Of a DNA stretch of 64,000 nucleotides, positions 1-64,000 are shown piece by piece. The stretch spans positions 1-64,000 of the forward strand of contig SZXV01000011.1 in NCBI GenBank assembly GCA_005862225.1, given 5' to 3'. How positions within the stretch are numbered: position 1 is the stretch's first letter; the number at the start of each line of letters is the position of its first letter. The DNA is from Chlorobium sp. GTDB lineage: Bacteria > Bacteroidota > Chlorobiia > Chlorobiales > Chlorobiaceae. The position numbers and the translations under genes are program-made. The notes beneath the pieces are model-generated. The model saw only the letters and a program-made list of their open reading frames with translations, did not search any database and was not told the origin of the DNA.

Positions 1-446
1 TGCGGTGTTTAGCAATTCGCCAGTATTTATGGGCTGGACAGCACCTCGTCCGTTCTTTCATCACGGATATTTGCCTCCTGAACCGGTGGAGCCAATATCT
101 CGATAAACAGATTTGGCTGTCTGCAATGGGCTTTGGCATAGCTTTCAGACTCAGCCATCAAAAGTTTGCATTCACGATCGCTATGAGCCCTTCCAACATT
201 CCTGATGATTGCACTATTTTTTCCCTCTTTGCACACTACCTGTGCGGCGATTGCCCCTGAGGCAGTCCTAACCTTTCAGATCATCAAGTCCCCACGCATG
301 GGGAAAAGATACCATTAGTGCGGAAACTCAAAAATCATAAAAACTTAAACAATTTTAAAGAAATAACTTAGCATTCGCAGCAAGAGAATTTGGTGCAATA
401 TGGCGAAGTCAGGAAAGGTTTACCCCCGCCTCTGAATTTCGGGCAT
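1..446. other. Stretch without a supportable gene
   Basis: I see no convincing coding sequence here. A 69-codon open frame lies on the minus strand (27-236), but it has no recognisable motif and no clear ribosome binding site. The stretch leads directly into restriction-modification gene fragments, so it is probably decayed accessory DNA. Confidence 0.4.
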
Positions 447-916
447 TGAGATGGTGAACCGCAGGCTTGGTGTGATGCGGGTGTGATCAACCTCTCGGCA
501 ACGCCCTTCTTTTTGAGCGGCTCCGGCTATGCTGAGGGCATCCCATTTCCCTGGACGATGAGCGACTTTTCGCTGATGGGCGCACGTGCGCCTTCATCTA
601 CGACACTCACTCTGCGGAGTTCAAGAAACTTTACCGTATGCCCTTGGTGAAGGCGCGAATGAATGCCAACCTCCACATGACCGAAGACCTTAGAAACACC
701 AACCACGGGAACTTCTTTGTGATTTTCGGCGAATCGGATATCGACATTCTCACAACCACAAACGACCAGCTTCAGATGCACAACGTTGATATCTTTCACC
801 CCAACACAGGAGATGCTTGGCAGATAACCCTTTTGCATGAAAAGGCAACAGTTACTCAGGCTGAAGTTTTTTATAGGTTGAACAATCTGAATAAGAAAAC
901 GGAGAAATTGACTTGA
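447..916 (+). pseudogene. Remnant of a restriction-modification helicase/methylase
   Basis: Two pieces of restriction-modification-like protein lie in different frames. About 450-575 reads VINLSATPFFLSGSGYAEG..PFPWTMSDFSLM, which resembles the DEAD-box helicase (Res) subunit of type III-like systems. The frame then shifts, and 578-790 reads FIYDTHSAEFKKLYR..VKARMN..LHMTEDLRNT..NFFVIFGESDID, which resembles the C-terminal part of the adenine methylase (Mod) of such systems. After HPNTGD near 800 the similarity stops, and about 30 unrelated codons follow before the stop. No start codon or complete domain survives. The sequence shows the frameshift and missing parts; the family assignment is from memory of motifs. 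This is a dead fragment, not a working enzyme. Confidence 0.6.
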
Positions 917-979
917 ATGCTAGGAGCAATGGGCGTAAATTAGTTGGGATATTTCTCACTCTCTTAATTATCAACGGTA

Positions 980-1267
980 ATGCAAAAGGATGAGGCCCTC
1001 AATATTCTCCGCGACCATAAACAGGAGCTTGTGCGGCGGTACAGCATAAAAAAAGTCGGGATTTTTGGCTCGGTGGCAAAAAACGCTGCCGATAGCGAGA
1101 GTGATATTGACGTTGTTGTTGAAATGGAACCCGATTTATTCCTCGCAGTACAACTCAAAGAAGAGCTGGAAGAGTTGTTTGGAAACAAAGTCGACTTGAT
1201 CAGGTATTGGAAAAGAATGAATCATTACCTGAGGCAACGCATTGATAAAGAGGCTTTGTATGTATGA
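980..1267 (+). CDS. MNT-type nucleotidyltransferase antitoxin
   Basis: A 95-residue minimal nucleotidyltransferase. The signature FGSVAKNAADSESDIDVVVE (residues about 29-48) has the GS motif and the DxD metal-binding pair of the polymerase-beta-like fold. MNT proteins are antitoxins for HEPN RNases; in well-studied pairs they AMPylate the HEPN toxin. The next gene is a HEPN protein whose ATG overlaps this stop codon (ATGTATGA, 1260-1267), the usual translationally coupled order. The catalytic residues are intact although the toxin partner is broken. ATG 980 has no strong Shine-Dalgarno sequence. Confidence 0.85.
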   Translation: MQKDEALNILRDHKQELVRRYSIKKVGIFGSVAKNAADSESDIDVVVEMEPDLFLAVQLKEELEELFGNKVDLIRYWKRMNHYLRQRIDKEALYV

Positions 1268-1631
1268 TAAAATCTTGCTTCTTGAAAAACTGGTGCAGAT
1301 TGAGAAGGCATTAGGAACAATAGAACGGAGATTTTCATCGATCAAAACGGTAGACGATTTTCTTGATAGCAATCAAGGAATGGATATGCTTGATGGAATC
1401 GCAATGATGCTTATCGCTGTCGGAGAGAACTTTAAAACAATCGACAGCCACACAAAAGGCGCTCTTTTCGATAAGTACCCTCATATTAACTGCTCGGGAG
1501 TAAAAGGTTTGCGTGACATCCTTGCTCATTAATACTTCAATATTGACGCTGAACAGATTTTCCAAATTTGCTGTGATAATCTCGGCGATCTTCACGATAC
1601 AGTAAACAAAATGATCAAGAATTTGAACTGA
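1260..1631 (+). pseudogene. HEPN toxin interrupted by an in-frame stop
   Basis: The frame opening at ATG 1260 encodes a HEPN (DUF86/HepT-like) protein: helical N-terminus, then the catalytic RxxxxH element seen as RDILAH (residues 86-91). A TAA at 1530-1532 follows the His directly. Reading on in the same frame gives YFNIDAEQIFQICCDNLGDL..MIKNLN and a second stop at 1629-1631. This is the normal HEPN tail (consensus RxxxxHxYF.ID). A single base change therefore appears to cut the protein after 91 of about 123 residues. The catalytic pair remains but the last helix is lost, so the toxin is probably inactive. A sequencing error at 1530 is the alternative. Confidence 0.75.
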
Positions 1632-1789
1632 TCTCCACTTCTGTTTCGCAAGACGACCACTTCCGTCATTTCGCATTTTCTTCAGGGCGGGGTAAAGGTT
1701 GGTATGATGAGATAGAAAGACCCGTTGTTTCTCTCAAAAGAAATCAGTATTGATAAAAGGCATGATCAACTTTTATTAAGGGAACACTC

Positions 1790-2032
1790 TTGGGAAAAAC
1801 AAAGATTGCAATAACTGTTGATGCCGCCCCCTTGATAAAGATTGACCAACAGGTGCGAAATCACATTTTCCTCAATCGCACTCAGGCGATACAGGATGCA
1901 TTGTATGAAAAGATTGGGCGCATTGAGCGGTCACGACTTGCTGAAGAGTTTGCAAAACTTGATCCGATTGAAGAATGCAAACCGGCAGAAGATGGTTTTG
2001 CCGGGGAGATAGAGACATGGCCAGAATACTGA
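1790..2032 (+). CDS. Ribbon-helix-helix antitoxin (MazE/CopG type)
   Basis: An 80-residue protein starting at TTG 1790, preceded by AAGGGA about six bases upstream. The N-terminus (KIAITVDAAPLIKIDQQVRNHIFLNRTQAIQDAL) has the beta strand plus two helices of a ribbon-helix-helix DNA-binding domain. The acidic C-terminus ending in ETWPEY is typical of the toxin-binding tail of antitoxins. It overlaps by 16 bases the start of a MazF-like gene with a large deletion, so this is an antitoxin left without a working toxin. It probably once repressed its own promoter. Confidence 0.75.
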   Translation: MGKTKIAITVDAAPLIKIDQQVRNHIFLNRTQAIQDALYEKIGRIERSRLAEEFAKLDPIEECKPAEDGFAGEIETWPEY

Positions 2033-2192
2033 GAGGCGAAATACGATATGCCGATTTGCCAAAACCGTCATGGGTTAAAATGAGCCAAATCAGAACCCTC
2101 TCTATCAAACAAATTGACAAAAACTTGGCGCTGTTTCCGCCAAAGAAATGGATTTGGTTATTGAAGGGCTTAACAAAATTCTTGGCAGATAA
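2017..2192 (+). pseudogene. MazF-like toxin with internal deletion and frameshift
   Basis: ATG 2017 starts MARILRGEIRYADL, the classic N-terminus of MazF/PemK endoribonucleases. The next residues are LPKPSWVKMSQIRTLSIKQI, which in MazF lies some 50-60 residues later. The central part, including most of the RNA-binding core, has therefore been removed in frame. Near 2130 the frame shifts: the remaining C-terminus (SAKEMDLVIEGLNKILGR) is in the +1 frame and ends at TAA 2190-2192. The product cannot be an active RNase. The partner antitoxin upstream is intact. Confidence 0.8.
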
Positions 2193-2292
2193 CCCGCTTT
2201 CATGTCATCTGCCAAGAAACATGGTTTCAAGCTTTGCCGTTACGTATGAACTTTAATCTCTTTGTCCAAGCCCTCACGATTCTCAAAAAAAG

Positions 2293-3618
2293 TTATTTCT
2301 GGATTATATCATTTCGTCCAAGGCGCAAGACCAATTCTCCGAGACTGTCTTTGATTTCTGCTGTGTTTCCTGCGGTTGGAATAACAAACCCTGACTGGCT
2401 GTCAGACTCGGTACCCAGTGAAGCAAACCCAACTTTCAGACGCACCTCACTGTCGCGCACATCAAGACCTTTCAGGTTGGTACGCAGCTTGCCATAAAAA
2501 TCATCGAGTAAATTGGCGACCCGTTCCGGGGCAACGAAAGCAACTTTTTTTGCACTGGCCATTTGTTGCATCAGGGAACCATTATCGGCCTCCAGCTTTT
2601 CAAGTTTCTCTGAAAGTGTTGCTTTAGAAAGTTCTCCATCGGCTTTGGCCTGGGCAACTGCTTTTTCTACCGTTTCATTCAACTTGAGTGTTGCGGTTTT
2701 TGCCTGCGCTTCAAATGTTCTGGCATCAAGGGTTAACGAATCAAGCAGCTCCTGCTGTATCCTGTTCTCTTCAATTAACTTGCCTATGCGATCATCAATC
2801 TTTTCTGTTTGAGCATTTTTAGCTCTCTCGTCAAGTAATGCTTTGAGCAAAACGTTCATAACCGGAACAGGCTTTGCCTCGACGTCACCAACTGCTGGCA
2901 CAACCTGTCGCAGTGCATCAATTGATGCTGCAACAAGTTCATCTGAACCCTGGCGTTCGAGCTGGAGATCATTCACCGTTTTCCTTAGTTCATCTCGCTC
3001 TTTGTTCCACAACAACACATTTTCATCACTCTGCTTGCGGAGAATATCAAGCTCGCCACGGCTGCTTTTTAATGTTTGCTGAAGTATTTCGATGTCAGCA
3101 AGCGCCTTCATCTGGACGCTCTGTTCACGCTTGATGACTATATCAAGTTCCTGGCGGGATATCTCAACTGCTTTTTGTAAATCGGCTATCTGAACACTAC
3201 TTTCCTTTGCATCGGCCTGTGCCTTGAGTGAAATAGTATTGACTTCCTGGCGGGATAGTTCAACGCTTTTTTGCAGCTCAGCTATCTGGAGACTGCTCGC
3301 CTTTGCATCGGCCTGCGCCTTCAGTGAAACTGTATTAAGTTCATTTCGTGAGGCTTCGACCGTTTTCTGTAAATCGGCCATCTGCGCACTGCTCGCTTTT
3401 GCATCAGCCTGTGCCTTCAATGAAACTGTATTAAGTTCCTGACGAGATGCGTCGACTGTTTTTTGCAGCTCGGTAATACGTGTACTGCTCGCCTGAGCAT
3501 CTGTCTCTGCCTTCAGTGAAACAGCATTGAGATCTTCACGAGCCTTTGCAAGCTGCGTCTGCATGAGAACACTTTCTTTCTGCAGCCTGGTGACGAGTAG
3601 ATTATCTGGTAGCGGCAT
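2293..3618 (-). CDS. Coiled-coil protein with 32-residue repeats
   Basis: A 441-residue protein I do not recognise. Residues about 19-178 are a tandem repeat with a period of exactly 32: the motif N(A/T)(V/I)SLKA recurs at residues 31, 63, 95 and 127, with LQK(T/S/A)V..SR(Q/N)E between. Residues 160-360 continue as charged, helical, coiled-coil-like sequence. The last 80 residues (FVAPERVANLLDDFYGKLR..LRLGRNDIIQK) look like a compact domain with a beta-rich GFASLGTESDSQSGFVIP segment. There is no signal peptide or membrane segment. It is the last gene of a five-gene minus-strand cluster, 12 bases after its neighbour. A structural or scaffold role is possible, but this is inference. Confidence 0.8.
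   Translation of the reverse strand: MPLPDNLLVTRLQKESVLMQTQLAKAREDLNAVSLKAETDAQASSTRITELQKTVDASRQELNTVSLKAQADAKASSAQMADLQKTVEASRNELNTVSLKAQADAKASSLQIAELQKSVELSRQEVNTISLKAQADAKESSVQIADLQKAVEISRQELDIVIKREQSVQMKALADIEILQQTLKSSRGELDILRKQSDENVLLWNKERDELRKTVNDLQLERQGSDELVAASIDALRQVVPAVGDVEAKPVPVMNVLLKALLDERAKNAQTEKIDDRIGKLIEENRIQQELLDSLTLDARTFEAQAKTATLKLNETVEKAVAQAKADGELSKATLSEKLEKLEADNGSLMQQMASAKKVAFVAPERVANLLDDFYGKLRTNLKGLDVRDSEVRLKVGFASLGTESDSQSGFVIPTAGNTAEIKDSLGELVLRLGRNDIIQK
3087..3564 (-). repeat. Tandem 96-bp repeats in the coiled-coil gene
   Basis: Four strongly similar and one or two weaker copies of a 96-base (32-codon) unit lie head to tail inside the coiled-coil gene. The copies encode SLKAETDAQASS, SLKAQADAKASS (twice) and SLKAQADAKESS. 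The unit length is constant, and the DNA copies are similar enough to recombine, so copy number may vary between strains. Confidence 0.75.
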
Positions 3619-3630
3619 AGGTTATTAATT

Positions 3631-4104
3631 TTATTGCTTGTCTTCAAGCGTTATCGACCGCACTGTACGAGCAGCGTTATCAGTCACTTTGACCGCCCAA
3701 AGATTCATATCCCGAACATAGTTGGCCTCAATATTTAGCTTCCCTAAAATCTCCTGCAGCTTCACAACATCCTTTCTTTTTGCCACATCCGCAATAATGT
3801 CTGTTTTGGTGCGAACCGGTTCATCTGATGTGCTTTTCGCGCTATGGGACGCGACATAACGGATCGTAATGGTTGATACCGCTTCCGGAACCACACTGCC
3901 TTGAGCTGAAGCTGAAGATGATATCGGTTCGACCATCAATTTATCTCCTTCGTAACGCATTCCCACCTTAATGGAAAGTTCTGCATCCGAAAGCATCATT
4001 CCAGGCTTCATCCCGTCAGGTACTCCGATATCCTTTTGTGCTATTCCCAATGATTTTCCGGCGGCTCCCAGAAAATCGTCCAGCACTGTCTCTTGTCCAC
4101 TCAT
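3631..4104 (-). CDS. Uncharacterised protein of the 2.3-5.7 kb cluster
   Basis: A 157-residue protein starting MSGQETVLDDFLGAAG. ATG 4104 was chosen because CGGAGAA lies five bases upstream. The N-terminus is helical. The middle (LSDAELSIKVGMRYEGDKLMVEPISSS) and STITIRYVASH look beta-rich, and the C-terminal third (KLQEILGKLNIEANYVRDMNLWAVKV) is mixed alpha/beta. No signal peptide, membrane segment or catalytic motif is visible. It lies 70 bases after the second paralogue and 12 bases before the coiled-coil gene. The alternation of strands resembles its two neighbours, and all three may share a fold; I cannot name the function. Confidence 0.7.
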   Translation of the reverse strand: MSGQETVLDDFLGAAGKSLGIAQKDIGVPDGMKPGMMLSDAELSIKVGMRYEGDKLMVEPISSSASAQGSVVPEAVSTITIRYVASHSAKSTSDEPVRTKTDIIADVAKRKDVVKLQEILGKLNIEANYVRDMNLWAVKVTDNAARTVRSITLEDKQ

Positions 4105-4174
4105 GGATTCTCCGGTAGAAGAAAACAGAGGTCGGAAAACCATACGAGCCCGACCCCTGCTCTTGTTATTGTGA

Positions 4175-4690
4175 TTATCCCTTCTCTGTTGATCGAACAG
4201 GTTCCAGCCTCAATGGCATCGGCACGGGAACCAAAGTTGCAGTCACCTTTGACGTAACCTTGAGATCACGGTTAAGCTTGCGCTCAAAACGAATTCCCGC
4301 AGTGTCTGCCATCAGGGCAAAACCCTTGCTTGTCCCTGACTCAGTAATTTCTTCAGAGATTTTCAGGTCCATCTGGATCTCGATGACAGTTTGCGAAAAC
4401 TGGTAAAACGTCGGCATAACCCCCAAATCAAGCAACGAAACGCTGCGAGATGGCGCATGAAGATACTCAACGTCCCCATCTTTTGTAATGGTTTCCTGAA
4501 TACTCGGAATAATATCTACCTTCGTCTCAGCGAGCTCTTTCATCATACCTGCCGATGAACGATCAAGCGCAGCCTGGGCATCAGCCACACTTTCAGCAAC
4601 AAGCCGAATAAGATCACCGAGTGATGCCTGTTCTGATTCTTTAACCTTTGCAGAAGGCGAAAGAAGGGGTTCTCGAATAATAGATGCCAA
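4175..4690 (-). CDS. Uncharacterised protein, tandem paralogue B
   Basis: A 171-residue protein starting at TTG 4690, supported by a strong AGGAGGAGG six bases upstream. It aligns with the next gene upstream: helical N-terminus ending in LVAESVADAQAALDRSS, the shared core LGVMPTFYQFSQTVIEIQMDLK (about residues 88-109), and a proline-rich end TLVPVPMPLRLEP. The layout (helix, strand ending in PTFYQF, then amphipathic strands) faintly recalls DUF2589 proteins, but I am not sure. No membrane segment or signal peptide is seen. Gene duplication is clear; function is unknown. Confidence 0.75.
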   Translation of the reverse strand: MASIIREPLLSPSAKVKESEQASLGDLIRLVAESVADAQAALDRSSAGMMKELAETKVDIIPSIQETITKDGDVEYLHAPSRSVSLLDLGVMPTFYQFSQTVIEIQMDLKISEEITESGTSKGFALMADTAGIRFERKLNRDLKVTSKVTATLVPVPMPLRLEPVRSTEKG

Positions 4691-4721
4691 TGGCGACCTC
4701 CTCCTTAATTAATGTTAAGCG

Positions 4722-5243
4722 TTATGCTGTTGGTTTTGGTCTGTTATCGACAATAATCAGTTCAGGAGCAATACGGGCTGGCGGCGGCACAGGAACCATT
4801 TTCGTGATAAGCTTGCTTGTGCCATGCACCTCTTTGCCAAACTTACGGTTATGCGAAACATCCACATTCACAGAGGCACTCCAGCAACCAAAGCCAACTT
4901 TGGCACTTGAACTGACTTTGATGTTGGTTTCAGTAGACATGGTTGTCTTAATGTCCATCGTCACCTCAATCGTCGCCTCTGAAAACTGGTAAAATGTTGG
5001 TAACAATCCAATCTGCATCAACGACACGTCAATTGGATCTGACTGGGTATAGCTGACGGTTCCATCAGCCGCAATCGTCTGAGTCATTGCAAGCACGAGA
5101 GGTATTGTTGTGTCAGCAAGAATTTTTGCTGTTGCAACCGAATTTTCATCAAGAGCTCTCTGGGCTTCAGCAATGCCAAGTCCCAGCTTCATTACCATCT
5201 CTGGTAGTGGTACATCCAGTAATTCACGACCTACACTTGCCAT
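4722..5243 (-). CDS. Uncharacterised protein, tandem paralogue A
   Basis: A 173-residue protein with ATG 5243 preceded by AGGGGGA. It is paralogous to the gene 31 bases downstream: both have an N-terminal helix with AQ(R/A)ALD, a strand region with TI..DG.V.Y, the core GLLPTFYQFSEATIEVTMDIK, and a C-terminal VPVPPPAR. The middle is rich in small residues and beta-prone (KVSSSAKVGFGCWSASVNVDVSHNRKFGKE). It looks cytoplasmic. It may be a distant DUF2589-like protein (low confidence). It is the second gene of the unassigned cluster. Confidence 0.75.
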   Translation of the reverse strand: MASVGRELLDVPLPEMVMKLGLGIAEAQRALDENSVATAKILADTTIPLVLAMTQTIAADGTVSYTQSDPIDVSLMQIGLLPTFYQFSEATIEVTMDIKTTMSTETNIKVSSSAKVGFGCWSASVNVDVSHNRKFGKEVHGTSKLITKMVPVPPPARIAPELIIVDNRPKPTA

Positions 5244-5358
5244 AAGAGTTCCCCCTGTTTATCTTTGTTACCGGCTGACGCTGATAACGGTTAAAAGAAA
5301 AAGGACAAGACAGATAAAAGCCTAAAAACACCATTTGTAAAATAATCGGCCGGTGCTA

Positions 5359-5658
5359 CTATTGCTGGGGTGGCACTAAAGAGGCGCCAAGTGAAGCAAG
5401 CACGGCATTATATCTCTGAACATCAAGATGTACTCCGCTTACCATAAGAATACCTTTTTCTTTCTGTAAGGCCAGAGCATTGGTAAGAGTAAGGCGGGCT
5501 ATGACAGAACGACCCTTGTCAAGCCTGAAAACAACACTGCCCCCATGGGCATGTATGTTTGCGGAAGGATCTTTTTCCTGTGAAACAACAATAAAAAGAC
5601 CTTCCTGCCCCTCACTGAAAGTGACTGTTGCGCCAAAACGGTCGTAAATATCGTTCAT
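5359..5658 (-). CDS. Small uncharacterised protein, first gene of cluster
   Basis: A 99-residue protein starting MNDIYDRFGATVTFSEGQEGLFIVV. It is predicted to be beta-rich in the first two thirds, with a helix-strand ending (HLDVQRYNAVLASLGASLVPPQQ). There are no cysteines, membrane segments or signal peptide. It lies upstream of the two paralogues (116-base gap) and 96 bases downstream of the fadD-like gene, so it could start its own transcript or be read through from the biotin operon. No family recognised. Confidence 0.65.
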   Translation of the reverse strand: MNDIYDRFGATVTFSEGQEGLFIVVSQEKDPSANIHAHGGSVVFRLDKGRSVIARLTLTNALALQKEKGILMVSGVHLDVQRYNAVLASLGASLVPPQQ

Positions 5659-5705
5659 GGAAAAACCTGATTAAGGACTTGAAGAAATCCTTGGCCATTG
5701 TTAAT

Positions 5706-5734
5706 AATTTAAACAATCATGAACAACCAAACAA
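5706..5734 (-). promoter_or_regulatory. Possible promoter for the unassigned cluster
   Basis: On the minus strand, TTGTTT (5729-5734) and TAAATT (5706-5711) are 17 bases apart, about 50 bases upstream of the first cluster gene. The match to sigma-70 consensus is modest and the region is AT-rich, so this is only a candidate. Confidence 0.3.
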
Positions 5735-5754
5735 GAAAATAATGAGGTTATACT

Positions 5755-7443
5755 TCACAAGGTTTCGTTACAATGCTTTTCAACCAGTTTCCGGCGGAGG
5801 ACTTTGCCGACCGTTGATTTTGGCAGCGCCGGGGTAAATTCCACATGTTTCGGCACTTTGTATGCGGTCAAATCCTGACGACAGTGTTCGCGAAGCTCAT
5901 CAACAGTAAGCTTATGACCGGGACGCAGAACAACCCATGCCTTGACCGCTTCTCCCTGATACGGGTCAGGTACTCCGGCAACGCCCACTTCGAGTACTGC
6001 GGGATGAGTGGCTATAGCCTCTTCAACATCACGCGGCCATACCTGAAAGCCTCCGGGTTTGATAACATCTTTTTTGCGATCAACAATAAAGAGGTAACCA
6101 TCCTCATCAAGGTAGCCAAGATCACCGGTATAGAGCCAGCCTTCACGGAGAACAAGAGCTGTTTCCATCGGGTTCTGCCAGTACTCCTTCATGATCTGGG
6201 GTGCTCGCATGATAATTTCGCCCACTTCCAGAGCCCTGAGATCGTCAAAACCTGTTTCAGGATCAACAATCCTTACCTCAACATCGGGCACGGGAATGCC
6301 AACCGATCCATGCTTGTACGTCCCAAGAATCGGGGTAAAAACTGAGGCCAGCGCTGATTCTGTAAGGCTGTAGGCATCAATAATCCTGCCTCCTGTCAAC
6401 TCCTCAAATTGCCGTTTGGTTTCAAGCATGAGCGGAGCGGCGCCTGAAACACTCAGCTTCAGCGATTTCAGAATGGAGGTATCGCGTTTGACTCGGGAGT
6501 GGTTAATCAGCGCGGTAAACAGCGTCGGAACACCGGGAAGTACTGCGGCTTTCAGAGTTTTAATGGTATGCAGCAGATCGTCAAGATCCCGGGGGTTCGG
6601 CACCAGCGCAAGAGGATAACGCTCAATCAAGGCAGCGGTCATAATGCCGACCTGGGCATAGACGTGAAACAGAGGCATGTTGAGCAGGATAACATCTTTG
6701 CCTTTCTCAAGAATAACGCTGAACCAGCTTGCGATCTGCATTCCGGTCATCACCATTCCCTGATGGGTAATGACAACACATTTCGGGTTTCCGGTTGTGC
6801 CGCCCGAAAAGAGAAAAATGGCCGGATCGGTATGGCGGATCGGCACCGGCACAAATTTTACTTCTGCTTGAGCCGCAAGAAGAGTGCTCAACCAGTGGTC
6901 TCCTTTGTGCAGTTTTACCCGATGTCCATCCTTTTTTTCTTTCAGAAGGGTAAAAAGAAGAGAGTTGAGCGGTGACAGATACTCCTTGATATTGGTGACA
7001 ATAACCCGTTTCAGGCGAGAGACGGTCTGAACTTCTTTGATTTTTTTATAGAATGGAGACAAAACGATGACTGTCTCCGCACCGCATTCATTAAGGGCAT
7101 GCTCAAATTCGAGAACCGTGTAAAGAGGATTCATGGGCACGGCAATAGCCCCGGCTTTCCAGACTCCCAACTCACTGATGATCATTTGTGGTGAATTTGG
7201 CATGATCAGGGCAACCCGGTCACCAAATCCAAGACCAAGCGAGAGAAGTGCTGCGGCAAGTGCATCGCTTTGCCGTTCCAGCTCCCGGTATGAGAGTGAA
7301 GCGCCTTTGAAGGACATTGCAGAATGTTGCGGCTGCTCATTCGCACTCCTTCGGACAACATCAACCAGCGTCTCTTCCGGATAGGGGTGCAGGGAGTGAG
7401 GAACTCCCTTGTCGTAGTGCTGAATCCAGGGCTTGGCTCTCAT
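5755..7443 (-). CDS. fadD: Long-chain fatty-acid CoA ligase (FadD-like)
   Basis: A 562-residue acyl-CoA synthetase of the ANL superfamily, which activates a fatty acid to acyl-AMP and transfers it to CoA. The P-loop FLFSGGTTGNPKCVVITHQ is near residue 208. YSLTE lies in the adenylation core, and YTGDLGYLDEDGYLFIVDRKKD marks the hinge to the C-terminal lid. The catalytic lysine region is PKSTVGKVLRRKL near the C-terminus. The gene starts 18 bases after bioA and is probably the last gene of the biotin operon. Substrate is not readable from sequence. A role in fatty acid recycling is likeliest; a link to a pimeloyl or biotin-related acyl group is suggested only by position. Confidence 0.85.
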   Translation of the reverse strand: MRAKPWIQHYDKGVPHSLHPYPEETLVDVVRRSANEQPQHSAMSFKGASLSYRELERQSDALAAALLSLGLGFGDRVALIMPNSPQMIISELGVWKAGAIAVPMNPLYTVLEFEHALNECGAETVIVLSPFYKKIKEVQTVSRLKRVIVTNIKEYLSPLNSLLFTLLKEKKDGHRVKLHKGDHWLSTLLAAQAEVKFVPVPIRHTDPAIFLFSGGTTGNPKCVVITHQGMVMTGMQIASWFSVILEKGKDVILLNMPLFHVYAQVGIMTAALIERYPLALVPNPRDLDDLLHTIKTLKAAVLPGVPTLFTALINHSRVKRDTSILKSLKLSVSGAAPLMLETKRQFEELTGGRIIDAYSLTESALASVFTPILGTYKHGSVGIPVPDVEVRIVDPETGFDDLRALEVGEIIMRAPQIMKEYWQNPMETALVLREGWLYTGDLGYLDEDGYLFIVDRKKDVIKPGGFQVWPRDVEEAIATHPAVLEVGVAGVPDPYQGEAVKAWVVLRPGHKLTVDELREHCRQDLTAYKVPKHVEFTPALPKSTVGKVLRRKLVEKHCNETL

Positions 7444-7461
7444 GGCTTTTTCTGTAATAAT

Positions 7462-8748
7462 TTAGCGTATGGATTGCACAACATCGCAAACCGCAGTGGT
7501 TAATATAGAAAGTTCTTCATTGGAAATAATAAAGGGAGGCATAAGATAGACCAGTCTGCCAAAGGGGCGAACCCAGACTCCTCTATCAACAAATTGTCTC
7601 TGAATGATCTCCATAGTCACCTGATGGTGAAGTTCAACAACGCCAATCGCGCCAAGCACACGAACATCCGCAACATGGCTGAAGGAACGGCAGGGCTCAA
7701 GCCCCTTTCGAAGTTCCGCTTCAACTCGAAATACCGAGGCCTGCCAGTCATAGCTCTCAAGGAGACGAATGCTTGCGGAGGCAACGGCACAGGCCAGCGG
7801 ATTTGCCATAAAAGTCGGGCCGTGCATGAACAGCCCGGGGTTACCAGAACAGATGGTTCCGGCAACTTTCTCTGTTGTCAGCGTTGCTGCAAGGGTCATA
7901 TAGCCACCGGTCAGTGCTTTGCCGACACACATAATATCAGGAACCACATCGGCATGTTCCAAAGCAAACATTTTTCCGGTTCGCCCGAAACCGGTAGCAA
8001 TTTCGTCGAAAATCAGCAGCACGCCGTAGCTGTCGCACAACTCTCGTAATCTGGTGAGATAGGATGGAGAGTAAAAGCGCATTCCGCCAGCACCCTGCAC
8101 GACCGGCTCGATAATCACTGCTGCAATGGTGGAGTGATGCCGTTCGAGATTATGGCAAATATCGACCATATCCGCCTCGACACAGGGCTCATGAAACCGG
8201 CATGAAGGGGCTTCTGCAAAATATTGCTGCTGAATGGTCCCTTTAAAAAGAGAGTGCATACCCGTTACTGGATCACAGACTGACATGGCGGCAAAGGTGT
8301 CGCCATGATAGCCGGAATGAACCGTCAGCATCCTGTTTTTTGAGGATTTTCCGAGAGCTGCCCAGTATTGAATCGCCATTTTGATGGCAACTTCAACAGC
8401 AACAGAACCTGAATCACTGAAAAAAACTTTCTGCAGGAGATCAGGTGTCATGTCAACCAATTGTCGTGCAAGCGTGGTGGCTGGCTCATGGGTAAGACCG
8501 CCGAACATGACATGGCTCATCTTTTCAAGCTGAGAGAGCACTGCCACATTGAGTACCGGATGATTGTAACCGTGGATGGCTGCCCACCAGGATGACATGC
8601 CATCAACCAGTTTGCGACCATCTTCAAGCTGAAGAAAAACGCCATCAGCCCGCACCACGGGATAAACCGGCAATGGATTGGTCAACGAAGTATAGGGATG
8701 CCAGACATGTTGGCGGTCAAAATCGAGGTCAATAGTTTTGGTCGACAT
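7462..8748 (-). CDS. bioA: Adenosylmethionine-8-amino-7-oxononanoate aminotransferase
   Basis: A 428-residue fold-type I PLP enzyme. It transfers the amino group of S-adenosylmethionine to KAPA, giving DAPA in biotin synthesis. N-terminal HVWHPYTS and [14 protein letters not shown] are typical of Bio[18 protein letters not shown] carries the PLP-pyridine Asp, and [11 protein letters not shown] holds the Schiff-base lysine; [14 protein letters not shown] follows. Length is normal for the family. It lies 14 bases after bioD in the bir-bio operon. Confidence 0.95.
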
Positions 8749-8762
8749 AAACCGTACTATGA

Positions 8763-9437
8763 TTATAATGAAAGGCGTGAAACAGCGTCAGCGTCAAGTT
8801 TTCCATCACACAGGTCAATCACCGGCGCTGAATATCCTGATTTATTCAGATAGTGCCTGATCACCTCGCGAGTGTCATCAGCAATAAGCTTGTCAACATC
8901 CTGAAAAGAGTTGTAGACAACTGCCCGGACAGATATTCCCCGTTTCACGCAAGCCTCAAGAGAGAGCAGTGTCTGGTTGATGCTGCCAAGACGCGGACTG
9001 GTCACCAGCACAAGTCCATATCCAGTCCCTCGCACATAGTCGGCAAACAGCAGATCCGGACCAAGTGGCACCAGTAATCCACCAACTCCTTCCAGAAGCA
9101 CAAGTTCATAGCGTTTTTGAAGAAAAAGAGTAGCACGCCGGATGTGCATCAGATCAACTTCTGCGCCTTCAAGCCGGGCCGAAAGATGTGGTGAAGCCGG
9201 ATAGCGAAAAAGGTAAGGGCAGGTCAGTCCTTCATGGTCAGCCTCCTGCAATCCGATACCCATCAGGCGGCGATGTTCAAGAATATCCTCCGCAACTCCT
9301 TCGCAGCCAGTCTGGACAATTTTCTGGGTAATAACGTTTTTACCTTGCTGGAGCAGTGCCCTGGCAAGCATACCGGTCACAAAAGTTTTTCCTATGCCGG
9401 TATCAATACCGGAAATAACAAGAACTGTTCCTTTCAT
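8763..9437 (-). CDS. bioD: Dethiobiotin synthetase
   Basis: A 224-residue protein with ATG 9437, overlapping the bioC stop by four bases (ATGA), which decides the start against longer upstream readings. BioD closes the ureido ring of dethiobiotin from DAPA, CO2 and ATP. N-terminal [17 protein letters not shown] is the BioD P-loop, and [12 protein letters not shown] is the second conserved motif. [11 protein letters not shown] corresponds to the catalytic lysine region. Soluble and of normal length. Confidence 0.93.
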
Positions 9438-10222
9438 GAGACTCTTTTTTTCATACAGCAGAATACTGGATGATAGGTAAGAAAAACGCCATTTCCGCAA
9501 GAATAGAGCAGGCGATACTGGTCGATAAAGTGCTGGTATCGGCTTTTTGTCCATGAACGGCGCCGTATGCCGTTGACACCAGTCTGCCGTATATGGCGAA
9601 GAACCGCTTCAGGGGAGCTGAATTCATGTTGCTCTACCTGTTCGTGACTTTCGGTCAGTTCAAAATATTTTCCGGCAAGAAGTTCAAGCTCTTCGAGGGT
9701 ATGATACCTGAGCCCGGTTCCCTCAATGGATGATATTTCACACATGTTTGAGGTGCTGAAGGTGCTGAATGCCAGCATTCCTCCGGGCTTGAGATGAGCC
9801 GCCATGGTTTTGAAAAATCCGTCGAGATCATCAAGCCATTGCAGGGTGGCATTCGAAACCACCAGATCAAGGTCGCAGGGCAGCTCCTCGATGTGCTCAA
9901 TATCACCAGCAAGAAAACGAAACTCCTCAACCGAAAAGTGCTCAAGAACTTCACTGAGGCAATGATGACTCTCTTCAACAAGATCATTGGCAAAGTAGGT
10001 ATGCACGGCACAGCGCGTCAGCAATTCATTCATGAACATCCCCGAACCTGACCCCACTTCAAGAACACGATTAAAGGATCTGCCCTGCTTTGAACGGCAG
10101 ATCATGTCCGCCAGCTCTTTGGCCATTGCTTGCTGCACCACAGCATGGCTGCCGTAGCTTTTGAGCGAATTGCAGAACCTTTCGCGGACAAGTTGTTTGT
10201 CGATGGTTACGTACTGATACAC
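9434..10222 (-). CDS. bioC: Malonyl-ACP O-methyltransferase
   Basis: A 262-residue class I SAM methyltransferase. BioC methylates malonyl-ACP so that the fatty acid cycle can build the pimeloyl chain. The start is GTG 10222, with AGGAGG seven bases upstream and a 16-base overlap with the bioG end. Motif I is VLEVGSGSGMFMNELL; DLVVSNATLQWLDDL is the motif seen in BioC proteins; LKPGGMLAFSTF follows. The partner esterase is bioG directly upstream, the normal BioC/BioG pairing. Confidence 0.9.
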   Translation of the reverse strand: MYQYVTIDKQLVRERFCNSLKSYGSHAVVQQAMAKELADMICRSKQGRSFNRVLEVGSGSGMFMNELLTRCAVHTYFANDLVEESHHCLSEVLEHFSVEEFRFLAGDIEHIEELPCDLDLVVSNATLQWLDDLDGFFKTMAAHLKPGGMLAFSTFSTSNMCEISSIEGTGLRYHTLEELELLAGKYFELTESHEQVEQHEFSSPEAVLRHIRQTGVNGIRRRSWTKSRYQHFIDQYRLLYSCGNGVFLTYHPVFCCMKKRVS

Positions 10223-10896
10223 GCCACCACCTCCTGCAGATTCCTGAAATGGAAAAAAGGAAAGTGCGGCATATCGGAAATGACCGTCCGGGATGTCCCT
10301 TCCCATGCGTTGTACTGCTGTTGTGCCAAAAAGACAAGATCCTTGCCGCCTATAATGGCATGGTCATAATTCCATGCCGCCTTTGTTCTTCCGTGAGCCT
10401 GAAAATGCTCTTTCAAAAGCGCAAGTTCCTCTTTCTGATCATCAACTGCCCGATCGGGCGCCATGGCAGAAAAAATGTCGAGTGCTTCGCTGCTGCCGCA
10501 CATCCTGCGGTTGAACCGCTGGCGGTTCTCTTCGGAAAAGGTGGCGAGAGTCGCCTGAAAGAGATCTGGCCTGATACCCTTTTCCGCATTGACTGGATAA
10601 AGCGTCCCGTTGAGAGCAATTGCCCGTGTTACCTGCGGAAGCTCAGTATGCTGCGCCACCCAGACTCCGAATGACCATGCGACAATGGTTATCTGGTTAT
10701 ATTGCGACAGCTCATCCTGAACCACTTTTTCAAGCTCCAGTGAGCGGTAATCGTGGCAGGCCAGAACATCCTGCGGCAACGCTTCAGAAGGTGTCTGACC
10801 AAGCAGATGAGCGCCAATGCGCTCATCCATACCCCAGCCGTTGAAAAAAATCAGGAGTTCTTCAGCTCCCTCTTTTCTGAGCCATGCACTCTTCAT
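10207..10896 (-). CDS. bioG: Pimeloyl-ACP methyl ester esterase BioG (DUF452)
   Basis: A 229-residue alpha/beta hydrolase of the DUF452 (BioG) family, which removes the methyl ester from pimeloyl-ACP methyl ester and so releases the BioC-protected chain. LLIFFNGWGMDER near the N-terminus gives the oxyanion region. IVAWSFGVWVAQH carries the nucleophile (GxSxG-like WSFG). DMPHFPFF near the end holds the catalytic His. ATG 10896 lies seven bases after the bioF stop. BioG replaces BioH here. Confidence 0.88.
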   Translation of the reverse strand: MKSAWLRKEGAEELLIFFNGWGMDERIGAHLLGQTPSEALPQDVLACHDYRSLELEKVVQDELSQYNQITIVAWSFGVWVAQHTELPQVTRAIALNGTLYPVNAEKGIRPDLFQATLATFSEENRQRFNRRMCGSSEALDIFSAMAPDRAVDDQKEELALLKEHFQAHGRTKAAWNYDHAIIGGKDLVFLAQQQYNAWEGTSRTVISDMPHFPFFHFRNLQEVVACIST

Positions 10897-10903
10897 AATC
10901 TCT

Positions 10904-12061
10904 TTAGTCTCCAATAATTTCCGGTATCCGTGCAATATCCTCCCATTGCAGGATTGAGCGAAGTGAAATACGAATACGAGCGCTCTTTTCTGGTACAGTC
11001 GGCGGACGCACAGGCATGCAGAGAAATCCCTCTCCTCTCAGTTTGGCGGCCATGGCCACGGCAAGATCGTTGCCGCCCGTGATAACCGGAACAATATGGC
11101 TCTCACCAGGCACATCAAAACCACGCTCAATCAGTTCGTGACGCAGTCTGGCCGCAAGCCGAAGAAGCTCCTGTCGTTCAACCCGCATGGCGCTCTGACG
11201 GGCGAGCGTCAGTAAACTCCAGCCAAGAATCACCGGTGGCAGGGCGGTTGTAAAAATAACTGAGCGCATGGTATTGAGCAGATAATCCCTGAAAAGTGCG
11301 CTCATCACGGCATAAGCGCCGGTTGAGGCGAGCGCCTTGCCAAATGTCCCCGTGATGATATCAATCTGCTGTACCATCCCGGCTGTTTCACAGAGACCGA
11401 GACCGTGCTCTCCAAAAACGCCCACTGCGTGTGCTTCATCAATAATCAGAAACGCCTCGTATTTCTCTTTCAGGGCAACAAGACGCTCAAGATCGGCAAG
11501 ATCACCGTCCATGCTGAACACTGATTCTGTCACAATAAATATCTGGCGGTAACGACCTGCCGCTCCGGCAAGCAGCTCTTCGAGGTGGTCATAGTCGCGA
11601 TGCCTGAAACGCTGGTACGGAGCTTCGGCTATCTTCATGCCGTCAATAATACTGGCATGGTTCAATCGATCGCTGAGGATCAGATCATGACGACTGCTGA
11701 GTGCGGGAAGCATCCCTATGTTGGCATGATAGCCGCTGTTGAACACGAGCGCTGCCTCACGGTGATAGAGTGCTGCAAGAGCTTGTTCCAATTGATCGTA
11801 CAACGGATGGTTCCCGGTCAGAAGACGGGAAGAGGAGCTGGTCATAGCGTGGCCGGTCTCACTGAACGCCTGCGTATAACCTGAAAGCAGAGGCTCGTCG
11901 TCCCCAATGCCGAGATAGTCATTGGAGGAGAGGTTCAGAAGTGACTTTCCGTTGACAACAATATGTTTGCCGTTTCGTTCGCTGATATCCGGCAGTACCC
12001 GGAATCGGTCAAGAGCCCGGAGTTCATCAAGCTCCTGCCTGATCCGTTCATGAAACTGCAT
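10904..12061 (-). CDS. bioF: 8-amino-7-oxononanoate synthase
   Basis: A 385-residue PLP enzyme of the alpha-oxoamine synthase family. It condenses pimeloyl-ACP/CoA with alanine to KAPA. LSSNDYLGIG, TSSSSRLLTGNHPLYDQLE and LIIDEAHAVGVFGEHG are family hallmarks, and TGTFGKALASTGAY holds the PLP lysine. ATG 12061 follows AGGGTGGGG; an in-frame GTG nine bases earlier is an alternative. Fourth step in operon order after birA and bioB. Confidence 0.94.
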   Translation of the reverse strand: MQFHERIRQELDELRALDRFRVLPDISERNGKHIVVNGKSLLNLSSNDYLGIGDDEPLLSGYTQAFSETGHAMTSSSSRLLTGNHPLYDQLEQALAALYHREAALVFNSGYHANIGMLPALSSRHDLILSDRLNHASIIDGMKIAEAPYQRFRHRDYDHLEELLAGAAGRYRQIFIVTESVFSMDGDLADLERLVALKEKYEAFLIIDEAHAVGVFGEHGLGLCETAGMVQQIDIITGTFGKALASTGAYAVMSALFRDYLLNTMRSVIFTTALPPVILGWSLLTLARQSAMRVERQELLRLAARLRHELIERGFDVPGESHIVPVITGGNDLAVAMAAKLRGEGFLCMPVRPPTVPEKSARIRISLRSILQWEDIARIPEIIGD

Positions 12062-12072
12062 TGCCCCCACCC

Positions 12073-13077
12073 TCAGTTAAAACTTGCGATCTGGCTGGCA
12101 AACCGTCTGTCATCGGCAACTTCCCTTCCCCGGGTGGTCAGATAACCGCCTGTCAGATAGCCGTTGGCGCCTGAGAGCATCAGAAGTCCCTGAAAATCTT
12201 TCATGATGGTCTCCCGGCCAGCGGCAAACTTGATGATTTTATCGGGATGGGCGAGGCGACAAAGCGCGAAAGTTTTTACAATATCTGCGACAGAAACCGG
12301 ATCACTGCCTTCAAGTGGTGTCCCGTCAATCGGCACCAGAACATTGAGCGGTATGACGGTAACATCAAGTTCCTGCAGGGCAAAAATCATGGCAATCCGT
12401 TCCTCCATACTCTCCCCGACACCCATAATGCCACCGCAGCAGACGGAGATGTTGTGTTTTCTCAGCAGCCTGATGGTCTCAATGCGCTCCTCGACAGTGT
12501 GTGTATCTGCAATCAGATCATGATAGCGGTCAGGTGCAACCTGAATATTAATATTGTAATGGGCGATGCCATGAGCTGCCAGAGCTGCCGCAGGCTCTTC
12601 GCCCAGCATTCCGAGCGACGCACAAACATGAAGCTCCGGCAACTCCTCGTGCAGCCGGTCAATCATGTCGAGCACCCGCTGAAACTCACTGCTTATCTTT
12701 TTATACCCGTAACCACTGGTGACAATGCCGAAGTGGGACACACCCTCGGCCAAACAATGCCGGGCCTCTATCAGCACAGACTCCTCATTGACAAGATCAT
12801 AGACCTCAATATTGGCATGATTGTGCCGCGACTGGGCACAAAACCGGCAATTTTCGCCGCATACCCCGGATTTGGCATTCATGATTGAGCAGGCATGAAG
12901 TGCTTCTGTCTTGTTTCCATAGCGATTTTTGACTTTGTTCGCCAGTGAAGCAAGATCGAGAGCAAGTTCGCCGGGCAGATCGGCAAGAAGAAGCGCTTCG
13001 GCGTGCGTTATTGGTTCTCCGGTTTCAAGCACACGATAGGCGGCGACAATCAGGGGATGGAGCGTTGTTGATTCCAT
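12073..13077 (-). CDS. bioB: Biotin synthase
   Basis: A 334-residue radical-SAM enzyme that inserts sulfur into dethiobiotin. The radical [4Fe-4S] motif [11 protein letters not shown] (CxxxCxxC) is near residue 73. The auxiliary [2Fe-2S] cluster ligands appear as ICASLG-type and [10 protein letters not shown] segments. The C-terminal [17 protein letters not shown] is typical of BioB. It lies 22 bases after birA. Confidence 0.95.
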
Positions 13078-13099
13078 AACAAGTAAACATCAATGTTAT

Positions 13100-14077
13100 T
13101 TATTTTCGAAGATGGGCTTCGCCAGATGAGACAAGAATGGTTTGGCCATCCTCACCTGCAAGTTTCAGCTCACCGCCACTGGCAATTCCGGTAACTGTTC
13201 CGGTCAGATTGCGGTGACGCTGATCAATGGAGACCTCTCTTGACTGAAGCAGTGAATATTTTTCGAGATACGGAAGGATAAAGGCGAGATCATCCTGAAG
13301 TAACCACTCATCATAGAGAGGCTCAAAAAAGTTGAGTACGGAAGCAAGAAGTTCCGGCCTCGAACAGCATTGACCGCTCTCGAGAAACAGTGAAGTCGCG
13401 CTCTCTCTGAGTTCGGTCGGCATCTCGGACTGATTGGCATTGATTCCGATTCCTGCGACAACAAAATGGGTCAGTTCAGGTTCTGACTGCATTTCGCACA
13501 ATACCCCGCAAACCTTTTTTTCATTGACAAGAATGTCATTCGGCCACTTGATCATCGCCACAAGTCCCGGAGAGATTGCGCACAGAGCACGATGAATAGC
13601 AACAGCAAGAAGCAAGGTCATTTGTGGCACTCTGACCGACGGCACCTGTGGCCGCAGAATCAGGGAAAAATAGAGGTTGACCCCTGGAGGCGACACCCAG
13701 ATGCGTCCCATTCTGCCACGTCCGCCGCTCTGGGAATCGGCAACGACAACAGAGCCTTCCGCTGCACCTTCTCCGGCAAGAGTTTTGGCCAGAAGATTGG
13801 TTGATGCTGTTACGGCATGATAAAAAATCTCGTTTCCAAAGCGCCGGGTTTTCAGAAATGGCCGTACCTCTGCATCAACAGGACGTCCTGTCAAACCAGA
13901 CAAATGATAGCCCCTTCCTGTGACCGCTTCAATCTGATAGCCTTCTGCCCGCAGCAGAGAGATATGCTTCCAAACGGCGCTTCTGGTCATGCCAAATTCA
14001 TGACAAAGTTCCTCGCCCGACAGAAAGTTATGTTCTGTGGAAAGACGTTTCAGAAGTTGTGCGGTAACATCGTTCAT
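13100..14077 (-). CDS. birA: Biotin protein ligase / biotin repressor
   Basis: A 325-residue class II BirA. Residues 1-60 form a winged helix (GEELCHEFGMTRSAVWKHISLLRAEGYQIEAVTGRGYHL). The ligase domain follows, with the biotinyl-AMP loop SGGRGRMGRIWVSPPGVNLYFS, then IKWPNDILVNEKKVCGVLCE, and a C-terminal SH3-like domain. It biotinylates acyl-CoA carboxylase and represses bio genes when biotin is ample. ATG 14077 is chosen because upstream in-frame starts would lie across the operator and promoter. A perfect BirA operator upstream implies autoregulation of the whole operon. Confidence 0.93.
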   Translation of the reverse strand: MNDVTAQLLKRLSTEHNFLSGEELCHEFGMTRSAVWKHISLLRAEGYQIEAVTGRGYHLSGLTGRPVDAEVRPFLKTRRFGNEIFYHAVTASTNLLAKTLAGEGAAEGSVVVADSQSGGRGRMGRIWVSPPGVNLYFSLILRPQVPSVRVPQMTLLLAVAIHRALCAISPGLVAMIKWPNDILVNEKKVCGVLCEMQSEPELTHFVVAGIGINANQSEMPTELRESATSLFLESGQCCSRPELLASVLNFFEPLYDEWLLQDDLAFILPYLEKYSLLQSREVSIDQRHRNLTGTVTGIASGGELKLAGEDGQTILVSSGEAHLRK

Positions 14078-14115
14078 AAGCTGAGGAAGAGCAGTCGGAA
14101 AACAAACTGTTGAAG

Positions 14116-14147
14116 TTGTGAACCTGAATGTAGCTGAAGGTTTACAA
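14116..14147 (-). promoter_or_regulatory. BirA operator (biotin box)
   Basis: TTGTGAACC (14116-14124), a 14-base spacer and GGTTTACAA (14139-14147) form the palindrome typical of BirA operators. It lies 39 bases upstream of birA and covers the -10 hexamer of the predicted promoter, so bound BirA-biotinyl-AMP would block RNA polymerase. Confidence 0.92.
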
Positions 14148-14155
14148 CTTTGCAA
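14127..14155 (-). promoter_or_regulatory. Promoter of the birA-bio operon
   Basis: On the minus strand, TTGCAA (14150-14155) and TACATT (14127-14132) are separated by 17 bases. The -10 lies inside the spacer of the BirA operator. This is a good sigma-70-type fit in exactly the expected place. Confidence 0.7.
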
Positions 14156-14183
14156 CAAATTTGCGACCAATGCACAGGGCGAC

Positions 14184-15911
14184 TCAGTTGCTCATTGATG
14201 CCATCGTTGAGGTCTCGTAATTCTTGCGGAAATTCTGCACACCCTGAAAAATACCATAAGCAATTTTCGCCTGTTCATCGCGATCTTGAAGATGCTTTTC
14301 TTCTTCAGGATTCGACAAATACCCCACCTCAACCAGAGTGCTCGGCATGGAAGGAGTCCATAACACCATAAAGCTCGCCTGGCGCACTCCGCGACTGCTG
14401 TTGGTCTGCCTCATCTCTACCGGCTTGAGAATATCCTGTGCAAGCGTCGTAGACTGCTTGGCAAAAGCATTCTGCGCCATGCTGCTCATAATGAGATACT
14501 CCTCAGTAAACCCTTTATATTCAAGCTGATAATCAGCCTCTTTGCGGATAACCGAGTTTTCAAACATGGCAACATCAAGAGCTGACTTGTTTTTGTTCGC
14601 ACCGAGAATGTAAACCTCGGAACCACTGGCCGCACGGTTGGGACTTGCGTTGCAATGCACGCTGATAAAGAGTTTTCCTCCGTTGCGGTTGGCTATTTTG
14701 CCGCGTTCATGCAAAGGAATGAAGGTGTCATCCTTTCTGGTGTAGATCACCCGCACATCCGGCCACTTTTGTTCAATAAATTGACCAAGGTCTCTGACAA
14801 TGTTCAGGACAACATCTTTTTCACGAATCCCGTTTCCCCCAATGGCTCCGGGATCCTTTCCACCATGACCGGCATCAAGCACAATCGTATCAAGCTTCCA
14901 CTTTTCAACATCGCGATTGAGTACCTGTGCTATCTGCTGCTCCTTCTCCTTTCGGTGAATCTTTTCAACATCGGCATAACTGCGCACATAGAGCATATAA
15001 CGGTTGTTCTTTTTATCCTGCTGAAAATCAACCGAATTAATGACAAATGAGCGGTTATCAAAGGCAACGGTAAACTGTAATCCGGCGCCTTCAAACTGTT
15101 TCGGAGTGATGGCTCGGACAATGCCGCTGTTATATATTTTCGATAATGTACCGACATCGCAAGAGGCTTTTTCAAGTGTCAATACAGCTTTCCCGTCAGC
15201 ATCAGGTTTAAGCAGTGAACCCTGTACTGGAGGGCCGGATGCAATAAAGCTCAGGATCGCTCCATTAGCGCGCTTTTCGACCTCAATCCCGGTAATCACC
15301 GTTCTCTCAGCAGCGACCTGTGAAGTGCTCGCTGCGGGTGTTCCCGGCTCTCCATGTCTGCCAGACCCGATTGTGGCTACAGATGCTCCTGAACGATTTG
15401 ACTTTGTCGAAGCACTTATTCTGCCGCTCACGGCGTTATACTCAACATTCCGGTCCAGCCAGAGCGTAAAAAGCCGACATGCGCTGGTGACGGAGAGATA
15501 GATTTGTGTCTGTTTTTTTACGGGAGCAGACTGCATCTGAATGACTCTCTCAGGAACATCAGTACCCCTTGAAACAATGCGGGCAAAATTATTGCCAATC
15601 AGGATAGCACAAAGCGGCGCTGACTTCCCTTCAGATGACTCAAGCACAATCCCTTCCGGATTTTTGCGATAACTCTGGCGCAATGCTCTTGCCATGGACT
15701 CAATATCAACCAGAAGCTCTTTACCACTGTTCATGGCAAGCACCCTGACCGTATAACCCTGATCATTGCCTGTTGAAACAACAAATGGCACAGTACTTTC
15801 AGCAGGCTTGACGGGAGGCACAGCAAACAAAGTGCCGCATAAACATACCAGCAAAATCAGCAGCGTCAGACCAGCCAGAGAAGAACGGATACGGAACAGA
15901 AGATGACGCAT
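14184..15911 (-). CDS. amiC: N-acetylmuramoyl-L-alanine amidase (AmiC type)
   Basis: A 575-residue exported murein hydrolase that cleaves the peptide from MurNAc during cell separation. N-terminal LAGLTLLILLVCLCGTLFA is a signal segment. The middle (about residues 195-320) is beta-rich and AMIN-like, for septal or peptidoglycan targeting. The Amidase_3 domain (about 350-560) shows VLDAGHGGKDPGA (Zn His), KDVVLNIVRDL, FISVHCNASPN (Zn His) and STLVEVGYLSNPEEE (catalytic Glu). Divergent from birA across the operator region is excluded: both are on the minus strand, amiC upstream. Confidence 0.9.
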   Translation of the reverse strand: MRHLLFRIRSSLAGLTLLILLVCLCGTLFAVPPVKPAESTVPFVVSTGNDQGYTVRVLAMNSGKELLVDIESMARALRQSYRKNPEGIVLESSEGKSAPLCAILIGNNFARIVSRGTDVPERVIQMQSAPVKKQTQIYLSVTSACRLFTLWLDRNVEYNAVSGRISASTKSNRSGASVATIGSGRHGEPGTPAASTSQVAAERTVITGIEVEKRANGAILSFIASGPPVQGSLLKPDADGKAVLTLEKASCDVGTLSKIYNSGIVRAITPKQFEGAGLQFTVAFDNRSFVINSVDFQQDKKNNRYMLYVRSYADVEKIHRKEKEQQIAQVLNRDVEKWKLDTIVLDAGHGGKDPGAIGGNGIREKDVVLNIVRDLGQFIEQKWPDVRVIYTRKDDTFIPLHERGKIANRNGGKLFISVHCNASPNRAASGSEVYILGANKNKSALDVAMFENSVIRKEADYQLEYKGFTEEYLIMSSMAQNAFAKQSTTLAQDILKPVEMRQTNSSRGVRQASFMVLWTPSMPSTLVEVGYLSNPEEEKHLQDRDEQAKIAYGIFQGVQNFRKNYETSTMASMSN

Positions 15912-16136
15912 GATTAATCAAATGCTATTTTTTCACGGAACATTATTGAACACGACTTTGATAATAATAAAAAATATTTCGCCCGGCTGCCAATAAAACC
16001 GTTAATTAGAGCCATTCGGAACAGATCGGCACAGGTATTGTAATAAAGTCAATAATGGTAAAATTTGTTTTTTGTTGTTCAACGCCTATCTTTTTCAAAG
16101 TTTTTTTGTCAACGCTCTTACTCCCGGGACTGATCC

Positions 16137-18536
16137 ATGGCCTCAAAACCGTTAACATTATCTGCCAGAAACAGGACCCTGATTGTTGTCGAATCCCCTT
16201 CAAAGGCAAAAACAATCAATAAATACCTTGGCGACAAGTATACGGTTTTTGCATCCGTAGGCCATATCAAGGATTTGCCGAAAAAAGAGATCGGTCTTGA
16301 TTTTGACCATCATTATGAACCTCGATATGAAATCATTCCGGGCAAGGAAAAAGTTGTGCGGCAGCTTAAAAAGCTCGCTTCCGAAGCCAGCGACATTCTG
16401 ATAGCGACTGACCCTGATCGTGAGGGAGAGGCAATTGCATGGCATATCTCCAATGAAATAGGTGAGACAAAGACACCAGTTGCCAGAGTGCTGTTCAATG
16501 AAATCACCAAAAAAGCGATTCTTGAGGCGATTCAGGCCCCTCGACAGATCGACAGCCGTCTGGTCCGCTCCCAGCAGACCCGTCAGGGACTCGACAAGAT
16601 CGTCGGTTACAAAATCAGCCCTTTTTTGTGGAATGTGGTGATGCGCGGCCTCTCGGCTGGACGGGTGCAATCGGTCGCCCTGCGACTGATCTGTGAACGC
16701 GAAGCTGAAATAGTCCGCTTTCTCATTCAGGAGTACTGGACCATTGCCGCAGACTTTGTAACCATCGGAAAGGAATCGTTCAGAGCAAAACTTGTCCGTT
16801 TTGAAGGTGAGAAACCGGAGATAACCAATCAGGCACAGGCCGAGTCAATTGCCGCTCTTGCCAGAAGCGGCAACTATGCTGTGCGTGAGATCGCTCCCCG
16901 TATCCAGCAGCGCAAACCTCCTTTTCCCTTCACGACATCACTTCTCCAGCAGGCGGCATCCAACCAGCTTGGCTTTGGTTCCCAGAGAACCATGCGAGTA
17001 GCCCAGCAGCTCTATGAGGGAATTGAGATTGGAGCGGAGGGTGCAACAGGTCTTATCTCCTATATGAGAACCGATTCAACCCGCATAGGCCCTGAAGCTG
17101 TCGCCCAGGCGCGGGACTATATTAATCATCAGTTCGGCAAAGAGTATATCGGCTTCGGTGGAGCTGCAAAACAGGGTAAAAATGCCCAGGATGCTCACGA
17201 GGCCATACGCCCGACCTCACTCTTAAAAAAGCCGGAACAACTCAAACCGTACCTTTCCACTGACCAGTTTAAACTGTATGAGCTGATCTGGAAGCGTTTT
17301 CTTGCCGCCATGATGGCTCCCGCAAAAATTGAGCAGACACGGGTTGATGTTGAGGATCATTCAGGAAAATTCCAGTTCCGGGCCACTGGCAGCAGAATTC
17401 TTTTCCCGGGATTCATGCGTGTCTATGACGATCAGCTTGAACTTGATTACGAGGCTCAGACCTCAACAAAAGAGGATGTGGAAAAGGAGATGCCGGTCAA
17501 GCTTCCCGAGCGCCTGACGGTCAATGATGCTCTTTCGTTGGCGGATATTGACCAGAAACAGAGTTTTACCCGTCCTCCGGCCCGGTACAGTGAAGCGACC
17601 CTTGTGAAGGATCTCGACCATTTTGGTATCGGCCGTCCCTCAACTTATGCCTCTATTTTTTCAACGCTCCAGGATCGGCGGTATGTGGAGCTGGAAAAGA
17701 AAAAAATTGCACCAACAGAACTTGGCAAGGATGTTTCACAGATTCTGGTTGCCAATTTCCCCGATCTTTTTGATGTCGGCTTTACGGCGTATATGGAGGA
17801 TGAACTCGACAAGGTGGCCAGTGGAGATGACGAATATGAAAAGGTGCTCGACAGTTTTTACAGGCCTCTTGAAGCCGTTCTCAGCCTGCGCAAAAGCGAT
17901 CCACTCATTCCACAGAACTCCGAAGCGCAAATCTGCGAAAAATGCGGCATCGGTTACATGACCGTAAAATGGACGGCCAATGGAAAATTTTATGGCTGTT
18001 CGTGCTATCCGAAATGCAAAAACATCAAGGCAATCAGCACAAACAAGGAAAAGCCGGTTGATACGGCAATTCTTTGCCCCTCCTGCAAAACAGGGCACAT
18101 GCTGTTGCGCAAGGGAAGACTTGGCCCATTTCTTGCATGTTCCAACTATCCGAAATGCAATACGCTGCTGAACCTCAACAAGCAGCGGCACATTGAGCCA
18201 ATGAAAACCCCGCCGGTCGTCACCGACATTCTTTGCCCGAAATGTGGTTCTCCACTCTACCTCCGCAGTGGAAAAAGAGGACTGTGGCTGGGATGCTCAA
18301 AATTTCCGAAGTGCAGGGGAAGACTTGCCTGGAGTACACTTGACGAACAGGCCCACGCCCGATGGGAAGCAATCATGCATGACCACCAGAAAGCTCATCC
18401 CACGATTATGCTCACGATGCTCGACGGCAAACCGGTGCCGATGACCGTTGCAGTCGATGAAATTATCTTGAAAGCCGAGGAGGCTGGGCTGCTCTGCGCA
18501 GTTGAGAGTGCCGCAGAGAATCCTGCCACGGAATAG
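16137..18536 (+). CDS. topA: DNA topoisomerase I
   Basis: A 799-residue type IA topoisomerase, which relaxes negative supercoils. The Toprim domain opens with LIVVESPSKAKTINKYLG and has DPDREGEAIAWH. The active-site tyrosine is in GLISYMRTDSTR. PPARYSEATLVKDLDHFGIGRPSTYA is the conserved domain II/IV motif. The C-terminus has three four-Cys zinc ribbons, beginning CEKCGIGYM, CPSCKTGHM and CPKCGSPLY, each closed by YPKC or FPKC. It converges with feoB, 23 bases away. Confidence 0.96.
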   Translation: MASKPLTLSARNRTLIVVESPSKAKTINKYLGDKYTVFASVGHIKDLPKKEIGLDFDHHYEPRYEIIPGKEKVVRQLKKLASEASDILIATDPDREGEAIAWHISNEIGETKTPVARVLFNEITKKAILEAIQAPRQIDSRLVRSQQTRQGLDKIVGYKISPFLWNVVMRGLSAGRVQSVALRLICEREAEIVRFLIQEYWTIAADFVTIGKESFRAKLVRFEGEKPEITNQAQAESIAALARSGNYAVREIAPRIQQRKPPFPFTTSLLQQAASNQLGFGSQRTMRVAQQLYEGIEIGAEGATGLISYMRTDSTRIGPEAVAQARDYINHQFGKEYIGFGGAAKQGKNAQDAHEAIRPTSLLKKPEQLKPYLSTDQFKLYELIWKRFLAAMMAPAKIEQTRVDVEDHSGKFQFRATGSRILFPGFMRVYDDQLELDYEAQTSTKEDVEKEMPVKLPERLTVNDALSLADIDQKQSFTRPPARYSEATLVKDLDHFGIGRPSTYASIFSTLQDRRYVELEKKKIAPTELGKDVSQILVANFPDLFDVGFTAYMEDELDKVASGDDEYEKVLDSFYRPLEAVLSLRKSDPLIPQNSEAQICEKCGIGYMTVKWTANGKFYGCSCYPKCKNIKAISTNKEKPVDTAILCPSCKTGHMLLRKGRLGPFLACSNYPKCNTLLNLNKQRHIEPMKTPPVVTDILCPKCGSPLYLRSGKRGLWLGCSKFPKCRGRLAWSTLDEQAHARWEAIMHDHQKAHPTIMLTMLDGKPVPMTVAVDEIILKAEEAGLLCAVESAAENPATE

Positions 18537-18537
18537 G

Positions 18538-18561
18538 AGGAACATGCCAAAGCGTGTTCCT
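18538..18561. other. Hairpin between topA and feoB
   Basis: AGGAACATGC and GCGTGTTCCT form a stem with one G-T pair and the loop CAAA between the convergent topA and feoB stop codons. No clear T-run follows on either strand, so intrinsic termination is only possible, not shown. Confidence 0.35.
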
Positions 18562-20698
18562 ACACCATCAGGAGGGCAACTCGATAGACGATGAACGAGA
18601 CTATCCACGCCACAGAAAGAGAATAGAGCGAATAGAGCAGCACTGGCCGCCAGCGCCCGACCTCTTTCTTCATGACACCGAGAGCTGCCACACAGGGAAT
18701 ATAAAGTAACACAAAGACCATAAGACTTAACGCAGTTGCCTGGCTGAATGAGGGATCTTGCCTGAGTATGGATTTCAGCTCAACTGGTGCGCCATTACTT
18801 TGTCCGATAGAGTATATGGTGCCCAGCGTTGACACAACAACCTCTTTGGCCGTCAACCCGGTCACCAGGGCAATACCAATCCTCCAGTCAAAGCCAAGAG
18901 GCCTGATCAGGGGCTCAAGCACTTTCCCGGCCCTTCCTGCCAGTGAATACTCAAGCTGCTCCGATTTGATACGCAACTCAAGCCTGTTCTGGAGTTTCAT
19001 TTTTTCAGCAGCAGCAACTCCGCTCCGGGCAATTTGCGCGGATTCTGCTGAGAGTTCTTTCTCCAGCGCCACATTATGAGGATAGTTGCTGACCGCCCAG
19101 ATGATGATGACGGCGCTCAAAATAAGCGTTCCTGCTTTTTTCAGGTACATCAAAGATTTTACCTTTGCCTGAAAGAAGACGGAGGTGAACGTCGGCCAGC
19201 GGTATGGAGGCAATTCCATGACAAACGGCTCGGAATCACTTTTCAGAACGGTTGATTTCAGGATCCATGCTGTCCACAGACCAATGACAATACCAAGAAG
19301 ATAGATGCCGAACATGACGTTCGCGGCAACATCCGGGGCAAAAAAAGCGCCGGTCAGCAACACATAAACCGGAAGCTTGGCGCCGCAACTCATGAAGGGA
19401 ATGATCATGATGGTCACAAGCCTGTCCGTACGACTTTTCAGCGTCCGTGTCGCCATGATAGCCGGAATGGAACAGCCAAACCCTGTAATCATTGGAATAA
19501 AGGATTTGCCATGAAGGCCAAAACGGTGCATCACCCTGTCGATCACGAAAGCAGCACGAGCCATATAGCCGGAAGCCTCGAGAAAAGAGAGGCCGATAAA
19601 GAGCAGCACAATATTTGGCAGAAAAACCAGCACACCGCCAACACCGGCGATAATGCCGTCAATGACAACCGATCGCAGCGTCTCATTCGGCAGTAACGGA
19701 GCGATAGCTGTGGCAAGTGCGCCAAAAAGAAACTCGAGGGCGCTCATAAGAGGCGAGCCAAGAGTAAAGGTCATCTGAAAGATAGCCCAGACCACCAGCA
19801 AAAATATCGGCAGTCCAAGCACTCTGTTCAGCACCACCATGTCGATATAATCACTCGCCGAAGTCTTTACCCCGCCCGGCTGCCGGACACACTCCTGCAT
19901 TGCTCCACGAATAAAGGCATGACGGTCTTCGGTAATGAGCATCTCCGGTTCCGAATCGTACATTCGTTCAGCTTCCCTGAGCGCCTCCTGAAGGACAAGC
20001 TCAATCTTGACCCATACCGGATAACACTGGACTTCATGATATACTTCCCGATCATTCTCAAGAAGCTTTATGGCCAGCCATCGCGCATTGTAGCCACCCA
20101 GCTCCTTCTGATGAGTCAGCATGGCGGCAATTTTGTCAACCGAAGCCTCAACTTCAGGCCGGAAAAAGAGTTTGTTTTTACTGATCTCGATATCTTTCCG
20201 CGAGACCCTGATGATATGGTCAAGCAGAGAATCAAGACCTCTGCTCTTTTTTGCCGATGTCGGGATAATATGGCAGCCAAGAAGCTTTTGCAACTGCTTT
20301 ATCTCAACAACAATGCCCTTCTCCTCGACTTCATCAATCATGTTCAGCGCAACCAGAAAATCAACTTCAAGCTCCATGAGCTGGGTTGTCAGCAAAAGAT
20401 TGCGCTCAAGATTGGGTCCCTCAAGAACATTGACCACCACATCCGGCGTTTCTTTGATGAGATACTCTCTGGTGACTATCTCTTCTGGAGAGTAGGGCGT
20501 GAGCGAGTAAATTCCCGGCAGATCAACGACTCTGATCCGATACCCCTTGTAATCAAGATACCCTTCATGTTTCTCGACCGTAACGCCCGAAAAATTTCCC
20601 ACTTTCTGATGCGCTCCGGTAAGCGCATTGAAGAGCGAAGTTTTTCCGCAGTTTGGATTACCTGCAAGAGCAATACAAATCTCTTTACCATCACTCAT
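18560..20698 (-). CDS. feoB: Ferrous iron transport protein B
   Basis: A 712-residue Fe(II) transporter. The N-terminal G-protein domain has G1 GNPNCGKTSLFNALTG, G3 DLPGIYSL and NMIDE (G4). A helical spacer follows, then the membrane domain with Gate motifs (GFGCSIPAIMATRTL, CGAKLPVYVLL) and SALVTGLTAKEVVVSTLG near the end. ATG 20698 is one base after feoA. It imports ferrous iron in anoxic, sulfidic habitats, serving cytochromes, Fe-S and reaction-centre proteins. Confidence 0.95.
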   Translation of the reverse strand: MSDGKEICIALAGNPNCGKTSLFNALTGAHQKVGNFSGVTVEKHEGYLDYKGYRIRVVDLPGIYSLTPYSPEEIVTREYLIKETPDVVVNVLEGPNLERNLLLTTQLMELEVDFLVALNMIDEVEEKGIVVEIKQLQKLLGCHIIPTSAKKSRGLDSLLDHIIRVSRKDIEISKNKLFFRPEVEASVDKIAAMLTHQKELGGYNARWLAIKLLENDREVYHEVQCYPVWVKIELVLQEALREAERMYDSEPEMLITEDRHAFIRGAMQECVRQPGGVKTSASDYIDMVVLNRVLGLPIFLLVVWAIFQMTFTLGSPLMSALEFLFGALATAIAPLLPNETLRSVVIDGIIAGVGGVLVFLPNIVLLFIGLSFLEASGYMARAAFVIDRVMHRFGLHGKSFIPMITGFGCSIPAIMATRTLKSRTDRLVTIMIIPFMSCGAKLPVYVLLTGAFFAPDVAANVMFGIYLLGIVIGLWTAWILKSTVLKSDSEPFVMELPPYRWPTFTSVFFQAKVKSLMYLKKAGTLILSAVIIIWAVSNYPHNVALEKELSAESAQIARSGVAAAEKMKLQNRLELRIKSEQLEYSLAGRAGKVLEPLIRPLGFDWRIGIALVTGLTAKEVVVSTLGTIYSIGQSNGAPVELKSILRQDPSFSQATALSLMVFVLLYIPCVAALGVMKKEVGRWRPVLLYSLYSLSVAWIVSFIVYRVALLMV

Positions 20699-20699
20699 A

Positions 20700-20975
20700 T
20701 CATTCGATTGGTTGTTGGTCTGCCTGAGAGAACTCTTCGCCATTGAAGGCATCAACCTTACACACAACGATACCTTCCGCTTCATTTTTTCTCATGGCAA
20801 GATAGAGCCCCTTGAAAGATATCTCAATCGGATCACCGAGCGGCGCCACTCTGACAACCTTGAACTGAGTCCCTTTGATCAATCCCATGTCCATAATACG
20901 ACGCCGTATGGCGCCCACTGCCTTGAGAGCCGTCACTTCAGCCTTCTCTCCGACATTCAATTCCGATAACCGCAT
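20700..20975 (-). CDS. feoA: Ferrous iron transport protein A
   Basis: A 91-residue SH3-like cytoplasmic protein that assists FeoB. MRLSELNVGEKAEVTAL..GAIRRRIMDMGLIKGTQFKVVRVAPLGDPIEI is the standard FeoA sequence. ATG 20975 follows GGAGG eight bases upstream; the longer upstream reading would run into the hemE terminator. One base separates it from feoB. Confidence 0.93.
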   Translation of the reverse strand: MRLSELNVGEKAEVTALKAVGAIRRRIMDMGLIKGTQFKVVRVAPLGDPIEISFKGLYLAMRKNEAEGIVVCKVDAFNGEEFSQADQQPIE

Positions 20976-21006
20976 ACACTGACCTCCATAAAAAAATAAT
21001 CCTGAC

Positions 21007-21018
21007 TCATTATAACCA
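21007..21018 (-). promoter_or_regulatory. Possible -10 element of feoAB
   Basis: On the minus strand TATAAT follows the hemE terminator T-run by a few bases and lies about 35 bases upstream of feoA. No good -35 is seen, since its position falls in the terminator stem. Confidence 0.35.
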
Positions 21019-21057
21019 AAAAAAAACTCCACCTCATGTATAACATCAGGCGGAGTT
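21018..21057 (-). terminator. Rho-independent terminator of hemE
   Basis: On the minus strand a 14-base stem with two mismatches (AACTCCGCCTGATG against CATGAGGTGGAGTT, loop TTATA) is followed by a run of nine T. It lies 30 bases downstream of the hemE stop and separates hemE from feoAB. Confidence 0.85.
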
Positions 21058-21085
21058 GAGGAGCAATAAAGAAAAATGCAGTTTG

Positions 21086-22141
21086 TCAGTGGTACTGAGC
21101 GCTCTCTTCTTTGACGAATTCAACGAGCAACTTCAGATTCTCCGGATCCATATCCGGCAAAATACCATGTCCAAGGTTGAAGACATGTCCTGAATGTTCG
21201 GTATGTTGCCCGAATGACTTGAGAATCCTGGCCGCTTCAGCCTTGATTAATGCAGGTGTGCCATACAGCACTGTCGGATCAAGGTTCCCCTGCAGGGCCA
21301 CACGATCCTGAAGTTCAGTACGAGCCTTACCAATGTCAATGCCCCAGCCGAGACCCATGGCATCACAACCGGTATCAGCGATATCGGAGAGAATGGTGTT
21401 GCAATCTTTTGAAAAAACAATAACCGGCGTTTCAGGATGTTTTGACTTGATTGCCTGAACGGTATCCTTGATATAGGGAAGAGCATATTCGCGGTAATCA
21501 TCCTCTGACAGAGCACTTGCCCATGAATCAAAAATCTGGATAGCATCAGCACCTGCTTCGATCTGCTTGAGCACGTAAGCGGTGATGACACTTGAAATTT
21601 TGCCAAGAAGCTCGTGTGCCATCTTTGGCTCACGGTACATCATCTTCTTCGCATAAGCATAGTTTTTCGACCCGCCACCTTCAACTGCGTATGTGAAGAG
21701 TGTCCAGGCTGCACCGGTAAATCCAATAAGGGGAACACGGTTGTCGAGCTCTTTTTTGGTCATGCGAAGCGCATCCATCACATAACCGAGTTTTTCATCG
21801 ATATCGGGCACAATAAGCTTGTCGATATCTGCCTGCGAGCGGATCGGCGGAGTAAGCTTGATCCCTTTGGACTCAATGATCTCGACATTCATACCCATGG
21901 CTTCATTGACCACCAGGATATCGGAAAAAATAATTGCCGCATCCACACCCATCAGTTCAACAGGCTGAATGGTTACCTCGGTTGCCAGCTCCGGGGTTTT
22001 ACAGAGGGTTAAGAAATCGGTTTTTTCTCTCACGGCACGGTACTCCGGCAAATAACGACCGGCTTGACGCATCACCCAGATTGGTGTCCGGGAACATGGC
22101 TGACGCTTTAATGCCCGGAGAAAAAGATCATTTTTGAGCAT
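21086..22141 (-). CDS. hemE: Uroporphyrinogen decarboxylase
   Basis: A 351-residue enzyme that decarboxylates the four acetate groups of uroporphyrinogen III to coproporphyrinogen III, on the common route to heme and bacteriochlorophyll. TPIWVMRQAGRYLPEYR is the signature N-terminus, and GFTGAAWTLFTYAVEGGGSK and DSWASALS are conserved substrate-pocket motifs. ATG 22141 is preferred over an in-frame TTG nine bases earlier. Single gene with its own terminator. Confidence 0.95.
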   Translation of the reverse strand: MLKNDLFLRALKRQPCSRTPIWVMRQAGRYLPEYRAVREKTDFLTLCKTPELATEVTIQPVELMGVDAAIIFSDILVVNEAMGMNVEIIESKGIKLTPPIRSQADIDKLIVPDIDEKLGYVMDALRMTKKELDNRVPLIGFTGAAWTLFTYAVEGGGSKNYAYAKKMMYREPKMAHELLGKISSVITAYVLKQIEAGADAIQIFDSWASALSEDDYREYALPYIKDTVQAIKSKHPETPVIVFSKDCNTILSDIADTGCDAMGLGWGIDIGKARTELQDRVALQGNLDPTVLYGTPALIKAEAARILKSFGQHTEHSGHVFNLGHGILPDMDPENLKLLVEFVKEESAQYH

Positions 22142-22283
22142 GCAATGCAATAATTTGATGGGTTAACAAAACAAGAGGCCCGTCAGAACGTCGGGTAATC
22201 CCGGCTGAGAGCAAAGTAAACGTGCAAAGGTACGTTTTTTTAGCCTTTTATTAAAACTTTCCCGAAGATAAGCAAATGAAACG

Positions 22284-23132
22284 TCACCCCACAATGTGCC
22301 TTTTAATCCCAAGCTGCTTCGCGTTGTAACCGAGAGCGAGACCGACCATTTCGGAGATATGAAATACAGGAATAGATGCCTCAACACCGGCATGTTTCAG
22401 CGCCTTGGCTTGATAGCCATCCAGCGATGTGTGACAGAGTGGACATGGCGTTACAATAAAATCGGCTTTCGACTGAATCGCCTCCTGTAACGCCTCTGCC
22501 GCGACATTAAGCGACTCCTGTTCGGCAACAAGCAGGGTATGAAATCCGCAGCAGCGATTTTTATGTTTATAGGGAATGGTTTGGCCGCCCAGCGCATCAA
22601 TCAACTGGTCCAGCGAACTGGGATCAAGAGGATTGTCATGGCCAAGAACGGTTGAGGGCCGGAGAATATGACAACCATAAAAAGGGGCAATACGGTAGTT
22701 TTTCAAAGGAACCTTGACCTTCTGCCGGATGGTATCAAGCCCGACATCATCGACCAATACCCAAAGCAGATGCCGTACCTCTGATGTTCCCCGGTATTCA
22801 AGCCCCTCTTTTTTAAGCAGCTCATTGACCTCTTTTTTCAGTGCTGGCGATTCATCAAGCTTTTTCTTGGCCGTACGGATCGTCATCAGACAGGTATTGC
22901 AGGAGACGATAAGATCAAGCCCCATCTTTTCGGCAAGTGCAATATTACGTCCATTGACCAGCGCAAAATGTTTCGGACTGACATAATCAAGATTGCTTCC
23001 CCCGCAGCAGGTGCCTTCGTGCAGTTTGACAAGCTCAATGCCGAGATCTTTCTGCCAAAGATCAATCGAACGGTCCACCTCTTTCGTCATGGACTCATTG
23101 ATGCAACTCAGGTAATATGCGTATCGCTTCAT
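22284..23132 (-). CDS. sdhE: Fumarate reductase/succinate dehydrogenase HdrB-like subunit
   Basis: A 282-residue protein with two CCG domains as in heterodisulfide reductase subunit B and SdhE of type-E succinate:quinone reductases. CCG motifs appear as GTCCGGSN and NRCCGFHT, with further Cys in SCNTCLMT and PCPLCHTSLDG. They bind unusual Fe-S clusters. It replaces the heme-b membrane anchors of ordinary enzymes and sits at the membrane through an amphipathic helix. AGGGGAGA precedes ATG 23132. Third gene of sdhA-sdhB-sdhE; in green sulfur bacteria this complex should run as a fumarate reductase in the reductive TCA cycle. Often annotated sdhC. Confidence 0.85.
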   Translation of the reverse strand: MKRYAYYLSCINESMTKEVDRSIDLWQKDLGIELVKLHEGTCCGGSNLDYVSPKHFALVNGRNIALAEKMGLDLIVSCNTCLMTIRTAKKKLDESPALKKEVNELLKKEGLEYRGTSEVRHLLWVLVDDVGLDTIRQKVKVPLKNYRIAPFYGCHILRPSTVLGHDNPLDPSSLDQLIDALGGQTIPYKHKNRCCGFHTLLVAEQESLNVAAEALQEAIQSKADFIVTPCPLCHTSLDGYQAKALKHAGVEASIPVFHISEMVGLALGYNAKQLGIKRHIVG

Positions 23133-23149
23133 CCAGCAGTTCTCCCCTG

Positions 23150-24184
23150 TTATTTTTTATGAGATTTGTGATCCTGCTTTACATGTTCGGTCATCTCCCT
23201 GAACATTCCTCTGAATATCTTGATTCCTTTAGCCGATTTGACAAGGGGCGGAGGAGGAGGAGTGCGACGTTTCATAATCATTTTCACCGCCATCGGCAGA
23301 AGATTCTGCAGCGTCCAGAGCACGCCATTGGTGCGTATCGGAAGCGTGGCTTCGACAAGTTTTCCTTTCTTTTCAATGTCGGACATGAACGCTTCTGCAT
23401 GTTTGGAGCCGCTGGTGTCTTTCACGCCCCTGCTCTCGATGGCATCTTCACGTATTCCATGAATGGCATCCATGATAGGAATGCTTTTGACACAAGTCTC
23501 CTGGCAACGATAACAGTGGGTGCAATCCCAGACACCATGATCCTTCACCAGTTCAGCGAGGCGCTTCTCATGAATAGAATCCCGGCTGTCGACATTCATC
23601 CGGTATGATTTCAGCAAAACAGCAGGAGAAACATACTCCTTGTTCGCCCTTAAAATACTGCACTCTGAAACACAGGAGGCACAAAGAATACAGTCAGTCG
23701 CCTTATCATAGCGAAGAAACTCCTCTTCAGAGATGAGGAACTCCTTTTTACCCATACTGGCTTCAGGCATGGTCGAATCAATCCAGTTTGAGTATTGCTT
23801 CATCTTGTCAACAAGCGGATCCATGTCGACAATAAGATCCTTGATGAACGGCAGGTTGCGAAGGGGCTCAACTTTGATGATATCTTTTTCCCGACTCTTG
23901 GCGAGCACATCCCAAACCTGTGTTGTACAGGCAAGCTTGGAGAGACCATTGACTCTCATGCCGCAGGAGCCGCAGATTCCGGCCTGACAAAAGGCCCTGA
24001 AGCTCACGGAGGCATCAATATGCTCCTTGATATAATTCAACGACCTCAGTACCGTCACACCTCTCTCAACAGGAATAGTATAATCGTCAAAATATGACTT
24101 GCTGTCGACCTGAGGGTTAAAACGAAAAACACGAAAGGTTACATCTTTTTTCGTTTCGTTATGTTGATCATTTGGCGCCGTCAT
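23150..24184 (-). CDS. sdhB: Fumarate reductase/succinate dehydrogenase iron-sulfur subunit
   Basis: A 344-residue subunit that carries electrons between the flavoprotein and the HdrB-like subunit. The plant-type [2Fe-2S] site is CQAGICGSCGMRVNG plus a later Cys. The bacterial-ferredoxin sites are CILCASCVSEC and CTHCYRCQETC. It has about 100 residues more at the C-terminus than E. coli SdhB, ending in a Pro-rich PPPPPLVK stretch and a basic tail. ATG 24184 (TTG six bases earlier is possible) lies 11 bases after sdhA. Confidence 0.92.
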   Translation of the reverse strand: MTAPNDQHNETKKDVTFRVFRFNPQVDSKSYFDDYTIPVERGVTVLRSLNYIKEHIDASVSFRAFCQAGICGSCGMRVNGLSKLACTTQVWDVLAKSREKDIIKVEPLRNLPFIKDLIVDMDPLVDKMKQYSNWIDSTMPEASMGKKEFLISEEEFLRYDKATDCILCASCVSECSILRANKEYVSPAVLLKSYRMNVDSRDSIHEKRLAELVKDHGVWDCTHCYRCQETCVKSIPIMDAIHGIREDAIESRGVKDTSGSKHAEAFMSDIEKKGKLVEATLPIRTNGVLWTLQNLLPMAVKMIMKRRTPPPPPLVKSAKGIKIFRGMFREMTEHVKQDHKSHKK

Positions 24185-24195
24185 AAGCAAAATAG

Positions 24196-25899
24196 TTAAT
24201 AAGTTCTTTCCTGGAGTTCATAACGTCCCATTGTAACCGGCTTTTCACCAAGAACAACACGACCATTGACCATGGTTGCCAGAGTATGCTTGTGCCACTT
24301 CACATCATCCCTGACAGGAAAATCAACACGGGTATGCGAGCCCCGGCTCTCCTCACGGGCATAAGCGCCGGCAGCAACGGTTTCAGCCAAATCCAGCATG
24401 TTTTTCAGTTCGAGCACCTGCATGAGGTTAGTGTTAAAAACATCACTGGTATCAAAAACACGAACTTTCTTGAAGCGCTCTTTAAGCTCTGATATTTCCT
24501 GCACACCTTTTTGCAATAACGATGACTCCCTGTATATCCCGACATTGCGTGCAAGCGTCTGGCCAAGTTCCTCACGCAATGCGCCATACCGCTCATAGTT
24601 GCCGGAAGAGTGCATTCCGCCTCTCACCGCATCAAACTGCTCCTTGAGTTCGGCTTCCGGGATTGGCTCAGGGTTAAACTTTCCGGCTTCCTGAGCAGCG
24701 GTATGACCAGCAATTCGACCGAACACAAGAATATCAAGCAGAGAATTTCCTCCCAGACGATTTGCGCCATGAACCGATACGCAACCGCACTCTCCGGCGG
24801 CATAAATTCCATCCATCACCGTCCTTCCGAAGTTATCGGTATCGATCCCGCCCATCGAATAATGAGCGGTCGGCCTGATCGGAATTGGTTCTTCTATCGG
24901 ATCAACACCTTCAAATTGCATCGACATCTCACGTATCTGGGGCAATCTTGACTTGATAAGAGCCGCGCCAAGATGAGTAAGGTCAAGATGAATGTAGGTA
25001 CCGGCCGGGCTGTCAAACCCTCGTCCTTCAAGGATTTCAGTCTCAATTGATCGTGAAACAAGATCTCTGGGGCCAAGTTCCATTTTTTCTTTCGCATACC
25101 TTGCCATAAAACGCTCTCCATCCTTATTGACAAGGTAACCACCTTCACCCCTGGCTCCTTCGGTAATAAGCAAACCGCTTTTTCTCAGTCCGGTAGGATG
25201 AAACTGGACAAACTCCATATCTTTCAGAGGGATACCCGCCCGGAAAGCAATCGCCTGGCCATCACCGGTATTTCCCGCAGCATTGCTTGAACGATTCCAG
25301 TACATCTTGGCATAACCGCCAGTAGCAAAAATCACTGTTCTTGCCGGAAAAGCCTCAATCTTGCCGCTTTTCATATTCATGGCAATCAGCCCTCTCGACC
25401 GGCTCCCGTTCACCGAAAGGTTCAGTGCAAAATATTCATTAAAGAAAATGACCCCTTTTTTCAAACACTGTTCGTAGAGTGTCTGGAGAATGGTATGGCC
25501 GGTTTTATCGGAACAGTAACAGCATCTTGGAAGAGTGGCCCCTCCAAAAGGTCTTTGAGCAATAGTGTTGTCCTCCATTCTTGACCACGGCGTTCCGATA
25601 TTTTCAAGCTCCCGTATAATTTTGGGCGCTTCGGAACAAAGGACTTCAACAGCATCCTGATCTGCAAGGTAATCGCCACCTTTGATGGTATCGAAAATAT
25701 GCATCTCAACCGTATCATTCTTTGCCTTGTTGGCAAGAGCGGCATTGGCGCCACCCTGCGCAGCAGAGGTATGCGAACGATTTGGATAGACTTTGGACAG
25801 AACCGCAATATTCAGTGACGGGTTGGTCTTCATGGCCTCCATGGCCGCATAGAGCCCGGCACCCCCGCCCCCGACAATAACAACATCAAATGGTTTCAT
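24196..25899 (-). CDS. sdhA: Fumarate reductase/succinate dehydrogenase flavoprotein
   Basis: A 567-residue FAD subunit that interconverts fumarate and succinate. [17 protein letters not shown] binds [15 protein letters not shown] holds the His for covalent [12 protein letters not shown] and [13 protein letters not shown] are active-site motifs, and [13 protein letters not shown] lies near the C-terminus of the FAD domain. AAGGAG precedes ATG 25899. First gene of sdhABE. Confidence 0.95.
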
Positions 25900-25946
25900 A
25901 CGCTCAAATCTCCTTATGAAGCTGTAATAAATGCCTCACTGATGAA

Positions 25947-25980
25947 ATGAAAAGGCGCTGCAAAGGCAGAGCCCTTTCAT
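25947..25980 (-). terminator. Likely terminator after the CBS gene
   Basis: On the minus strand GGGCTCTGC and GCAGCGCC pair around CTTT (one bulge on each side) and are followed by TTTTCATTT. It lies about 65 bases after the CBS-protein stop and upstream of sdhA. Confidence 0.6.
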
Positions 25981-26041
25981 TGAAAATTGGTTTTGCTGGT
26001 ATTACTTAAGGAAAAACGAAAAAGGAATCCCGTCTGTTCTG

Positions 26042-26488
26042 TTATAATGCGACATGATCATCATGAACAGGAAGTTCCTCTACAGCATGAAGCACATCTG
26101 TCATGTTGAGCAGACCAAGTACTTTATTGTTTTCCATGACTGTAAGGCGCCTGATATTGGTTCGCTTCATCAGACGAAGCGCATACTTGATCCTGAGACT
26201 GGGATTGACACTGATAATCGGCTTGCTCATGATCTGAAAAACAGGCGTATTCCATGGATCGCGATGAATATCCTCACCAGGATCGATCACCTTTTCAAGA
26301 ATATCCTTTTCAGTAACAATACCATAACAGTCATCCTCGTTACGGGGCTCAATAATAAGACCGCTCTCCTTGCTCTGTTTCATAATCTGCAAGGCCTCAG
26401 CAACGGTACAGCTTCCCTTGATAATCCGAAAGTCTTTCCGCATAAGGGCAGATACCGGCATCGTCCGTAATGTTATAAGCTGATCCAT
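26042..26488 (-). CDS. Tandem CBS-domain protein
   Basis: A 148-residue protein made of two CBS domains (about residues 10-65 and 75-135) and nothing else. [19 protein letters not shown] and [36 protein letters not shown] are typical CBS patterns, and [12 protein letters not shown] has the T/S-D signature that often contacts adenosyl ligands. Such proteins sense AMP, ATP or SAM and act on partner enzymes. Monocistronic between sdhA and the RND operon; partner unknown. ATG 26488 was chosen over an upstream GTG. Confidence 0.85.
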
Positions 26489-26691
26489 AGTCAACACAGG
26501 TTACGTAAGTTATAAAAGCTCATAATGCCCATCCATCTCTTCAGGAGAAGATGACAGGATTGGACCGATTTTATTTCAGAATTCAGGAAAAAGCCGGGAA
26601 GCCGGGTTTTACATTCGAGCGAGTGGCATAAGAAAGTTAATTTATAAAAAAAAATAACATAAATACAAAAAGTGCCCACTCAAAGCTCAAA

Positions 26692-27333
26692 TTATGCAAT
26701 CCCGTGAGCTTGTTTGTATGCCGCCCAGTTTTTTTTGAGCCAGAGAAACCCGCCAAAATCTTTCTGTAACAAAAACGGGTTGGTTATTCGCTCATGACCA
26801 ATTGTCGAGACCGGTGCGGTTCCATAATCATGTCCCGGATAGACGGTTGTCATGTCAGGTAACACCATAATTTTTTGATGAAGAGATGCGTATTCATCAA
26901 TCGCCTGCTCTTCAGTAGCAGTCCCCCCGACTTTCCCTGTAAAAAGGGTATCTCCGGTAAAAAGAGCATCTCCGACATAAAGAGAGATGGAGTCTTTGGT
27001 ATGCCCGGGAGTATAGAGAATACGCGCTTCGAGACCGCCAAGCGGAAACACTGCTCCATCAACCACATTGATACCAGTTACAGGGCAGCTCTCACCGTAA
27101 AGGAGGGGAACAAGACCGGTCATTTGCCTGATAGCCCCATTGCCATTGGTATGATCATCATGACCATGTGTTGAAAAGATATATCGGATGAAAAAACCTT
27201 CATCCGCAGCAAACCGAACAATCATACCTGGATTGAACGAGGCATCAATGACCAGAGCTTCCCTCGAAACCTCATCGGCCACAAGGTAACCGAAGTTCCT
27301 GTCACCGCCTGTACGAAACTGTTTGACCATCAT
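26692..27333 (-). CDS. Metallo-beta-lactamase-fold hydrolase (glyoxalase II/ETHE1-like)
   Basis: A 213-residue metallohydrolase. The metal motif STHGHDDHTNG (HxHxDH), TPGHTKDS, TGDTLFTGKVGG and VYPGHDYG supply the usual His and Asp ligands. Family members hydrolyse glutathione thioesters or oxidise persulfides (ETHE1/persulfide dioxygenase). GGAGG lies eight bases before ATG 27333. It is the last gene of the CsoR/CstR-like - TolC - RND operon. That setting favours a thiol or persulfide substrate, but the sequence alone does not decide it. Confidence 0.8.
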   Translation of the reverse strand: MMVKQFRTGGDRNFGYLVADEVSREALVIDASFNPGMIVRFAADEGFFIRYIFSTHGHDDHTNGNGAIRQMTGLVPLLYGESCPVTGINVVDGAVFPLGGLEARILYTPGHTKDSISLYVGDALFTGDTLFTGKVGGTATEEQAIDEYASLHQKIMVLPDMTTVYPGHDYGTAPVSTIGHERITNPFLLQKDFGGFLWLKKNWAAYKQAHGIA

Positions 27334-27347
27334 GATAATCGCCTCCT

Positions 27348-27656
27348 TCAGGCCGTTTTTTCAACATTCATAAGAAAAGCCCTGGCAGGAAAATCCTTGC
27401 CCTCCGAAACCGGATTTTTTTCCAGCTCAACCATCATGGCTTCAGCCTTGTCATCATCAAGAATGGCAAAACACAGCGATGAATAAGAGGCGGGCATCTC
27501 ATTGGTCGGCCACCAGGACTGCGTCTGCAATCCTTTGCTCTCACAGTTGCAACCCTTGATGGCAACATTGCTGAACAGGTGTACCTGATACTTCTTGAAC
27601 AGAGCACGCACTTTGGGGCGAGTCTCTTCATGTCCCATAATAGCAAGCAATTTCAT
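27348..27656 (-). CDS. Small PII-like/DUF3240-like protein with a CNC motif
   Basis: A 102-residue protein, MKLLAIMGHEETRPKVRALFKKYQVHLFSN, with a strand-helix-strand start and a late FAILDDDKAEAMMVEL segment as in small PII-like ferredoxin-fold proteins. A GCNCES motif in the middle could bind metal or react with sulfur. GAGGGGATT precedes ATG 27656. It sits between the RND pump (19 bases) and the hydrolase (14 bases). PII-like proteins often partner transporters, including RND metal pumps, so a regulatory role for the pump is inferred. Confidence 0.65.
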   Translation of the reverse strand: MKLLAIMGHEETRPKVRALFKKYQVHLFSNVAIKGCNCESKGLQTQSWWPTNEMPASYSSLCFAILDDDKAEAMMVELEKNPVSEGKDFPARAFLMNVEKTA

Positions 27657-27675
27657 ACAATCCCCTCTTGATCGG

Positions 27676-30600
27676 TTAGCTGGATTTCTTTTCAGCAATA
27701 TAATAGACAAGCGGCACAACGACGAGAGTCAGCATGGTCGAGAGAACTCCGCCCCAGATCAGCGAAATAGCCAGACCCTGAAAAATCGGATCAAAGAGCA
27801 TCACAATTGAGCCGATGACCACCGCACCTGATGTCAGAAGAATTGGACGTGTCCGAACAGCGGCAGACTCAATAACCGCCTGCTTCAGATCGACTCCTTC
27901 TGCCCTGCGAATCTGGATAAAATCAATGAGCAGCACCGAGTTTCTGACCATAATACCGGCAAGTGCAATCATGCCGATCATGCTTGTTGCCGTAAAGAAC
28001 GCTCCATGAAGCAGATGACCGGGAATAATACCCACGAGGCTCAGCGGAATGGCAATCATCATGATCAGAGGCGTCTTGAACGACTGAAACCATCCGATAA
28101 TCAGCAGATAAATAATGACCAGAACAACCGCAAAAGCAGTGCCAAGATCCCTGAAAACTTCAAAGGTAATCTGCCACTCACCATCCCATTTCATGGCCGG
28201 TTTATCATCTGACGCCGGGGTTGAGGTATAAAGCGGAGTGACAGAATATCCGCCCGGAAGCTTGAGCTTCTGAATCTGTTTATCCATATCAAGCATTGCA
28301 TAGACCGGACTTTCTGTTGCTCCGGCAACATCTGCCGTCACATAGACCACCCTGCGAAGATCCTTGCGATAGATGCTCTTCGCCTCAATTTTTTCCTCAA
28401 TGGAGACCAGCTCCGAAAGCGGAATCATCTCACCGGCACGCAATCGTGTTGTAAGGGCGCCCATACCCTGCGACTGCACAAAAATACCGGAAAGATCCTG
28501 TAATGAGGTTCTGTCCGCTCGGGGAAGTCGAACCTGAATTGTCACAGGATCGTGTTCCTTGTCTGTATGCAATAACCCGACGTCCATGCCCGCAATGGAG
28601 ATGCGCAGTGTCTGTGCAATCTGCTCGGGAGTAACTCCACGAAATGCTGCACGCTCTTTGTTGACCACAAGATTATAGACCTTCTGATCATCCTCGACCA
28701 GCCAGTCGACATCAACAACTCCGGGAGTTTTTTCAAAAACCTGTTTTACCTGCTTTGCAAGGGCAATCTGTTCAAATTGTGATGGCCCATAAATCTCTGC
28801 AACAAGAGTTGAGAGCACTGGAGGGCCGGGAGGTATCTCCACAATCTTTGCATTTCCATTATACCTTCGGGCTATCTGCTGAACACTTGCCCTCACTTTT
28901 TTGGCAATATCATGACTCTGTAAACTGCGTTCACCTTTAGGCACCAGGTTAACCTGAATATCGGCCATATTAGCCTTTTGGCGCAGATAATAGTGACGCA
29001 CGAGCCCGTTGAAATTGATCGGAGCATTGGTACCGACATAATATTCATAGCTGCTGACCTCCGGCACGGTTTTCAGCCACTTGGCCACCTCTTTAGCCAC
29101 CGTTGCCGTCTGCTCAAGCGGGGTGCCTTCAGGCATATCAATAATCACCTGAAACTCGTTCTTGTTGTCGAACGGCAGCATCTTCATCTGCACGGCCTTA
29201 ATCGGCACAAGAGCGATTGCACCAACAAGCATCAAACCGACGACACCAAAAGCAATCCATCGTTTCAGGCTGCTCTCGATGAAAGGAGAGAGGATGACGT
29301 TAAAAAGCTTGTAATAGCCTGTTTTGGTAATATCGTACTCTTCCTGATGACCATCTGTTTTCAGAAGACGGAAACAGAGCCAGGGGGTAGCAATCAGGGC
29401 AACAAGCAAGGAAAAAATCATGGCAAGTGACGCCCCAATCGGCATCGGGCTCATATAGGGCCCCATCAAGCCGGAAACAAACACCATCGGCAGCACTGCT
29501 GCAATAACGGTAAAGGTTGCAAGAATCGTCGGGTTTCCCACCTCATTGATCGCGGTAATTGCCGCCTGCAACTTCGGCTGTCGCTTCATGGCAAAGTGGC
29601 GGTGAATGTTCTCGGCAATAATAATCGAGTCATCAACAACAATTCCGGTAACAAAGATCAGCGCGAAAAGCGTCACCCTGTTCAATGAATAATCGAGCAG
29701 ATAATAGATAAGCAGCGTCAGGGCAAAGGTGATCGGCACCGAAGCGAGCACCACAAGAGCGCCTCGCCAACCAAGGAAAAAGCCCACAACTATCGTTACT
29801 GCCACGACGGCCATAAGCAGATGCTCAAGCAGGGTAAATACCTTTTCAGATGCAGTTGCGCCATAATTTCTTGTTTCGCTGACCGTTATACTGGCTGGAA
29901 TAACCGTCTGTCTGAGAGCAGCTACTCGTGCCATAACCTTGTCGGCAAGCACAGAGGCATCGCCGCCTTTCCGCTTGGCTACCGTCAACGTAACGGCTGG
30001 ATACTCTCCGGTGGGAGAGCCTTTTGGAGCAGCAGCAGCAAAGCCGAAAAAGTTGTAATTATTAACCTCTTCCGGGCCATCCGTAACCGTGGCAACATCA
30101 CGCAGATACACAGGTGATGCACCATACAGCCCGACAACGATATTGGCCACATCACTTGCCGTTTCAAGAAACTTGCCGGTACGAACAACAATATCCTGAT
30201 CGGTCTGCCTGAAGTCGCCGGAAGTCATCTGACTGTTGGTCATCTGGATCTGACGGGCGATCTGCAACGAGCTCACGTTAAACTGCCGGAGTTTTTGCTT
30301 GTCGAGCAGAATCCTGACCTGACGTTTCAAGCCACCCTTGAGTTCAACATCGCCGATATTAGCGGTTTTTTTCAACTCATCCGCAACAAGGGCTGCTGTT
30401 TGACGAAGCTGAAAAGCATCGTTCGTCTTGCTCCAGAAGGTGAGATTCAACACCGGAACATCGTCAATAGAGACCTTTTTCATCAGTGGAAACTGGACAC
30501 CCTGGGGCATCTTGTCCATATTTTTCATGAGGGTCGCCCAAAGCTTGACCATGCTTTTCTCGGCATCTTCACCGACTTTATAGCGGACAGTGACCAGTGC

Positions 30601-30879
30601 AACATCAGGCATGGATGTTGAATAGACATAATCCACTCCCGGAATTTCAGTGAGGGTCCGCTCAACCGGCCTGGCAACACGGGCTTCAACCTCCGACGGG
30701 GTGGCGCCGGGGTACGGAATATAGAGATCAACCATCGGCACCACAATCTGTGGCTCTTCTTCACGTGGCGTCATGAATGTGGCCATAACCCCCACCAACA
30801 GGGCTGCAACCATTAAAAGAGGAGTAATTTTGGAATTGATAAACTGTTTGGCAAGTTTACCCGCAATACCTTCGTTCAT
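27676..30879 (-). CDS. RND-family efflux transporter, inner-membrane pump
   Basis: A 1067-residue proton-driven RND pump with the AcrB/CzcA architecture: 12 membrane segments and two large periplasmic loops (about residues 35-335 and 565-880). GIVVDDSIIIAENIHRH in TM4 gives the DD proton-relay pair. VPIPY-type porter sequences (YIPYPGATPSEVEARVARPVERTL) match HAE/heavy-metal relatives. TolC is 31 bases upstream, but there is no membrane-fusion (adaptor) gene in the cluster, which is unusual. Substrate unknown; regulation by the CsoR/CstR-like protein is likely. Confidence 0.92.
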   Translation of the reverse strand: MNEGIAGKLAKQFINSKITPLLMVAALLVGVMATFMTPREEEPQIVVPMVDLYIPYPGATPSEVEARVARPVERTLTEIPGVDYVYSTSMPDVALVTVRYKVGEDAEKSMVKLWATLMKNMDKMPQGVQFPLMKKVSIDDVPVLNLTFWSKTNDAFQLRQTAALVADELKKTANIGDVELKGGLKRQVRILLDKQKLRQFNVSSLQIARQIQMTNSQMTSGDFRQTDQDIVVRTGKFLETASDVANIVVGLYGASPVYLRDVATVTDGPEEVNNYNFFGFAAAAPKGSPTGEYPAVTLTVAKRKGGDASVLADKVMARVAALRQTVIPASITVSETRNYGATASEKVFTLLEHLLMAVVAVTIVVGFFLGWRGALVVLASVPITFALTLLIYYLLDYSLNRVTLFALIFVTGIVVDDSIIIAENIHRHFAMKRQPKLQAAITAINEVGNPTILATFTVIAAVLPMVFVSGLMGPYMSPMPIGASLAMIFSLLVALIATPWLCFRLLKTDGHQEEYDITKTGYYKLFNVILSPFIESSLKRWIAFGVVGLMLVGAIALVPIKAVQMKMLPFDNKNEFQVIIDMPEGTPLEQTATVAKEVAKWLKTVPEVSSYEYYVGTNAPINFNGLVRHYYLRQKANMADIQVNLVPKGERSLQSHDIAKKVRASVQQIARRYNGNAKIVEIPPGPPVLSTLVAEIYGPSQFEQIALAKQVKQVFEKTPGVVDVDWLVEDDQKVYNLVVNKERAAFRGVTPEQIAQTLRISIAGMDVGLLHTDKEHDPVTIQVRLPRADRTSLQDLSGIFVQSQGMGALTTRLRAGEMIPLSELVSIEEKIEAKSIYRKDLRRVVYVTADVAGATESPVYAMLDMDKQIQKLKLPGGYSVTPLYTSTPASDDKPAMKWDGEWQITFEVFRDLGTAFAVVLVIIYLLIIGWFQSFKTPLIMMIAIPLSLVGIIPGHLLHGAFFTATSMIGMIALAGIMVRNSVLLIDFIQIRRAEGVDLKQAVIESAAVRTRPILLTSGAVVIGSIVMLFDPIFQGLAISLIWGGVLSTMLTLVVVPLVYYIAEKKSS

Positions 30880-30910
30880 TGGAACAATCCTCGTGAGTTA
30901 ATGAAATCCG

Positions 30911-32236
30911 TCAATTACCCCTGTAGTATTCAAGTTCGCTTCTCGACACACAATAATCATAGATGGCCTGATTGAGCCTCATTTTCGCATAGGTGCAGGC
31001 CTGCTCTCTCATCAACAGCTCAAAGGTCATTGCCATGCCTGTTTTATACTGCCTGCCGATATAGTCAAGACTTACTTTAGCTCCTTCCAGGGATTTTGAT
31101 GCAACAGCAATTCTGGCTTGAGCAGTTTTCAGCGACCTGTACGACCTGTTGATCTCGGCAGTACTGTTCCTTTTAGCCGCTTCATAACTGTAAAGCGCCT
31201 CAAGTTGCTGAGCTTTTGCCTCCTGAAGACGACCTGCCGTTGCCATACCATCAAAAATATTCCACTGCATATTCAAGCCAAGCGCCCAGCTTGAGCCCCC
31301 GCTGAAAATATTATTACTGTGCAGGTTGGTCTGCATAAAGGCGTTGAGGCGGGGAAGCTTTGACGCATTGATCATTTCCGACTGGTATGACGCAACCTGC
31401 CTGAAGAGTTCAAGTGCCTTGAGATCCGCCCTGTTGTCAGAAACCGTGATTTTATCCTCGTCAGAAAAAACAGAGTCAACAGCCAACTCACCAGTCGGAA
31501 CAATGGTTACTCCGGAATCAAGGTTCAGCATCACCTTGAGAGCATCGGTGGCATTTTTGATCTCATCCTGCAACAACAGCCTCTGCTCCTGAAGCTCGGC
31601 AAGTCTTACCTCATTTGAGAGTTTGTCCGATTTGGTCAACAACCCCGCATTATAGCCTCTGGCTGCTTCGGCACAATACTCCTGCATGGTCATTATGGAC
31701 TGTTCAACTGCTTCAATATTTTTCCGGGCAAGAAGAAATCCGTAATAAACCTTGCTGACCTGCAATCCAATAGTCTCTTCGGTTCTTGCAACCATGTATT
31801 CCTGGCCTTTTTTTGCCGTTAATGCCATAGTCCTGCCTGTTGCGGCATCTGCATTGAAGAGTGGCTGCATGACCTGGAGAGAGGTATTGAAATCGTTGAT
31901 GATATCAGCATTATTGAGTTTTTCAGGCATAAAATCAGCCTGCTCTATCGTGTTCTGCTGAAGTTTGAAGACCAGCGCCGCTCCAGGGTCATTGGTCACG
32001 ACCAGCGTCTCCGACAGTGTGACTTTCGGGAGATATGACTGACGTGTCTGAACAACCCTTGCCCCTGCCTGCTCGACCCGGCTGCGGGCAGTTTTAACGG
32101 CATAATTATTTTCACGTGCAATTTTTATTGCCTCTGAAAGTGAAAGCCTCATCGTAGTCCCACCAGCTTTTGCCTGTATCGGACAAACCAGAGCAACAAC
32201 AAGAAAACAACTGCTCAACACCTTGTATAACGTCAT
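30911..32236 (-). CDS. TolC-family outer-membrane efflux protein
   Basis: A 441-residue outer-membrane factor with an N-terminal signal peptide (KVLSSCFLVVALVCPIQAKAGG). Two halves each carry long helices: LSLSEAIKIARENNYAVKTARSRVEQAGARVVQTR near the start and ALYSYEAAKRNSTAEINRSYRSLKTAQARIAVA later. Both are typical of TolC/CusC proteins. It forms the outer channel for the RND pump next to it. Seven bases separate it from the regulator upstream. Confidence 0.88.
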   Translation of the reverse strand: MTLYKVLSSCFLVVALVCPIQAKAGGTTMRLSLSEAIKIARENNYAVKTARSRVEQAGARVVQTRQSYLPKVTLSETLVVTNDPGAALVFKLQQNTIEQADFMPEKLNNADIINDFNTSLQVMQPLFNADAATGRTMALTAKKGQEYMVARTEETIGLQVSKVYYGFLLARKNIEAVEQSIMTMQEYCAEAARGYNAGLLTKSDKLSNEVRLAELQEQRLLLQDEIKNATDALKVMLNLDSGVTIVPTGELAVDSVFSDEDKITVSDNRADLKALELFRQVASYQSEMINASKLPRLNAFMQTNLHSNNIFSGGSSWALGLNMQWNIFDGMATAGRLQEAKAQQLEALYSYEAAKRNSTAEINRSYRSLKTAQARIAVASKSLEGAKVSLDYIGRQYKTGMAMTFELLMREQACTYAKMRLNQAIYDYCVSRSELEYYRGN

Positions 32237-32243
32237 TGTGTCC

Positions 32244-32495
32244 TTACTGTTTTGAGATCAGTTTTAAAATTTTTTCCATACTTTTTGAATCATCAAGACT
32301 GACACATTCCTTGAGGTTACGATGAAGTACCAGCGAAAAAGTGTTGTCAAGGGCAGCCTTGACCGCCTGGAACTGCGTAATAATCTGGGTGCACTCCTCT
32401 TCCCTCTCAATCATCCTTATCAGCCCCTCAACCTGACCCCCGACCTTTTTCAGCCTGAGAATCACATCATTCACAGAACTTTTCGATTCAACCAT
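32244..32495 (-). CDS. CsoR-family regulator with CstR-like ligand set
   Basis: An 83-residue all-helical repressor (DUF156/CsoR family): DVILRLKKVGGQVEGLIRMIEREEECTQIITQ. Copper-sensing CsoR uses Cys-His-Cys with His four residues before the second Cys. Here the Cys are C35 and C64, and position 60 is Asn (HRNLKEC). The persulfide sensor CstR has the same Cys/Asn/Cys arrangement. I therefore favour a reactive-sulfur sensor over a copper sensor; this is inference from residues. It heads the operon and a palindrome lies at its promoter. Confidence 0.82.
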   Translation of the reverse strand: MVESKSSVNDVILRLKKVGGQVEGLIRMIEREEECTQIITQFQAVKAALDNTFSLVLHRNLKECVSLDDSKSMEKILKLISKQ

Positions 32496-32524
32496 AGCAA
32501 TTCGAAATAAGAGATTTGCGAAAA

Positions 32525-32547
32525 ATACCTATACCCCGTATAGGTAT
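32525..32547 (-). promoter_or_regulatory. Operator palindrome for the CsoR/CstR-like regulator
   Basis: ATACCTATAC, spacer CCC, GTATAGGTAT: a perfect 10-base inverted repeat with a GC-rich centre. CsoR/CstR operators are AT-flanked with a run of C/G in the middle, as here. It lies 30 bases upstream of the regulator start and directly downstream of the predicted -10. Confidence 0.8.
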
Positions 32548-32575
32548 ATAATATAAAAAAAACAATCCCCGTCAA
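32548..32575 (-). promoter_or_regulatory. Promoter of the RND efflux operon
   Basis: On the minus strand TTGACG (32570-32575) and TATTAT (32548-32553) are 16 bases apart. The operator begins at the next base, so a bound repressor would occlude the transcription start. Confidence 0.65.
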
Positions 32576-32621
32576 ACGATTTTTTCGCTTAAAGGGGAAA
32601 TATTGCTTCAAGAACAGAAAA

Positions 32622-33251
32622 TTATTTTTGCCCGCCCTCAACGGCAAGTTCCGGCGCTGCAATGCAACAGATATCTGACTGCACCTTGCACAGCATGCTT
32701 TCAGTTGCCTGCTGCATGATCTGTGACATGATCGTTTCTGTCATAAACTTGAGTATACCTTCCGGCATGAGGTTCAGAGGAAAAGAGAGCTCAAAATCAA
32801 GACAGATATCGGTATCAAAGTAAACAGAGGTTTTGTCGTCATGTTGATGGAGCAGGCATATCTCCGAGCTGGCCTTTCCGACAAAGGTATGAGGAGACAA
32901 TTTCTCAAATTCAGGATAGTCATGAACCGCTTCCCAGCGAATCCGTTTCCCTTTGCCATTATAGGGTGCCTTGTTTTTTACGCGAGCCTCGGCAAATGCC
33001 TTGCCATAGCTGTCATCAAGCGAAAAATATTCTTCATGCTGGCGAACAAAGAAAACTGCGGTGATCGGATTCTTTCGCGGATCGTCAACCTGAAAAATCC
33101 ACTGAAAAATATCACGATCCATCAAATACTTGACGTTGCTGCAATATGGATTACACTTGATCAGTTTTTCATGATTTGCAAAATAGATCCCCGATTCATG
33201 AAAACATGAATCAAGAATAATATGAGCCTTGCTTTTACCAACGACTTCCAT
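32622..33251 (-). CDS. Uncharacterised SRPBCC/DUF1997-like protein
   Basis: A 209-residue soluble protein. It begins VGKSKAHIILDSCFHESGIYFANHEKLIKCNPYCSNVKYLMDRDIFQWIF, and a long beta-rich middle follows. C-terminal LSFPLNLMPEGILKFMTETIMSQIMQQATESML is a long helix. This order (strand, helix pair, curved sheet, long C-terminal helix) fits the START/SRPBCC fold, and DUF1997 proteins of phototrophs look similar. If correct it would bind a hydrophobic ligand such as a lipid or pigment. Function not known; assignment is fold-level guesswork. Confidence 0.5.
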   Translation of the reverse strand: MEVVGKSKAHIILDSCFHESGIYFANHEKLIKCNPYCSNVKYLMDRDIFQWIFQVDDPRKNPITAVFFVRQHEEYFSLDDSYGKAFAEARVKNKAPYNGKGKRIRWEAVHDYPEFEKLSPHTFVGKASSEICLLHQHDDKTSVYFDTDICLDFELSFPLNLMPEGILKFMTETIMSQIMQQATESMLCKVQSDICCIAAPELAVEGGQK

Positions 33252-33329
33252 GATGTATAAAATAATTATGAACCTGTAGAATAAGCTTTTGAAATTCTCT
33301 GAACACCTGATGATGACAGAGAGTTCCTC

Positions 33330-33590
33330 TTAATTCTCATCTGCCCACTTTCCATTGTCTTCATGCTTTTGTGATGACATGAGATGTTCCAGATTTTCAG
33401 CGACAGTATCGACAACCTTGTCGGCCACCTTCCCTGCCACAATGCCGCCAATACCTGCAAGAATAATTCTTGGCACACCTCGAACAAAGAACGGTATCCC
33501 AAGTGGCGACAACAGAAATGCTCCACCGGCAATTGTGGCAGCAGGGCGAACCAGGCCTTCCGGTGAAATAATTTTTTGATTACCAAACAC
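33330..33590 (-). CDS. Small Gly-rich membrane protein A
   Basis: An 86-residue protein starting at GTG 33590 (GAGG upstream). Residues 18-60 are a glycine-rich hydrophobic hairpin: AGGAFLLSPLGIPFFVRGVPRIILAGIGGIVAGKVADKVVD. A short charged tail follows. It shares GGA.(I/L)LSPLG(I/M)PF with the small protein at 35204-35407, so the two are paralogues. No known family. The position beside photosynthesis-linked genes suggests a chlorosome or membrane-associated role, but there is no direct evidence. Confidence 0.6.
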   Translation of the reverse strand: MFGNQKIISPEGLVRPAATIAGGAFLLSPLGIPFFVRGVPRIILAGIGGIVAGKVADKVVDTVAENLEHLMSSQKHEDNGKWADEN

Positions 33591-33641
33591 AGTTGCCTCG
33601 CTGTTTATATCATTAGTAATAGCATAACGACAACATTCACC

Positions 33642-34004
33642 CTATTTTTTCGGCTTCGTTCCCTCGGCTAATTTACTGAGTGAGCTAGAGATCATCCCAA
33701 GTATAATCTCTGCAATCTTTAATTGCGATGCGCTGATGTCACTCAATGACTGACAAAGAACTTTGAAGGCTTCAACTGTATCAACGGGCCCGGACTGAGC
33801 AGTTTCAGCAACTTTCGCCTGAACAAACGGAGATTTAGGCAACCCTGCGCTCACGGAAGTGGGGCGTACTTCTGACTTCACAGCACTTTCCTGAGATGGT
33901 GCTGCAACTGTTTTTTGGGGTTGCGTCACTGTTTCTGGACTGGAGGAAATTTCACGTTTTCTGAACGCAGAAAAAAAACCTCGTTTTTTTTCATCTTTTG
34001 CCAT
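33642..34004 (-). CDS. Uncharacterised small protein, C-terminal helix
   Basis: A 120-residue protein with a basic N-terminus (MAKDEKKRGFFSAFRKRE), a Ser/Pro/Thr-rich flexible middle (residues 20-75), and an amphipathic helix at the end (FKVLCQSLSDISASQLKIAEIILGMISSSLSKLAEGTKPKK). The last part faintly resembles the LxxLAxLQ-type helices and PKK ending of small chlorosome envelope proteins such as CsmB, but I would not name it so. It lies 51 bases upstream of the Gly-rich protein. Confidence 0.55.
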   Translation of the reverse strand: MAKDEKKRGFFSAFRKREISSSPETVTQPQKTVAAPSQESAVKSEVRPTSVSAGLPKSPFVQAKVAETAQSGPVDTVEAFKVLCQSLSDISASQLKIAEIILGMISSSLSKLAEGTKPKK

Positions 34005-34202
34005 AATCGTTATGTAATGTAAATGTTTAAGATATCCTTAGCCCGGAGGGGCCACCAAAGCACTGAATTTTCATTATTTCATGCTAATGTAAACAAAAAG
34101 AGTGGCTCCGGGAGACTATCAGGCATGAAAAAAAACTTTTAAAGCAAAGAGAATTTCGTGATATTTAACTGTCAATAGTCAAAACAGATATCTTCTTCAA
34201 GA

Positions 34203-34376
34203 ATGCCACAAATGACTCAGTATACCACAGTATTTGCGCCTGTGCTTTTTTTCTGCGCCGGAATTGCTATTGTTATGTTGCTTAACAAATTTATCGGGAA
34301 AAACTCTGCAAAAAAAAATAAGAGCGGGACTATGAACATCGCCTGCCATTTGCATACTGAAAAATCAACGCAGTAA
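34203..34376 (+). CDS. Possible 57-residue single-span membrane protein
   Basis: ATG 34203 opens a 57-codon frame: MPQMTQYTTV, then the hydrophobic span FAPVLFFCAGIAIVMLLNKFIG, then a basic KNSAKKNKSG stretch and TAA 34374-34376. The span plus positive inside tail looks like a real small membrane protein, but no clear ribosome binding site precedes it. The N-terminus resembles NuoA-like sequence only loosely. It converges with the flavodoxin gene three bases away. Confidence 0.4.
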   Translation: MPQMTQYTTVFAPVLFFCAGIAIVMLLNKFIGKNSAKKNKSGTMNIACHLHTEKSTQ

Positions 34377-34379
34377 CCG

Positions 34380-35003
34380 TCAAGTTCCTCCAAGATTATC
34401 CCTTGCTTCTACAAGTACAGCAAGGGTTATCTCCTGATATCCCATCTGTTCCGCATACTCTTCGGCCATTGTCCGGAACTTTCCCTGCATAAAAGCGGGC
34501 ATAGACTGAAACCACTCCTGGGCCTCAACAGTCCATTTCGCCGAGAGCACTTTTGATTTCGGAGGCTTGTGGTACTGAAACAGAAGATCCTCCACAAAAG
34601 AGTCGACCGAACCATCGACCAAAGCCGCTGGTGCAAAAATCTTCTCAACAAGAATTTTGTTCCGTATTAAATGCATTTTCAACTGCGGCAAATAAAGCAA
34701 TGCTGCTACAGGTTCCGAGCTTCCACAGTTCAGAAACAGCGCAATTTTTTTCCTCTTCAGGCATGTTTTCAGATTACCCTGAATCAACGAACCCAAAAGC
34801 TGAGAGGCAACGACAAAATAATAAACAGGGGCACCAAGAATAACAAGATCAAAGTCCTTCACAAAGCTGTAGTCCGCCGCAGCTTTGCATTTTGCTTTTT
34901 CGACATAAAAGCCGGATTCAGCAAGACTCAGACCGATGGAGTCAATAATAGCTTCAGTAGAACCATTTGAAGTCCTGCTGTCGTATAAAATAACCGCCTT
35001 CAT
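34380..35003 (-). CDS. Flavodoxin fused to a PCP_red domain
   Basis: A 207-residue protein of two domains. Residues 1-145 are a flavodoxin: AVILYDSRTSNGSTEAIIDSI (FMN phosphate loop, S/T-rich) and DLVILGAPVYYF. Residues about 152-205 read WTVEAQEWFQSMPAFMQGKFRTMAEEYAEQMG and EITLAVLVEARD. They match the PCP_red domain, known as the C-terminal domain of BchB/ChlB in dark-operative protochlorophyllide reductase. BchB itself is not here. The fusion suggests electron delivery to, or sensing of, a (bacterio)chlorophyll intermediate; the bchU locus lies 4 kb away. Function is inferred. Confidence 0.8.
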   Translation of the reverse strand: MKAVILYDSRTSNGSTEAIIDSIGLSLAESGFYVEKAKCKAAADYSFVKDFDLVILGAPVYYFVVASQLLGSLIQGNLKTCLKRKKIALFLNCGSSEPVAALLYLPQLKMHLIRNKILVEKIFAPAALVDGSVDSFVEDLLFQYHKPPKSKVLSAKWTVEAQEWFQSMPAFMQGKFRTMAEEYAEQMGYQEITLAVLVEARDNLGGT

Positions 35004-35203
35004 ATCAACGCTTTTAACAATTAATGAACGATAGAAGCTTCAGCAAAACAGATAACGTTAAAACTTTGGCTACCTGAACTGCCTGAAGCTAAAAAGAAAA
35101 CTCCTTAATGATCTCGTTTTTCTCAGTCATGTATATTTACCTGAAACATCATTGCTCTACTGCTGTAAAAAAGTCATCTGACTCAAAAGCAACATGACAC
35201 AAA

Positions 35204-35407
35204 TTATTCCTCTTCAATTTCATCTTCTGACTCAGCTTTCGAACCAAGATTATTGGTGACATCAACCACTTGCTTCAGCACCGCATCAACAACAAAAAGA
35301 CCCGCGCCACCGACCACCACTCCAGCAATCCCGTGCAGTAAAAACGGCATACCAAGAGGGGACAATATCAAGGCACCACCAGCTAATCCTCCCGCTTCTT
35401 TTAACAT
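35204..35407 (-). CDS. Small Gly-rich membrane protein B
   Basis: A 67-residue protein with GAGGAG before ATG 35407. It has a glycine-rich hydrophobic hairpin (LAGGALILSPLGMPFLLHGIAGVVVGGAGLFVVDAVLKQVVD) and an acidic tail EDEIEEE. It is a paralogue of the protein at 33330-33590, sharing GGA.ILSPLG.PF. No family recognised. Confidence 0.65.
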   Translation of the reverse strand: MLKEAGGLAGGALILSPLGMPFLLHGIAGVVVGGAGLFVVDAVLKQVVDVTNNLGSKAESEDEIEEE

Positions 35408-35901
35408 AGCGCTCCTCTTCAGCTAATTTTTTTATTCTGATAATTGCTATAAATTGCTTTAACTCAATATAAATGTATGTTGATTTTTGAACAAGGCATT
35501 TGTTTCAAGGCATCTCTACGAAAAGAGCCGATAATCTACAAAAAACATCATTCTGTAGATTATTTACATTACTTCGTAGAAGGACATATTAGTGCTATCT
35601 TGTTTGATTTGGCTAAATTTAGTTTCTTCTTTATAAAAAATTACTTACAGTCATGAGTTATAGAAGCTGAAAAGTATTGGGTGTGTTGGGTCATTGTATA
35701 AATATTTAACACATCAATGCTCGAAATCAGATATCGTTTAAAACTTTTTTTGGGGAAATTCAGCATTCTGACTTATCGCACTTCAGGGTGTTTTCACCAC
35801 TCTTTGTTTCATATACACAGATATGCAGCCAAGTCATTATGAAATCTGCAAATATCTTTATTGATTCTTTTTCTTGATCTCTCAAAATAAAAGTCTGGTT
35901 C
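35408..35901. other. AT-rich intergenic region upstream of the arsA-like gene
   Basis: No gene is supported in these 494 bases. They contain a nested inverted repeat at 35516-35579 and long AT-rich stretches that could hold divergent promoters for the small membrane protein (minus) and the ArsA-like ATPase (plus). Confidence 0.5.
35516..35579. repeat. Nested inverted repeats
   Basis: Outer arms CTACGAA (35516-35522) and TTCGTAG (35573-35579) enclose inner arms ATAATCTACA (35531-35540) and TGTAGATTAT (35554-35563), all perfect. The centre is 13 bases. It could be a structured RNA leader, a cruciform, or two regulator sites. No T-run suggests termination. Confidence 0.6.
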
Positions 35902-37125
35902 ATGCGTATTTTAACTTTTACAGGTAAAGGCGGGGTGGGCAAAACCAGTGTCTCTGCGGCTACGGCAGTCCGTTTGTCGCAGCTTGGCTATCGTACTCTT
36001 GTGCTCTCTACCGATCCCGCACATAGCTTGTCGGATTCATTTAACCTGGCTCTTGGCGCGGAACCTACAAAAATCAAGGAAAATCTTCACGCTATTGAGG
36101 TCAATCCTTATGTCGATCTCAAGGAAAACTGGCAGTCCGTCCAGAAATTTTATACAAGAATTTTCATGGCACAGGGCGTTTCAGGTGTTGTGGCTGATGA
36201 AATGACTATTCTGCCCGGCATGGAAGAGCTCTTTTCGCTGCTGAGAATAAAACGCTATAAAGCTTCCGGGCAATATGATGTTCTTGTGCTTGATACGGCG
36301 CCAACCGGCGAAACACTGCGACTCCTCTCACTTCCTGATACCCTCGCCTGGGGAATGAAAGCCGTAAAAAATGTCACCAAATATATTGTAAGGCCACTCA
36401 GCAAGCCGCTTTCAAAAATGTCCGACAAGATTGCAAGTTACATTCCTCCTGAAGAAGCTCTTGATTCGGTAGATCAGGTTTTTGATGAGCTGGAGGGCAT
36501 CCGGGAGATACTGACAGATAACAATACATCGACCGTTCGGCTTGTCATGAACGCTGAAAAAATGTCGATCAAGGAGACCATGCGCGCCCTGACCTACCTG
36601 AACCTTTACGGATTCAAGGTAGATATGGTTCTTGTCAACCGCTTGCTTGATACAAAAGAAAACAGCGGATACCTTGAGAAGTGGAAGTCCATTCAGCAGA
36701 AATATCTTGGCGAGATAGAGGAGGGATTTTCTCCTCTGCCGGTCAAAAAACTCAGGATGTACGAGCAGGAAATTGTTGGCCTCAAGGCACTTGAGCTGTT
36801 TGCCAAAGATATGTACGGCGATACCGATCCGTCCGATATGATGTATGACGAGCCCCCGATAAAGTTTGTCAGGAACAAGGACGTTTATGAGGTGCAGTTG
36901 AAGCTTATGTTTGCCAATCCTGTCGATATCGACGTCTGGGTAACCGGTGATGAGTTATTCGTGCACATCGGAAATCAGCGAAAAATCATCACTCTTCCGA
37001 TAAGTTTGACCGGCCTGGAGCCTGGTGATGCTGTCTTCAAGGACAAATGGCTGCACATTCCTTTTGATCTTAATCAACACCAACAGAACCGGGTGCATAA
37101 AGAGTACAACAAGACTCTTAATTGA
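35902..37125 (+). CDS. ArsA/Get3-type ATPase with HSP20-like C-terminus
   Basis: A 407-residue ATPase with the deviant Walker A FTGKGGVGKTSVSAATA, STDPAHSLSDSF (switch I) and LDTAPTGETLRLLSLP (switch II). Residues about 320-395 form a beta-rich ArsA_HSP20-like domain (VYEVQLKLMFANPVDIDVWVTGDELFVHIGNQ). The whole protein has no cysteine, so arsenite binding through thiols, and the usual ArsA annotation, are unlikely. Green sulfur bacteria carry several such genes of unknown role. The radical-SAM gene starts nine bases later and bchU follows, so a role in pigment or chlorosome assembly is a reasonable guess. Confidence 0.85.
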   Translation: MRILTFTGKGGVGKTSVSAATAVRLSQLGYRTLVLSTDPAHSLSDSFNLALGAEPTKIKENLHAIEVNPYVDLKENWQSVQKFYTRIFMAQGVSGVVADEMTILPGMEELFSLLRIKRYKASGQYDVLVLDTAPTGETLRLLSLPDTLAWGMKAVKNVTKYIVRPLSKPLSKMSDKIASYIPPEEALDSVDQVFDELEGIREILTDNNTSTVRLVMNAEKMSIKETMRALTYLNLYGFKVDMVLVNRLLDTKENSGYLEKWKSIQQKYLGEIEEGFSPLPVKKLRMYEQEIVGLKALELFAKDMYGDTDPSDMMYDEPPIKFVRNKDVYEVQLKLMFANPVDIDVWVTGDELFVHIGNQRKIITLPISLTGLEPGDAVFKDKWLHIPFDLNQHQQNRVHKEYNKTLN

Positions 37126-37134
37126 ACAGTTTTT

Positions 37135-38565
37135 ATGGACTGTCAGCAAAACAAAGCAAACATTTTATCAAAGAACTCGAGCATGAGCAATCCTGAACCT
37201 CAAAAAAGAAAGCCACTCAAGATTCTCCTTATAGCCCCAAAAGGAAAAAAAGATTCGAAATCAAACCAGAAGCCATTATTTAATATGGCCATTGGTGTAC
37301 TGGTAAGCCTCACTCCGGAACATCATCATATCGAGATCATCGATGAACATTTCGGCGATGAGATTAATTACGACGGTGATTACGATATCGTAGGGATAAC
37401 ATCAAGAACCATCGATGCCACCAGAGCTTATGAAATCGCCGATAACTTTCGGCAAAAAGGGAAAAAAGTCATTCTCGGAGGACTCCATATCTCGTTCAAT
37501 ATAGAAGAGGCCAAAGCCCATGCCGACTGTATTGTATGCGGCGAAGCTGAGAACCTCTGGCAGACAGTCCTTGATGATGTCTCTGACGGTCGATTGAAGC
37601 CCCTCTATAACTCAAAAGAGTTCCCTCCAGTAAAAGAAATTATTCCGCTTGATTACGAAAGAATTGCCAAAGCCTCCAAACGAGAAAAAGTTGATGGAAC
37701 AAAATCAATCCCTCTCTACATAACACGGGGTTGCCCATACGAATGTTCATTCTGCGTCACCCCCAATTTCACTGGAAAACTCTACCGGGCGCAAAAACCC
37801 GAAGAGCTGAAACATCAGGTTGAAACTGCAAAAAGAGTTTTTTTTAAGGGCAACGGGAAATCAAAACCATGGTTCATGCTGTGTGATGAAAACCTGGGAG
37901 TGAGCAAAAAAAAGCTATGGGAATCGCTTGAACTGATTAAAGAGTGCAATATCAATTTCAGTGTCTTTTTCAGCATCAACTTTCTGGAAGACAAAGAGAC
38001 CGTCAAACGGCTTGTCGACGCAGGATGCATTATGGTGCTCGTTGGATTCGAGTCCATAAAACAGAGTACCCTTGAAGCTTACAATAAAGGCCACGTCAAT
38101 TCAGCCGACCAGTTTGCCCGCCTGATTGAGGAGTGTCGTCAGGCCGGATTGAATGTTCAGGGAAATTTTCTGGTGAATCCCGCTCTCGACAGTTACGAGG
38201 ATATGGATGACCTTGTTCAGTTTGTCAGCAAGAACAATATTTTCATGCCGATTTTCCAGATTATCACCCCCTATCCCGGAACATCAATGTACTGGGAATA
38301 CAAAAATAAAGGGTGGATTACCGATGAAAACTGGGAAAAATACAACGCCATGAATCTTGTCATTCGTTCAGAAAAGTACGATCCGATAAAGTTTCAGCAC
38401 AAATTCATGACCAGCTATTACAAAGCTTATTCATGGAAAAACATTGCCAACAGGGTCAGGGCAAATCCATATAAATTACTCAATCTTGTGACCAGTCTTG
38501 CATTCAGAAAGAATCTTCGCGAACAACTTGATACGTTTCAGAAACTCAATAACATCAAGGGATAA
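37135..38565 (+). CDS. Cobalamin-type radical-SAM protein beside bchU
   Basis: A 476-residue BchE/P-methylase-type protein (460 if ATG 37183 is used; neither start has a good ribosome site). Residues 30-160 form a B12-binding-like Rossmann domain ([40 protein letters not shown]). The radical-SAM core starts at CPYECSFC (CxxxCxxC), with [17 protein letters not shown] and [21 protein letters not shown] later. Relatives in green sulfur bacteria are BchQ/BchR (C-8/C-12 side-chain methylation) and BciD (C-7 methyl to formyl for BChl e). Position directly upstream of bchU supports a BChl side-chain role; which one cannot be decided here. Confidence 0.75.
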
Positions 38566-38751
38566 TCGCGCATCGATCCTTTAGGTTATTGGTAAAAAAC
38601 CTGATTGTGATGGCTCATAATTTTTCAACGTCAACCTTGCTTTCAGCAGCAATAATTTCAGCACAGGTTTCCCGATGACCCTGATGCCGGGGTTTTTATT
38701 TGATTTTCAGCACAATGTTAATTTCCTCTAACTATTCAGCATCTCTTTATT

Positions 38752-39768
38752 ATGAACGCCAGCGAGTTATTGAAGCATAATCACAGAGCAAACGAAATTA
38801 TTTTTAAAGGGCTTGTGGAAACTGGCTGCTTTAAGGCTGCTCTTGAACTTGATCTCTTTTCACACCTTGCAGATGAAGTTAAAGACACTGAAACACTTGC
38901 AAAGAGTGTCGGTGCTGTTCCATCAAGACTTGTCATGCTGCTTGAAACTCTTCGGCAGATGGGAATTACTACCTTAGAAGATGGAAAATGGAGCCTTACT
39001 CCTTTTGCGAAAAAGATGTTTCTGCCCAACGATGCGCTTCCTAACCTGTATATGCTTCCGGTAGCAAAAGCCATGGCGCATCTTTCAGATAATTTTTACC
39101 TGAAAATTGCCGATGCGGTCAAAGGGGAGCTGAATTTCAAGGCTGAGGTACCCTATCCTCCGGTAACAAAGGAAGAGAATTGGTATTTTGAAGAGATTCA
39201 TCGCAGTAATGCCCATTTCGCCATCATGTTGCTGGAAGAGGAAGCTGATCTTTCAACGGCAAAAACACTTGTGGACGTTGGTGGCGGCATTGGCGATATT
39301 TCAGCCGCCCTGCTGAAAAAGTTTCCACAGCTTGATTCCACTATTCTTAACCTGCCCGGCGCCGTTGAACTCGTCAACGAAAATGCGGCTGAAAAAGGTA
39401 TTGCTGACCGCCTGAGAGGATCTGCTGTAGACATTTACAGAGATGCATATCCAGAAGCTGATGCCGTCATGTTCTGCAGAATTTTGTATTCCGCCAATGA
39501 ACAGTTGACCGACATGATGTGCAAAAAAGCCTGGGAAGCCCTTCCGTCTGGAGGCAAACTGCTCATTCTCGACATGATTATTGATGATCCGGAAAACCCT
39601 AATTTCGATTACCTGAGCCATTATATTCTTGGAGCCGGAATGCCATTCTCGGTGCTTGGCTTCAAAGAGCAGAGCAGATACAAAGAGATTCTTGAGGCAA
39701 TCGGATTCAGTAATGTTCGCACTGTCAGAAAATATGGTCACCTTCTGTGTGAAGCAATAAAGCCCTGA
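38752..39768 (+). CDS. bchU: Bacteriochlorophyllide C-20 methyltransferase
   Basis: A 338-residue SAM methyltransferase very like BchU of Chlorobaculum tepidum along its whole length: LLKHNHRANEIIFKGLVE, LVMLLETLRQMGI, YFEEIHRSNAHFAIMLL, and the SAM loop LVDVGGGIGDISAALL. Further on are VMFCRILYSANEQL and NFDYLSHYILGAGMPFSVLGFKEQ. BchU methylates C-20 of the chlorin ring, giving BChl c (or e) rather than BChl d (or f). The gene has its own terminator downstream. The coding sequence is intact, so this strain should make C-20-methylated chlorosome pigments. Confidence 0.95.
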   Translation: MNASELLKHNHRANEIIFKGLVETGCFKAALELDLFSHLADEVKDTETLAKSVGAVPSRLVMLLETLRQMGITTLEDGKWSLTPFAKKMFLPNDALPNLYMLPVAKAMAHLSDNFYLKIADAVKGELNFKAEVPYPPVTKEENWYFEEIHRSNAHFAIMLLEEEADLSTAKTLVDVGGGIGDISAALLKKFPQLDSTILNLPGAVELVNENAAEKGIADRLRGSAVDIYRDAYPEADAVMFCRILYSANEQLTDMMCKKAWEALPSGGKLLILDMIIDDPENPNFDYLSHYILGAGMPFSVLGFKEQSRYKEILEAIGFSNVRTVRKYGHLLCEAIKP

Positions 39769-39782
39769 TAAAAGTTGCCGGG

Positions 39783-39817
39783 GCGGCCTCTTTTCAACAG
39801 GAGGCCGCTTTTGTATT
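39783..39817 (+). terminator. Rho-independent terminator of bchU
   Basis: GCGGCCTC (39783-39790), a ten-base loop and GAGGCCGC (39801-39808) form an eight-base perfect stem followed by TTTTGTATTT, 15 bases after the bchU stop. Confidence 0.88.
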
Positions 39818-39879
39818 TATCCCGTGTAATGCTTATACTTGTTTATGTACTATTAACCGAGGAATAAGCGTAGGACGTT

Positions 39880-41706
39880 ATGGCATATTTTAAGCACCTC
39901 TGTCTTGTTGAGGCTCCGGCGACCATCATTGTTCCCTTTCCCCGGTTTATTACTGACTGTATAGGCGTATGTTATCTTGCTGCCGCCGTTGAGCATGATG
40001 TCGAGAGCCTTGTGATGCCAGATAATTTCTACAATGATGGTATTTTTGACAGTCTGCGAGCCCTTCTGAAAAAAAGAACGATTGACCTTGTTGCCATATC
40101 TTCAATGACCGGGGCTTTCAAACAGGCGGAACGACTTGCGCGAATTGCCAAGGAAGCGGGTGCATTTGTTGTTATGGGAGGATTTCATCCAACCGCCCTG
40201 CCTGAAGAAGTTCTCAAACTTTCATGTGTTGATGTTGTTGTTATCGGAGAGGGTGAAGAAACTTTCAGGGAGCTGGTGCTTCACGGCCCGTCACGCAATA
40301 TCAGGGGAATTGCTTACAGAGAGGGTGGAGGCATTGTGCAAACGGAACCAAGACCGGTTATTGCTGACATAAACTCCATACGATTTCCTCTGCGCAGTCT
40401 GAGGCCCGACCGGTATGGCGAAAAAGGCAATGCCTATTCAATTGACACGATATACACATCAAGAGGATGTCCTTGGAAGTGCTCGTTTTGTGCCAATGAT
40501 CAAATGCACAAAGCATGGAGAGGCAGAAGCGCCGAAAATGTTGTCGAAGAAATGGCGCTGCTGCACGACCCTAAAAACAAGAAACTTATTAAAATCTGGG
40601 ATGCCAACTTTCTTACAAACATCGGAAGGGCAGAAAAAATCTGCGATTTGATGATTGAGAGAGGGCTGACCAATTTCCGGATTATGACCGAATCAAGAGC
40701 AAAAGACCTTGTACGTGCTGAACGAATTCTCGACAAACTGAGCAAAATAGGACTCAGCAAAGTAGGACTGGGCATTGAAAGCCCGAACGAAGCTACTCTG
40801 GCTCTTATGAACAAGAAAAACAGCCTTGATGACGTATCTTCTGCTATTTCTCTTTGCAAAAAATATCATATTGGCGCAGAAGGATATTTTATTATTGGCC
40901 ATTATACCGAAAACGTACAGGACACCCTTGCCTATCCAGAGTTTGCCCAATCGTTGGGTCTACGGCATGCGCTGTTTATGATAATGACGCCATACCCCGG
41001 CACCGGCATTTTCAACGAATATAAAAATGAAGGGAAAATTCGCTCTTTCGACTGGGATCTCTACAATAACTATTGCCCGGTTATCGAAACCCGTACCATG
41101 GATTCAGAGACGCTGGTTGCAATGTTGACCTACTGCAATGTGGCTTTTAATGGCTACCGCACCGTCATGAAGCGCAATACCACAAAGGCGATGCTTATCA
41201 ATTTCATCATTGATCTTTTTCAGCTCACACTTCTTCTGCGGGTCAACAAAAACAACTCTGTCGAACATATCTGCGACCTTTTATTCAATGCTCTCGCCTC
41301 TTTTCTGGATCAGCAAAAGGGTGAAATAGAACAGCCTGCTGCTGCATCATGCACTCACCTTTCAAAGCCTCTCCGCCTTCGAATACTGCATCCAGCAGGG
41401 AAATTCATTGATTTTTCCCTTGATGAACGCAATAGCAACAGGGTACTTCGCATGACTGTCGGCCAGCTTGACAGTTCTAACAAAAATCAGGATTATCCTG
41501 AAATCAGGCTGGACAAACTTGTCGCTATTGGATGTTCAGTTTCCATGGACAAACTCATGAGCGTCTTGTACAGAAACGAATGGCTCAGAAATAATCCGGG
41601 ACGAATAACACCACAACTCCTTGCACCACTTGTTGATCCTGAAGTGCTTCGTTTTGGCGGTCAACTGGTAACATTACTGCTCAGTATCAGACACAAAAAC
41701 AACTGA
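39880..41706 (+). CDS. Cobalamin-type radical-SAM protein (BchE/BchQ family)
   Basis: A 608-residue protein. Residues 1-150 have a B12-binding-like domain ([48 protein letters not shown]). The radical-SAM core has [14 protein letters not shown] (CxxxCxxC) near residue 197, then [12 protein letters not shown] and [20 protein letters not shown] 200-residue C-terminal extension (from about 410) is unusual for short P-methylases but fits BchE-like enzymes. Length and position after bchU make a side-chain methyltransferase such as BchQ the best guess; BchE (ring E cyclase) is less likely. Expression is separate from bchU because of the terminator. Confidence 0.7.
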
Positions 41707-41725
41707 ACACTCTTATTTCAGAGCG

Positions 41726-42721
41726 TTATTGTGGTTCATCAGCCTCAACCGGCTGATCGTGTGGTCGAAAATAACGGGTTGAACGAATAACCTCCGATGC
41801 CTTGTGCAGTGATTGCCGGGATTCCTCGACGTCAGGCCGGCTGTCTGCAAATTTCACAAGATCAGCCTGCTTCAGAAGATTCATGATGCTTTCAAAGCCT
41901 GCGATACCAAGCTTTTTCAGATCACGCTCAATTTCCTGGGTAACCGCTTCAAGTGCACTGATACGATAGTGGTTTTCAAGAAAGGAGCGCATGATATTGC
42001 TGAGTTCTTCATAACATTCGTGTGGAGGCATCCCGGCTGAAAGACTTGAACCAAGTTTGCGCAGTTTTCGCTGGGCAACCTGACCTGAATCGACCTTTTC
42101 CGCGCTTTTGCGCACAACTCTTTTCAGCATAAAAAGCAGCAGGAGAACCAGCCCGGCAACACCGAAAACACCAAGAATAACTGGCATGATCAACAATAAG
42201 GGAATCGGCGGTTTCTGAGGTGGCTTGACAGGCCGGAGATCACGCATGGTGGAGTCGGTGAGTGCTCTTACAAACACCATGGTCGATGGCTTATAGACAA
42301 TTTTTTTTGTAATGTTTCCCTTGATATCGTGCAGCGCCACCGTAAATGGCGGGAGTAGCTGCTGACCTGTACCAAAGGCGGCAAGTTCAAGCTCAAACTT
42401 CTCCTGGCTCTGACCAGAATGCAGGGATGAGGAGATGTGTTTACTGCTGACCGGCTCGAACGTTCGAACCGAAAGAGAATCAACACCATCACCCCATGCA
42501 ACCGAAGCAACGTCCTGGTCAGGATTGGTGATCTGTATCGTACAATGAATGCGGTCGCCGACAAGGAGAGTGTCAGGGGTAACCATCATTGTTACAGCAG
42601 GAACTCCCTTTCCTGCATGTGCCGGAGATGCAGGCAGCCAACCCGTTGAACATATCAACAGAAGCATGAACAGAGGCCGCAAGAGAGGCCTTGCTGTAAG
42701 CCACTCAAACCTTGCGTTCAC
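41726..42721 (-). CDS. Bat-like membrane protein (BatD-related)
   Basis: A 331-residue protein starting at GTG 42721, inside the DUF58 gene end (17-base overlap). Signal segment LLFMLLLICSTGWLPASPAHA, then a beta-sandwich (PDTLLVGDRIHCTIQITNPD) like the BatD/oxygen-tolerance domain. A membrane span follows (IPLLLIMPVILGVFGVAGLVLLLLFMLK), then a cytoplasmic helical region (CYEELSNIMRSFLENHYRISALEAVTQEIERDL). It completes a MoxR-DUF58-Bat module, thought to act in envelope stress or protein-complex activation. Confidence 0.7.
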   Translation of the reverse strand: MNARFEWLTARPLLRPLFMLLLICSTGWLPASPAHAGKGVPAVTMMVTPDTLLVGDRIHCTIQITNPDQDVASVAWGDGVDSLSVRTFEPVSSKHISSSLHSGQSQEKFELELAAFGTGQQLLPPFTVALHDIKGNITKKIVYKPSTMVFVRALTDSTMRDLRPVKPPQKPPIPLLLIMPVILGVFGVAGLVLLLLFMLKRVVRKSAEKVDSGQVAQRKLRKLGSSLSAGMPPHECYEELSNIMRSFLENHYRISALEAVTQEIERDLKKLGIAGFESIMNLLKQADLVKFADSRPDVEESRQSLHKASEVIRSTRYFRPHDQPVEADEPQ

Positions 42722-43595
42722 GATACCGGAAAAAAGAGTTCAGGTCGCCAATAAATGAGCGATCAGTATCAAGAAAGACCGAATCGATACGCATGCGACG
42801 AAGCCGTTGACGAAGCTCTTCGTGCTGACGCGACTGCTCCTGACCATAACGCGCAAGAGTACTCGGGCTTGCTCCATCTACCGTTAAGCGCTGACCTGTT
42901 TCAGGATCTTCAAGATCGAGTAACGCGCTGAAAGGAATGGCTTTGTCGAGCGGGTCACTGATGTGAACCAGAATAAAGTCGTGTCGGGTATTCAGCAGCT
43001 TCATCCCTTTTTCATAGTCGCTGTCAACAAGATCGGTCAAAAGAAAAATGATTTCCTGCCTCCTGCGGGTATATCTGATAAAAGAGAGCGCTGCGTTGAT
43101 ATTGGTTGTACGGCTTTGAGGCTTGAGCCGAAAAAGTTCTTCAAGAATCATGAGCACATGATGCCGCCCCTTTCGTGGCGGAATATAGGTTTCCACCTGG
43201 TCAGTAAAGACCAGAAGCCCAACCTTGTCGTTGTTCTGGAGAGCACTGAAGGCAAGGACGGCGCTTACTTCAAGAGCAAGATCCTTTTTACGGTGCTCCC
43301 GGCTGCCGAAAAGCATTGATGCTGATGCGTCGACAACAAGCAACAGGCTCCGCTCGCGCTCTTCGGTAAAGAGTTTCACATAGAGCTCGTGCTTGCGGGC
43401 AGAGGTATTCCAGTCAATGGAACGAACATCGTCACCATACTGGTATTCACGAACATTACTGAACTCAATACCCTTCCCCTTGAATGAAGAGTGGTATTCG
43501 CCGCTGAACAGCTCACTGGCCATACGCTTCGAGCGAATTTCAACCCGCCTGATGATACGCTGGAGATCTTTCAGATACTCTTCACTCTTCTCCAT
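42705..43595 (-). CDS. DUF58 protein with von Willebrand A-like domain
   Basis: A 296-residue protein. FSNVREYQYGDDVRSIDWNTSARKHELYVKLFTEERE is the DUF58 signature. LLLVVDASASMLFGS is a MIDAS-like DxSxS metal site of the VWA fold. No membrane segment. MoxR upstream (31 bases) and the Bat-like protein downstream form the usual trio, in which MoxR AAA+ ATPase remodels targets through DUF58/VWA adaptors. ATG 43595 follows AGAGGAG; a GTG 12 bases upstream is possible. Confidence 0.88.
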   Translation of the reverse strand: MEKSEEYLKDLQRIIRRVEIRSKRMASELFSGEYHSSFKGKGIEFSNVREYQYGDDVRSIDWNTSARKHELYVKLFTEERERSLLLVVDASASMLFGSREHRKKDLALEVSAVLAFSALQNNDKVGLLVFTDQVETYIPPRKGRHHVLMILEELFRLKPQSRTTNINAALSFIRYTRRRQEIIFLLTDLVDSDYEKGMKLLNTRHDFILVHISDPLDKAIPFSALLDLEDPETGQRLTVDGASPSTLARYGQEQSRQHEELRQRLRRMRIDSVFLDTDRSFIGDLNSFFRYRERKV

Positions 43596-43626
43596 ACTCC
43601 TCTCCACCTGTTTTCATGCAACAAAA

Positions 43627-44625
43627 TCAAGGCACCTGCACATGCTGAAGAATCTGCCTGATAATGTCTGAAGGTTTAATATTTTCCGCTTCGGCTTCAT
43701 ACCCAGGCCTTATGCGGTGACGAAGCGTGTCATAGACGATTGCCTTGACATCCTCAGGAGTAATATATGGGCGATGCTGCAAAAAAGCATGGGCTTTGGA
43801 GGCCAGAAGGAGAAAGATAGAGGCCCTCGGCGAGGCTCCGTATTCAATCATGGTCTCAAGCTCCGGCATCCCATACTGTGCCGGCACCCTGGTTGCCACA
43901 ACAAGATCAACGATATAGCGCTGCACCCTCGGATCAACATAAATCCTGTCAATCAAGGTTCTCGCCTGAAAAATATCGCCCGAGTGCACCACCGCCTTGA
44001 CCGGTACCTTGCTTGCATTGGTCGCTGATCGAAGCATAATTTCCAGCTCTTCATCATAAGATGGATAATCAACAATAACCTTCATCATAAACCGGTCGAC
44101 CTGTGCTTCCGGAAGAAGGTAGGTGCCTTCATGCTCAATAGGGTTCTGTGTCGCAAGCACCATAAAAGGCTCCTGCAACGGAAAGGTCTGACTGCCAATG
44201 GTAACCTGTCGTTCCTGCATGGCTTCAAGCAGCGCAGACTGCACTTTGGCCGGTGAACGGTTGATTTCGTCAGCAAGAATAACGTTGGCAAAAACCGGCC
44301 CCTTGCGGGGATAGAACTCCATCTCTTTTGGATTATAGATCATGGTGCCGACAAGATCTGCCGGAAGCATGTCGGGAGTAAACTGGATGCGCTGAAACTT
44401 GAGGTTCATTGCAGCGGCAAACGTGCTGACAATCAACGTTTTTGCAAGCCCCGGCACCCCTTCAAGCAGGATATGGCCATTGACCAGCATGGCAATAAAA
44501 ACCCGCCTGATCACATCCCGCTGCCCGATAATTCGCTGAGAAAGCTCTTCCTCAGCATGTTCAAGAAACTTCGATGCCTCAATGATCCGGGTTCCCAGCT
44601 CCTCAAGTTCTACGGCAAGCTGCAT
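43627..44625 (-). CDS. moxR: MoxR family AAA+ ATPase
   Basis: A 332-residue AAA+ protein. Walker A is GHILLEGVPGLAKTLIVST, Walker B is FANVILADEINRSPAKVQSALLEAMQERQVT, sensor 1 ATQNPIEHEGTYLLPEAQVDRFMM, and sensor 2 YGASPRASIFLLLASKA. MoxR proteins act as chaperones that help activate partner enzymes or envelope functions. First gene of the three-gene moxR-DUF58-Bat unit on the minus strand. Confidence 0.92.
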   Translation of the reverse strand: MQLAVELEELGTRIIEASKFLEHAEEELSQRIIGQRDVIRRVFIAMLVNGHILLEGVPGLAKTLIVSTFAAAMNLKFQRIQFTPDMLPADLVGTMIYNPKEMEFYPRKGPVFANVILADEINRSPAKVQSALLEAMQERQVTIGSQTFPLQEPFMVLATQNPIEHEGTYLLPEAQVDRFMMKVIVDYPSYDEELEIMLRSATNASKVPVKAVVHSGDIFQARTLIDRIYVDPRVQRYIVDLVVATRVPAQYGMPELETMIEYGASPRASIFLLLASKAHAFLQHRPYITPEDVKAIVYDTLRHRIRPGYEAEAENIKPSDIIRQILQHVQVP

Positions 44626-44689
44626 AGTGGCTCCTCTCGTCTACTTTTTCACAAAAGATGATATAGCTCAACATTTTTTTGCGCAACCT

Positions 44690-44917
44690 CTACGCCTGCT
44701 TGTATAAATCCCTGAAGCCGAGAAACAACAGTGCAAGCCCGACGATCGAAGCTGGCCAGGCGTAGAGATCGGGGATATACAACAAGCTGTTAAGGATCCC
44801 GATACTTGGGGCGCACAACAGAATAATATCGGCTCCAAGAAGGATTAAAAGCAGATGGAGAATGCTTACCTTGACAGGAGCTTTGCTCTTGTTGCCCGGA
44901 TTGTTAGCTTTGCCCAT
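44690..44917 (-). CDS. Small two-span membrane protein
   Basis: A 75-residue protein with a hydrophilic, Lys-rich start ([16 protein letters not shown]) and two membrane spans ([20 protein letters not shown] and [19 protein letters not shown]). It is divergent from tsaD (24 bases between starts). No family recognised. Confidence 0.6.
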
Positions 44918-44941
44918 AGTTTTTCTGAAATAATAGAGACC

Positions 44942-45994
44942 ATGAATATTTTAGGCATAGAAACCAGTTGTGACGAAACATCGGGAGCCATCGTTTGTGA
45001 CGGACACGTCTGCTCGAACGTCGTCAGTTCACAGCTTTGTCACACCTCTTTTGGTGGCGTTGTGCCGGAACTGGCTTCAAGAGAACATGAAAGGCTTATT
45101 GTTTCAATTGTCGATGCCGCCCTAACTCAAGCCAATATAACAAAAAATGAACTTGATGTCATAGCGGCAACCGCTGGCCCTGGCCTGATCGGTGCCGTCA
45201 TGGTAGGCCTTTGTTTTGCGCAGGGTTTGGCCTATGCTCTGGAAGTACCTCTTGTGCCGGTCAACCACATTGAGGCTCATATATTTTCGCCATTTATCAA
45301 TGAAGGTACCGGTCATACCGCTCCTGAAGGCGCCTATGTTTCTCTGACTGTCTCAGGGGGCCATACGCTGCTTTCCATTGTTGAGCCTGATCTCTCCTAT
45401 TCCGTTATAGGCCGGACGCTTGATGACGCGGCAGGAGAGGCGTTCGACAAAACCGGAAAAATGCTTGGCCTGCCCTACCCTGCAGGCCCTGTCATCGACA
45501 AACTGGCCAAACAGGGCGACCCTGCCTTCCATCTGTTTCCAAGAGCACTCACCTCTCAGTCACAGAGCAGTAAAAGCTGGCAAGGAAATTTTGATTTCAG
45601 CTTTTCCGGCCTAAAAACATCTGTGCTGACCTGGCTGCAGAAACAGAGCCCTGAGTATATTGACTGCCATAAAGCAGACATTGCCGCCTCAATCCAGGCT
45701 GCCATTGTGAGCGTGCTGGTCGAAAAAACAATCGCGGCCGCACTCAGCAGGAACATTACGGCAGTTTCAATTGCCGGAGGAGTCAGCGCCAACTCTGCGC
45801 TGCGAAAAGCCATGCAAGAGGCCTGCGATAAAAAAGGAATGACACTGCATCTGCCAGCCACAGTCTATTCAACAGACAACGCTGCCATGATTGCTACCCT
45901 TGCAGGGCTGAAACTCTCCCGGGGAATGAATGCTGAGCGCTGCTACAATATTGCTCCCTACGCAAGCTTTGCCGCTGGCGCAAAGAGGGCCTGA
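44942..45994 (+). CDS. tsaD: tRNA N6-threonylcarbamoyladenosine synthase subunit TsaD
   Basis: A 350-residue ASKHA-fold protein that transfers the threonylcarbamoyl group to A37 of ANN-decoding tRNAs. [18 protein letters not shown] is the signature start and fixes ATG 44942. [23 protein letters not shown] (metal His), [11 protein letters not shown] and [14 protein letters not shown] are conserved. TsaB/C/E are not in this window. Monocistronic. Confidence 0.95.
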
Positions 45995-46208
45995 TTGAAA
46001 GAGTTCCATCCCACAGAATCTCCAGATTGATGATAATCCCCACCTGAAGGGAAAGCTCCCTTGTCATTACTCCAGTCTGTTACATCTTTGTCAATAATGA
46101 GATGCATTAAAAAAGGCATAGTGTCTTTTAATATATTAGTTCGCCAATATTTCGCTATCCTAAAAAAAATCAAAAGACGCCTGATCCTTTAAACCCATAA
46201 AAAAAGTT

Positions 46209-47108
46209 ATGACAATATTTCTCAGTCACGTTGACACCCTGTTTAATTCGTTAGAACATTTTTGGGAGTATAAGCGCACCGAGCGAACTGCGGCGAATGT
46301 TCTGATCATTGCTTTCCTCGGAACACTCGCCCTCATAGAGCTTCGCCGTCAGGGATTGATTCCGGAAGAGCTTGCGGAAATTGTGCCGTCAAACCACTAT
46401 TACGCCATTAATGTTGCTTTTTCCATGTTACTTGGCCTTGAAGTTCTCGGATTGGTTTTCAGTCTTTCCAACTCTGTTGCAGTTTCGATTGGCAAGCAGT
46501 TCGAGATCCTGTCGCTCATTCTGCTTCGTCACTCATTTAATGAATTCATCTACTTTCACGAGCCTCTTACGTGGACTGAGGCATCAAAGCCTGTGTTGCA
46601 TATCCTTTCCAATGCCAGCGGCGGCCTGGTAATTTTTCTCATGATCGGTATCTATTACAAACTGCAACAACAACGCGTTATGACACAGAATCCTGGTGTC
46701 ACCGCAAACTTTATTGCTTTTAAAAAGCTTGTAGCACTTCTTCTCTTGTTCATTTTCAGCGGAATCGGTATCGCCGATGCCTATTTATATCTGAATATTC
46801 TGCCGACATTTGATTTCTTTGCAATATTCTACACGGTTCTTGTCTTCAGTGATGTGCTGCTGGTGCTGGTTTCTTTACGCTACAGTTCAAGCTACCAGAC
46901 AGTATTTCGCAACTCCGGCTTTGCCGTTGCCACCGTCGTTGTCCGGATTGCCCTGACTGCCCCACCATATTATAATGTTCTCCTCGGTGTCGGAGCTATG
47001 GCTTTCGCCATCGGCATAACCTTCGCCTACAACAGGCTCGAAAAAACACAGGCTGTGAAATTGTCGGCAGTACCATTAACGAAAGAGAGCATATCAAGAC
47101 CGGGATAG
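46209..47108 (+). CDS. Polytopic membrane protein of unknown function
   Basis: A 299-residue protein with about seven hydrophobic spans from NVLIIAFLGTLALIEL (residue 35) to VLLGVGAMAFAIGITFAY (residue 265), and a hydrophilic last 25 residues. No catalytic motif is obvious; charged residues in SLILLRHSFNEFIYFHEPLTW lie between spans. No family recognised. Alone between tsaD and yajC, with more than 200 bases on each side. Confidence 0.65.
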   Translation: MTIFLSHVDTLFNSLEHFWEYKRTERTAANVLIIAFLGTLALIELRRQGLIPEELAEIVPSNHYYAINVAFSMLLGLEVLGLVFSLSNSVAVSIGKQFEILSLILLRHSFNEFIYFHEPLTWTEASKPVLHILSNASGGLVIFLMIGIYYKLQQQRVMTQNPGVTANFIAFKKLVALLLLFIFSGIGIADAYLYLNILPTFDFFAIFYTVLVFSDVLLVLVSLRYSSSYQTVFRNSGFAVATVVVRIALTAPPYYNVLLGVGAMAFAIGITFAYNRLEKTQAVKLSAVPLTKESISRPG

Positions 47109-47351
47109 GGTCCACCTGAAATACCGCATTCCAGTTTTTATCCGAAAAGATGAACAGAAAGAGAGGTATTGCTTTTTTTTGTGTCCATGAACAAGCTTTT
47201 TTGTATGTTCTCAGACAAGGTAGACAATACCATGGTAACGCTTTTATGGCAGCAAGGCGGTAATGTATTTTGAAATAACGCGAAGGCAATAAATACATTA
47301 CATGACGGGTCACAAAAACTGTTACGTTTTACTTAATATCACGACGATCTC
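47109..47351. other. Intergenic region before yajC
   Basis: These 243 bases hold no supportable gene. The final 70 bases (ACGTTTTACTTAATATC before ATG 47352) are the likely promoter region of the yajC-carA unit, but no clean hexamer pair is visible. Confidence 0.3.
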
Positions 47352-47708
47352 ATGCACACTATTATTTTGTCTTTACTCCTTTTCGCACCACCGGTTGCAG
47401 GCCAGGCAGCACCAAATCCCCTGATTCAGATTGTTCCTTTAGTCCTTATTTTTATTGTCTTTTATTTCTTCATGATCCGTCCTCAGCAGAAGAAACAGAA
47501 AGAGAGAGAAACAGTGCTTGACAGCCTGAAACGAGGAGACAAGGTGGTCACCATAGGAGGCGCTCACGGAACTGTAGCCGGAATAGACACCGAAAAGAAA
47601 ACCGTTCTTGTTCAGGTCAGTGAGACCACAAAAATCAAGTTTGACCGCACCGCCATTGCCAATATTGAAAAACAGGAATCTGGCGATAAACTCACGACCA
47701 AAGAGTAA
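47352..47708 (+). CDS. yajC: Preprotein translocase accessory subunit YajC
   Basis: A 118-residue single-span protein. [31 protein letters not shown] is the YajC signature: span followed by RPQQK. A small SH3-like domain follows ([21 protein letters not shown]). It associates with SecDF at the Sec translocon. SecD/F are not adjacent; carA starts eight bases later. Confidence 0.92.
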
Positions 47709-47716
47709 CAAGAATA

Positions 47717-48820
47717 ATGCAGCCAACAAGTGCAAAACTGGTTCTGGAAAACGGATCTGTCTATAGAGGCACCGCATTCGGCCATATCGGAGAAACAACC
47801 GGCGAGGTAGTATTCAATACCTCGATCACCGGATACCAGGAAATACTGACCGATCCGTCATACGCGGGCCAGATGGTGGTGATGACCTATCCGCTGATCG
47901 GAAACTATGGAATCAATCCAAACGATAACGAGTCGGTGAAAATATGGGCATCCGCCTTTATCGTTCACGAAGTGTCACGCATTCACAGTAACTTCGAAGC
48001 CTCACAAAGTCTTGATTCTGTGCTGAAGGAAGCTCATGTCACCGGTCTTGCCGGTATTGATACCCGCAGGCTTGTTCGGGAAATCCGTGAAAAAGGAGCC
48101 ATGAGAGGTGTGATTTCCGTGGTTGATGAAAGCGATGAACAACTGAGAGAGAAGGCGCTCACCAGTCCTGAAATGTCAGGCCGCGACCTGGTAAAAACGG
48201 TGACCATTGATCAAAATTATATTCTTGAAAAAGAGGATGCACGCTACCATGTGGCAGCATTTGACTTCGGCATCAAAACCAATATCCTGCGTATGCTGCA
48301 CGAAGCGGGATGCAAGGTAACGGTTTTACGGGCTGAAACATCTGCCGAAGAGGTAATTGCACTCAATCCGGACGGGGTGTTTCTTTCAAACGGCCCGGGT
48401 GATCCTTCGGCTGTTGGCTATGCCATTGAGACCATTAAAAAGCTTGTCGATCATAACCGGAACACAAGACCTTTGCCCATTTTCGGAATATGCCTTGGTC
48501 ATCAACTGCTGTCGCTTGCTTTCGGCGCTGAAACCTACAAGCTGAAATTCGGCCATCACGGCGGCAACCATCCGGTTAAAAACCTTGCAAGCAGTCAGAT
48601 AGAGATAACATCACAAAATCATGGCTTTGCCGTTGCCATCGATTCGCTGCCCGAAGAGCTTGAAATGACACACCTCAACCTTTACGACAATACCGTGGAA
48701 GGTGTCCGGCACAAAACACTGCCCTGTTTTTCAGTCCAGTACCATCCCGAAGCTGCACCGGGACCGCACGATTCTCACTACCTTTTTGATGAATTCACTT
48801 CGCTTATGGATTTAACTTAA
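47717..48820 (+). CDS. carA: Carbamoyl-phosphate synthase small subunit
   Basis: A 367-residue glutamine amidotransferase that supplies ammonia to CarB for carbamoyl phosphate (arginine and pyrimidines). N-terminal domain: [40 protein letters not shown]. Class I GATase: [27 protein letters not shown] (catalytic Cys) and [13 protein letters not shown] (His-Glu). carB is not in this window. Confidence 0.95.
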
Positions 48821-48837
48821 CCCATTCTTTTGAAGAG

Positions 48838-49977
48838 ATGAAAAAAAGATTATTCACTCCAGGACCAACCCCAGTGCCTGAAAATGTCATGCTTCGCATG
48901 GCGGCTCCGATTATCCATCACAGGAACCCCGAGTTCATGGAGATTTTGACCAGGGTTCACGAAGATCTCAAATACCTGTTCAGAACAACCCAGCCGGTCG
49001 TTGTGCTCAGTTGTTCCGGAACCGGCGGCATGGAAGCCACAATTTCAAGTCTCTTCAAGCAGGGCGACAAGGTCATCACGGTCAACGCCGGAAAATTTGG
49101 AGAACGGTGGGGCGAACTGGTTCGTGTTTTCACCGGCAATTGTATTGAAGAAAAAGTGACATGGGGCTCGGCAATTCAGCCCGAACGTCTTGCGGAGCTG
49201 CTCAGGGAGCACCCGGATGCAAAGGGCGTCTGTTTGACTCATTCAGAAACATCAACCGGCACTGCCGCCGATATCAAGACGCTCAGCGCCCTGATTCGTG
49301 AACAGTCAGATGCACTGGTTATCGTTGACGGCATTACGGCAGTTGGCGCTCACGAGTTCCTGTTTGATGATTGGGGCGTCGATATCTGCATCACAGGCTC
49401 CCAGAAAGGGCTCATGATGCCTCCCGGTCTGGCGCTCGTCGCCATCTCTGAACGGGCACAGGATATCATTAAAGGACAGAGCGGCCTTCCGCAGTACTAC
49501 CTGAGTCTGAAAAAAGCACTGAAAGCGCAAGCTGGGGACGATACTCCTTTCACTCCGGCAGTTTCTTTGGTCATTGGGCTTGATGAAGCCTTACAGATGG
49601 TCAAAGCTGAAGGAATTGAGAATATCTGGAAAAGGCACGAACGGCTCGCTGATGCCTGCCGTCAGGGATGCCAGGCTCTTGGCATGAAACTCTTCAGCAA
49701 CTCGCCATCGTTTGCGGTTACTCCCGTATGGCTGCCTGAAGGAGTCAAATGGTCCGCATTCAACAAGGCACTGAAAAAGAGCAATGGTATTACCGTTGCC
49801 GCAGGCCAGGATGAGTACAAGGACAAAATTTTCCGTATTTCCCACCTTGGCTTTTACGATGAACTCGACATGCTGACCGTCATTGGCGGTATTGAACGGG
49901 CACTGAAAGAGATCGAGTTCACTTTTGAAATCGGCGCTGGTGTCAGCGCGGTACAGAAAGCATTCCTCGGTAACTGA
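48838..49977 (+). CDS. Class V aminotransferase (alanine-glyoxylate/serine-pyruvate type)
   Basis: A 379-residue PLP enzyme. RLFTPGPTPVPENVMLRMAAPIIHHRNPEF is the typical start of this group. LSCSGTGGMEATISSLF is the phosphate-binding turn, IVDGITAVGAHEFLFDDWGVDICITGSQKGLMMPPG gives the PLP Asp and the Schiff-base lysine. Substrate is likely serine, alanine or glyoxylate; phosphoserine (SerC) is unlikely. 17 bases after carA, 22 bases before the TPR gene. Confidence 0.87.
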   Translation: MKKRLFTPGPTPVPENVMLRMAAPIIHHRNPEFMEILTRVHEDLKYLFRTTQPVVVLSCSGTGGMEATISSLFKQGDKVITVNAGKFGERWGELVRVFTGNCIEEKVTWGSAIQPERLAELLREHPDAKGVCLTHSETSTGTAADIKTLSALIREQSDALVIVDGITAVGAHEFLFDDWGVDICITGSQKGLMMPPGLALVAISERAQDIIKGQSGLPQYYLSLKKALKAQAGDDTPFTPAVSLVIGLDEALQMVKAEGIENIWKRHERLADACRQGCQALGMKLFSNSPSFAVTPVWLPEGVKWSAFNKALKKSNGITVAAGQDEYKDKIFRISHLGFYDELDMLTVIGGIERALKEIEFTFEIGAGVSAVQKAFLGN

Positions 49978-49999
49978 CGTTTCCGGGAGTGACTTCGCC

Positions 50000-50671
50000 A
50001 TGATTTTTCTTCACACTCTCCTGCTTGCAGTTGCACTTGCATCTTCAATGCAGGAGATGCTGGCGGAGTATCGTCTGCAACTGAAAGCTTATGCGCTCTA
50101 TGAACGTCGTGCTTACAAAGAGGCAGAAACTATTTTCCGGCAACTGGTCACCCTCGTTCCCGAGCAACAAGAAAAAACAGCCGCCTGCTTTAATCTCGCC
50201 TGCTCTCTTTACATGCAGGGAAAATATCCTGAAGCCGCCGCGCTTTTTTCCTACAGCGCCAAACCTGCTGGCCGTGAACATCGGGAGATCCAACTGAAAG
50301 CACTCTACAATGAAGGTAATACGCTTGCAATGAAAGCAATTGGCAGCAGTGCCAAAGCAGAAAAAACAGCGTTCTTCCGACAATCGCTTAACCGCTTCAA
50401 AAAGGTTTTACTCGCAGAACCGGATGATGGCGATGCCAAAATCAATTATGAAATCGTCCGCCGTTACCTGTATGAGCTTGAAACGCCAAAACAGTCAGCG
50501 TCATCAAAGAGCGACTCTAAAAGCTCTCTTCAACCTGCTTCCGGCGTCAGTCAGGAGATTTCCGACAGACTGCTTGAGAATGCCCAGCAAAATGAATCCT
50601 CGTTGATGCAACAACTCTCCGGAAGAGGAAAATCAGCATCACAAGAGAACAAAAACACTCAGGACTGGTAA
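50000..50671 (+). CDS. TPR protein, Bat-like
   Basis: A 223-residue exported protein: MIFLHTLLLAVALASSMQEM signal segment, then tetratricopeptide helices (YALYERRAYKEAETIFRQLV; ACFNLACSLYMQGKYPEAAALFSYSA; LNRFKKVLLAEPDDGDAKINYEIV). A polar, Ser/Gln-rich tail follows. It resembles the BatC/BatE TPR subunits of Bacteroides aerotolerance operons; a BatD-like gene is 3 kb downstream and MoxR-DUF58 6 kb upstream. ATG 50000 follows GGGAG at ten bases. Confidence 0.65.
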   Translation: MIFLHTLLLAVALASSMQEMLAEYRLQLKAYALYERRAYKEAETIFRQLVTLVPEQQEKTAACFNLACSLYMQGKYPEAAALFSYSAKPAGREHREIQLKALYNEGNTLAMKAIGSSAKAEKTAFFRQSLNRFKKVLLAEPDDGDAKINYEIVRRYLYELETPKQSASSKSDSKSSLQPASGVSQEISDRLLENAQQNESSLMQQLSGRGKSASQENKNTQDW

Positions 50672-50677
50672 CGCGCA

Positions 50678-52096
50678 ATGCCTCCAACCAAAAAAGTCCT
50701 GCTGGTTTTTCTTCCTTCAGAGAGCGGGGTTGATGGCGCTCGCTCACTCTACAGCGAAAACAGGATCAACCCCTTTTTCAATTGGTTCAACCGATCATTC
50801 AGAGCAATCATCAAGCAGAGCCAGTTTGCCATTCCGCCGCTCTCGCTCATGATTCTCAGCTCCATCGAGGTGCCGGGTGTTGAACAGTCGATCTGCGACA
50901 TGCGGTTTGAAGAGTTTCCGATGAACGCTCAATGGGATCTGGTGGGTATCAGTGTGCAGACCGGAATGGCGAAAAATGCCTTTGATCTGGCTGATCACCT
51001 TCGTTCCGCAGGAATTCCGATTGCGCTTGGAGGCGCCCATGTCACTCTGTTCCCAGACTCATGCCGCCCCCATGCTGACGTCCTTGTCTCAGGAGAGGCC
51101 GACGATCTCTGGAAAAATGTGCTCAACGACCTTTCAACAGGCAGCCTCAAGCCACTCTATCGCTCAGAGAGCTTTCCCGATCTCCAGCATTCAAGGCCGG
51201 TCAGTAAACATGCGCTCATCAAAAACCGGTACTTCACCACCAATCTTATCCAGACCGGAAGAGGGTGCCAGTACAACTGCGACTTCTGTAATGTCCATCT
51301 TCTCAACGGCCATACGCTGCGCCGAAGAGCAATTGAGGATGTCGTCAGTGAAGTTGCCCTTTTTCAGCAGGATGATCGCAGAATATTCTTTTTTGTCGAT
51401 GACTCCATCAATGCCGACCCCGCTTATGCCCTTGAACTTTTTCGGAAACTCGTTCCACTCAATATCCGCTGGTTCGGACAGGCGACAACAACTCTTGGCC
51501 AGCAGCATGAGTTGCTTGAAACGTTTGCTGCGTCAGGATGCCAGGCGCTCCTGGTAGGCATAGAGAGTGTTGAGGCAAAAAGCCGGAACGCTCATAAAAA
51601 AAACCAGAACCGGGCCAGTGAACTGGTACGGGCAATAACGACGATAAGAAAAGCAGGAATAAGCCTCTACGGCAGCTTTATCTACGGCCTTGACGGCGAC
51701 ACTCTTGAGACTCCGGCAGCCATCCTTGACTTTATCAACGAGACACAGCTCGACGTTCCAGGCATCAATATTCTGCGGCCAACTCCCGGAACACAGGTCT
51801 TTGAACGACTACGGCAGGAAGGTCGCCTGCTTTTTGATCCTCTCGACCTTACCGCCTACCGTTACTCGTTTGGGCAGGAGATGCTTTACACTCCAAAAAA
51901 CATTCCGCTTGACGCCTTTGTCGAGAGCTACTCTGCCCTTACCCGGAAAGTGTTCAGTGTGAAGAACTCCCTCGCAAGAGGCATGGCGGCTCCCAGAGCA
52001 AAAAGTGCCGTCATGCTGTTCAACCTTTTTTACACGCACCTCTATGGCCTGTCGCGTCATGACCTCCAGCATCAGCAGGAAAAGAGCCGTGGATAA
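50678..52096 (+). CDS. Cobalamin-type radical-SAM protein, third copy
   Basis: A 472-residue B12-binding-type radical-SAM protein. N-terminal B12-like domain: LSLMILSSIEVPGVEQSI, LVGISVQTGMAKNAFDLADHL, IALGGAHVTLFPDSC. Radical cluster: QTGRGCQYNCDFCNVHL (CxxxCxxC) near residue 205. Later AGISLYGSFIYGLDGDTLE and INILRPTPGTQVFERLRQEG. It matches the other two radical-SAM genes in plan but is clearly diverged. Seven bases after the TPR gene. P-methylase/BchE-family proteins methylate or cyclise; the substrate here is unknown. Confidence 0.72.
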   Translation: MPPTKKVLLVFLPSESGVDGARSLYSENRINPFFNWFNRSFRAIIKQSQFAIPPLSLMILSSIEVPGVEQSICDMRFEEFPMNAQWDLVGISVQTGMAKNAFDLADHLRSAGIPIALGGAHVTLFPDSCRPHADVLVSGEADDLWKNVLNDLSTGSLKPLYRSESFPDLQHSRPVSKHALIKNRYFTTNLIQTGRGCQYNCDFCNVHLLNGHTLRRRAIEDVVSEVALFQQDDRRIFFFVDDSINADPAYALELFRKLVPLNIRWFGQATTTLGQQHELLETFAASGCQALLVGIESVEAKSRNAHKKNQNRASELVRAITTIRKAGISLYGSFIYGLDGDTLETPAAILDFINETQLDVPGINILRPTPGTQVFERLRQEGRLLFDPLDLTAYRYSFGQEMLYTPKNIPLDAFVESYSALTRKVFSVKNSLARGMAAPRAKSAVMLFNLFYTHLYGLSRHDLQHQQEKSRG

Positions 52097-52192
52097 AAAA
52101 CCATTTTGCCATACGCCGAATAATTTTTAAACTGTCTAACAAGATTTTGGAATTTCACACACCCGGCATAACAAACTTAACCTTTATCAATA

Positions 52193-52630
52193 ATGACCAT
52201 GAAGCCTTTTCTGCCTCTTTTGACCGTGGGTCTTTTTTTACTCAGCGCATGCGGCCTTGAAAAACCACCTGCCTCCCTCAAATTTCCTGACGACAAAAAA
52301 GCAGCGGCTGCGCCTGAAGCAGCGGCTCCTGCGCCGGTTGCGCCAGCCGCAACTGAAGCTCCGGCAGATCCTAAACTGGCAGCCGGCAAAGCGGTGTATG
52401 ATGCCAATTGTGCAGGATGTCACGAAGCTGGCATGATGGGCGCCCCAAAACCAGGCGACAAAGCTGCTTGGAGCGCGCGTATCCCTCAGGGACTTGAAGT
52501 GATCACAAAAAAATCACTCGAAGGCTTTCAGGGTAAAGCTGGCATGATGCCGGCAAAAGGTGGAAATGCAAGCTTGACCAATGAACAGGTAAGCAGCGCA
52601 GTAGCATTCATGGTTGATAAATCGAAGTAA
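52193..52630 (+). CDS. Lipoprotein c-type cytochrome
   Basis: A 145-residue monoheme cytochrome c. LFLLSACGLEK holds a lipobox (LSAC), so the mature N-terminal Cys should be lipid-anchored. An Ala/Pro-rich linker (residues 36-60) separates it from the heme domain. YDANCAGCHEAGMMG is the CxxCH heme site; GKAGMMPAKGG supplies the likely axial Met. Class I, c-555-like. It probably shuttles electrons on the periplasmic side, for example between sulfur oxidation or the cytochrome bc complex and the photosynthetic reaction centre; the partner is inferred. Confidence 0.88.
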   Translation: MTMKPFLPLLTVGLFLLSACGLEKPPASLKFPDDKKAAAAPEAAAPAPVAPAATEAPADPKLAAGKAVYDANCAGCHEAGMMGAPKPGDKAAWSARIPQGLEVITKKSLEGFQGKAGMMPAKGGNASLTNEQVSSAVAFMVDKSK

Positions 52631-52635
52631 AATAC

Positions 52636-52678
52636 AAAAGCGGGGAGCTGGAACACGTCAACTCCCCGCTTTTATTTT
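52636..52678 (+). terminator. Rho-independent terminator of the cytochrome gene
   Basis: AAAAGCGGGGAG and CTCCCCGCTTTT form a perfect 12-base stem around a 14-base loop, followed by ATTTT, starting five bases after the stop codon. Confidence 0.92.
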
Positions 52679-52815
52679 GCCGAAACGGCTGAACAAATTT
52701 GTATCCAGAACAAGGACGCGAAACAACTGAGCGTGGAGAGGATTTCATGCCTTTTCAGTCAGTCACCTGCTTCTCCTCTCTCAACACATCTCTCACCTCA
52801 AATATTATTTCAATA

Positions 52816-53616
52816 ATGACTCATCTTCATATTGGCTTTGTCGGAACCGGAAGAATTGCCCGCGCTCTTATTGGAGGTCTCAGCCAAAGACAAAACACGG
52901 TTATTTCAGGTTTTGACAAAGATGCGGCTGCGCTGAACTCAATTTGCGCTGATTACCCAGTTCAGCCCTGTCTGACCATTGAAGATGTTGCCCGAAAAGC
53001 ACAAGTCATTATTCTTGCCGTTAAACCCTACCAGATTGCTGAAGTACTTGGCGAACTGAAGCCATCGCTCAGTGCAAGTCACCTGTTGATAAGCGTCGCC
53101 GCAGGCATCTCGTCAGAGTTTATCAGAATGAGCGCAAGAGATGATGCAAAAGTCATCAGAGTGATGCCCAATACTCCGGCATTAGTTGGCGAAGGGATGA
53201 CCGCTCTCTGCCGAGGAAAAATGGCGTCAGATGAGGATATTGCTCTGGCCTCTGACCTTTTCAGTTCGATTGGCCGGGTACTCATTCTGGAAGAATCACA
53301 GATGGATGCTGCAACAGCGCTTTCAGGCAGCGGACCAGCCTATATGTTTTCTCTGCTTGACTCGCTTGCCGAAGGGGGACGGCAGTGCGGCCTTTCGTAT
53401 GATGAAGCGTTGCTTCTTGGCGCACAAACCATGATCGGGGCTGCGAAAATGGTGCTTTCAGGCACAAAAAAGCCGGACGAACTCAAACGCGATGTCACCA
53501 CACCAGGGGGAACAACAGAGGCCGGACTGAAAATCATGGACGAAAAAAATATCCGACAGATTCTTGTTGAAACAGTTGCCGCAGCAGCGGCACGTTCCAG
53601 GGAACTTATGAAATAA
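52816..53616 (+). CDS. proC: Pyrroline-5-carboxylate reductase
   Basis: A 266-residue NADPH enzyme, the last step of proline synthesis. IGFVGTGRIARALIGGL is the Rossmann motif and fixes ATG 52816. VIRVMPNTPALVGEGMTAL, ALSGSGPAYMFSLLDSLAEGG and DVTTPGGTTEAGLKIMDE are ProC hallmarks. BatD-like gene follows five bases later. Confidence 0.95.
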   Translation: MTHLHIGFVGTGRIARALIGGLSQRQNTVISGFDKDAAALNSICADYPVQPCLTIEDVARKAQVIILAVKPYQIAEVLGELKPSLSASHLLISVAAGISSEFIRMSARDDAKVIRVMPNTPALVGEGMTALCRGKMASDEDIALASDLFSSIGRVLILEESQMDAATALSGSGPAYMFSLLDSLAEGGRQCGLSYDEALLLGAQTMIGAAKMVLSGTKKPDELKRDVTTPGGTTEAGLKIMDEKNIRQILVETVAAAAARSRELMK

Positions 53617-53621
53617 ACTTT

Positions 53622-54962
53622 ATGGCCATATTTCGTTACCTATACCGCCCCGTCGTGTTGTGTGTTGCGCTCTTTTTTTTCGCCACAACAATGACAGATG
53701 CGTCAGAAAATCCGGACAACAAACCATTCCTTACCTCCTCAGCAAGCACCTCACAGCCCTTTGTCGGTCAGGAAGTGCTTCTGACATACACACTGTATTT
53801 TAAGGATAATGCGCCTAAAATCTCGAGTGAAACAAGCCCTTCGCTTCCTGGCTTATGGGCAAAAGAGAGTGCGGCCGACCGATTTATCAGGAGTATACCG
53901 ACAACAGTTCATGGAGAACAGTTCAGATGTGCCGTTGTCAAACAGTTTCGGCTGGTACCTGTCCAGAGCGGCAGGCTCACCGTTTCAGGATACACGATGC
54001 AATGCGTTCTGCCACAACAAGGCGGAAAAGAGCTGACCGATACTCGAATTGAAATAACAGCGCCCGCCATTCTCATCGCTGCACGCTCCCTTCCTGAGCC
54101 TGTACCTGGAGCGTTCTCAGGCGCTGTTGGCGACTTCACACTTGATGTTCGCGCCGACAAGCAGCATCTCAACAGTGGAGAGCCGTTATCCCTGACAATG
54201 ACACTGACAGGCACAGGAAGTCTTAATACCCTCAAAATTCCTGAGCTTCAGCTCCCGGACAGCTTTCGGCATAACCCTCCAACCAGAACCATCACCCTCA
54301 ATAAAGAGTCGGCGCTTACCTCCGGCTCGATATCAACAAGCGTTACTTCATGGCCTCAAGCAGCAGGCGATTTTCAGATCCCTGCACTGCGTCTGGTTGT
54401 CTTTAATCCTGAAACAAGGCAATTCAGCACACTGTCTTCAAAACCGCTCGCCATTACCGTAACACCAGCCGCACAGGGAGAGGGGAGCATGACGGGCGAC
54501 AATGGACCTTTCAAGACAATCCTCCCCTCAGCCCAAAGTGATACTCCCCGACCGTTCATCAGTACCATCATCGTTATACTGGTGGCACTCGCTTGCATTG
54601 TGGTTGTACTGAAAAGGAAAAAATATCTCGGATATACAGAAAAAAAACGGAGCAATCGCACAGACGAGCATCCTGCCAATAGCGGTATCTCTGCCGGAAT
54701 GATGAAACAGCAACTATTTGCCGCACTTGAAGATGCCGGAGTAAAAAGCCCGGGCGGGTTGACAAGAAAAGAACTTGAAGGTGAGCTGATGCGTATCGAC
54801 ATGACAAAAGAGAGCCAATCCGCTCTCCCGGCCATCCTTGACTCGCTTGACAGAATCATATACAGCCCCGCAGAAAAAAAAGACGCACCAATCCCAGAGC
54901 TGATCATTGCAGGGGTTAAGACCCTGCTGAATGAATTGAAAAAAACAGGCAGTTCTCGCTGA
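53622..54962 (+). CDS. batD: BatD-like oxygen-tolerance protein
   Basis: A 446-residue membrane protein. N-terminal signal (VVLCVALFFFATTMTDA), then BatD beta-sandwich domains: ASTSQPFVGQEVLLTYTLYFKD and DKQHLNSGEPLSLTMTLTGTGSL. A single span PFISTIIVILVALACIVVVL near residue 310 leads to a cytoplasmic tail. In Bacteroidetes, BatD works with BatA/B/C/E and MoxR; here these genes are scattered over 12 kb. Five bases after proC. Confidence 0.75.
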   Translation: MAIFRYLYRPVVLCVALFFFATTMTDASENPDNKPFLTSSASTSQPFVGQEVLLTYTLYFKDNAPKISSETSPSLPGLWAKESAADRFIRSIPTTVHGEQFRCAVVKQFRLVPVQSGRLTVSGYTMQCVLPQQGGKELTDTRIEITAPAILIAARSLPEPVPGAFSGAVGDFTLDVRADKQHLNSGEPLSLTMTLTGTGSLNTLKIPELQLPDSFRHNPPTRTITLNKESALTSGSISTSVTSWPQAAGDFQIPALRLVVFNPETRQFSTLSSKPLAITVTPAAQGEGSMTGDNGPFKTILPSAQSDTPRPFISTIIVILVALACIVVVLKRKKYLGYTEKKRSNRTDEHPANSGISAGMMKQQLFAALEDAGVKSPGGLTRKELEGELMRIDMTKESQSALPAILDSLDRIIYSPAEKKDAPIPELIIAGVKTLLNELKKTGSSR

Positions 54963-55005
54963 GCAAAGGGAACCGGGCATCCACCCTGTCACTTCTCTGG
55001 AACGC

Positions 55006-55314
55006 TTACGGGTTGCGTTTGCCGGAAGTCACACGGGATGCATTTGAAAAAGTCTTCTTTTTCGGTTTTCTTTTCTGCTGCTTGTTGCCATCCGAACTTT
55101 TAGAAGCCGCATGCATACCGCCACCACTTACACTGAAATAGTCAGAAGCGGTTTTAACCCTGCTTTTGTTAAAACGGTTTTTGCGATACTTTTTTTCAAG
55201 GTCGGCATAAGGACTGGGCGGGTCTGGAGAGGTATTGTAGTTATTAAAATTGGGCTCGTCAATGACCTCAACAACATCATCCAAAACCACGTCGGGATGA
55301 ACTTTCTTAGGCAA
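55006..55314 (-). CDS. Small basic protein of unknown function
   Basis: A 102-residue hydrophilic protein. The first third is acidic (VVLDDVVEVIDEPNFNNY). The rest is Lys/Arg/Ser-rich and low in complexity (KKYRKNRFNKSRVKTASDYFSV, GNKQQKRKPKKKTF), probably disordered. It may bind RNA or nucleic acid. Convergent with batD. No family recognised. Confidence 0.5.
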   Translation of the reverse strand: MPKKVHPDVVLDDVVEVIDEPNFNNYNTSPDPPSPYADLEKKYRKNRFNKSRVKTASDYFSVSGGGMHAASKSSDGNKQQKRKPKKKTFSNASRVTSGKRNP

Positions 55315-55525
55315 ATTATTTCAATTTATGTTCACAAATCAAGAGCACTCTTTTTACTCAGGATTATTTCTGAAGGGAGTCTAATTTACAATTTTAGAAT
55401 TAAAATCCAAGCAATTGCATGAAGAGTCTGCCTGTAAAAAACAACTGGATAACGTTTAGGCATTGCTTGTTGCCGGTATAAGTCGTAAATTCTTCATTAT
55501 TTTACAAAAAAACCGGAGATTGACA

Positions 55526-55696
55526 ATGGATATTCGCAGATGGATTCTGGCTATTATTCTTCCCCCTGCCGCCGTGACAAACAAGGAAGCAGGAACAATC
55601 ATGCTGACCGGGCTTCTCACACTGCTTGGCTGGTTGCCAGGTGTCGCTTTTGCGGTTTTCATGATGCTTCAGGAAAAACGCCAGGTAAGCGCCTGA
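55526..55696 (+). CDS. YqaE/Pmp3-family membrane protein
   Basis: A 56-residue two-span protein: MDIRRWILAIILPPAAVTNKEAG and MLTGLLTLLGWLPGVAFAVFMML. These fit the Pmp3/YqaE family, small hydrophobic stress proteins that affect membrane potential. CGGAG lies seven bases before ATG 55526. Confidence 0.75.
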   Translation: MDIRRWILAIILPPAAVTNKEAGTIMLTGLLTLLGWLPGVAFAVFMMLQEKRQVSA

Positions 55697-55940
55697 CCTT
55701 CCTTTTTTGATGTTTTAGGTTGCTCCCGACTTCCCCGGAACTTTCCGGGGTGGCAACGTATTGTCACGCCTGCCTCCGACCCTCTCAGCAAAGAAAGAGA
55801 GCGCTGCAAGTGAAAGAACAACCTGCAACGCTCCCTTGTCACTCTGACGAGTACGCCCGGAAAGGAAAAACGTCAGAAGCTGGCTCCCCCTGAGCCACAC
55901 TTCATCACGTTTTTGACCATGGCGCCAGGAGAAACTCCTG

Positions 55941-57617
55941 TTACGGCAGCCTGTTCAGCGCGCTCACCGTTGCCTTGATTGAGGCAAGGCTGATATTTGA
56001 ATCGATACCCGCGCCAAAAGAGACACTGCCATCTGCACAGACAATCTTGATATACGCTACGGCAAGGGCTCCTGCACTGCGACCGATAGCATGCTCGGCA
56101 AACTCATCAATACTGAAATCGAGCCCGCTCACCCGGACAAATCCCTTGACAAAAGCATCAAGCGGACCATTCCCCTGAGCCTCAAAACTGAGATCACCCT
56201 TCACAGCCTGTACAATACAACTGATTGAGGTCGACTCTTCATCATTGCGCTCAAGATCCTCATCATCCCATTTGATCTGGCACTTCTTGAGCGCATAGGG
56301 CTCCCTGAGTTTCACATATTCAGCATGAAAAAGATCGTGAATCTGATCGGAGGTCAACTCTGCGCCGGTCATATCGGCAACAGCCTGAACCGCTTCAGCA
56401 AAATCGGGCTGCATCCATTTCGGAATCTGGATGCCGTAATCCTTCTCAAGCACATACGCCACGCCTCCCTTCCCGGACTGACTGTTGATCCGCACAATAG
56501 CCTCATAGGTGCAGCCAACATCCTGAGGGTCAATCGGAAGATAGGGTACCGCCCATAATCCGTCGGGTGACGAAGGCTGCGCCTTCATTCCCTTGCTGAT
56601 AGCATCCTGGTGCGAACCGGAAAACGCTGTATAGACAAGGTCTCCGGAATACGGCTGGCGGGCATGAATATCCATACGGGTACAACGCTGATAGACCTCC
56701 CGAATACGAGGAAGATCAGAAAAATCAAGTTCAGGATCGACACCCTGGGTAAAGAGATTCAGCGCCATGGTCACAATATCCATATTGCCACACCGCTCAC
56801 CATTGCCGAACAACGCGCCCTCAACACGATCAGCGCCCGCCAATAAGGCCAATTCTGCGGTTGCAACAGCAGTTCCACGGTCATTATGGGCATGAACACT
56901 GATCAGCACAGCATCCCGCTTCTTGATGTGGCGGCAAAACCACTCGATCCGGTCGGCATAAATATTTGGCTGCGACATCTCAACCGTCGAAGGAAGATTC
57001 AGGATAATCTTGTTATCCGAAGAAGCACCCCAAGTATCCATAACCGCATGGCAGACATCAAGCGCATAATCAAGCTCCGTACCGGTAAAGCTTTCCGGAC
57101 TGTACTCGAAACGAATGCCCGTATTGCCGCTCTCTTCTTTCAGACGACGAACAAGCGCCGTCCCCTCGACCGCAATAGCCTTGATCTCTTCCCTGTTTTT
57201 GCGGAAGACCACATCACGCTGCAAGGTTGAGGTTGAGTTGTAAAGATGCACAATGGCATGTTTGGCGCCACGAATTGCCTCATAGGTTTTGCGAATCAGA
57301 TGTTCCCGTGACTGCGTCAGCACCTGGATGGTGACATCATCAGGAATCAGCTTCCCCTCAACCAACCTGCGCACAAAAGCAAACTCGGTCGCTGACGCTG
57401 AAGGAAAACCAACCTCAATCTCCTTGAAGCCAATAGAGACAAGAAGCTGAAACATGGCAACCTTTTCATCCACGCTCATCGGTACCGGCAGGGCCTGATT
57501 ACCATCGCGAAGATCCACACTGCACCAGATCGGCGCTTTCGTGATTGTCTTCTCCGGCCAGCCTCTCCCGGCAAGAGTGACCAATGGGTAAGGTGCATAC
57601 TTTTTATAATTCATCAT
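55941..57617 (-). CDS. leuA: 2-isopropylmalate synthase
   Basis: A 558-residue LeuA of the long (LeuA2) type. It condenses acetyl-CoA with 2-oxoisovalerate, the first step of leucine synthesis. APIWCSVDLRDGNQALPVPM is the signature, VSVHAHNDRGTAVATAELALLAG gives the metal His pair, and a C-terminal allosteric domain (about residues 420-555) has the leucine-binding fold (YIKIVCADGSVSFGAGIDSN). ATG 57617 has GGGAG eight bases upstream. A leader peptide and attenuator precede it. Confidence 0.94.
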   Translation of the reverse strand: MMNYKKYAPYPLVTLAGRGWPEKTITKAPIWCSVDLRDGNQALPVPMSVDEKVAMFQLLVSIGFKEIEVGFPSASATEFAFVRRLVEGKLIPDDVTIQVLTQSREHLIRKTYEAIRGAKHAIVHLYNSTSTLQRDVVFRKNREEIKAIAVEGTALVRRLKEESGNTGIRFEYSPESFTGTELDYALDVCHAVMDTWGASSDNKIILNLPSTVEMSQPNIYADRIEWFCRHIKKRDAVLISVHAHNDRGTAVATAELALLAGADRVEGALFGNGERCGNMDIVTMALNLFTQGVDPELDFSDLPRIREVYQRCTRMDIHARQPYSGDLVYTAFSGSHQDAISKGMKAQPSSPDGLWAVPYLPIDPQDVGCTYEAIVRINSQSGKGGVAYVLEKDYGIQIPKWMQPDFAEAVQAVADMTGAELTSDQIHDLFHAEYVKLREPYALKKCQIKWDDEDLERNDEESTSISCIVQAVKGDLSFEAQGNGPLDAFVKGFVRVSGLDFSIDEFAEHAIGRSAGALAVAYIKIVCADGSVSFGAGIDSNISLASIKATVSALNRLP

Positions 57618-57661
57618 GGTCATCGCTCCCTTTTCTTCTTTTATGAATGTAGATAAATGAA

Positions 57662-57696
57662 GAAAGCCACCAATCCCCGAGGGACTGGTGGCTTTC
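57662..57696 (-). terminator. leuA attenuator hairpin
   Basis: A perfect 11-base stem (GAAAGCCACCA at 57662-57672 and TGGTGGCTTTC at 57686-57696) is extended by inner TCCC/GGGA pairs. On the minus strand TTTCTTCATTT follows. It lies between the leader peptide stop and leuA, as an attenuator should. Confidence 0.75.
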
Positions 57697-57725
57697 ACAA
57701 TGTTCTCTCTGACGGCGAAAACGAA

Positions 57726-57812
57726 CTAAAAAGCACCTCCCCCACGAACGCCAATACCTGCCAGCAGCAGGTTCAGGGTAAGCAAAAGGTCGTTTGTGTT
57801 CGTTATACGCAT
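57726..57812 (-). CDS. leuL: leu operon leader peptide
   Basis: A 28-codon frame with seven leucine codons in an eleven-codon run (NDLLLTLNLLLAG). It begins at ATG 57812 and ends 30 bases before the attenuator hairpin. This is the classic design for leucine-controlled attenuation: leucyl-tRNA shortage stalls the ribosome on the Leu run and prevents the terminator from forming. Its ribosome binding site is weak. Confidence 0.75.
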   Translation of the reverse strand: MRITNTNDLLLTLNLLLAGIGVRGGGAF

Positions 57813-57993
57813 GGTTATCAACCGGATAATCAACAGATAAACTGAATAATTTGTATTTTTAAAGATAAAAAAATAACCACTGCCTGCAAATCTCACCCGA
57901 ATATTTTCAAATTTCTGCTGACCTCCGAGCATCCTCCCTGCGACATCAGCGCCTCCGGCTGTTCCGTGGAGACACCTCTGCGTCTTCCCATAT

Positions 57994-58333
57994 TCACTCC
58001 AGAACCTCCCATTGCCAACCCCAAAACGTCGGGCAAGTCCAGCAATCGTCATTGAGAGATTCTGCCTCAGTGCCGCAATTATTTTTTCCGACATCTTTTC
58101 CGACGTTTTATCCGACATTTTTTCTAACGCGGGTGAGAGCGCTTCAATCATGGCATCAAGGAGTGGTTTTCGATAGCCAGCGACGCCTGAATGGTACGAA
58201 TTCGATTGCTTCGCCGGAGCTGCGGAGTCAGGCTGCGTTCATCAGCAGCAGACCAGCGGGTAACGAGCTCAACAATCTCTGCAACCTGCCGAACCATCAA
58301 TGGTGTAATGGAATACGGTGGTTCATAGCCCAT
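57994..58333 (-). pseudogene. Remnant of a Fic-family protein
   Basis: ATG 58333 starts MGYEPPYSITPLMVRQVAEIVELV, then SLTPQLRRSNRIRTIQASLAIENHS, the usual N-terminus of Fic AMPylators. The next codons, in another frame, are LDAMIEALSPALEK, then KMSEKIIAALRQNLSMTIAGLARRFGV, the C-terminal winged-helix part. WEVLE and a stop at 57994-57996 finish it in a third frame. The central FIC core (HPFxxGNGR) is missing. Sequence shows the deletions and frameshifts; the gene is dead. Its end lies about 180 bases upstream of the leu leader. Confidence 0.8.
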
Positions 58334-58443
58334 GCCGGTGCCTCCTCAAGACGTTTATCTGGAACTGAGCGTTTTAAAAATCGGCCGCCCAAAAGGGCGG
58401 CATTTCTTCGGTTCCTGCCCCACCTGCTCGGTTGAGGTGCGCC

Positions 58444-58523
58444 TCGATACGGCCTTCGGCCTACTCGGCGACCAGCAGCTTTGTAATAAACCCGGCCGCT
58501 GAGTAGGCCGAAGGCCGTATCGA
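58444..58523. repeat. Long perfect inverted repeat
   Basis: Arms of 23 bases (58444-58466 and 58501-58523) are exact reverse complements, each starting TCGATACGGCCTTCGGCC on its own strand; the spacer is 34 bases. The arms are themselves partly palindromic (GGCCTTCGGCC / GGCCGAAGGCC). It lies 49 bases after the formylglycine-enzyme-like gene. It may be a repeat family, a terminator or a mobile element end. Confidence 0.9.
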
Positions 58524-58571
58524 AGCGTGCTCCGCATAGCTCAAAAGCAAAGTCGGAAAACTGCCCCCGAA

Positions 58572-59600
58572 CTACGGGACGAAGACCAGGCGGAAGCCAA
58601 AGCTGCCGCTACGGTCGCCGGGCGGGCACCTGAAGCGATTCGCCGACCGACAGTTCTCGGCATTGCGGCCCCAGCTCCCGCCACGAAGCACACGGCGCGA
58701 ACCCGTTTCAGGCCCAGCAGGATTTTCTACCACTCCTTTCGCTTTGCATTCGTCATAGTACCTACCGCCAAACCAGTCTCTGCACCACTCATACACATTC
58801 CCGTGCATGTTGTACAACCCCAACGCATTCGGTGCAAAACTGTTCACCGGTACCGTGTTCTCCCGGTAAACCCCTTTCGGATTATTACTGTATGAATAGT
58901 TGCCATCATAGTTCGCCTGATCTGTCGTCAGGTTCTCGCCCGTATTGAACGGCGTTGTCGTACCAGCCCGGCACGCATACTCGCGTTCAGCCTCCGTTGG
59001 CAAACGATACGTTTTTCCACTCTGTTTCGTCATCCACTCACAATACGCCATCGCATCATTCCAGCTCACATGCAACACTGGATGATTATCCTCGCTCCCA
59101 GGACGCCGAACACCCCTTACACCGTCACGCCAGTTGACATTATTTTTGAATCCGACAGTGTTGTTACCAAAATAAACAACGCTATTACCACCTTTTTCAG
59201 CATCTGTCTTGTACCCTGTCGCTTCTACAAAGCGCCTGAACTCTCCAACCGTCACCGAATATTTGCTCATCGCAAAGTCGCTCACCTTCACCTGATGCTG
59301 CGTCTCGCTGTAGTCTATACCAAAGTTTTGCAGCCAAAACGCTTTGGCTTCGGCATTACCAACTTCTCCCTCCGGGCTCCCCATCGTAAACTCCCCACCT
59401 CGTATAAAAACAAAGTTCTCTGGAGCAAAAACTTTGGCAGGCTTTTTTTGTGAAGCCGTACAGACTCCGAAAATGCTAAAGAGGCTCATCACCACCAGAA
59501 AACCAACAACCCTTGACAGCCGGTTTCCACCTCTACCCCGCTCATACTCTGCTTGGCCCTTCAACGAACAAGAACGGCTCCCATTTGGCATGACCTTCAT
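58572..59600 (-). CDS. Formylglycine-generating-enzyme-like (SUMF1) protein
   Basis: A 342-residue exported protein. Residues 30-50 form a signal/anchor (VVGFLVVMSLFSIFGVCTA). The FGE-sulfatase domain follows: FIRGGEFTMGSPEGE, VSDFAMSKYSVTVGEFRRFVEATGY, HPVLHVSWNDAMAYCEWM, TYRLPTEAEREYACRAGTTTPF, GLYNMHGNVYEWCRDWF and the C-terminal RRVLRGGSWGRNAENCRSANRF..SFGFRLV. The C-type-lectin-like C-terminus is typical for this family. The active-site Cys of true FGE is not clearly present, so it may bind ligands rather than modify sulfatases. ATG 59600 follows AGGAGGGGAG. Confidence 0.85.
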   Translation of the reverse strand: MKVMPNGSRSCSLKGQAEYERGRGGNRLSRVVGFLVVMSLFSIFGVCTASQKKPAKVFAPENFVFIRGGEFTMGSPEGEVGNAEAKAFWLQNFGIDYSETQHQVKVSDFAMSKYSVTVGEFRRFVEATGYKTDAEKGGNSVVYFGNNTVGFKNNVNWRDGVRGVRRPGSEDNHPVLHVSWNDAMAYCEWMTKQSGKTYRLPTEAEREYACRAGTTTPFNTGENLTTDQANYDGNYSYSNNPKGVYRENTVPVNSFAPNALGLYNMHGNVYEWCRDWFGGRYYDECKAKGVVENPAGPETGSRRVLRGGSWGRNAENCRSANRFRCPPGDRSGSFGFRLVFVP

Positions 59601-59889
59601 CATCTCCCCTCCTTTTTGCTGGTTACAGAAAAAAAATAAAGATGTTTTCGCGCAATTTACCCTGTATCCCAATGTTGAACAAGTTTTTTCGGTGAGACGA
59701 TTTTTGGCAAATCCTGAACTGGATTATAACATGCTCCTTCCATAACGACGCTCAGAAAGTATGCGGAAGCTGTTGGCTGCGAACTGGAAATCAGGCTGAC
59801 ACCGAAAAAAAACAGTTCTGCACCCTTGATGGGTTATTGGAAAAGCACGGTTTTGGGACATCATGCGACAGAAAATGCCAGCCCTCTGC

Positions 59890-60513
59890 TCACAAAACAA
59901 GCTTCCGGAAACAGCAATAGACAAACTGCTGAGCAGTACCGAATGGGGTGTGGTGTGCTTCGTGCTCATGGCGCACCAGATCAAACGATGCACCGAACTC
60001 AGCATGCAAGCCTTGTGCGCTGTAGCGAACCACCGGGAGCCCGCTGCACTGGACTGGGCCATCTTCGGCAAACGTTGCCACAATGACATGCCCGCCAGGC
60101 TTGACCGACCTCAACACCGCCTGAACATAGCTTTGCCGCTCTTGCGCTGAGGCAAGAAAATGAAAGAGCGCCCGGTCATGCCACACCTCATTGGCATAAA
60201 CGGGGAGCTTGACCTCGGTGATATTTGCCGCGAGCCATTGCACCTTCGCGCTGCGTCCGGAACCCAGACGCTTCTTCGCTGCAGCCAGCGCCGCCGAAGA
60301 GATATCCAGTACTGTGAGGTTTGAATAGCCATCGGCAAGCAGATCATCAACCAGCGTTGATGCCCCGCCGCCGACATCAATAATCGGTGCCGACAGCGCA
60401 ACACCTGTACTCTGAATCAGGTGTCGCGAGCGGCTTGCATGCGCTTGAAACCAACTGAGCGACTCAGTTGCCTTTGTCTCGTACACCCGATCCCAATGTT
60501 CTTCAGATTGCAT
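59890..60513 (-). CDS. Class I SAM-dependent methyltransferase
   Basis: A 207-residue methyltransferase (thiopurine/small-molecule type). MQSEEHWDRVYETKATESLSWFQ is a common start and fixes ATG 60513. Motif I is IIDVGGGASTLVDDLLADGY, then LTVLDISSAALAAAKKRLG (acidic ribose-binding residue), WHDRALFHFLA and LRSVKPGGHVIVATF. Target unknown. It stands alone among accessory genes. Confidence 0.85.
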   Translation of the reverse strand: MQSEEHWDRVYETKATESLSWFQAHASRSRHLIQSTGVALSAPIIDVGGGASTLVDDLLADGYSNLTVLDISSAALAAAKKRLGSGRSAKVQWLAANITEVKLPVYANEVWHDRALFHFLASAQERQSYVQAVLRSVKPGGHVIVATFAEDGPVQCSGLPVVRYSAQGLHAEFGASFDLVRHEHEAHHTPFGTAQQFVYCCFRKLVL

Positions 60514-60554
60514 GTGCTTCTCGATTACTGCTAAAGAGGACGAACAACACAAAC

Positions 60555-60848
60555 TCAGCCGACACCTGAAGCGCAGGGAAAAGCGGTCGGCTGGAGATGC
60601 CTGTCAGATGATTGCCTGATGACATCACCGTTATTTAGTGCGTAGTGATACAGTGTTGATGGTTCGATATCAATACTACCATTGCAAAATTCAAGACATC
60701 CCCACTCAGAGTCAATTACTGCAGAAGATAAATCGCTTTCTGATACATGCTTACCAAGAAGAGTTTTTAGATTAACAATTATATTATCACCATTTGCAAA
60801 TATTAATGAAAATTCAAACCCTGTATTTTGAAAATTCTGTAATTTCAT
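60555..60848 (-). CDS. DUF2442-like protein
   Basis: A 97-residue protein: MKLQNFQNTGFEFSLIFANGDNIIVNLKTLLGK..IDSEWGCLEFCNGSIDIEPSTLYHYAL. This is the DUF2442 pattern (two strands, then DIxPxxLY). It is four bases after a DUF4160 gene, a pairing common in bacteria and suspected to be a toxin-antitoxin unit. The last 20 residues are beyond the family's usual end and may be read-through. Confidence 0.78.
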   Translation of the reverse strand: MKLQNFQNTGFEFSLIFANGDNIIVNLKTLLGKHVSESDLSSAVIDSEWGCLEFCNGSIDIEPSTLYHYALNNGDVIRQSSDRHLQPTAFPCASGVG

Positions 60849-60852
60849 TTTC

Positions 60853-61107
60853 TTACTCCAAAGGTTCAATTTGGTGAAAATTTTGAGTGTCCCACATTTC
60901 AACAAGTTCTTTCTGATGTAATTCAGCCCATTCTCTAACAAGGTGACCACATCTTTTAGGCAATTTACCCTCAATGATGTTTAGATGATCCAGTTCCATT
61001 ACGGCGACATATTCCCCATATTTTATATGAATATGTCGCGGAGGATGTTCTTTATCAATTAAGAAAATCCGAATAATAATTCCGTAAAACCGACAGATTT
61101 CCGGCAT
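60853..61107 (-). CDS. DUF4160-family protein
   Basis: An 84-residue protein with the DUF4160 signature: MPEICRFYGIIIRIFLIDKEHPPRHIHIKYGEYVA and a late LREWAEL-type segment (HLVREWAELHQKELVEMWD). The HPPRHIHIxY motif could bind metal or nucleic acid. First gene of the DUF4160-DUF2442 pair. Function unproven; a toxin-antitoxin role is inferred from linkage. Confidence 0.82.
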   Translation of the reverse strand: MPEICRFYGIIIRIFLIDKEHPPRHIHIKYGEYVAVMELDHLNIIEGKLPKRCGHLVREWAELHQKELVEMWDTQNFHQIEPLE

Positions 61108-61326
61108 ATTTCTATGTATATGTAACTGCTTTTATTTGTATCTGACGCAAAGGTGAGGCCGAGATCGCAAAGTCAGACTATCTCCGTCTCCCCGCCTTGT
61201 GCAGTAATTTTATTCTTTTAAACCATACTGACAAATAATAGCTCTCATTACTACCTCTGTTCCTAAACACGGATGAGGGTAATGTACGCAGGTATTTTGA
61301 GTATTCCGCGACTGATGACGTGTTTT

Positions 61327-61569
61327 TTATCTGTAGGCAAGCAGTGTGGCTTGGTGAGCAAGGCAGGAGCGAAAAGAGGCTCTGGGGGGAAAGGGATTTT
61401 CTCTTTTCAGCGGATACTCAATAAGGAGTGCCAATTCGCTGGCCTTGTGCTGCCTGACAAGATTGACGATCTGCTTGTACCTTGACAAAATTGATATTGG
61501 AATATCATCTGCAAAACAGAACGAGGAGCAGAAAAAGATAAGGGGAATGAGAATAAGTAATTTTTTCAT
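61327..61569 (-). pseudogene. Truncated secreted protein
   Basis: ATG 61569 starts MKKLLILIPLIFFCSSFCFADDIP, a clear signal peptide, then ILSRYKQIVNLVRQHKASELALLIEYPLKRENPFP. That is the start of a secreted protein family with a YPLKR..P motif. After PPRASFRSCL the sequence looks unrelated and soon ends. The protein is probably a fragment whose C-terminus was lost. Confidence 0.5.
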
Positions 61570-61731
61570 GGGATTGCTCATTTGTCATTCCGTTTTATAC
61601 CAATCAATCAAAACCAGCAAAAATATATTCCATGAATTTTACTTTACCTTAAACAGTGCAGCAGATAATCACACGAAGCTATGAATTTTGCTTGTAAAAA
61701 TTAAATGCTAAACGCACGAGCATTGCCAAAC

Positions 61732-63387
61732 CTACCGCAGCCAGTTCCGTATAATCCGGATAATCTCCTTTTTGCTTTGGGAGTTCAGCATCATACTCCG
61801 CCAATGGCTGTCGGAGGCCATCTTGCTGATGGCGCCAAGGAGTCGAATGTGACTGTCAGGATCGGAATTCGGGGAGAGCATCAGAAACATAATCCGGGCT
61901 GTTTTGCCTGATTCTGCATCATAAATCCCTATCCGGTTGACACCTATTGCGAGAACCGGGGTGTTGAGATTGTCAAGTCTGGCATGTGGGATGGCGATAT
62001 CTGAACCAACAAAGGTCCCTCCCTGCTGCTCCCGTTCAAGGATGCTTTTGAGCGCACTCACTTCGTCAATGCCGGGATTGGCAAGAGTGCATTCGTGCAG
62101 CAACTGGCGAAAAGCCTCTTCTTTTTCAAGAACACTCTCCCAGAGCACAGCCTTTGCGCTTCTGATCGGTTCTTTCCATCCATGTTGCGACCGGCTTACT
62201 GCCGTAAGGCTCCCCTTAATGCCTGAAAAGAGTTTTGTCTTTTCAGCAGCACCCTCTTTTCGGGTATCAAGAACAATAACGTTGATCCCCCGACATTCAC
62301 TGATCAATCGCTCAATAATGGTCTGCAGCCCCTGGAGACGTTGCCATAACGACAGTTTTCTTCCTGAATTACCGATGATGATGTGTCCTACACGATATTC
62401 TCTGGCAAACTGCAGAATGGTTTTAACCACATCGTCACCTTTATAGGTAAAGACTGTCGCGCCAAGTTGCTGGGCCAAAGCAAGCGTATTGGAAAGCAAG
62501 CGTTGCACTTTTGCGTCAATATTGGTTGGACTTTCGGAGAGTGTCTGCACATAGACCGCATACCAGTCTCTGTTCAGACGCCCCGCAATCCGCGATGCGT
62601 AGCGCAGAATGGTTTCACAGTTCCGGGTTTTTGAACTGAGGCACACCATAAGCTGATCGGGATTGGAAACCGAATCATCATGAATGTGGTTACGACGCTT
62701 CGAATCAAGCTGTGCAGCAAGCTCCCGCAGGGTCAGCTCCCTGAGCTGCTCAAGATTTTCAGATTGAAAAAAGTTGGACAGGGCTGTTTCCACACGTCCG
62801 GGAACATAAACTTTCCCTTCAGAGAGGCGCTGACGCAGATCATCGGTTGTAATATCAACATTGACAAGCTGATCGGCCAGCACCAGAATACGGTCAGGCA
62901 CCCGTTCCTTGACCTTCACTCCGGTTGCCTGTTCTACCGTTTCATAAAGACTTTCGATATGTTGAATGTTCAGGGTGGAAATCACATGAATACCGGCGGC
63001 AAGAATTTCCTCAATATCTTCATAACGCCGGGAATTTCTGCTGCCCGGAACATTGGTATGAGCCAGCTCATCAACAAGCACAACAGCGGGATGACGTTGG
63101 AGAACGGCATCAATGTCCATTTCGGTAATTTCTATACCCCGATATAACTGGCTTTTCCGGGGTATCATCTCCAGCCCTGACAGCAGGGCTTCAGTCTCCT
63201 TTCTGTTATGAGTTTCGACAAGGCCGACAACAACATCAATCCCGTTGTCTTTAAGACGTCTTGCTTCGTGCAGCATCTGCCAGGTTTTGCCGACTCCGGC
63301 GCAGTAACCGAGATAGATTTTGAGTTTACCGCGCTGTGATCGCTGAATCAGATGCAAAAAGCTGTCGGCTCTGTTGTTCTCGATCAT
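61732..63387 (-). CDS. KdpD N-terminal/Usp domain fused to PTS EIIA, no kinase
   Basis: A 551-residue fusion. Residues about 15-235 are the KdpD N-terminal domain: KIYLGYCAGVGKTWQMLHEA (Walker A), AVVLVDELAHTNVPG (Walker B), YVPGRVETALSNFF. About 250-375 is a Usp fold (VCLSSKTRNCETILRYA, VGHIIIGNSGRKLSLWQRL). The last 150 residues are PTS_EIIA type 2: VLEKEEAFRQLLHECT..GTFVGSDIAIPHARL with the phosphorylated His in IPHARL. The histidine kinase domain of KdpD is absent. It follows kdpC, so it may sense K+ or c-di-AMP and be linked to a PTS signal; function is inferred. ATG 63387 has GGGAAG upstream; 63408 is an alternative. Confidence 0.88.
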   Translation of the reverse strand: MIENNRADSFLHLIQRSQRGKLKIYLGYCAGVGKTWQMLHEARRLKDNGIDVVVGLVETHNRKETEALLSGLEMIPRKSQLYRGIEITEMDIDAVLQRHPAVVLVDELAHTNVPGSRNSRRYEDIEEILAAGIHVISTLNIQHIESLYETVEQATGVKVKERVPDRILVLADQLVNVDITTDDLRQRLSEGKVYVPGRVETALSNFFQSENLEQLRELTLRELAAQLDSKRRNHIHDDSVSNPDQLMVCLSSKTRNCETILRYASRIAGRLNRDWYAVYVQTLSESPTNIDAKVQRLLSNTLALAQQLGATVFTYKGDDVVKTILQFAREYRVGHIIIGNSGRKLSLWQRLQGLQTIIERLISECRGINVIVLDTRKEGAAEKTKLFSGIKGSLTAVSRSQHGWKEPIRSAKAVLWESVLEKEEAFRQLLHECTLANPGIDEVSALKSILEREQQGGTFVGSDIAIPHARLDNLNTPVLAIGVNRIGIYDAESGKTARIMFLMLSPNSDPDSHIRLLGAISKMASDSHWRSMMLNSQSKKEIIRIIRNWLR

Positions 63388-63420
63388 TTTCTCTTCCCTT
63401 GATTCCATCTGTTTGCCGAT

Positions 63421-63999
63421 CTATTGTTGCAGTCGGTCAAGTGCTCTATTGAGCTGTAGAACATTGACCAGCGATTCATTTACTAATGGAATGGCAATTT
63501 TCGTGCTATGAAGAAGTTTCATAACCTGAGCAATGGCAAGCCCTCTTGCACGAGCCACTCTCGGCACCTGAAATTTGGCTGCTGCAAACGAGAGGTGAGG
63601 ATCAAGACCACTGCCTGAAGCCGTGACAAGATCTGCAGGAACCTTTTCCCCTTTTTTCAGCGCCAGTTCAGCAAGCAGTTTTTCCGTTCTTTGTCGTATC
63701 GCGAGAGATGCCGGCGACAGATTGCTCCCTCCTGCTCCTGCCGCATTCCATGAGACTGCCGAAGGACGAGGCCAGAAATATTCCGGACGGGAAAACTGCT
63801 GGGCAATAAGTTCACTGCCAATCACATTTCCGTTTTCAGCACGAACAAGGGAGCCGGATGAAGAGTACGGTATTCCTTGAGCAACAAGTAGAATAATTCC
63901 GACATAAAATCCACTGCAGATCAAGATTGTTAAGGGAAGAAGACGTAATGAGACGGCGAATTGCCGAGTCATATCCCTGAACGACAGAGTTGTTTTCAT
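63421..63999 (-). CDS. kdpC: Potassium-transporting ATPase subunit KdpC
   Basis: A 192-residue single-span subunit of the Kdp high-affinity K+ pump. N-terminal span LLPLTILICSGFYVGIILLVAQ; SGSLVRAENGNVIGSELIAQQFSRPEYFWPRPSA is the KdpC signature; ASGSGLDPHLS and VPRVARARGL follow. The start codon is one base from the window end. kdpB and kdpA should lie just outside to the right on the same strand. Confidence 0.95.
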   Translation of the reverse strand: MKTTLSFRDMTRQFAVSLRLLPLTILICSGFYVGIILLVAQGIPYSSSGSLVRAENGNVIGSELIAQQFSRPEYFWPRPSAVSWNAAGAGGSNLSPASLAIRQRTEKLLAELALKKGEKVPADLVTASGSGLDPHLSFAAAKFQVPRVARARGLAIAQVMKLLHSTKIAIPLVNESLVNVLQLNRALDRLQQ

Positions 64000-64000
64000 G

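Follow-up and report, generated by a model that had tools for sequence, protein, structure and literature searches.

A mobile, apparently undescribed five-gene module with DUF2589-like proteins, found in Chlorobium and shared with distant bacteria and haloarchaea

Do five closely spaced minus-strand genes in a Chlorobium genome, none of which could be assigned to a family, form a system, and if so, of what kind? The genes lie in a stretch of 64,000 nucleotides that was analysed as a whole (contig SZXV01000011.1, positions 1 to 64,000; hereafter the window), and the original prediction had described them as an acquired cluster with tandem paralogues and a repeat coiled coil. All five open reading frames are present where that prediction had placed them, and they are lettered here from A to E in their order of transcription. 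The features of the locus are the following:

5359-5658, minus strand: gene A, 99 aa (ORF call)
5250-5256, minus strand: Shine-Dalgarno sequence of B, AGGGGGA (sequence)
4722-5243, minus strand: gene B, 173 aa (ORF call)
4698-4707, minus strand: Shine-Dalgarno sequence of C, AAGGAGGAGG, preceding a TTG start (sequence)
4175-4690, minus strand: gene C, 171 aa, TTG start (ORF call)
3631-4104, minus strand: gene D, 157 aa (ORF call and orthologue alignments)
2293-3618, minus strand: gene E, 441 aa (ORF call)
3141-3528, minus strand: four tandem repeats of 96 bp (32 aa) in the coiled coil of E (repeat analysis)
2103-5767, no strand: approximate extent of the island (comparison with related genomes)

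The tandem proteins of about 172 residues, B and C, are indeed paralogues, sharing 36% identity, and the claim of strong Shine-Dalgarno sequences, one of them before a TTG start, is borne out by the two motifs listed above. In the case of D, orthologue alignments favoured the ATG at 4104 over the start at 4143. No transmembrane segment or evident export signal was detected in any of the five proteins, as had been claimed, the maximum KD hydropathy in 19-residue windows being 1.41, below the level of a membrane span. No Rfam family or tRNA was found in the window, promoter-like matches were not above chance in the promoter scan, and terminator-like matches were just slightly above it.

When B was used to query the genomes of 84,980 species, 40 loci were recovered, many of them from metagenome bins, with isolates also represented (Pelovirga, Sphaerotilus, Rhodoferax, Parerythrobacter, Natronomonas, Halorubrum, Salinigranum and Halobaculum). 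The bacterial carriers belong to Chlorobiota, Pseudomonadota (alpha, beta and gamma), Thermodesulfobacteriota, Chloroflexota, Thermomicrobiota, Cyanobacteriota, Bacillota, Campylobacterota, Kiritimatiellota and Gemmatimonadota, and the archaeal ones to Halobacteria, together with one methanonatronarchaeon. The bacterial gene order is A-B-C-D-E, except in two loci (L008 and L009) where A is shifted behind B, and most haloarchaea show the order B-C-C'-E-A, in which C' is a shorter third paralogue; in two haloarchaeal exceptions (L041 and L045), E and A precede B. With iterated profiles, B and C were found in essentially all loci and A and E in 36 of 40 each, most gene absences falling at contig ends, and archaeal A aligned from end to end with the bacterial A profile (97%, E-value 1.3e-10). 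Beyond A to E, no further conserved neighbour was found across loci. The original prediction had held that conserved co-occurrence, together with a predicted heteromeric assembly, would support a system, and the co-occurrence was clearly observed in these loci from many phyla and from archaea; neither of the outcomes said to speak against one, homologues that never co-occur and clear matches to unrelated families, was seen.

The genes also vary together. Distance matrices computed for A to E over the 16 bacterial loci that are complete were congruent (Mantel r 0.50-0.90, all p=0.001), an agreement also expected for linked genes without physical contact. Mean pairwise identity over the same loci was 75% for B, 60% for C, 38% for D, 36% for A and 33% for E, and B of Chlorobi and of haloarchaea remained about 65% identical. 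The dN/dS values against the sister genome (A 0.04, B 0.05, C 0.12, D 0.24 and E 0.15) indicate purifying selection on all five genes. It could be argued that A to E are unrelated hypothetical genes brought together by accident, as no function is known for any of them. This is, however, scarcely credible and already refuted by the co-occurrence data, since the same set recurs across phyla and archaea with congruent distances, and among 150 relatives A and D were confined to the three genomes that carry B and were missing wherever B was missing. The low dN/dS values, together with homologues of the whole set in many phyla, thus argue that the five-gene set is not a product of chance.

The description of the genes as an acquired island also withstood comparison with related genomes. 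Among 48 other members of the genus and the window's own genome, only three were positive for B. Four related genomes (L087, L088, L095 and L096) have an empty site where the window has the island, the sequence that follows the island starting there about 0.05-0.5 kb after the acyl-CoA synthetase gene (5755-7443 in the window), and the insertion in the window genome, between this gene and the toxin-antitoxin region, therefore amounts to about 3.7 kb. The acyl-CoA synthetase was considered as a sixth gene of the module and rejected, as it marks the local insertion site and is present in most of the genus members searched. In the B tree, host phyla are interleaved: ultrafast bootstrap values of 97% and 98% support the groupings of Gemmatimonadota with Gammaproteobacteria and of Kiritimatiellota with Dehalococcoidia, and that of Anaerolineae and Clostridia is weaker (87%). 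In addition, one homologous set is carried by a plasmid (Sphaerotilus NZ_CP035710.1). A phage origin, or a prophage module, was rejected because no tblastn match was obtained in 50,697 phage records and no homologue was found among the viral contigs of IMG/VR; a single distant fold match was retrieved from BFVD (A0A516MP19, E-value 1e-4). Taken together, these comparisons show A to E to be one linked, co-evolving unit, present in bacteria and archaea and horizontally spread.

The failure to assign any of the genes persisted in the family searches. Neither Pfam nor NCBIfam, PHROGs or PADLOC yielded a significant family for a window protein, profiles of A, B/C and D obtained no significant sequence match in the PDB, and the borderline hits of E (for example Csa1, E-value 0.0075) stem from its coiled coil and score below the curated cut-off. 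All five homologues on the Sphaerotilus plasmid bear the RefSeq label 'hypothetical protein'. Since no description of the gene set was found in the literature searched (open-licence papers), nor any curated family, the system is regarded as new, and the five-gene module as such appears to be undescribed, though parts of it have recognisable folds or distant families; absence from the literature and databases searched is not in itself proof of novelty.

The most conserved of the proteins offers the first of these distant families. A profile of B aligned over its full length (164 columns) with one of 29 DUF2589 proteins, with an hhalign probability of 86.9% and an E-value of 4.2e-6, and the shuffled control gave no match; C also aligned over its full length with the DUF2589 profile, at 34%. 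Matches to PF11655 were obtained for 6 of 45 B/C members, the best with an E-value of 2.7e-4. At the curated cut-off (23 bits), neither B nor C of the window matched, and no PF11655 match was found in the window's own genome. Profile comparison thereby places B and C as distant DUF2589 relatives, below the curated cut-off of the family, for which we know of no function. DUF2589 (PF11655) operons comprise two to four genes and, like B-C here, also include tandem paralogues. In Bacteroidota, on the other hand, they lack A, D and E, and their helical partner differs from that of the module.

The predicted structure of B combines a helix and a beta-hairpin, both long (pLDDT 70, with residues 102-136 below 50), and this model had no significant match in the PDB. 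That includes solved sheath, tube or scaffold proteins, although the original prediction had thought of a sheath or scaffold system, or of a cytoplasmic assembly. The hairpin raises the alternative that B and C act on membranes, inserting into or spanning them as beta-barrel pore proteins do. The tip of the predicted hairpin (residues 109-128) shows a strong amphipathicity that none of 2000 shuffles reached, and several beta-barrel pore proteins appear among the insignificant PDB fold matches. However, these matches all have E-values of about 0.5 or worse and probabilities of at most 0.14, the tip is modelled at a pLDDT below 50, the flanking strands are unexceptional and a signal peptide is lacking. 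The pore proteins were therefore rejected as homologues of B, their low scores being read as geometry, and a membrane-acting role is considered very improbable.

Protein A has a more recognisable shape. Its AlphaFold model has a core pLDDT of about 90 and the order beta-alpha-beta-beta-alpha-beta, and in a Foldseek search of the PDB the 14 best matches were all subtilisin propeptides (probability 1.00, E-values 1.3e-3 to 1.4e-2), with TM-scores of about 0.7-0.8, normalised by target length, for the free propeptides. The model thus gives A a subtilisin-propeptide-like (I9-like) fold, with FGA, GG and D..R as conserved motifs. Neither A nor 20 homologues matched Pfam Inhibitor_I9, and hhalign of A with I9, using a small profile of three I9 sequences, gave no match, so that we infer its homology to I9 from fold matches unaccompanied by a sequence match. 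Unlike known propeptides, A is encoded by a stand-alone gene with no linked subtilisin, and its C-terminus is a helix, with conserved D and R residues of its own, rather than an extended tail. An S8 peptidase motif was absent from every ORF of the 40 loci. Elsewhere in the genome, an S8 peptidase was found in 17 of 19 carriers, the two without a match being Rhodoferax genomes (L020 and L022), one of them a metagenome bin. Given the lack of an adjoining protease and these two carriers without subtilisin, A does not act simply as an inhibitor of subtilisin, and the possibility that it is an obligate one acting in trans was rejected, subject to the completeness of the two Rhodoferax assemblies.

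The remaining proteins are more divergent. The repeat coiled coil that had been noticed in the 441-residue protein is present as four 96-bp repeats in E, which combines this N-terminal region with a C-terminal domain that is conserved and about 100 residues long. The number of copies is 4.0 in the window versus 6.2 in the sister genome; judged from its sequence, E has a coiled coil in which the number of repeats varies, joined to a conserved domain. The archaeal E proteins carry an added PASTA domain, and three of the four scanned also carry HHH, while PASTA and HHH domains are fused in one homologue (L012) of D, which is itself a conserved component of the module. The homology of D and E to the DUF2589/Trypco2 fold is weak (E-values 0.005-0.011), and the profile link between the D and E domains, also weak (E-value 0.007), was taken as a lead only.

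The Trypco2 domain deserves attention for its link to conflict systems (PMC7159879, PMC10907252): it takes its name from occurring together with trypsin-like peptidases there (PMC7159879), and it is the adaptor domain of MoxR-vWA ternary systems of this kind. The module could accordingly be a protease-linked conflict, or defence, module in which the DUF2589/Trypco2-like proteins serve as adaptors and A would be a propeptide-type inhibitor or recruiter acting in trans on a host subtilisin or trypsin-like peptidase, to be released on attack. This is consistent with weak Trypco2 matches among B/C members (best E-value 0.0037) and in 5 of 26 D members (best E-value 0.011), all below the curated cut-off of PF19631 (24.2 bits), with the propeptide fold of A, with the widespread S8 peptidases of carrier genomes, and with a DUF2589 operon that, in one Bacteroidota genus, ends in a subtilisin gene. 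However, that gene is absent from the module loci, whose ORFs contain neither an S8 motif nor, in a test of the motif only, the trypsin motif GDSGGP/GNSGGP (every ORF of L007-L046). No window protein matched PF19631, and none of the MoxR, vWA or VMAP partners of Trypco2 systems recurs at the module loci. Additionally, no PADLOC-DB model of a known anti-phage defence system matched, the two Rhodoferax carriers lack any S8 match, and A ends in its conserved helix rather than in an extended tail. A conflict module of this type is considered unlikely, though it is the chief alternative to the reading preferred below.

Another alternative is that the five proteins act together, not as a polymer, in an accessory function outside conflict, cytosolic or at the cell envelope, such as the sensing of stress or of a metabolite, or the making of an inclusion or organelle. 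Record titles give the impression that stratified lakes, mats, soda lakes and brines are where most of the carriers come from. In Archaeoglobus, DUF2589 genes respond to growth substrate (PMC3949148), and the PASTA domains of archaeal E and of one bacterial D suggest ligand binding. On the other hand, none of the loci offers a conserved neighbour beyond A to E that would indicate a pathway, and a function of this kind seems unlikely as well.

The reading that we prefer, tentatively and at a little under even chances, is that of a mobile, co-inherited five-component module whose products form one heteromeric cytosolic assembly; everything from the assembly onward, including its biological role, is what we infer. 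In such an assembly, B would use its long helix and beta-hairpin to build the core lattice or ring, as its high conservation is what would be expected of a subunit constrained on many sides, and C and D may be minor subunits, paralogous or analogous. The C-terminal domain of E would dock into this core, with its repeat coiled coil as a spacer that fixes a distance or as a tether of the complex, and the PASTA and HHH domains of archaeal E could reach a ligand or DNA. Subtilisin propeptides are intramolecular chaperones, which makes an assembly or adaptor role plausible for A; it may act as an adaptor or assembly chaperone, as a propeptide does for subtilisin, rather than as an obligate subtilisin inhibitor. 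Judging solely from the patchy, mobile distribution, the biological role is probably accessory, in conflict or stress response. It is a more doubtful proposition that the module encodes an undescribed cytosolic machine, a new class of prokaryotic supramolecular assembly with an extremely conserved DUF2589-like core subunit and its paralogues, a coiled-coil tether varying in length by units of 32 residues and an assembly factor of propeptide fold.

The five genes move together among bacteria of very different kinds and haloarchaea, and A to E therefore look like a real but undescribed microbial system. It is unusual for uncharacterised proteins to be kept together so widely, in ten or more phyla or classes of bacteria and in two classes of archaea. 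The module supplies a defined set of partners for DUF2589, and a propeptide fold employed away from any protease would represent a new use of this domain. If the proposed machine is real, it would be one that bacteria and haloarchaea have in common by horizontal transfer.

The roughly 3.7-kb island that carries the five genes A to E (approximately 2103..5767 of the window) is accompanied by toxin-antitoxin-like genes:
980-1532 and 1790-2256 of the window, two toxin-antitoxin-like pairs flanking the island, the first of them apparently MNT/HEPN.
Relatives that lack the island have the second pair too, immediately after the acyl-CoA synthetase gene, the local insertion site.

The coiled coil of E comprises 4.0 repeats in the window (2293-3618) versus 6.2 in the sister genome (L007, 3419-5032), and because this difference corresponds to whole 96-bp units, its length seems to change through gain or loss of repeats.

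The fold of B, a distant DUF2589 relative, was matched over its full length by one viral structure model (BFVD entry A0A516MP19; E 1e-4, 20% identity); in contrast to this single structure match, no match was found among phage sequences. Operons containing DUF2589 itself occur in Bacteroidota, where one genus adds a terminal subtilisin-like peptidase:
L052 5076-8522, L100 5303-8751 and L110 5193-8643, DUF2589 operons ending in this peptidase.
Here, genes for DUF2589, a related protein and a helical protein are followed by the peptidase, which is extended at its N-terminus; elsewhere in Bacteroidota, only the three genes ahead of the peptidase are present.

In Pseudanabaena (L014, 3831-7129), the gene set precedes two proteins that carry a 'LALDGSASM'-like motif. 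An OmpA domain is also present in the second, and such a pair was seen behind the gene set at no other locus.

Another contig of the window's genome carries L051 (G000:C4; 5376-6437, 1618-4788, 6788-8080, 8508-9041), which, read by eye, looks like a diversity-generating-retroelement locus, with a reverse transcriptase gene and two large proteins, one including a NACHT-like part, that both end in FGE/C-type-lectin-like repeats. L051 also contains a Trypco2 gene (Pfam match, 5e-5).

Finally, D and E were found in fusions:
L012 4112-5086, L029 11502-12476 and L037 11609-12883, PASTA and HHH fusions.
These domains are joined to D in a Kiritimatiellota bin and to E instead in haloarchaea, as if D and E had one attachment slot in common.
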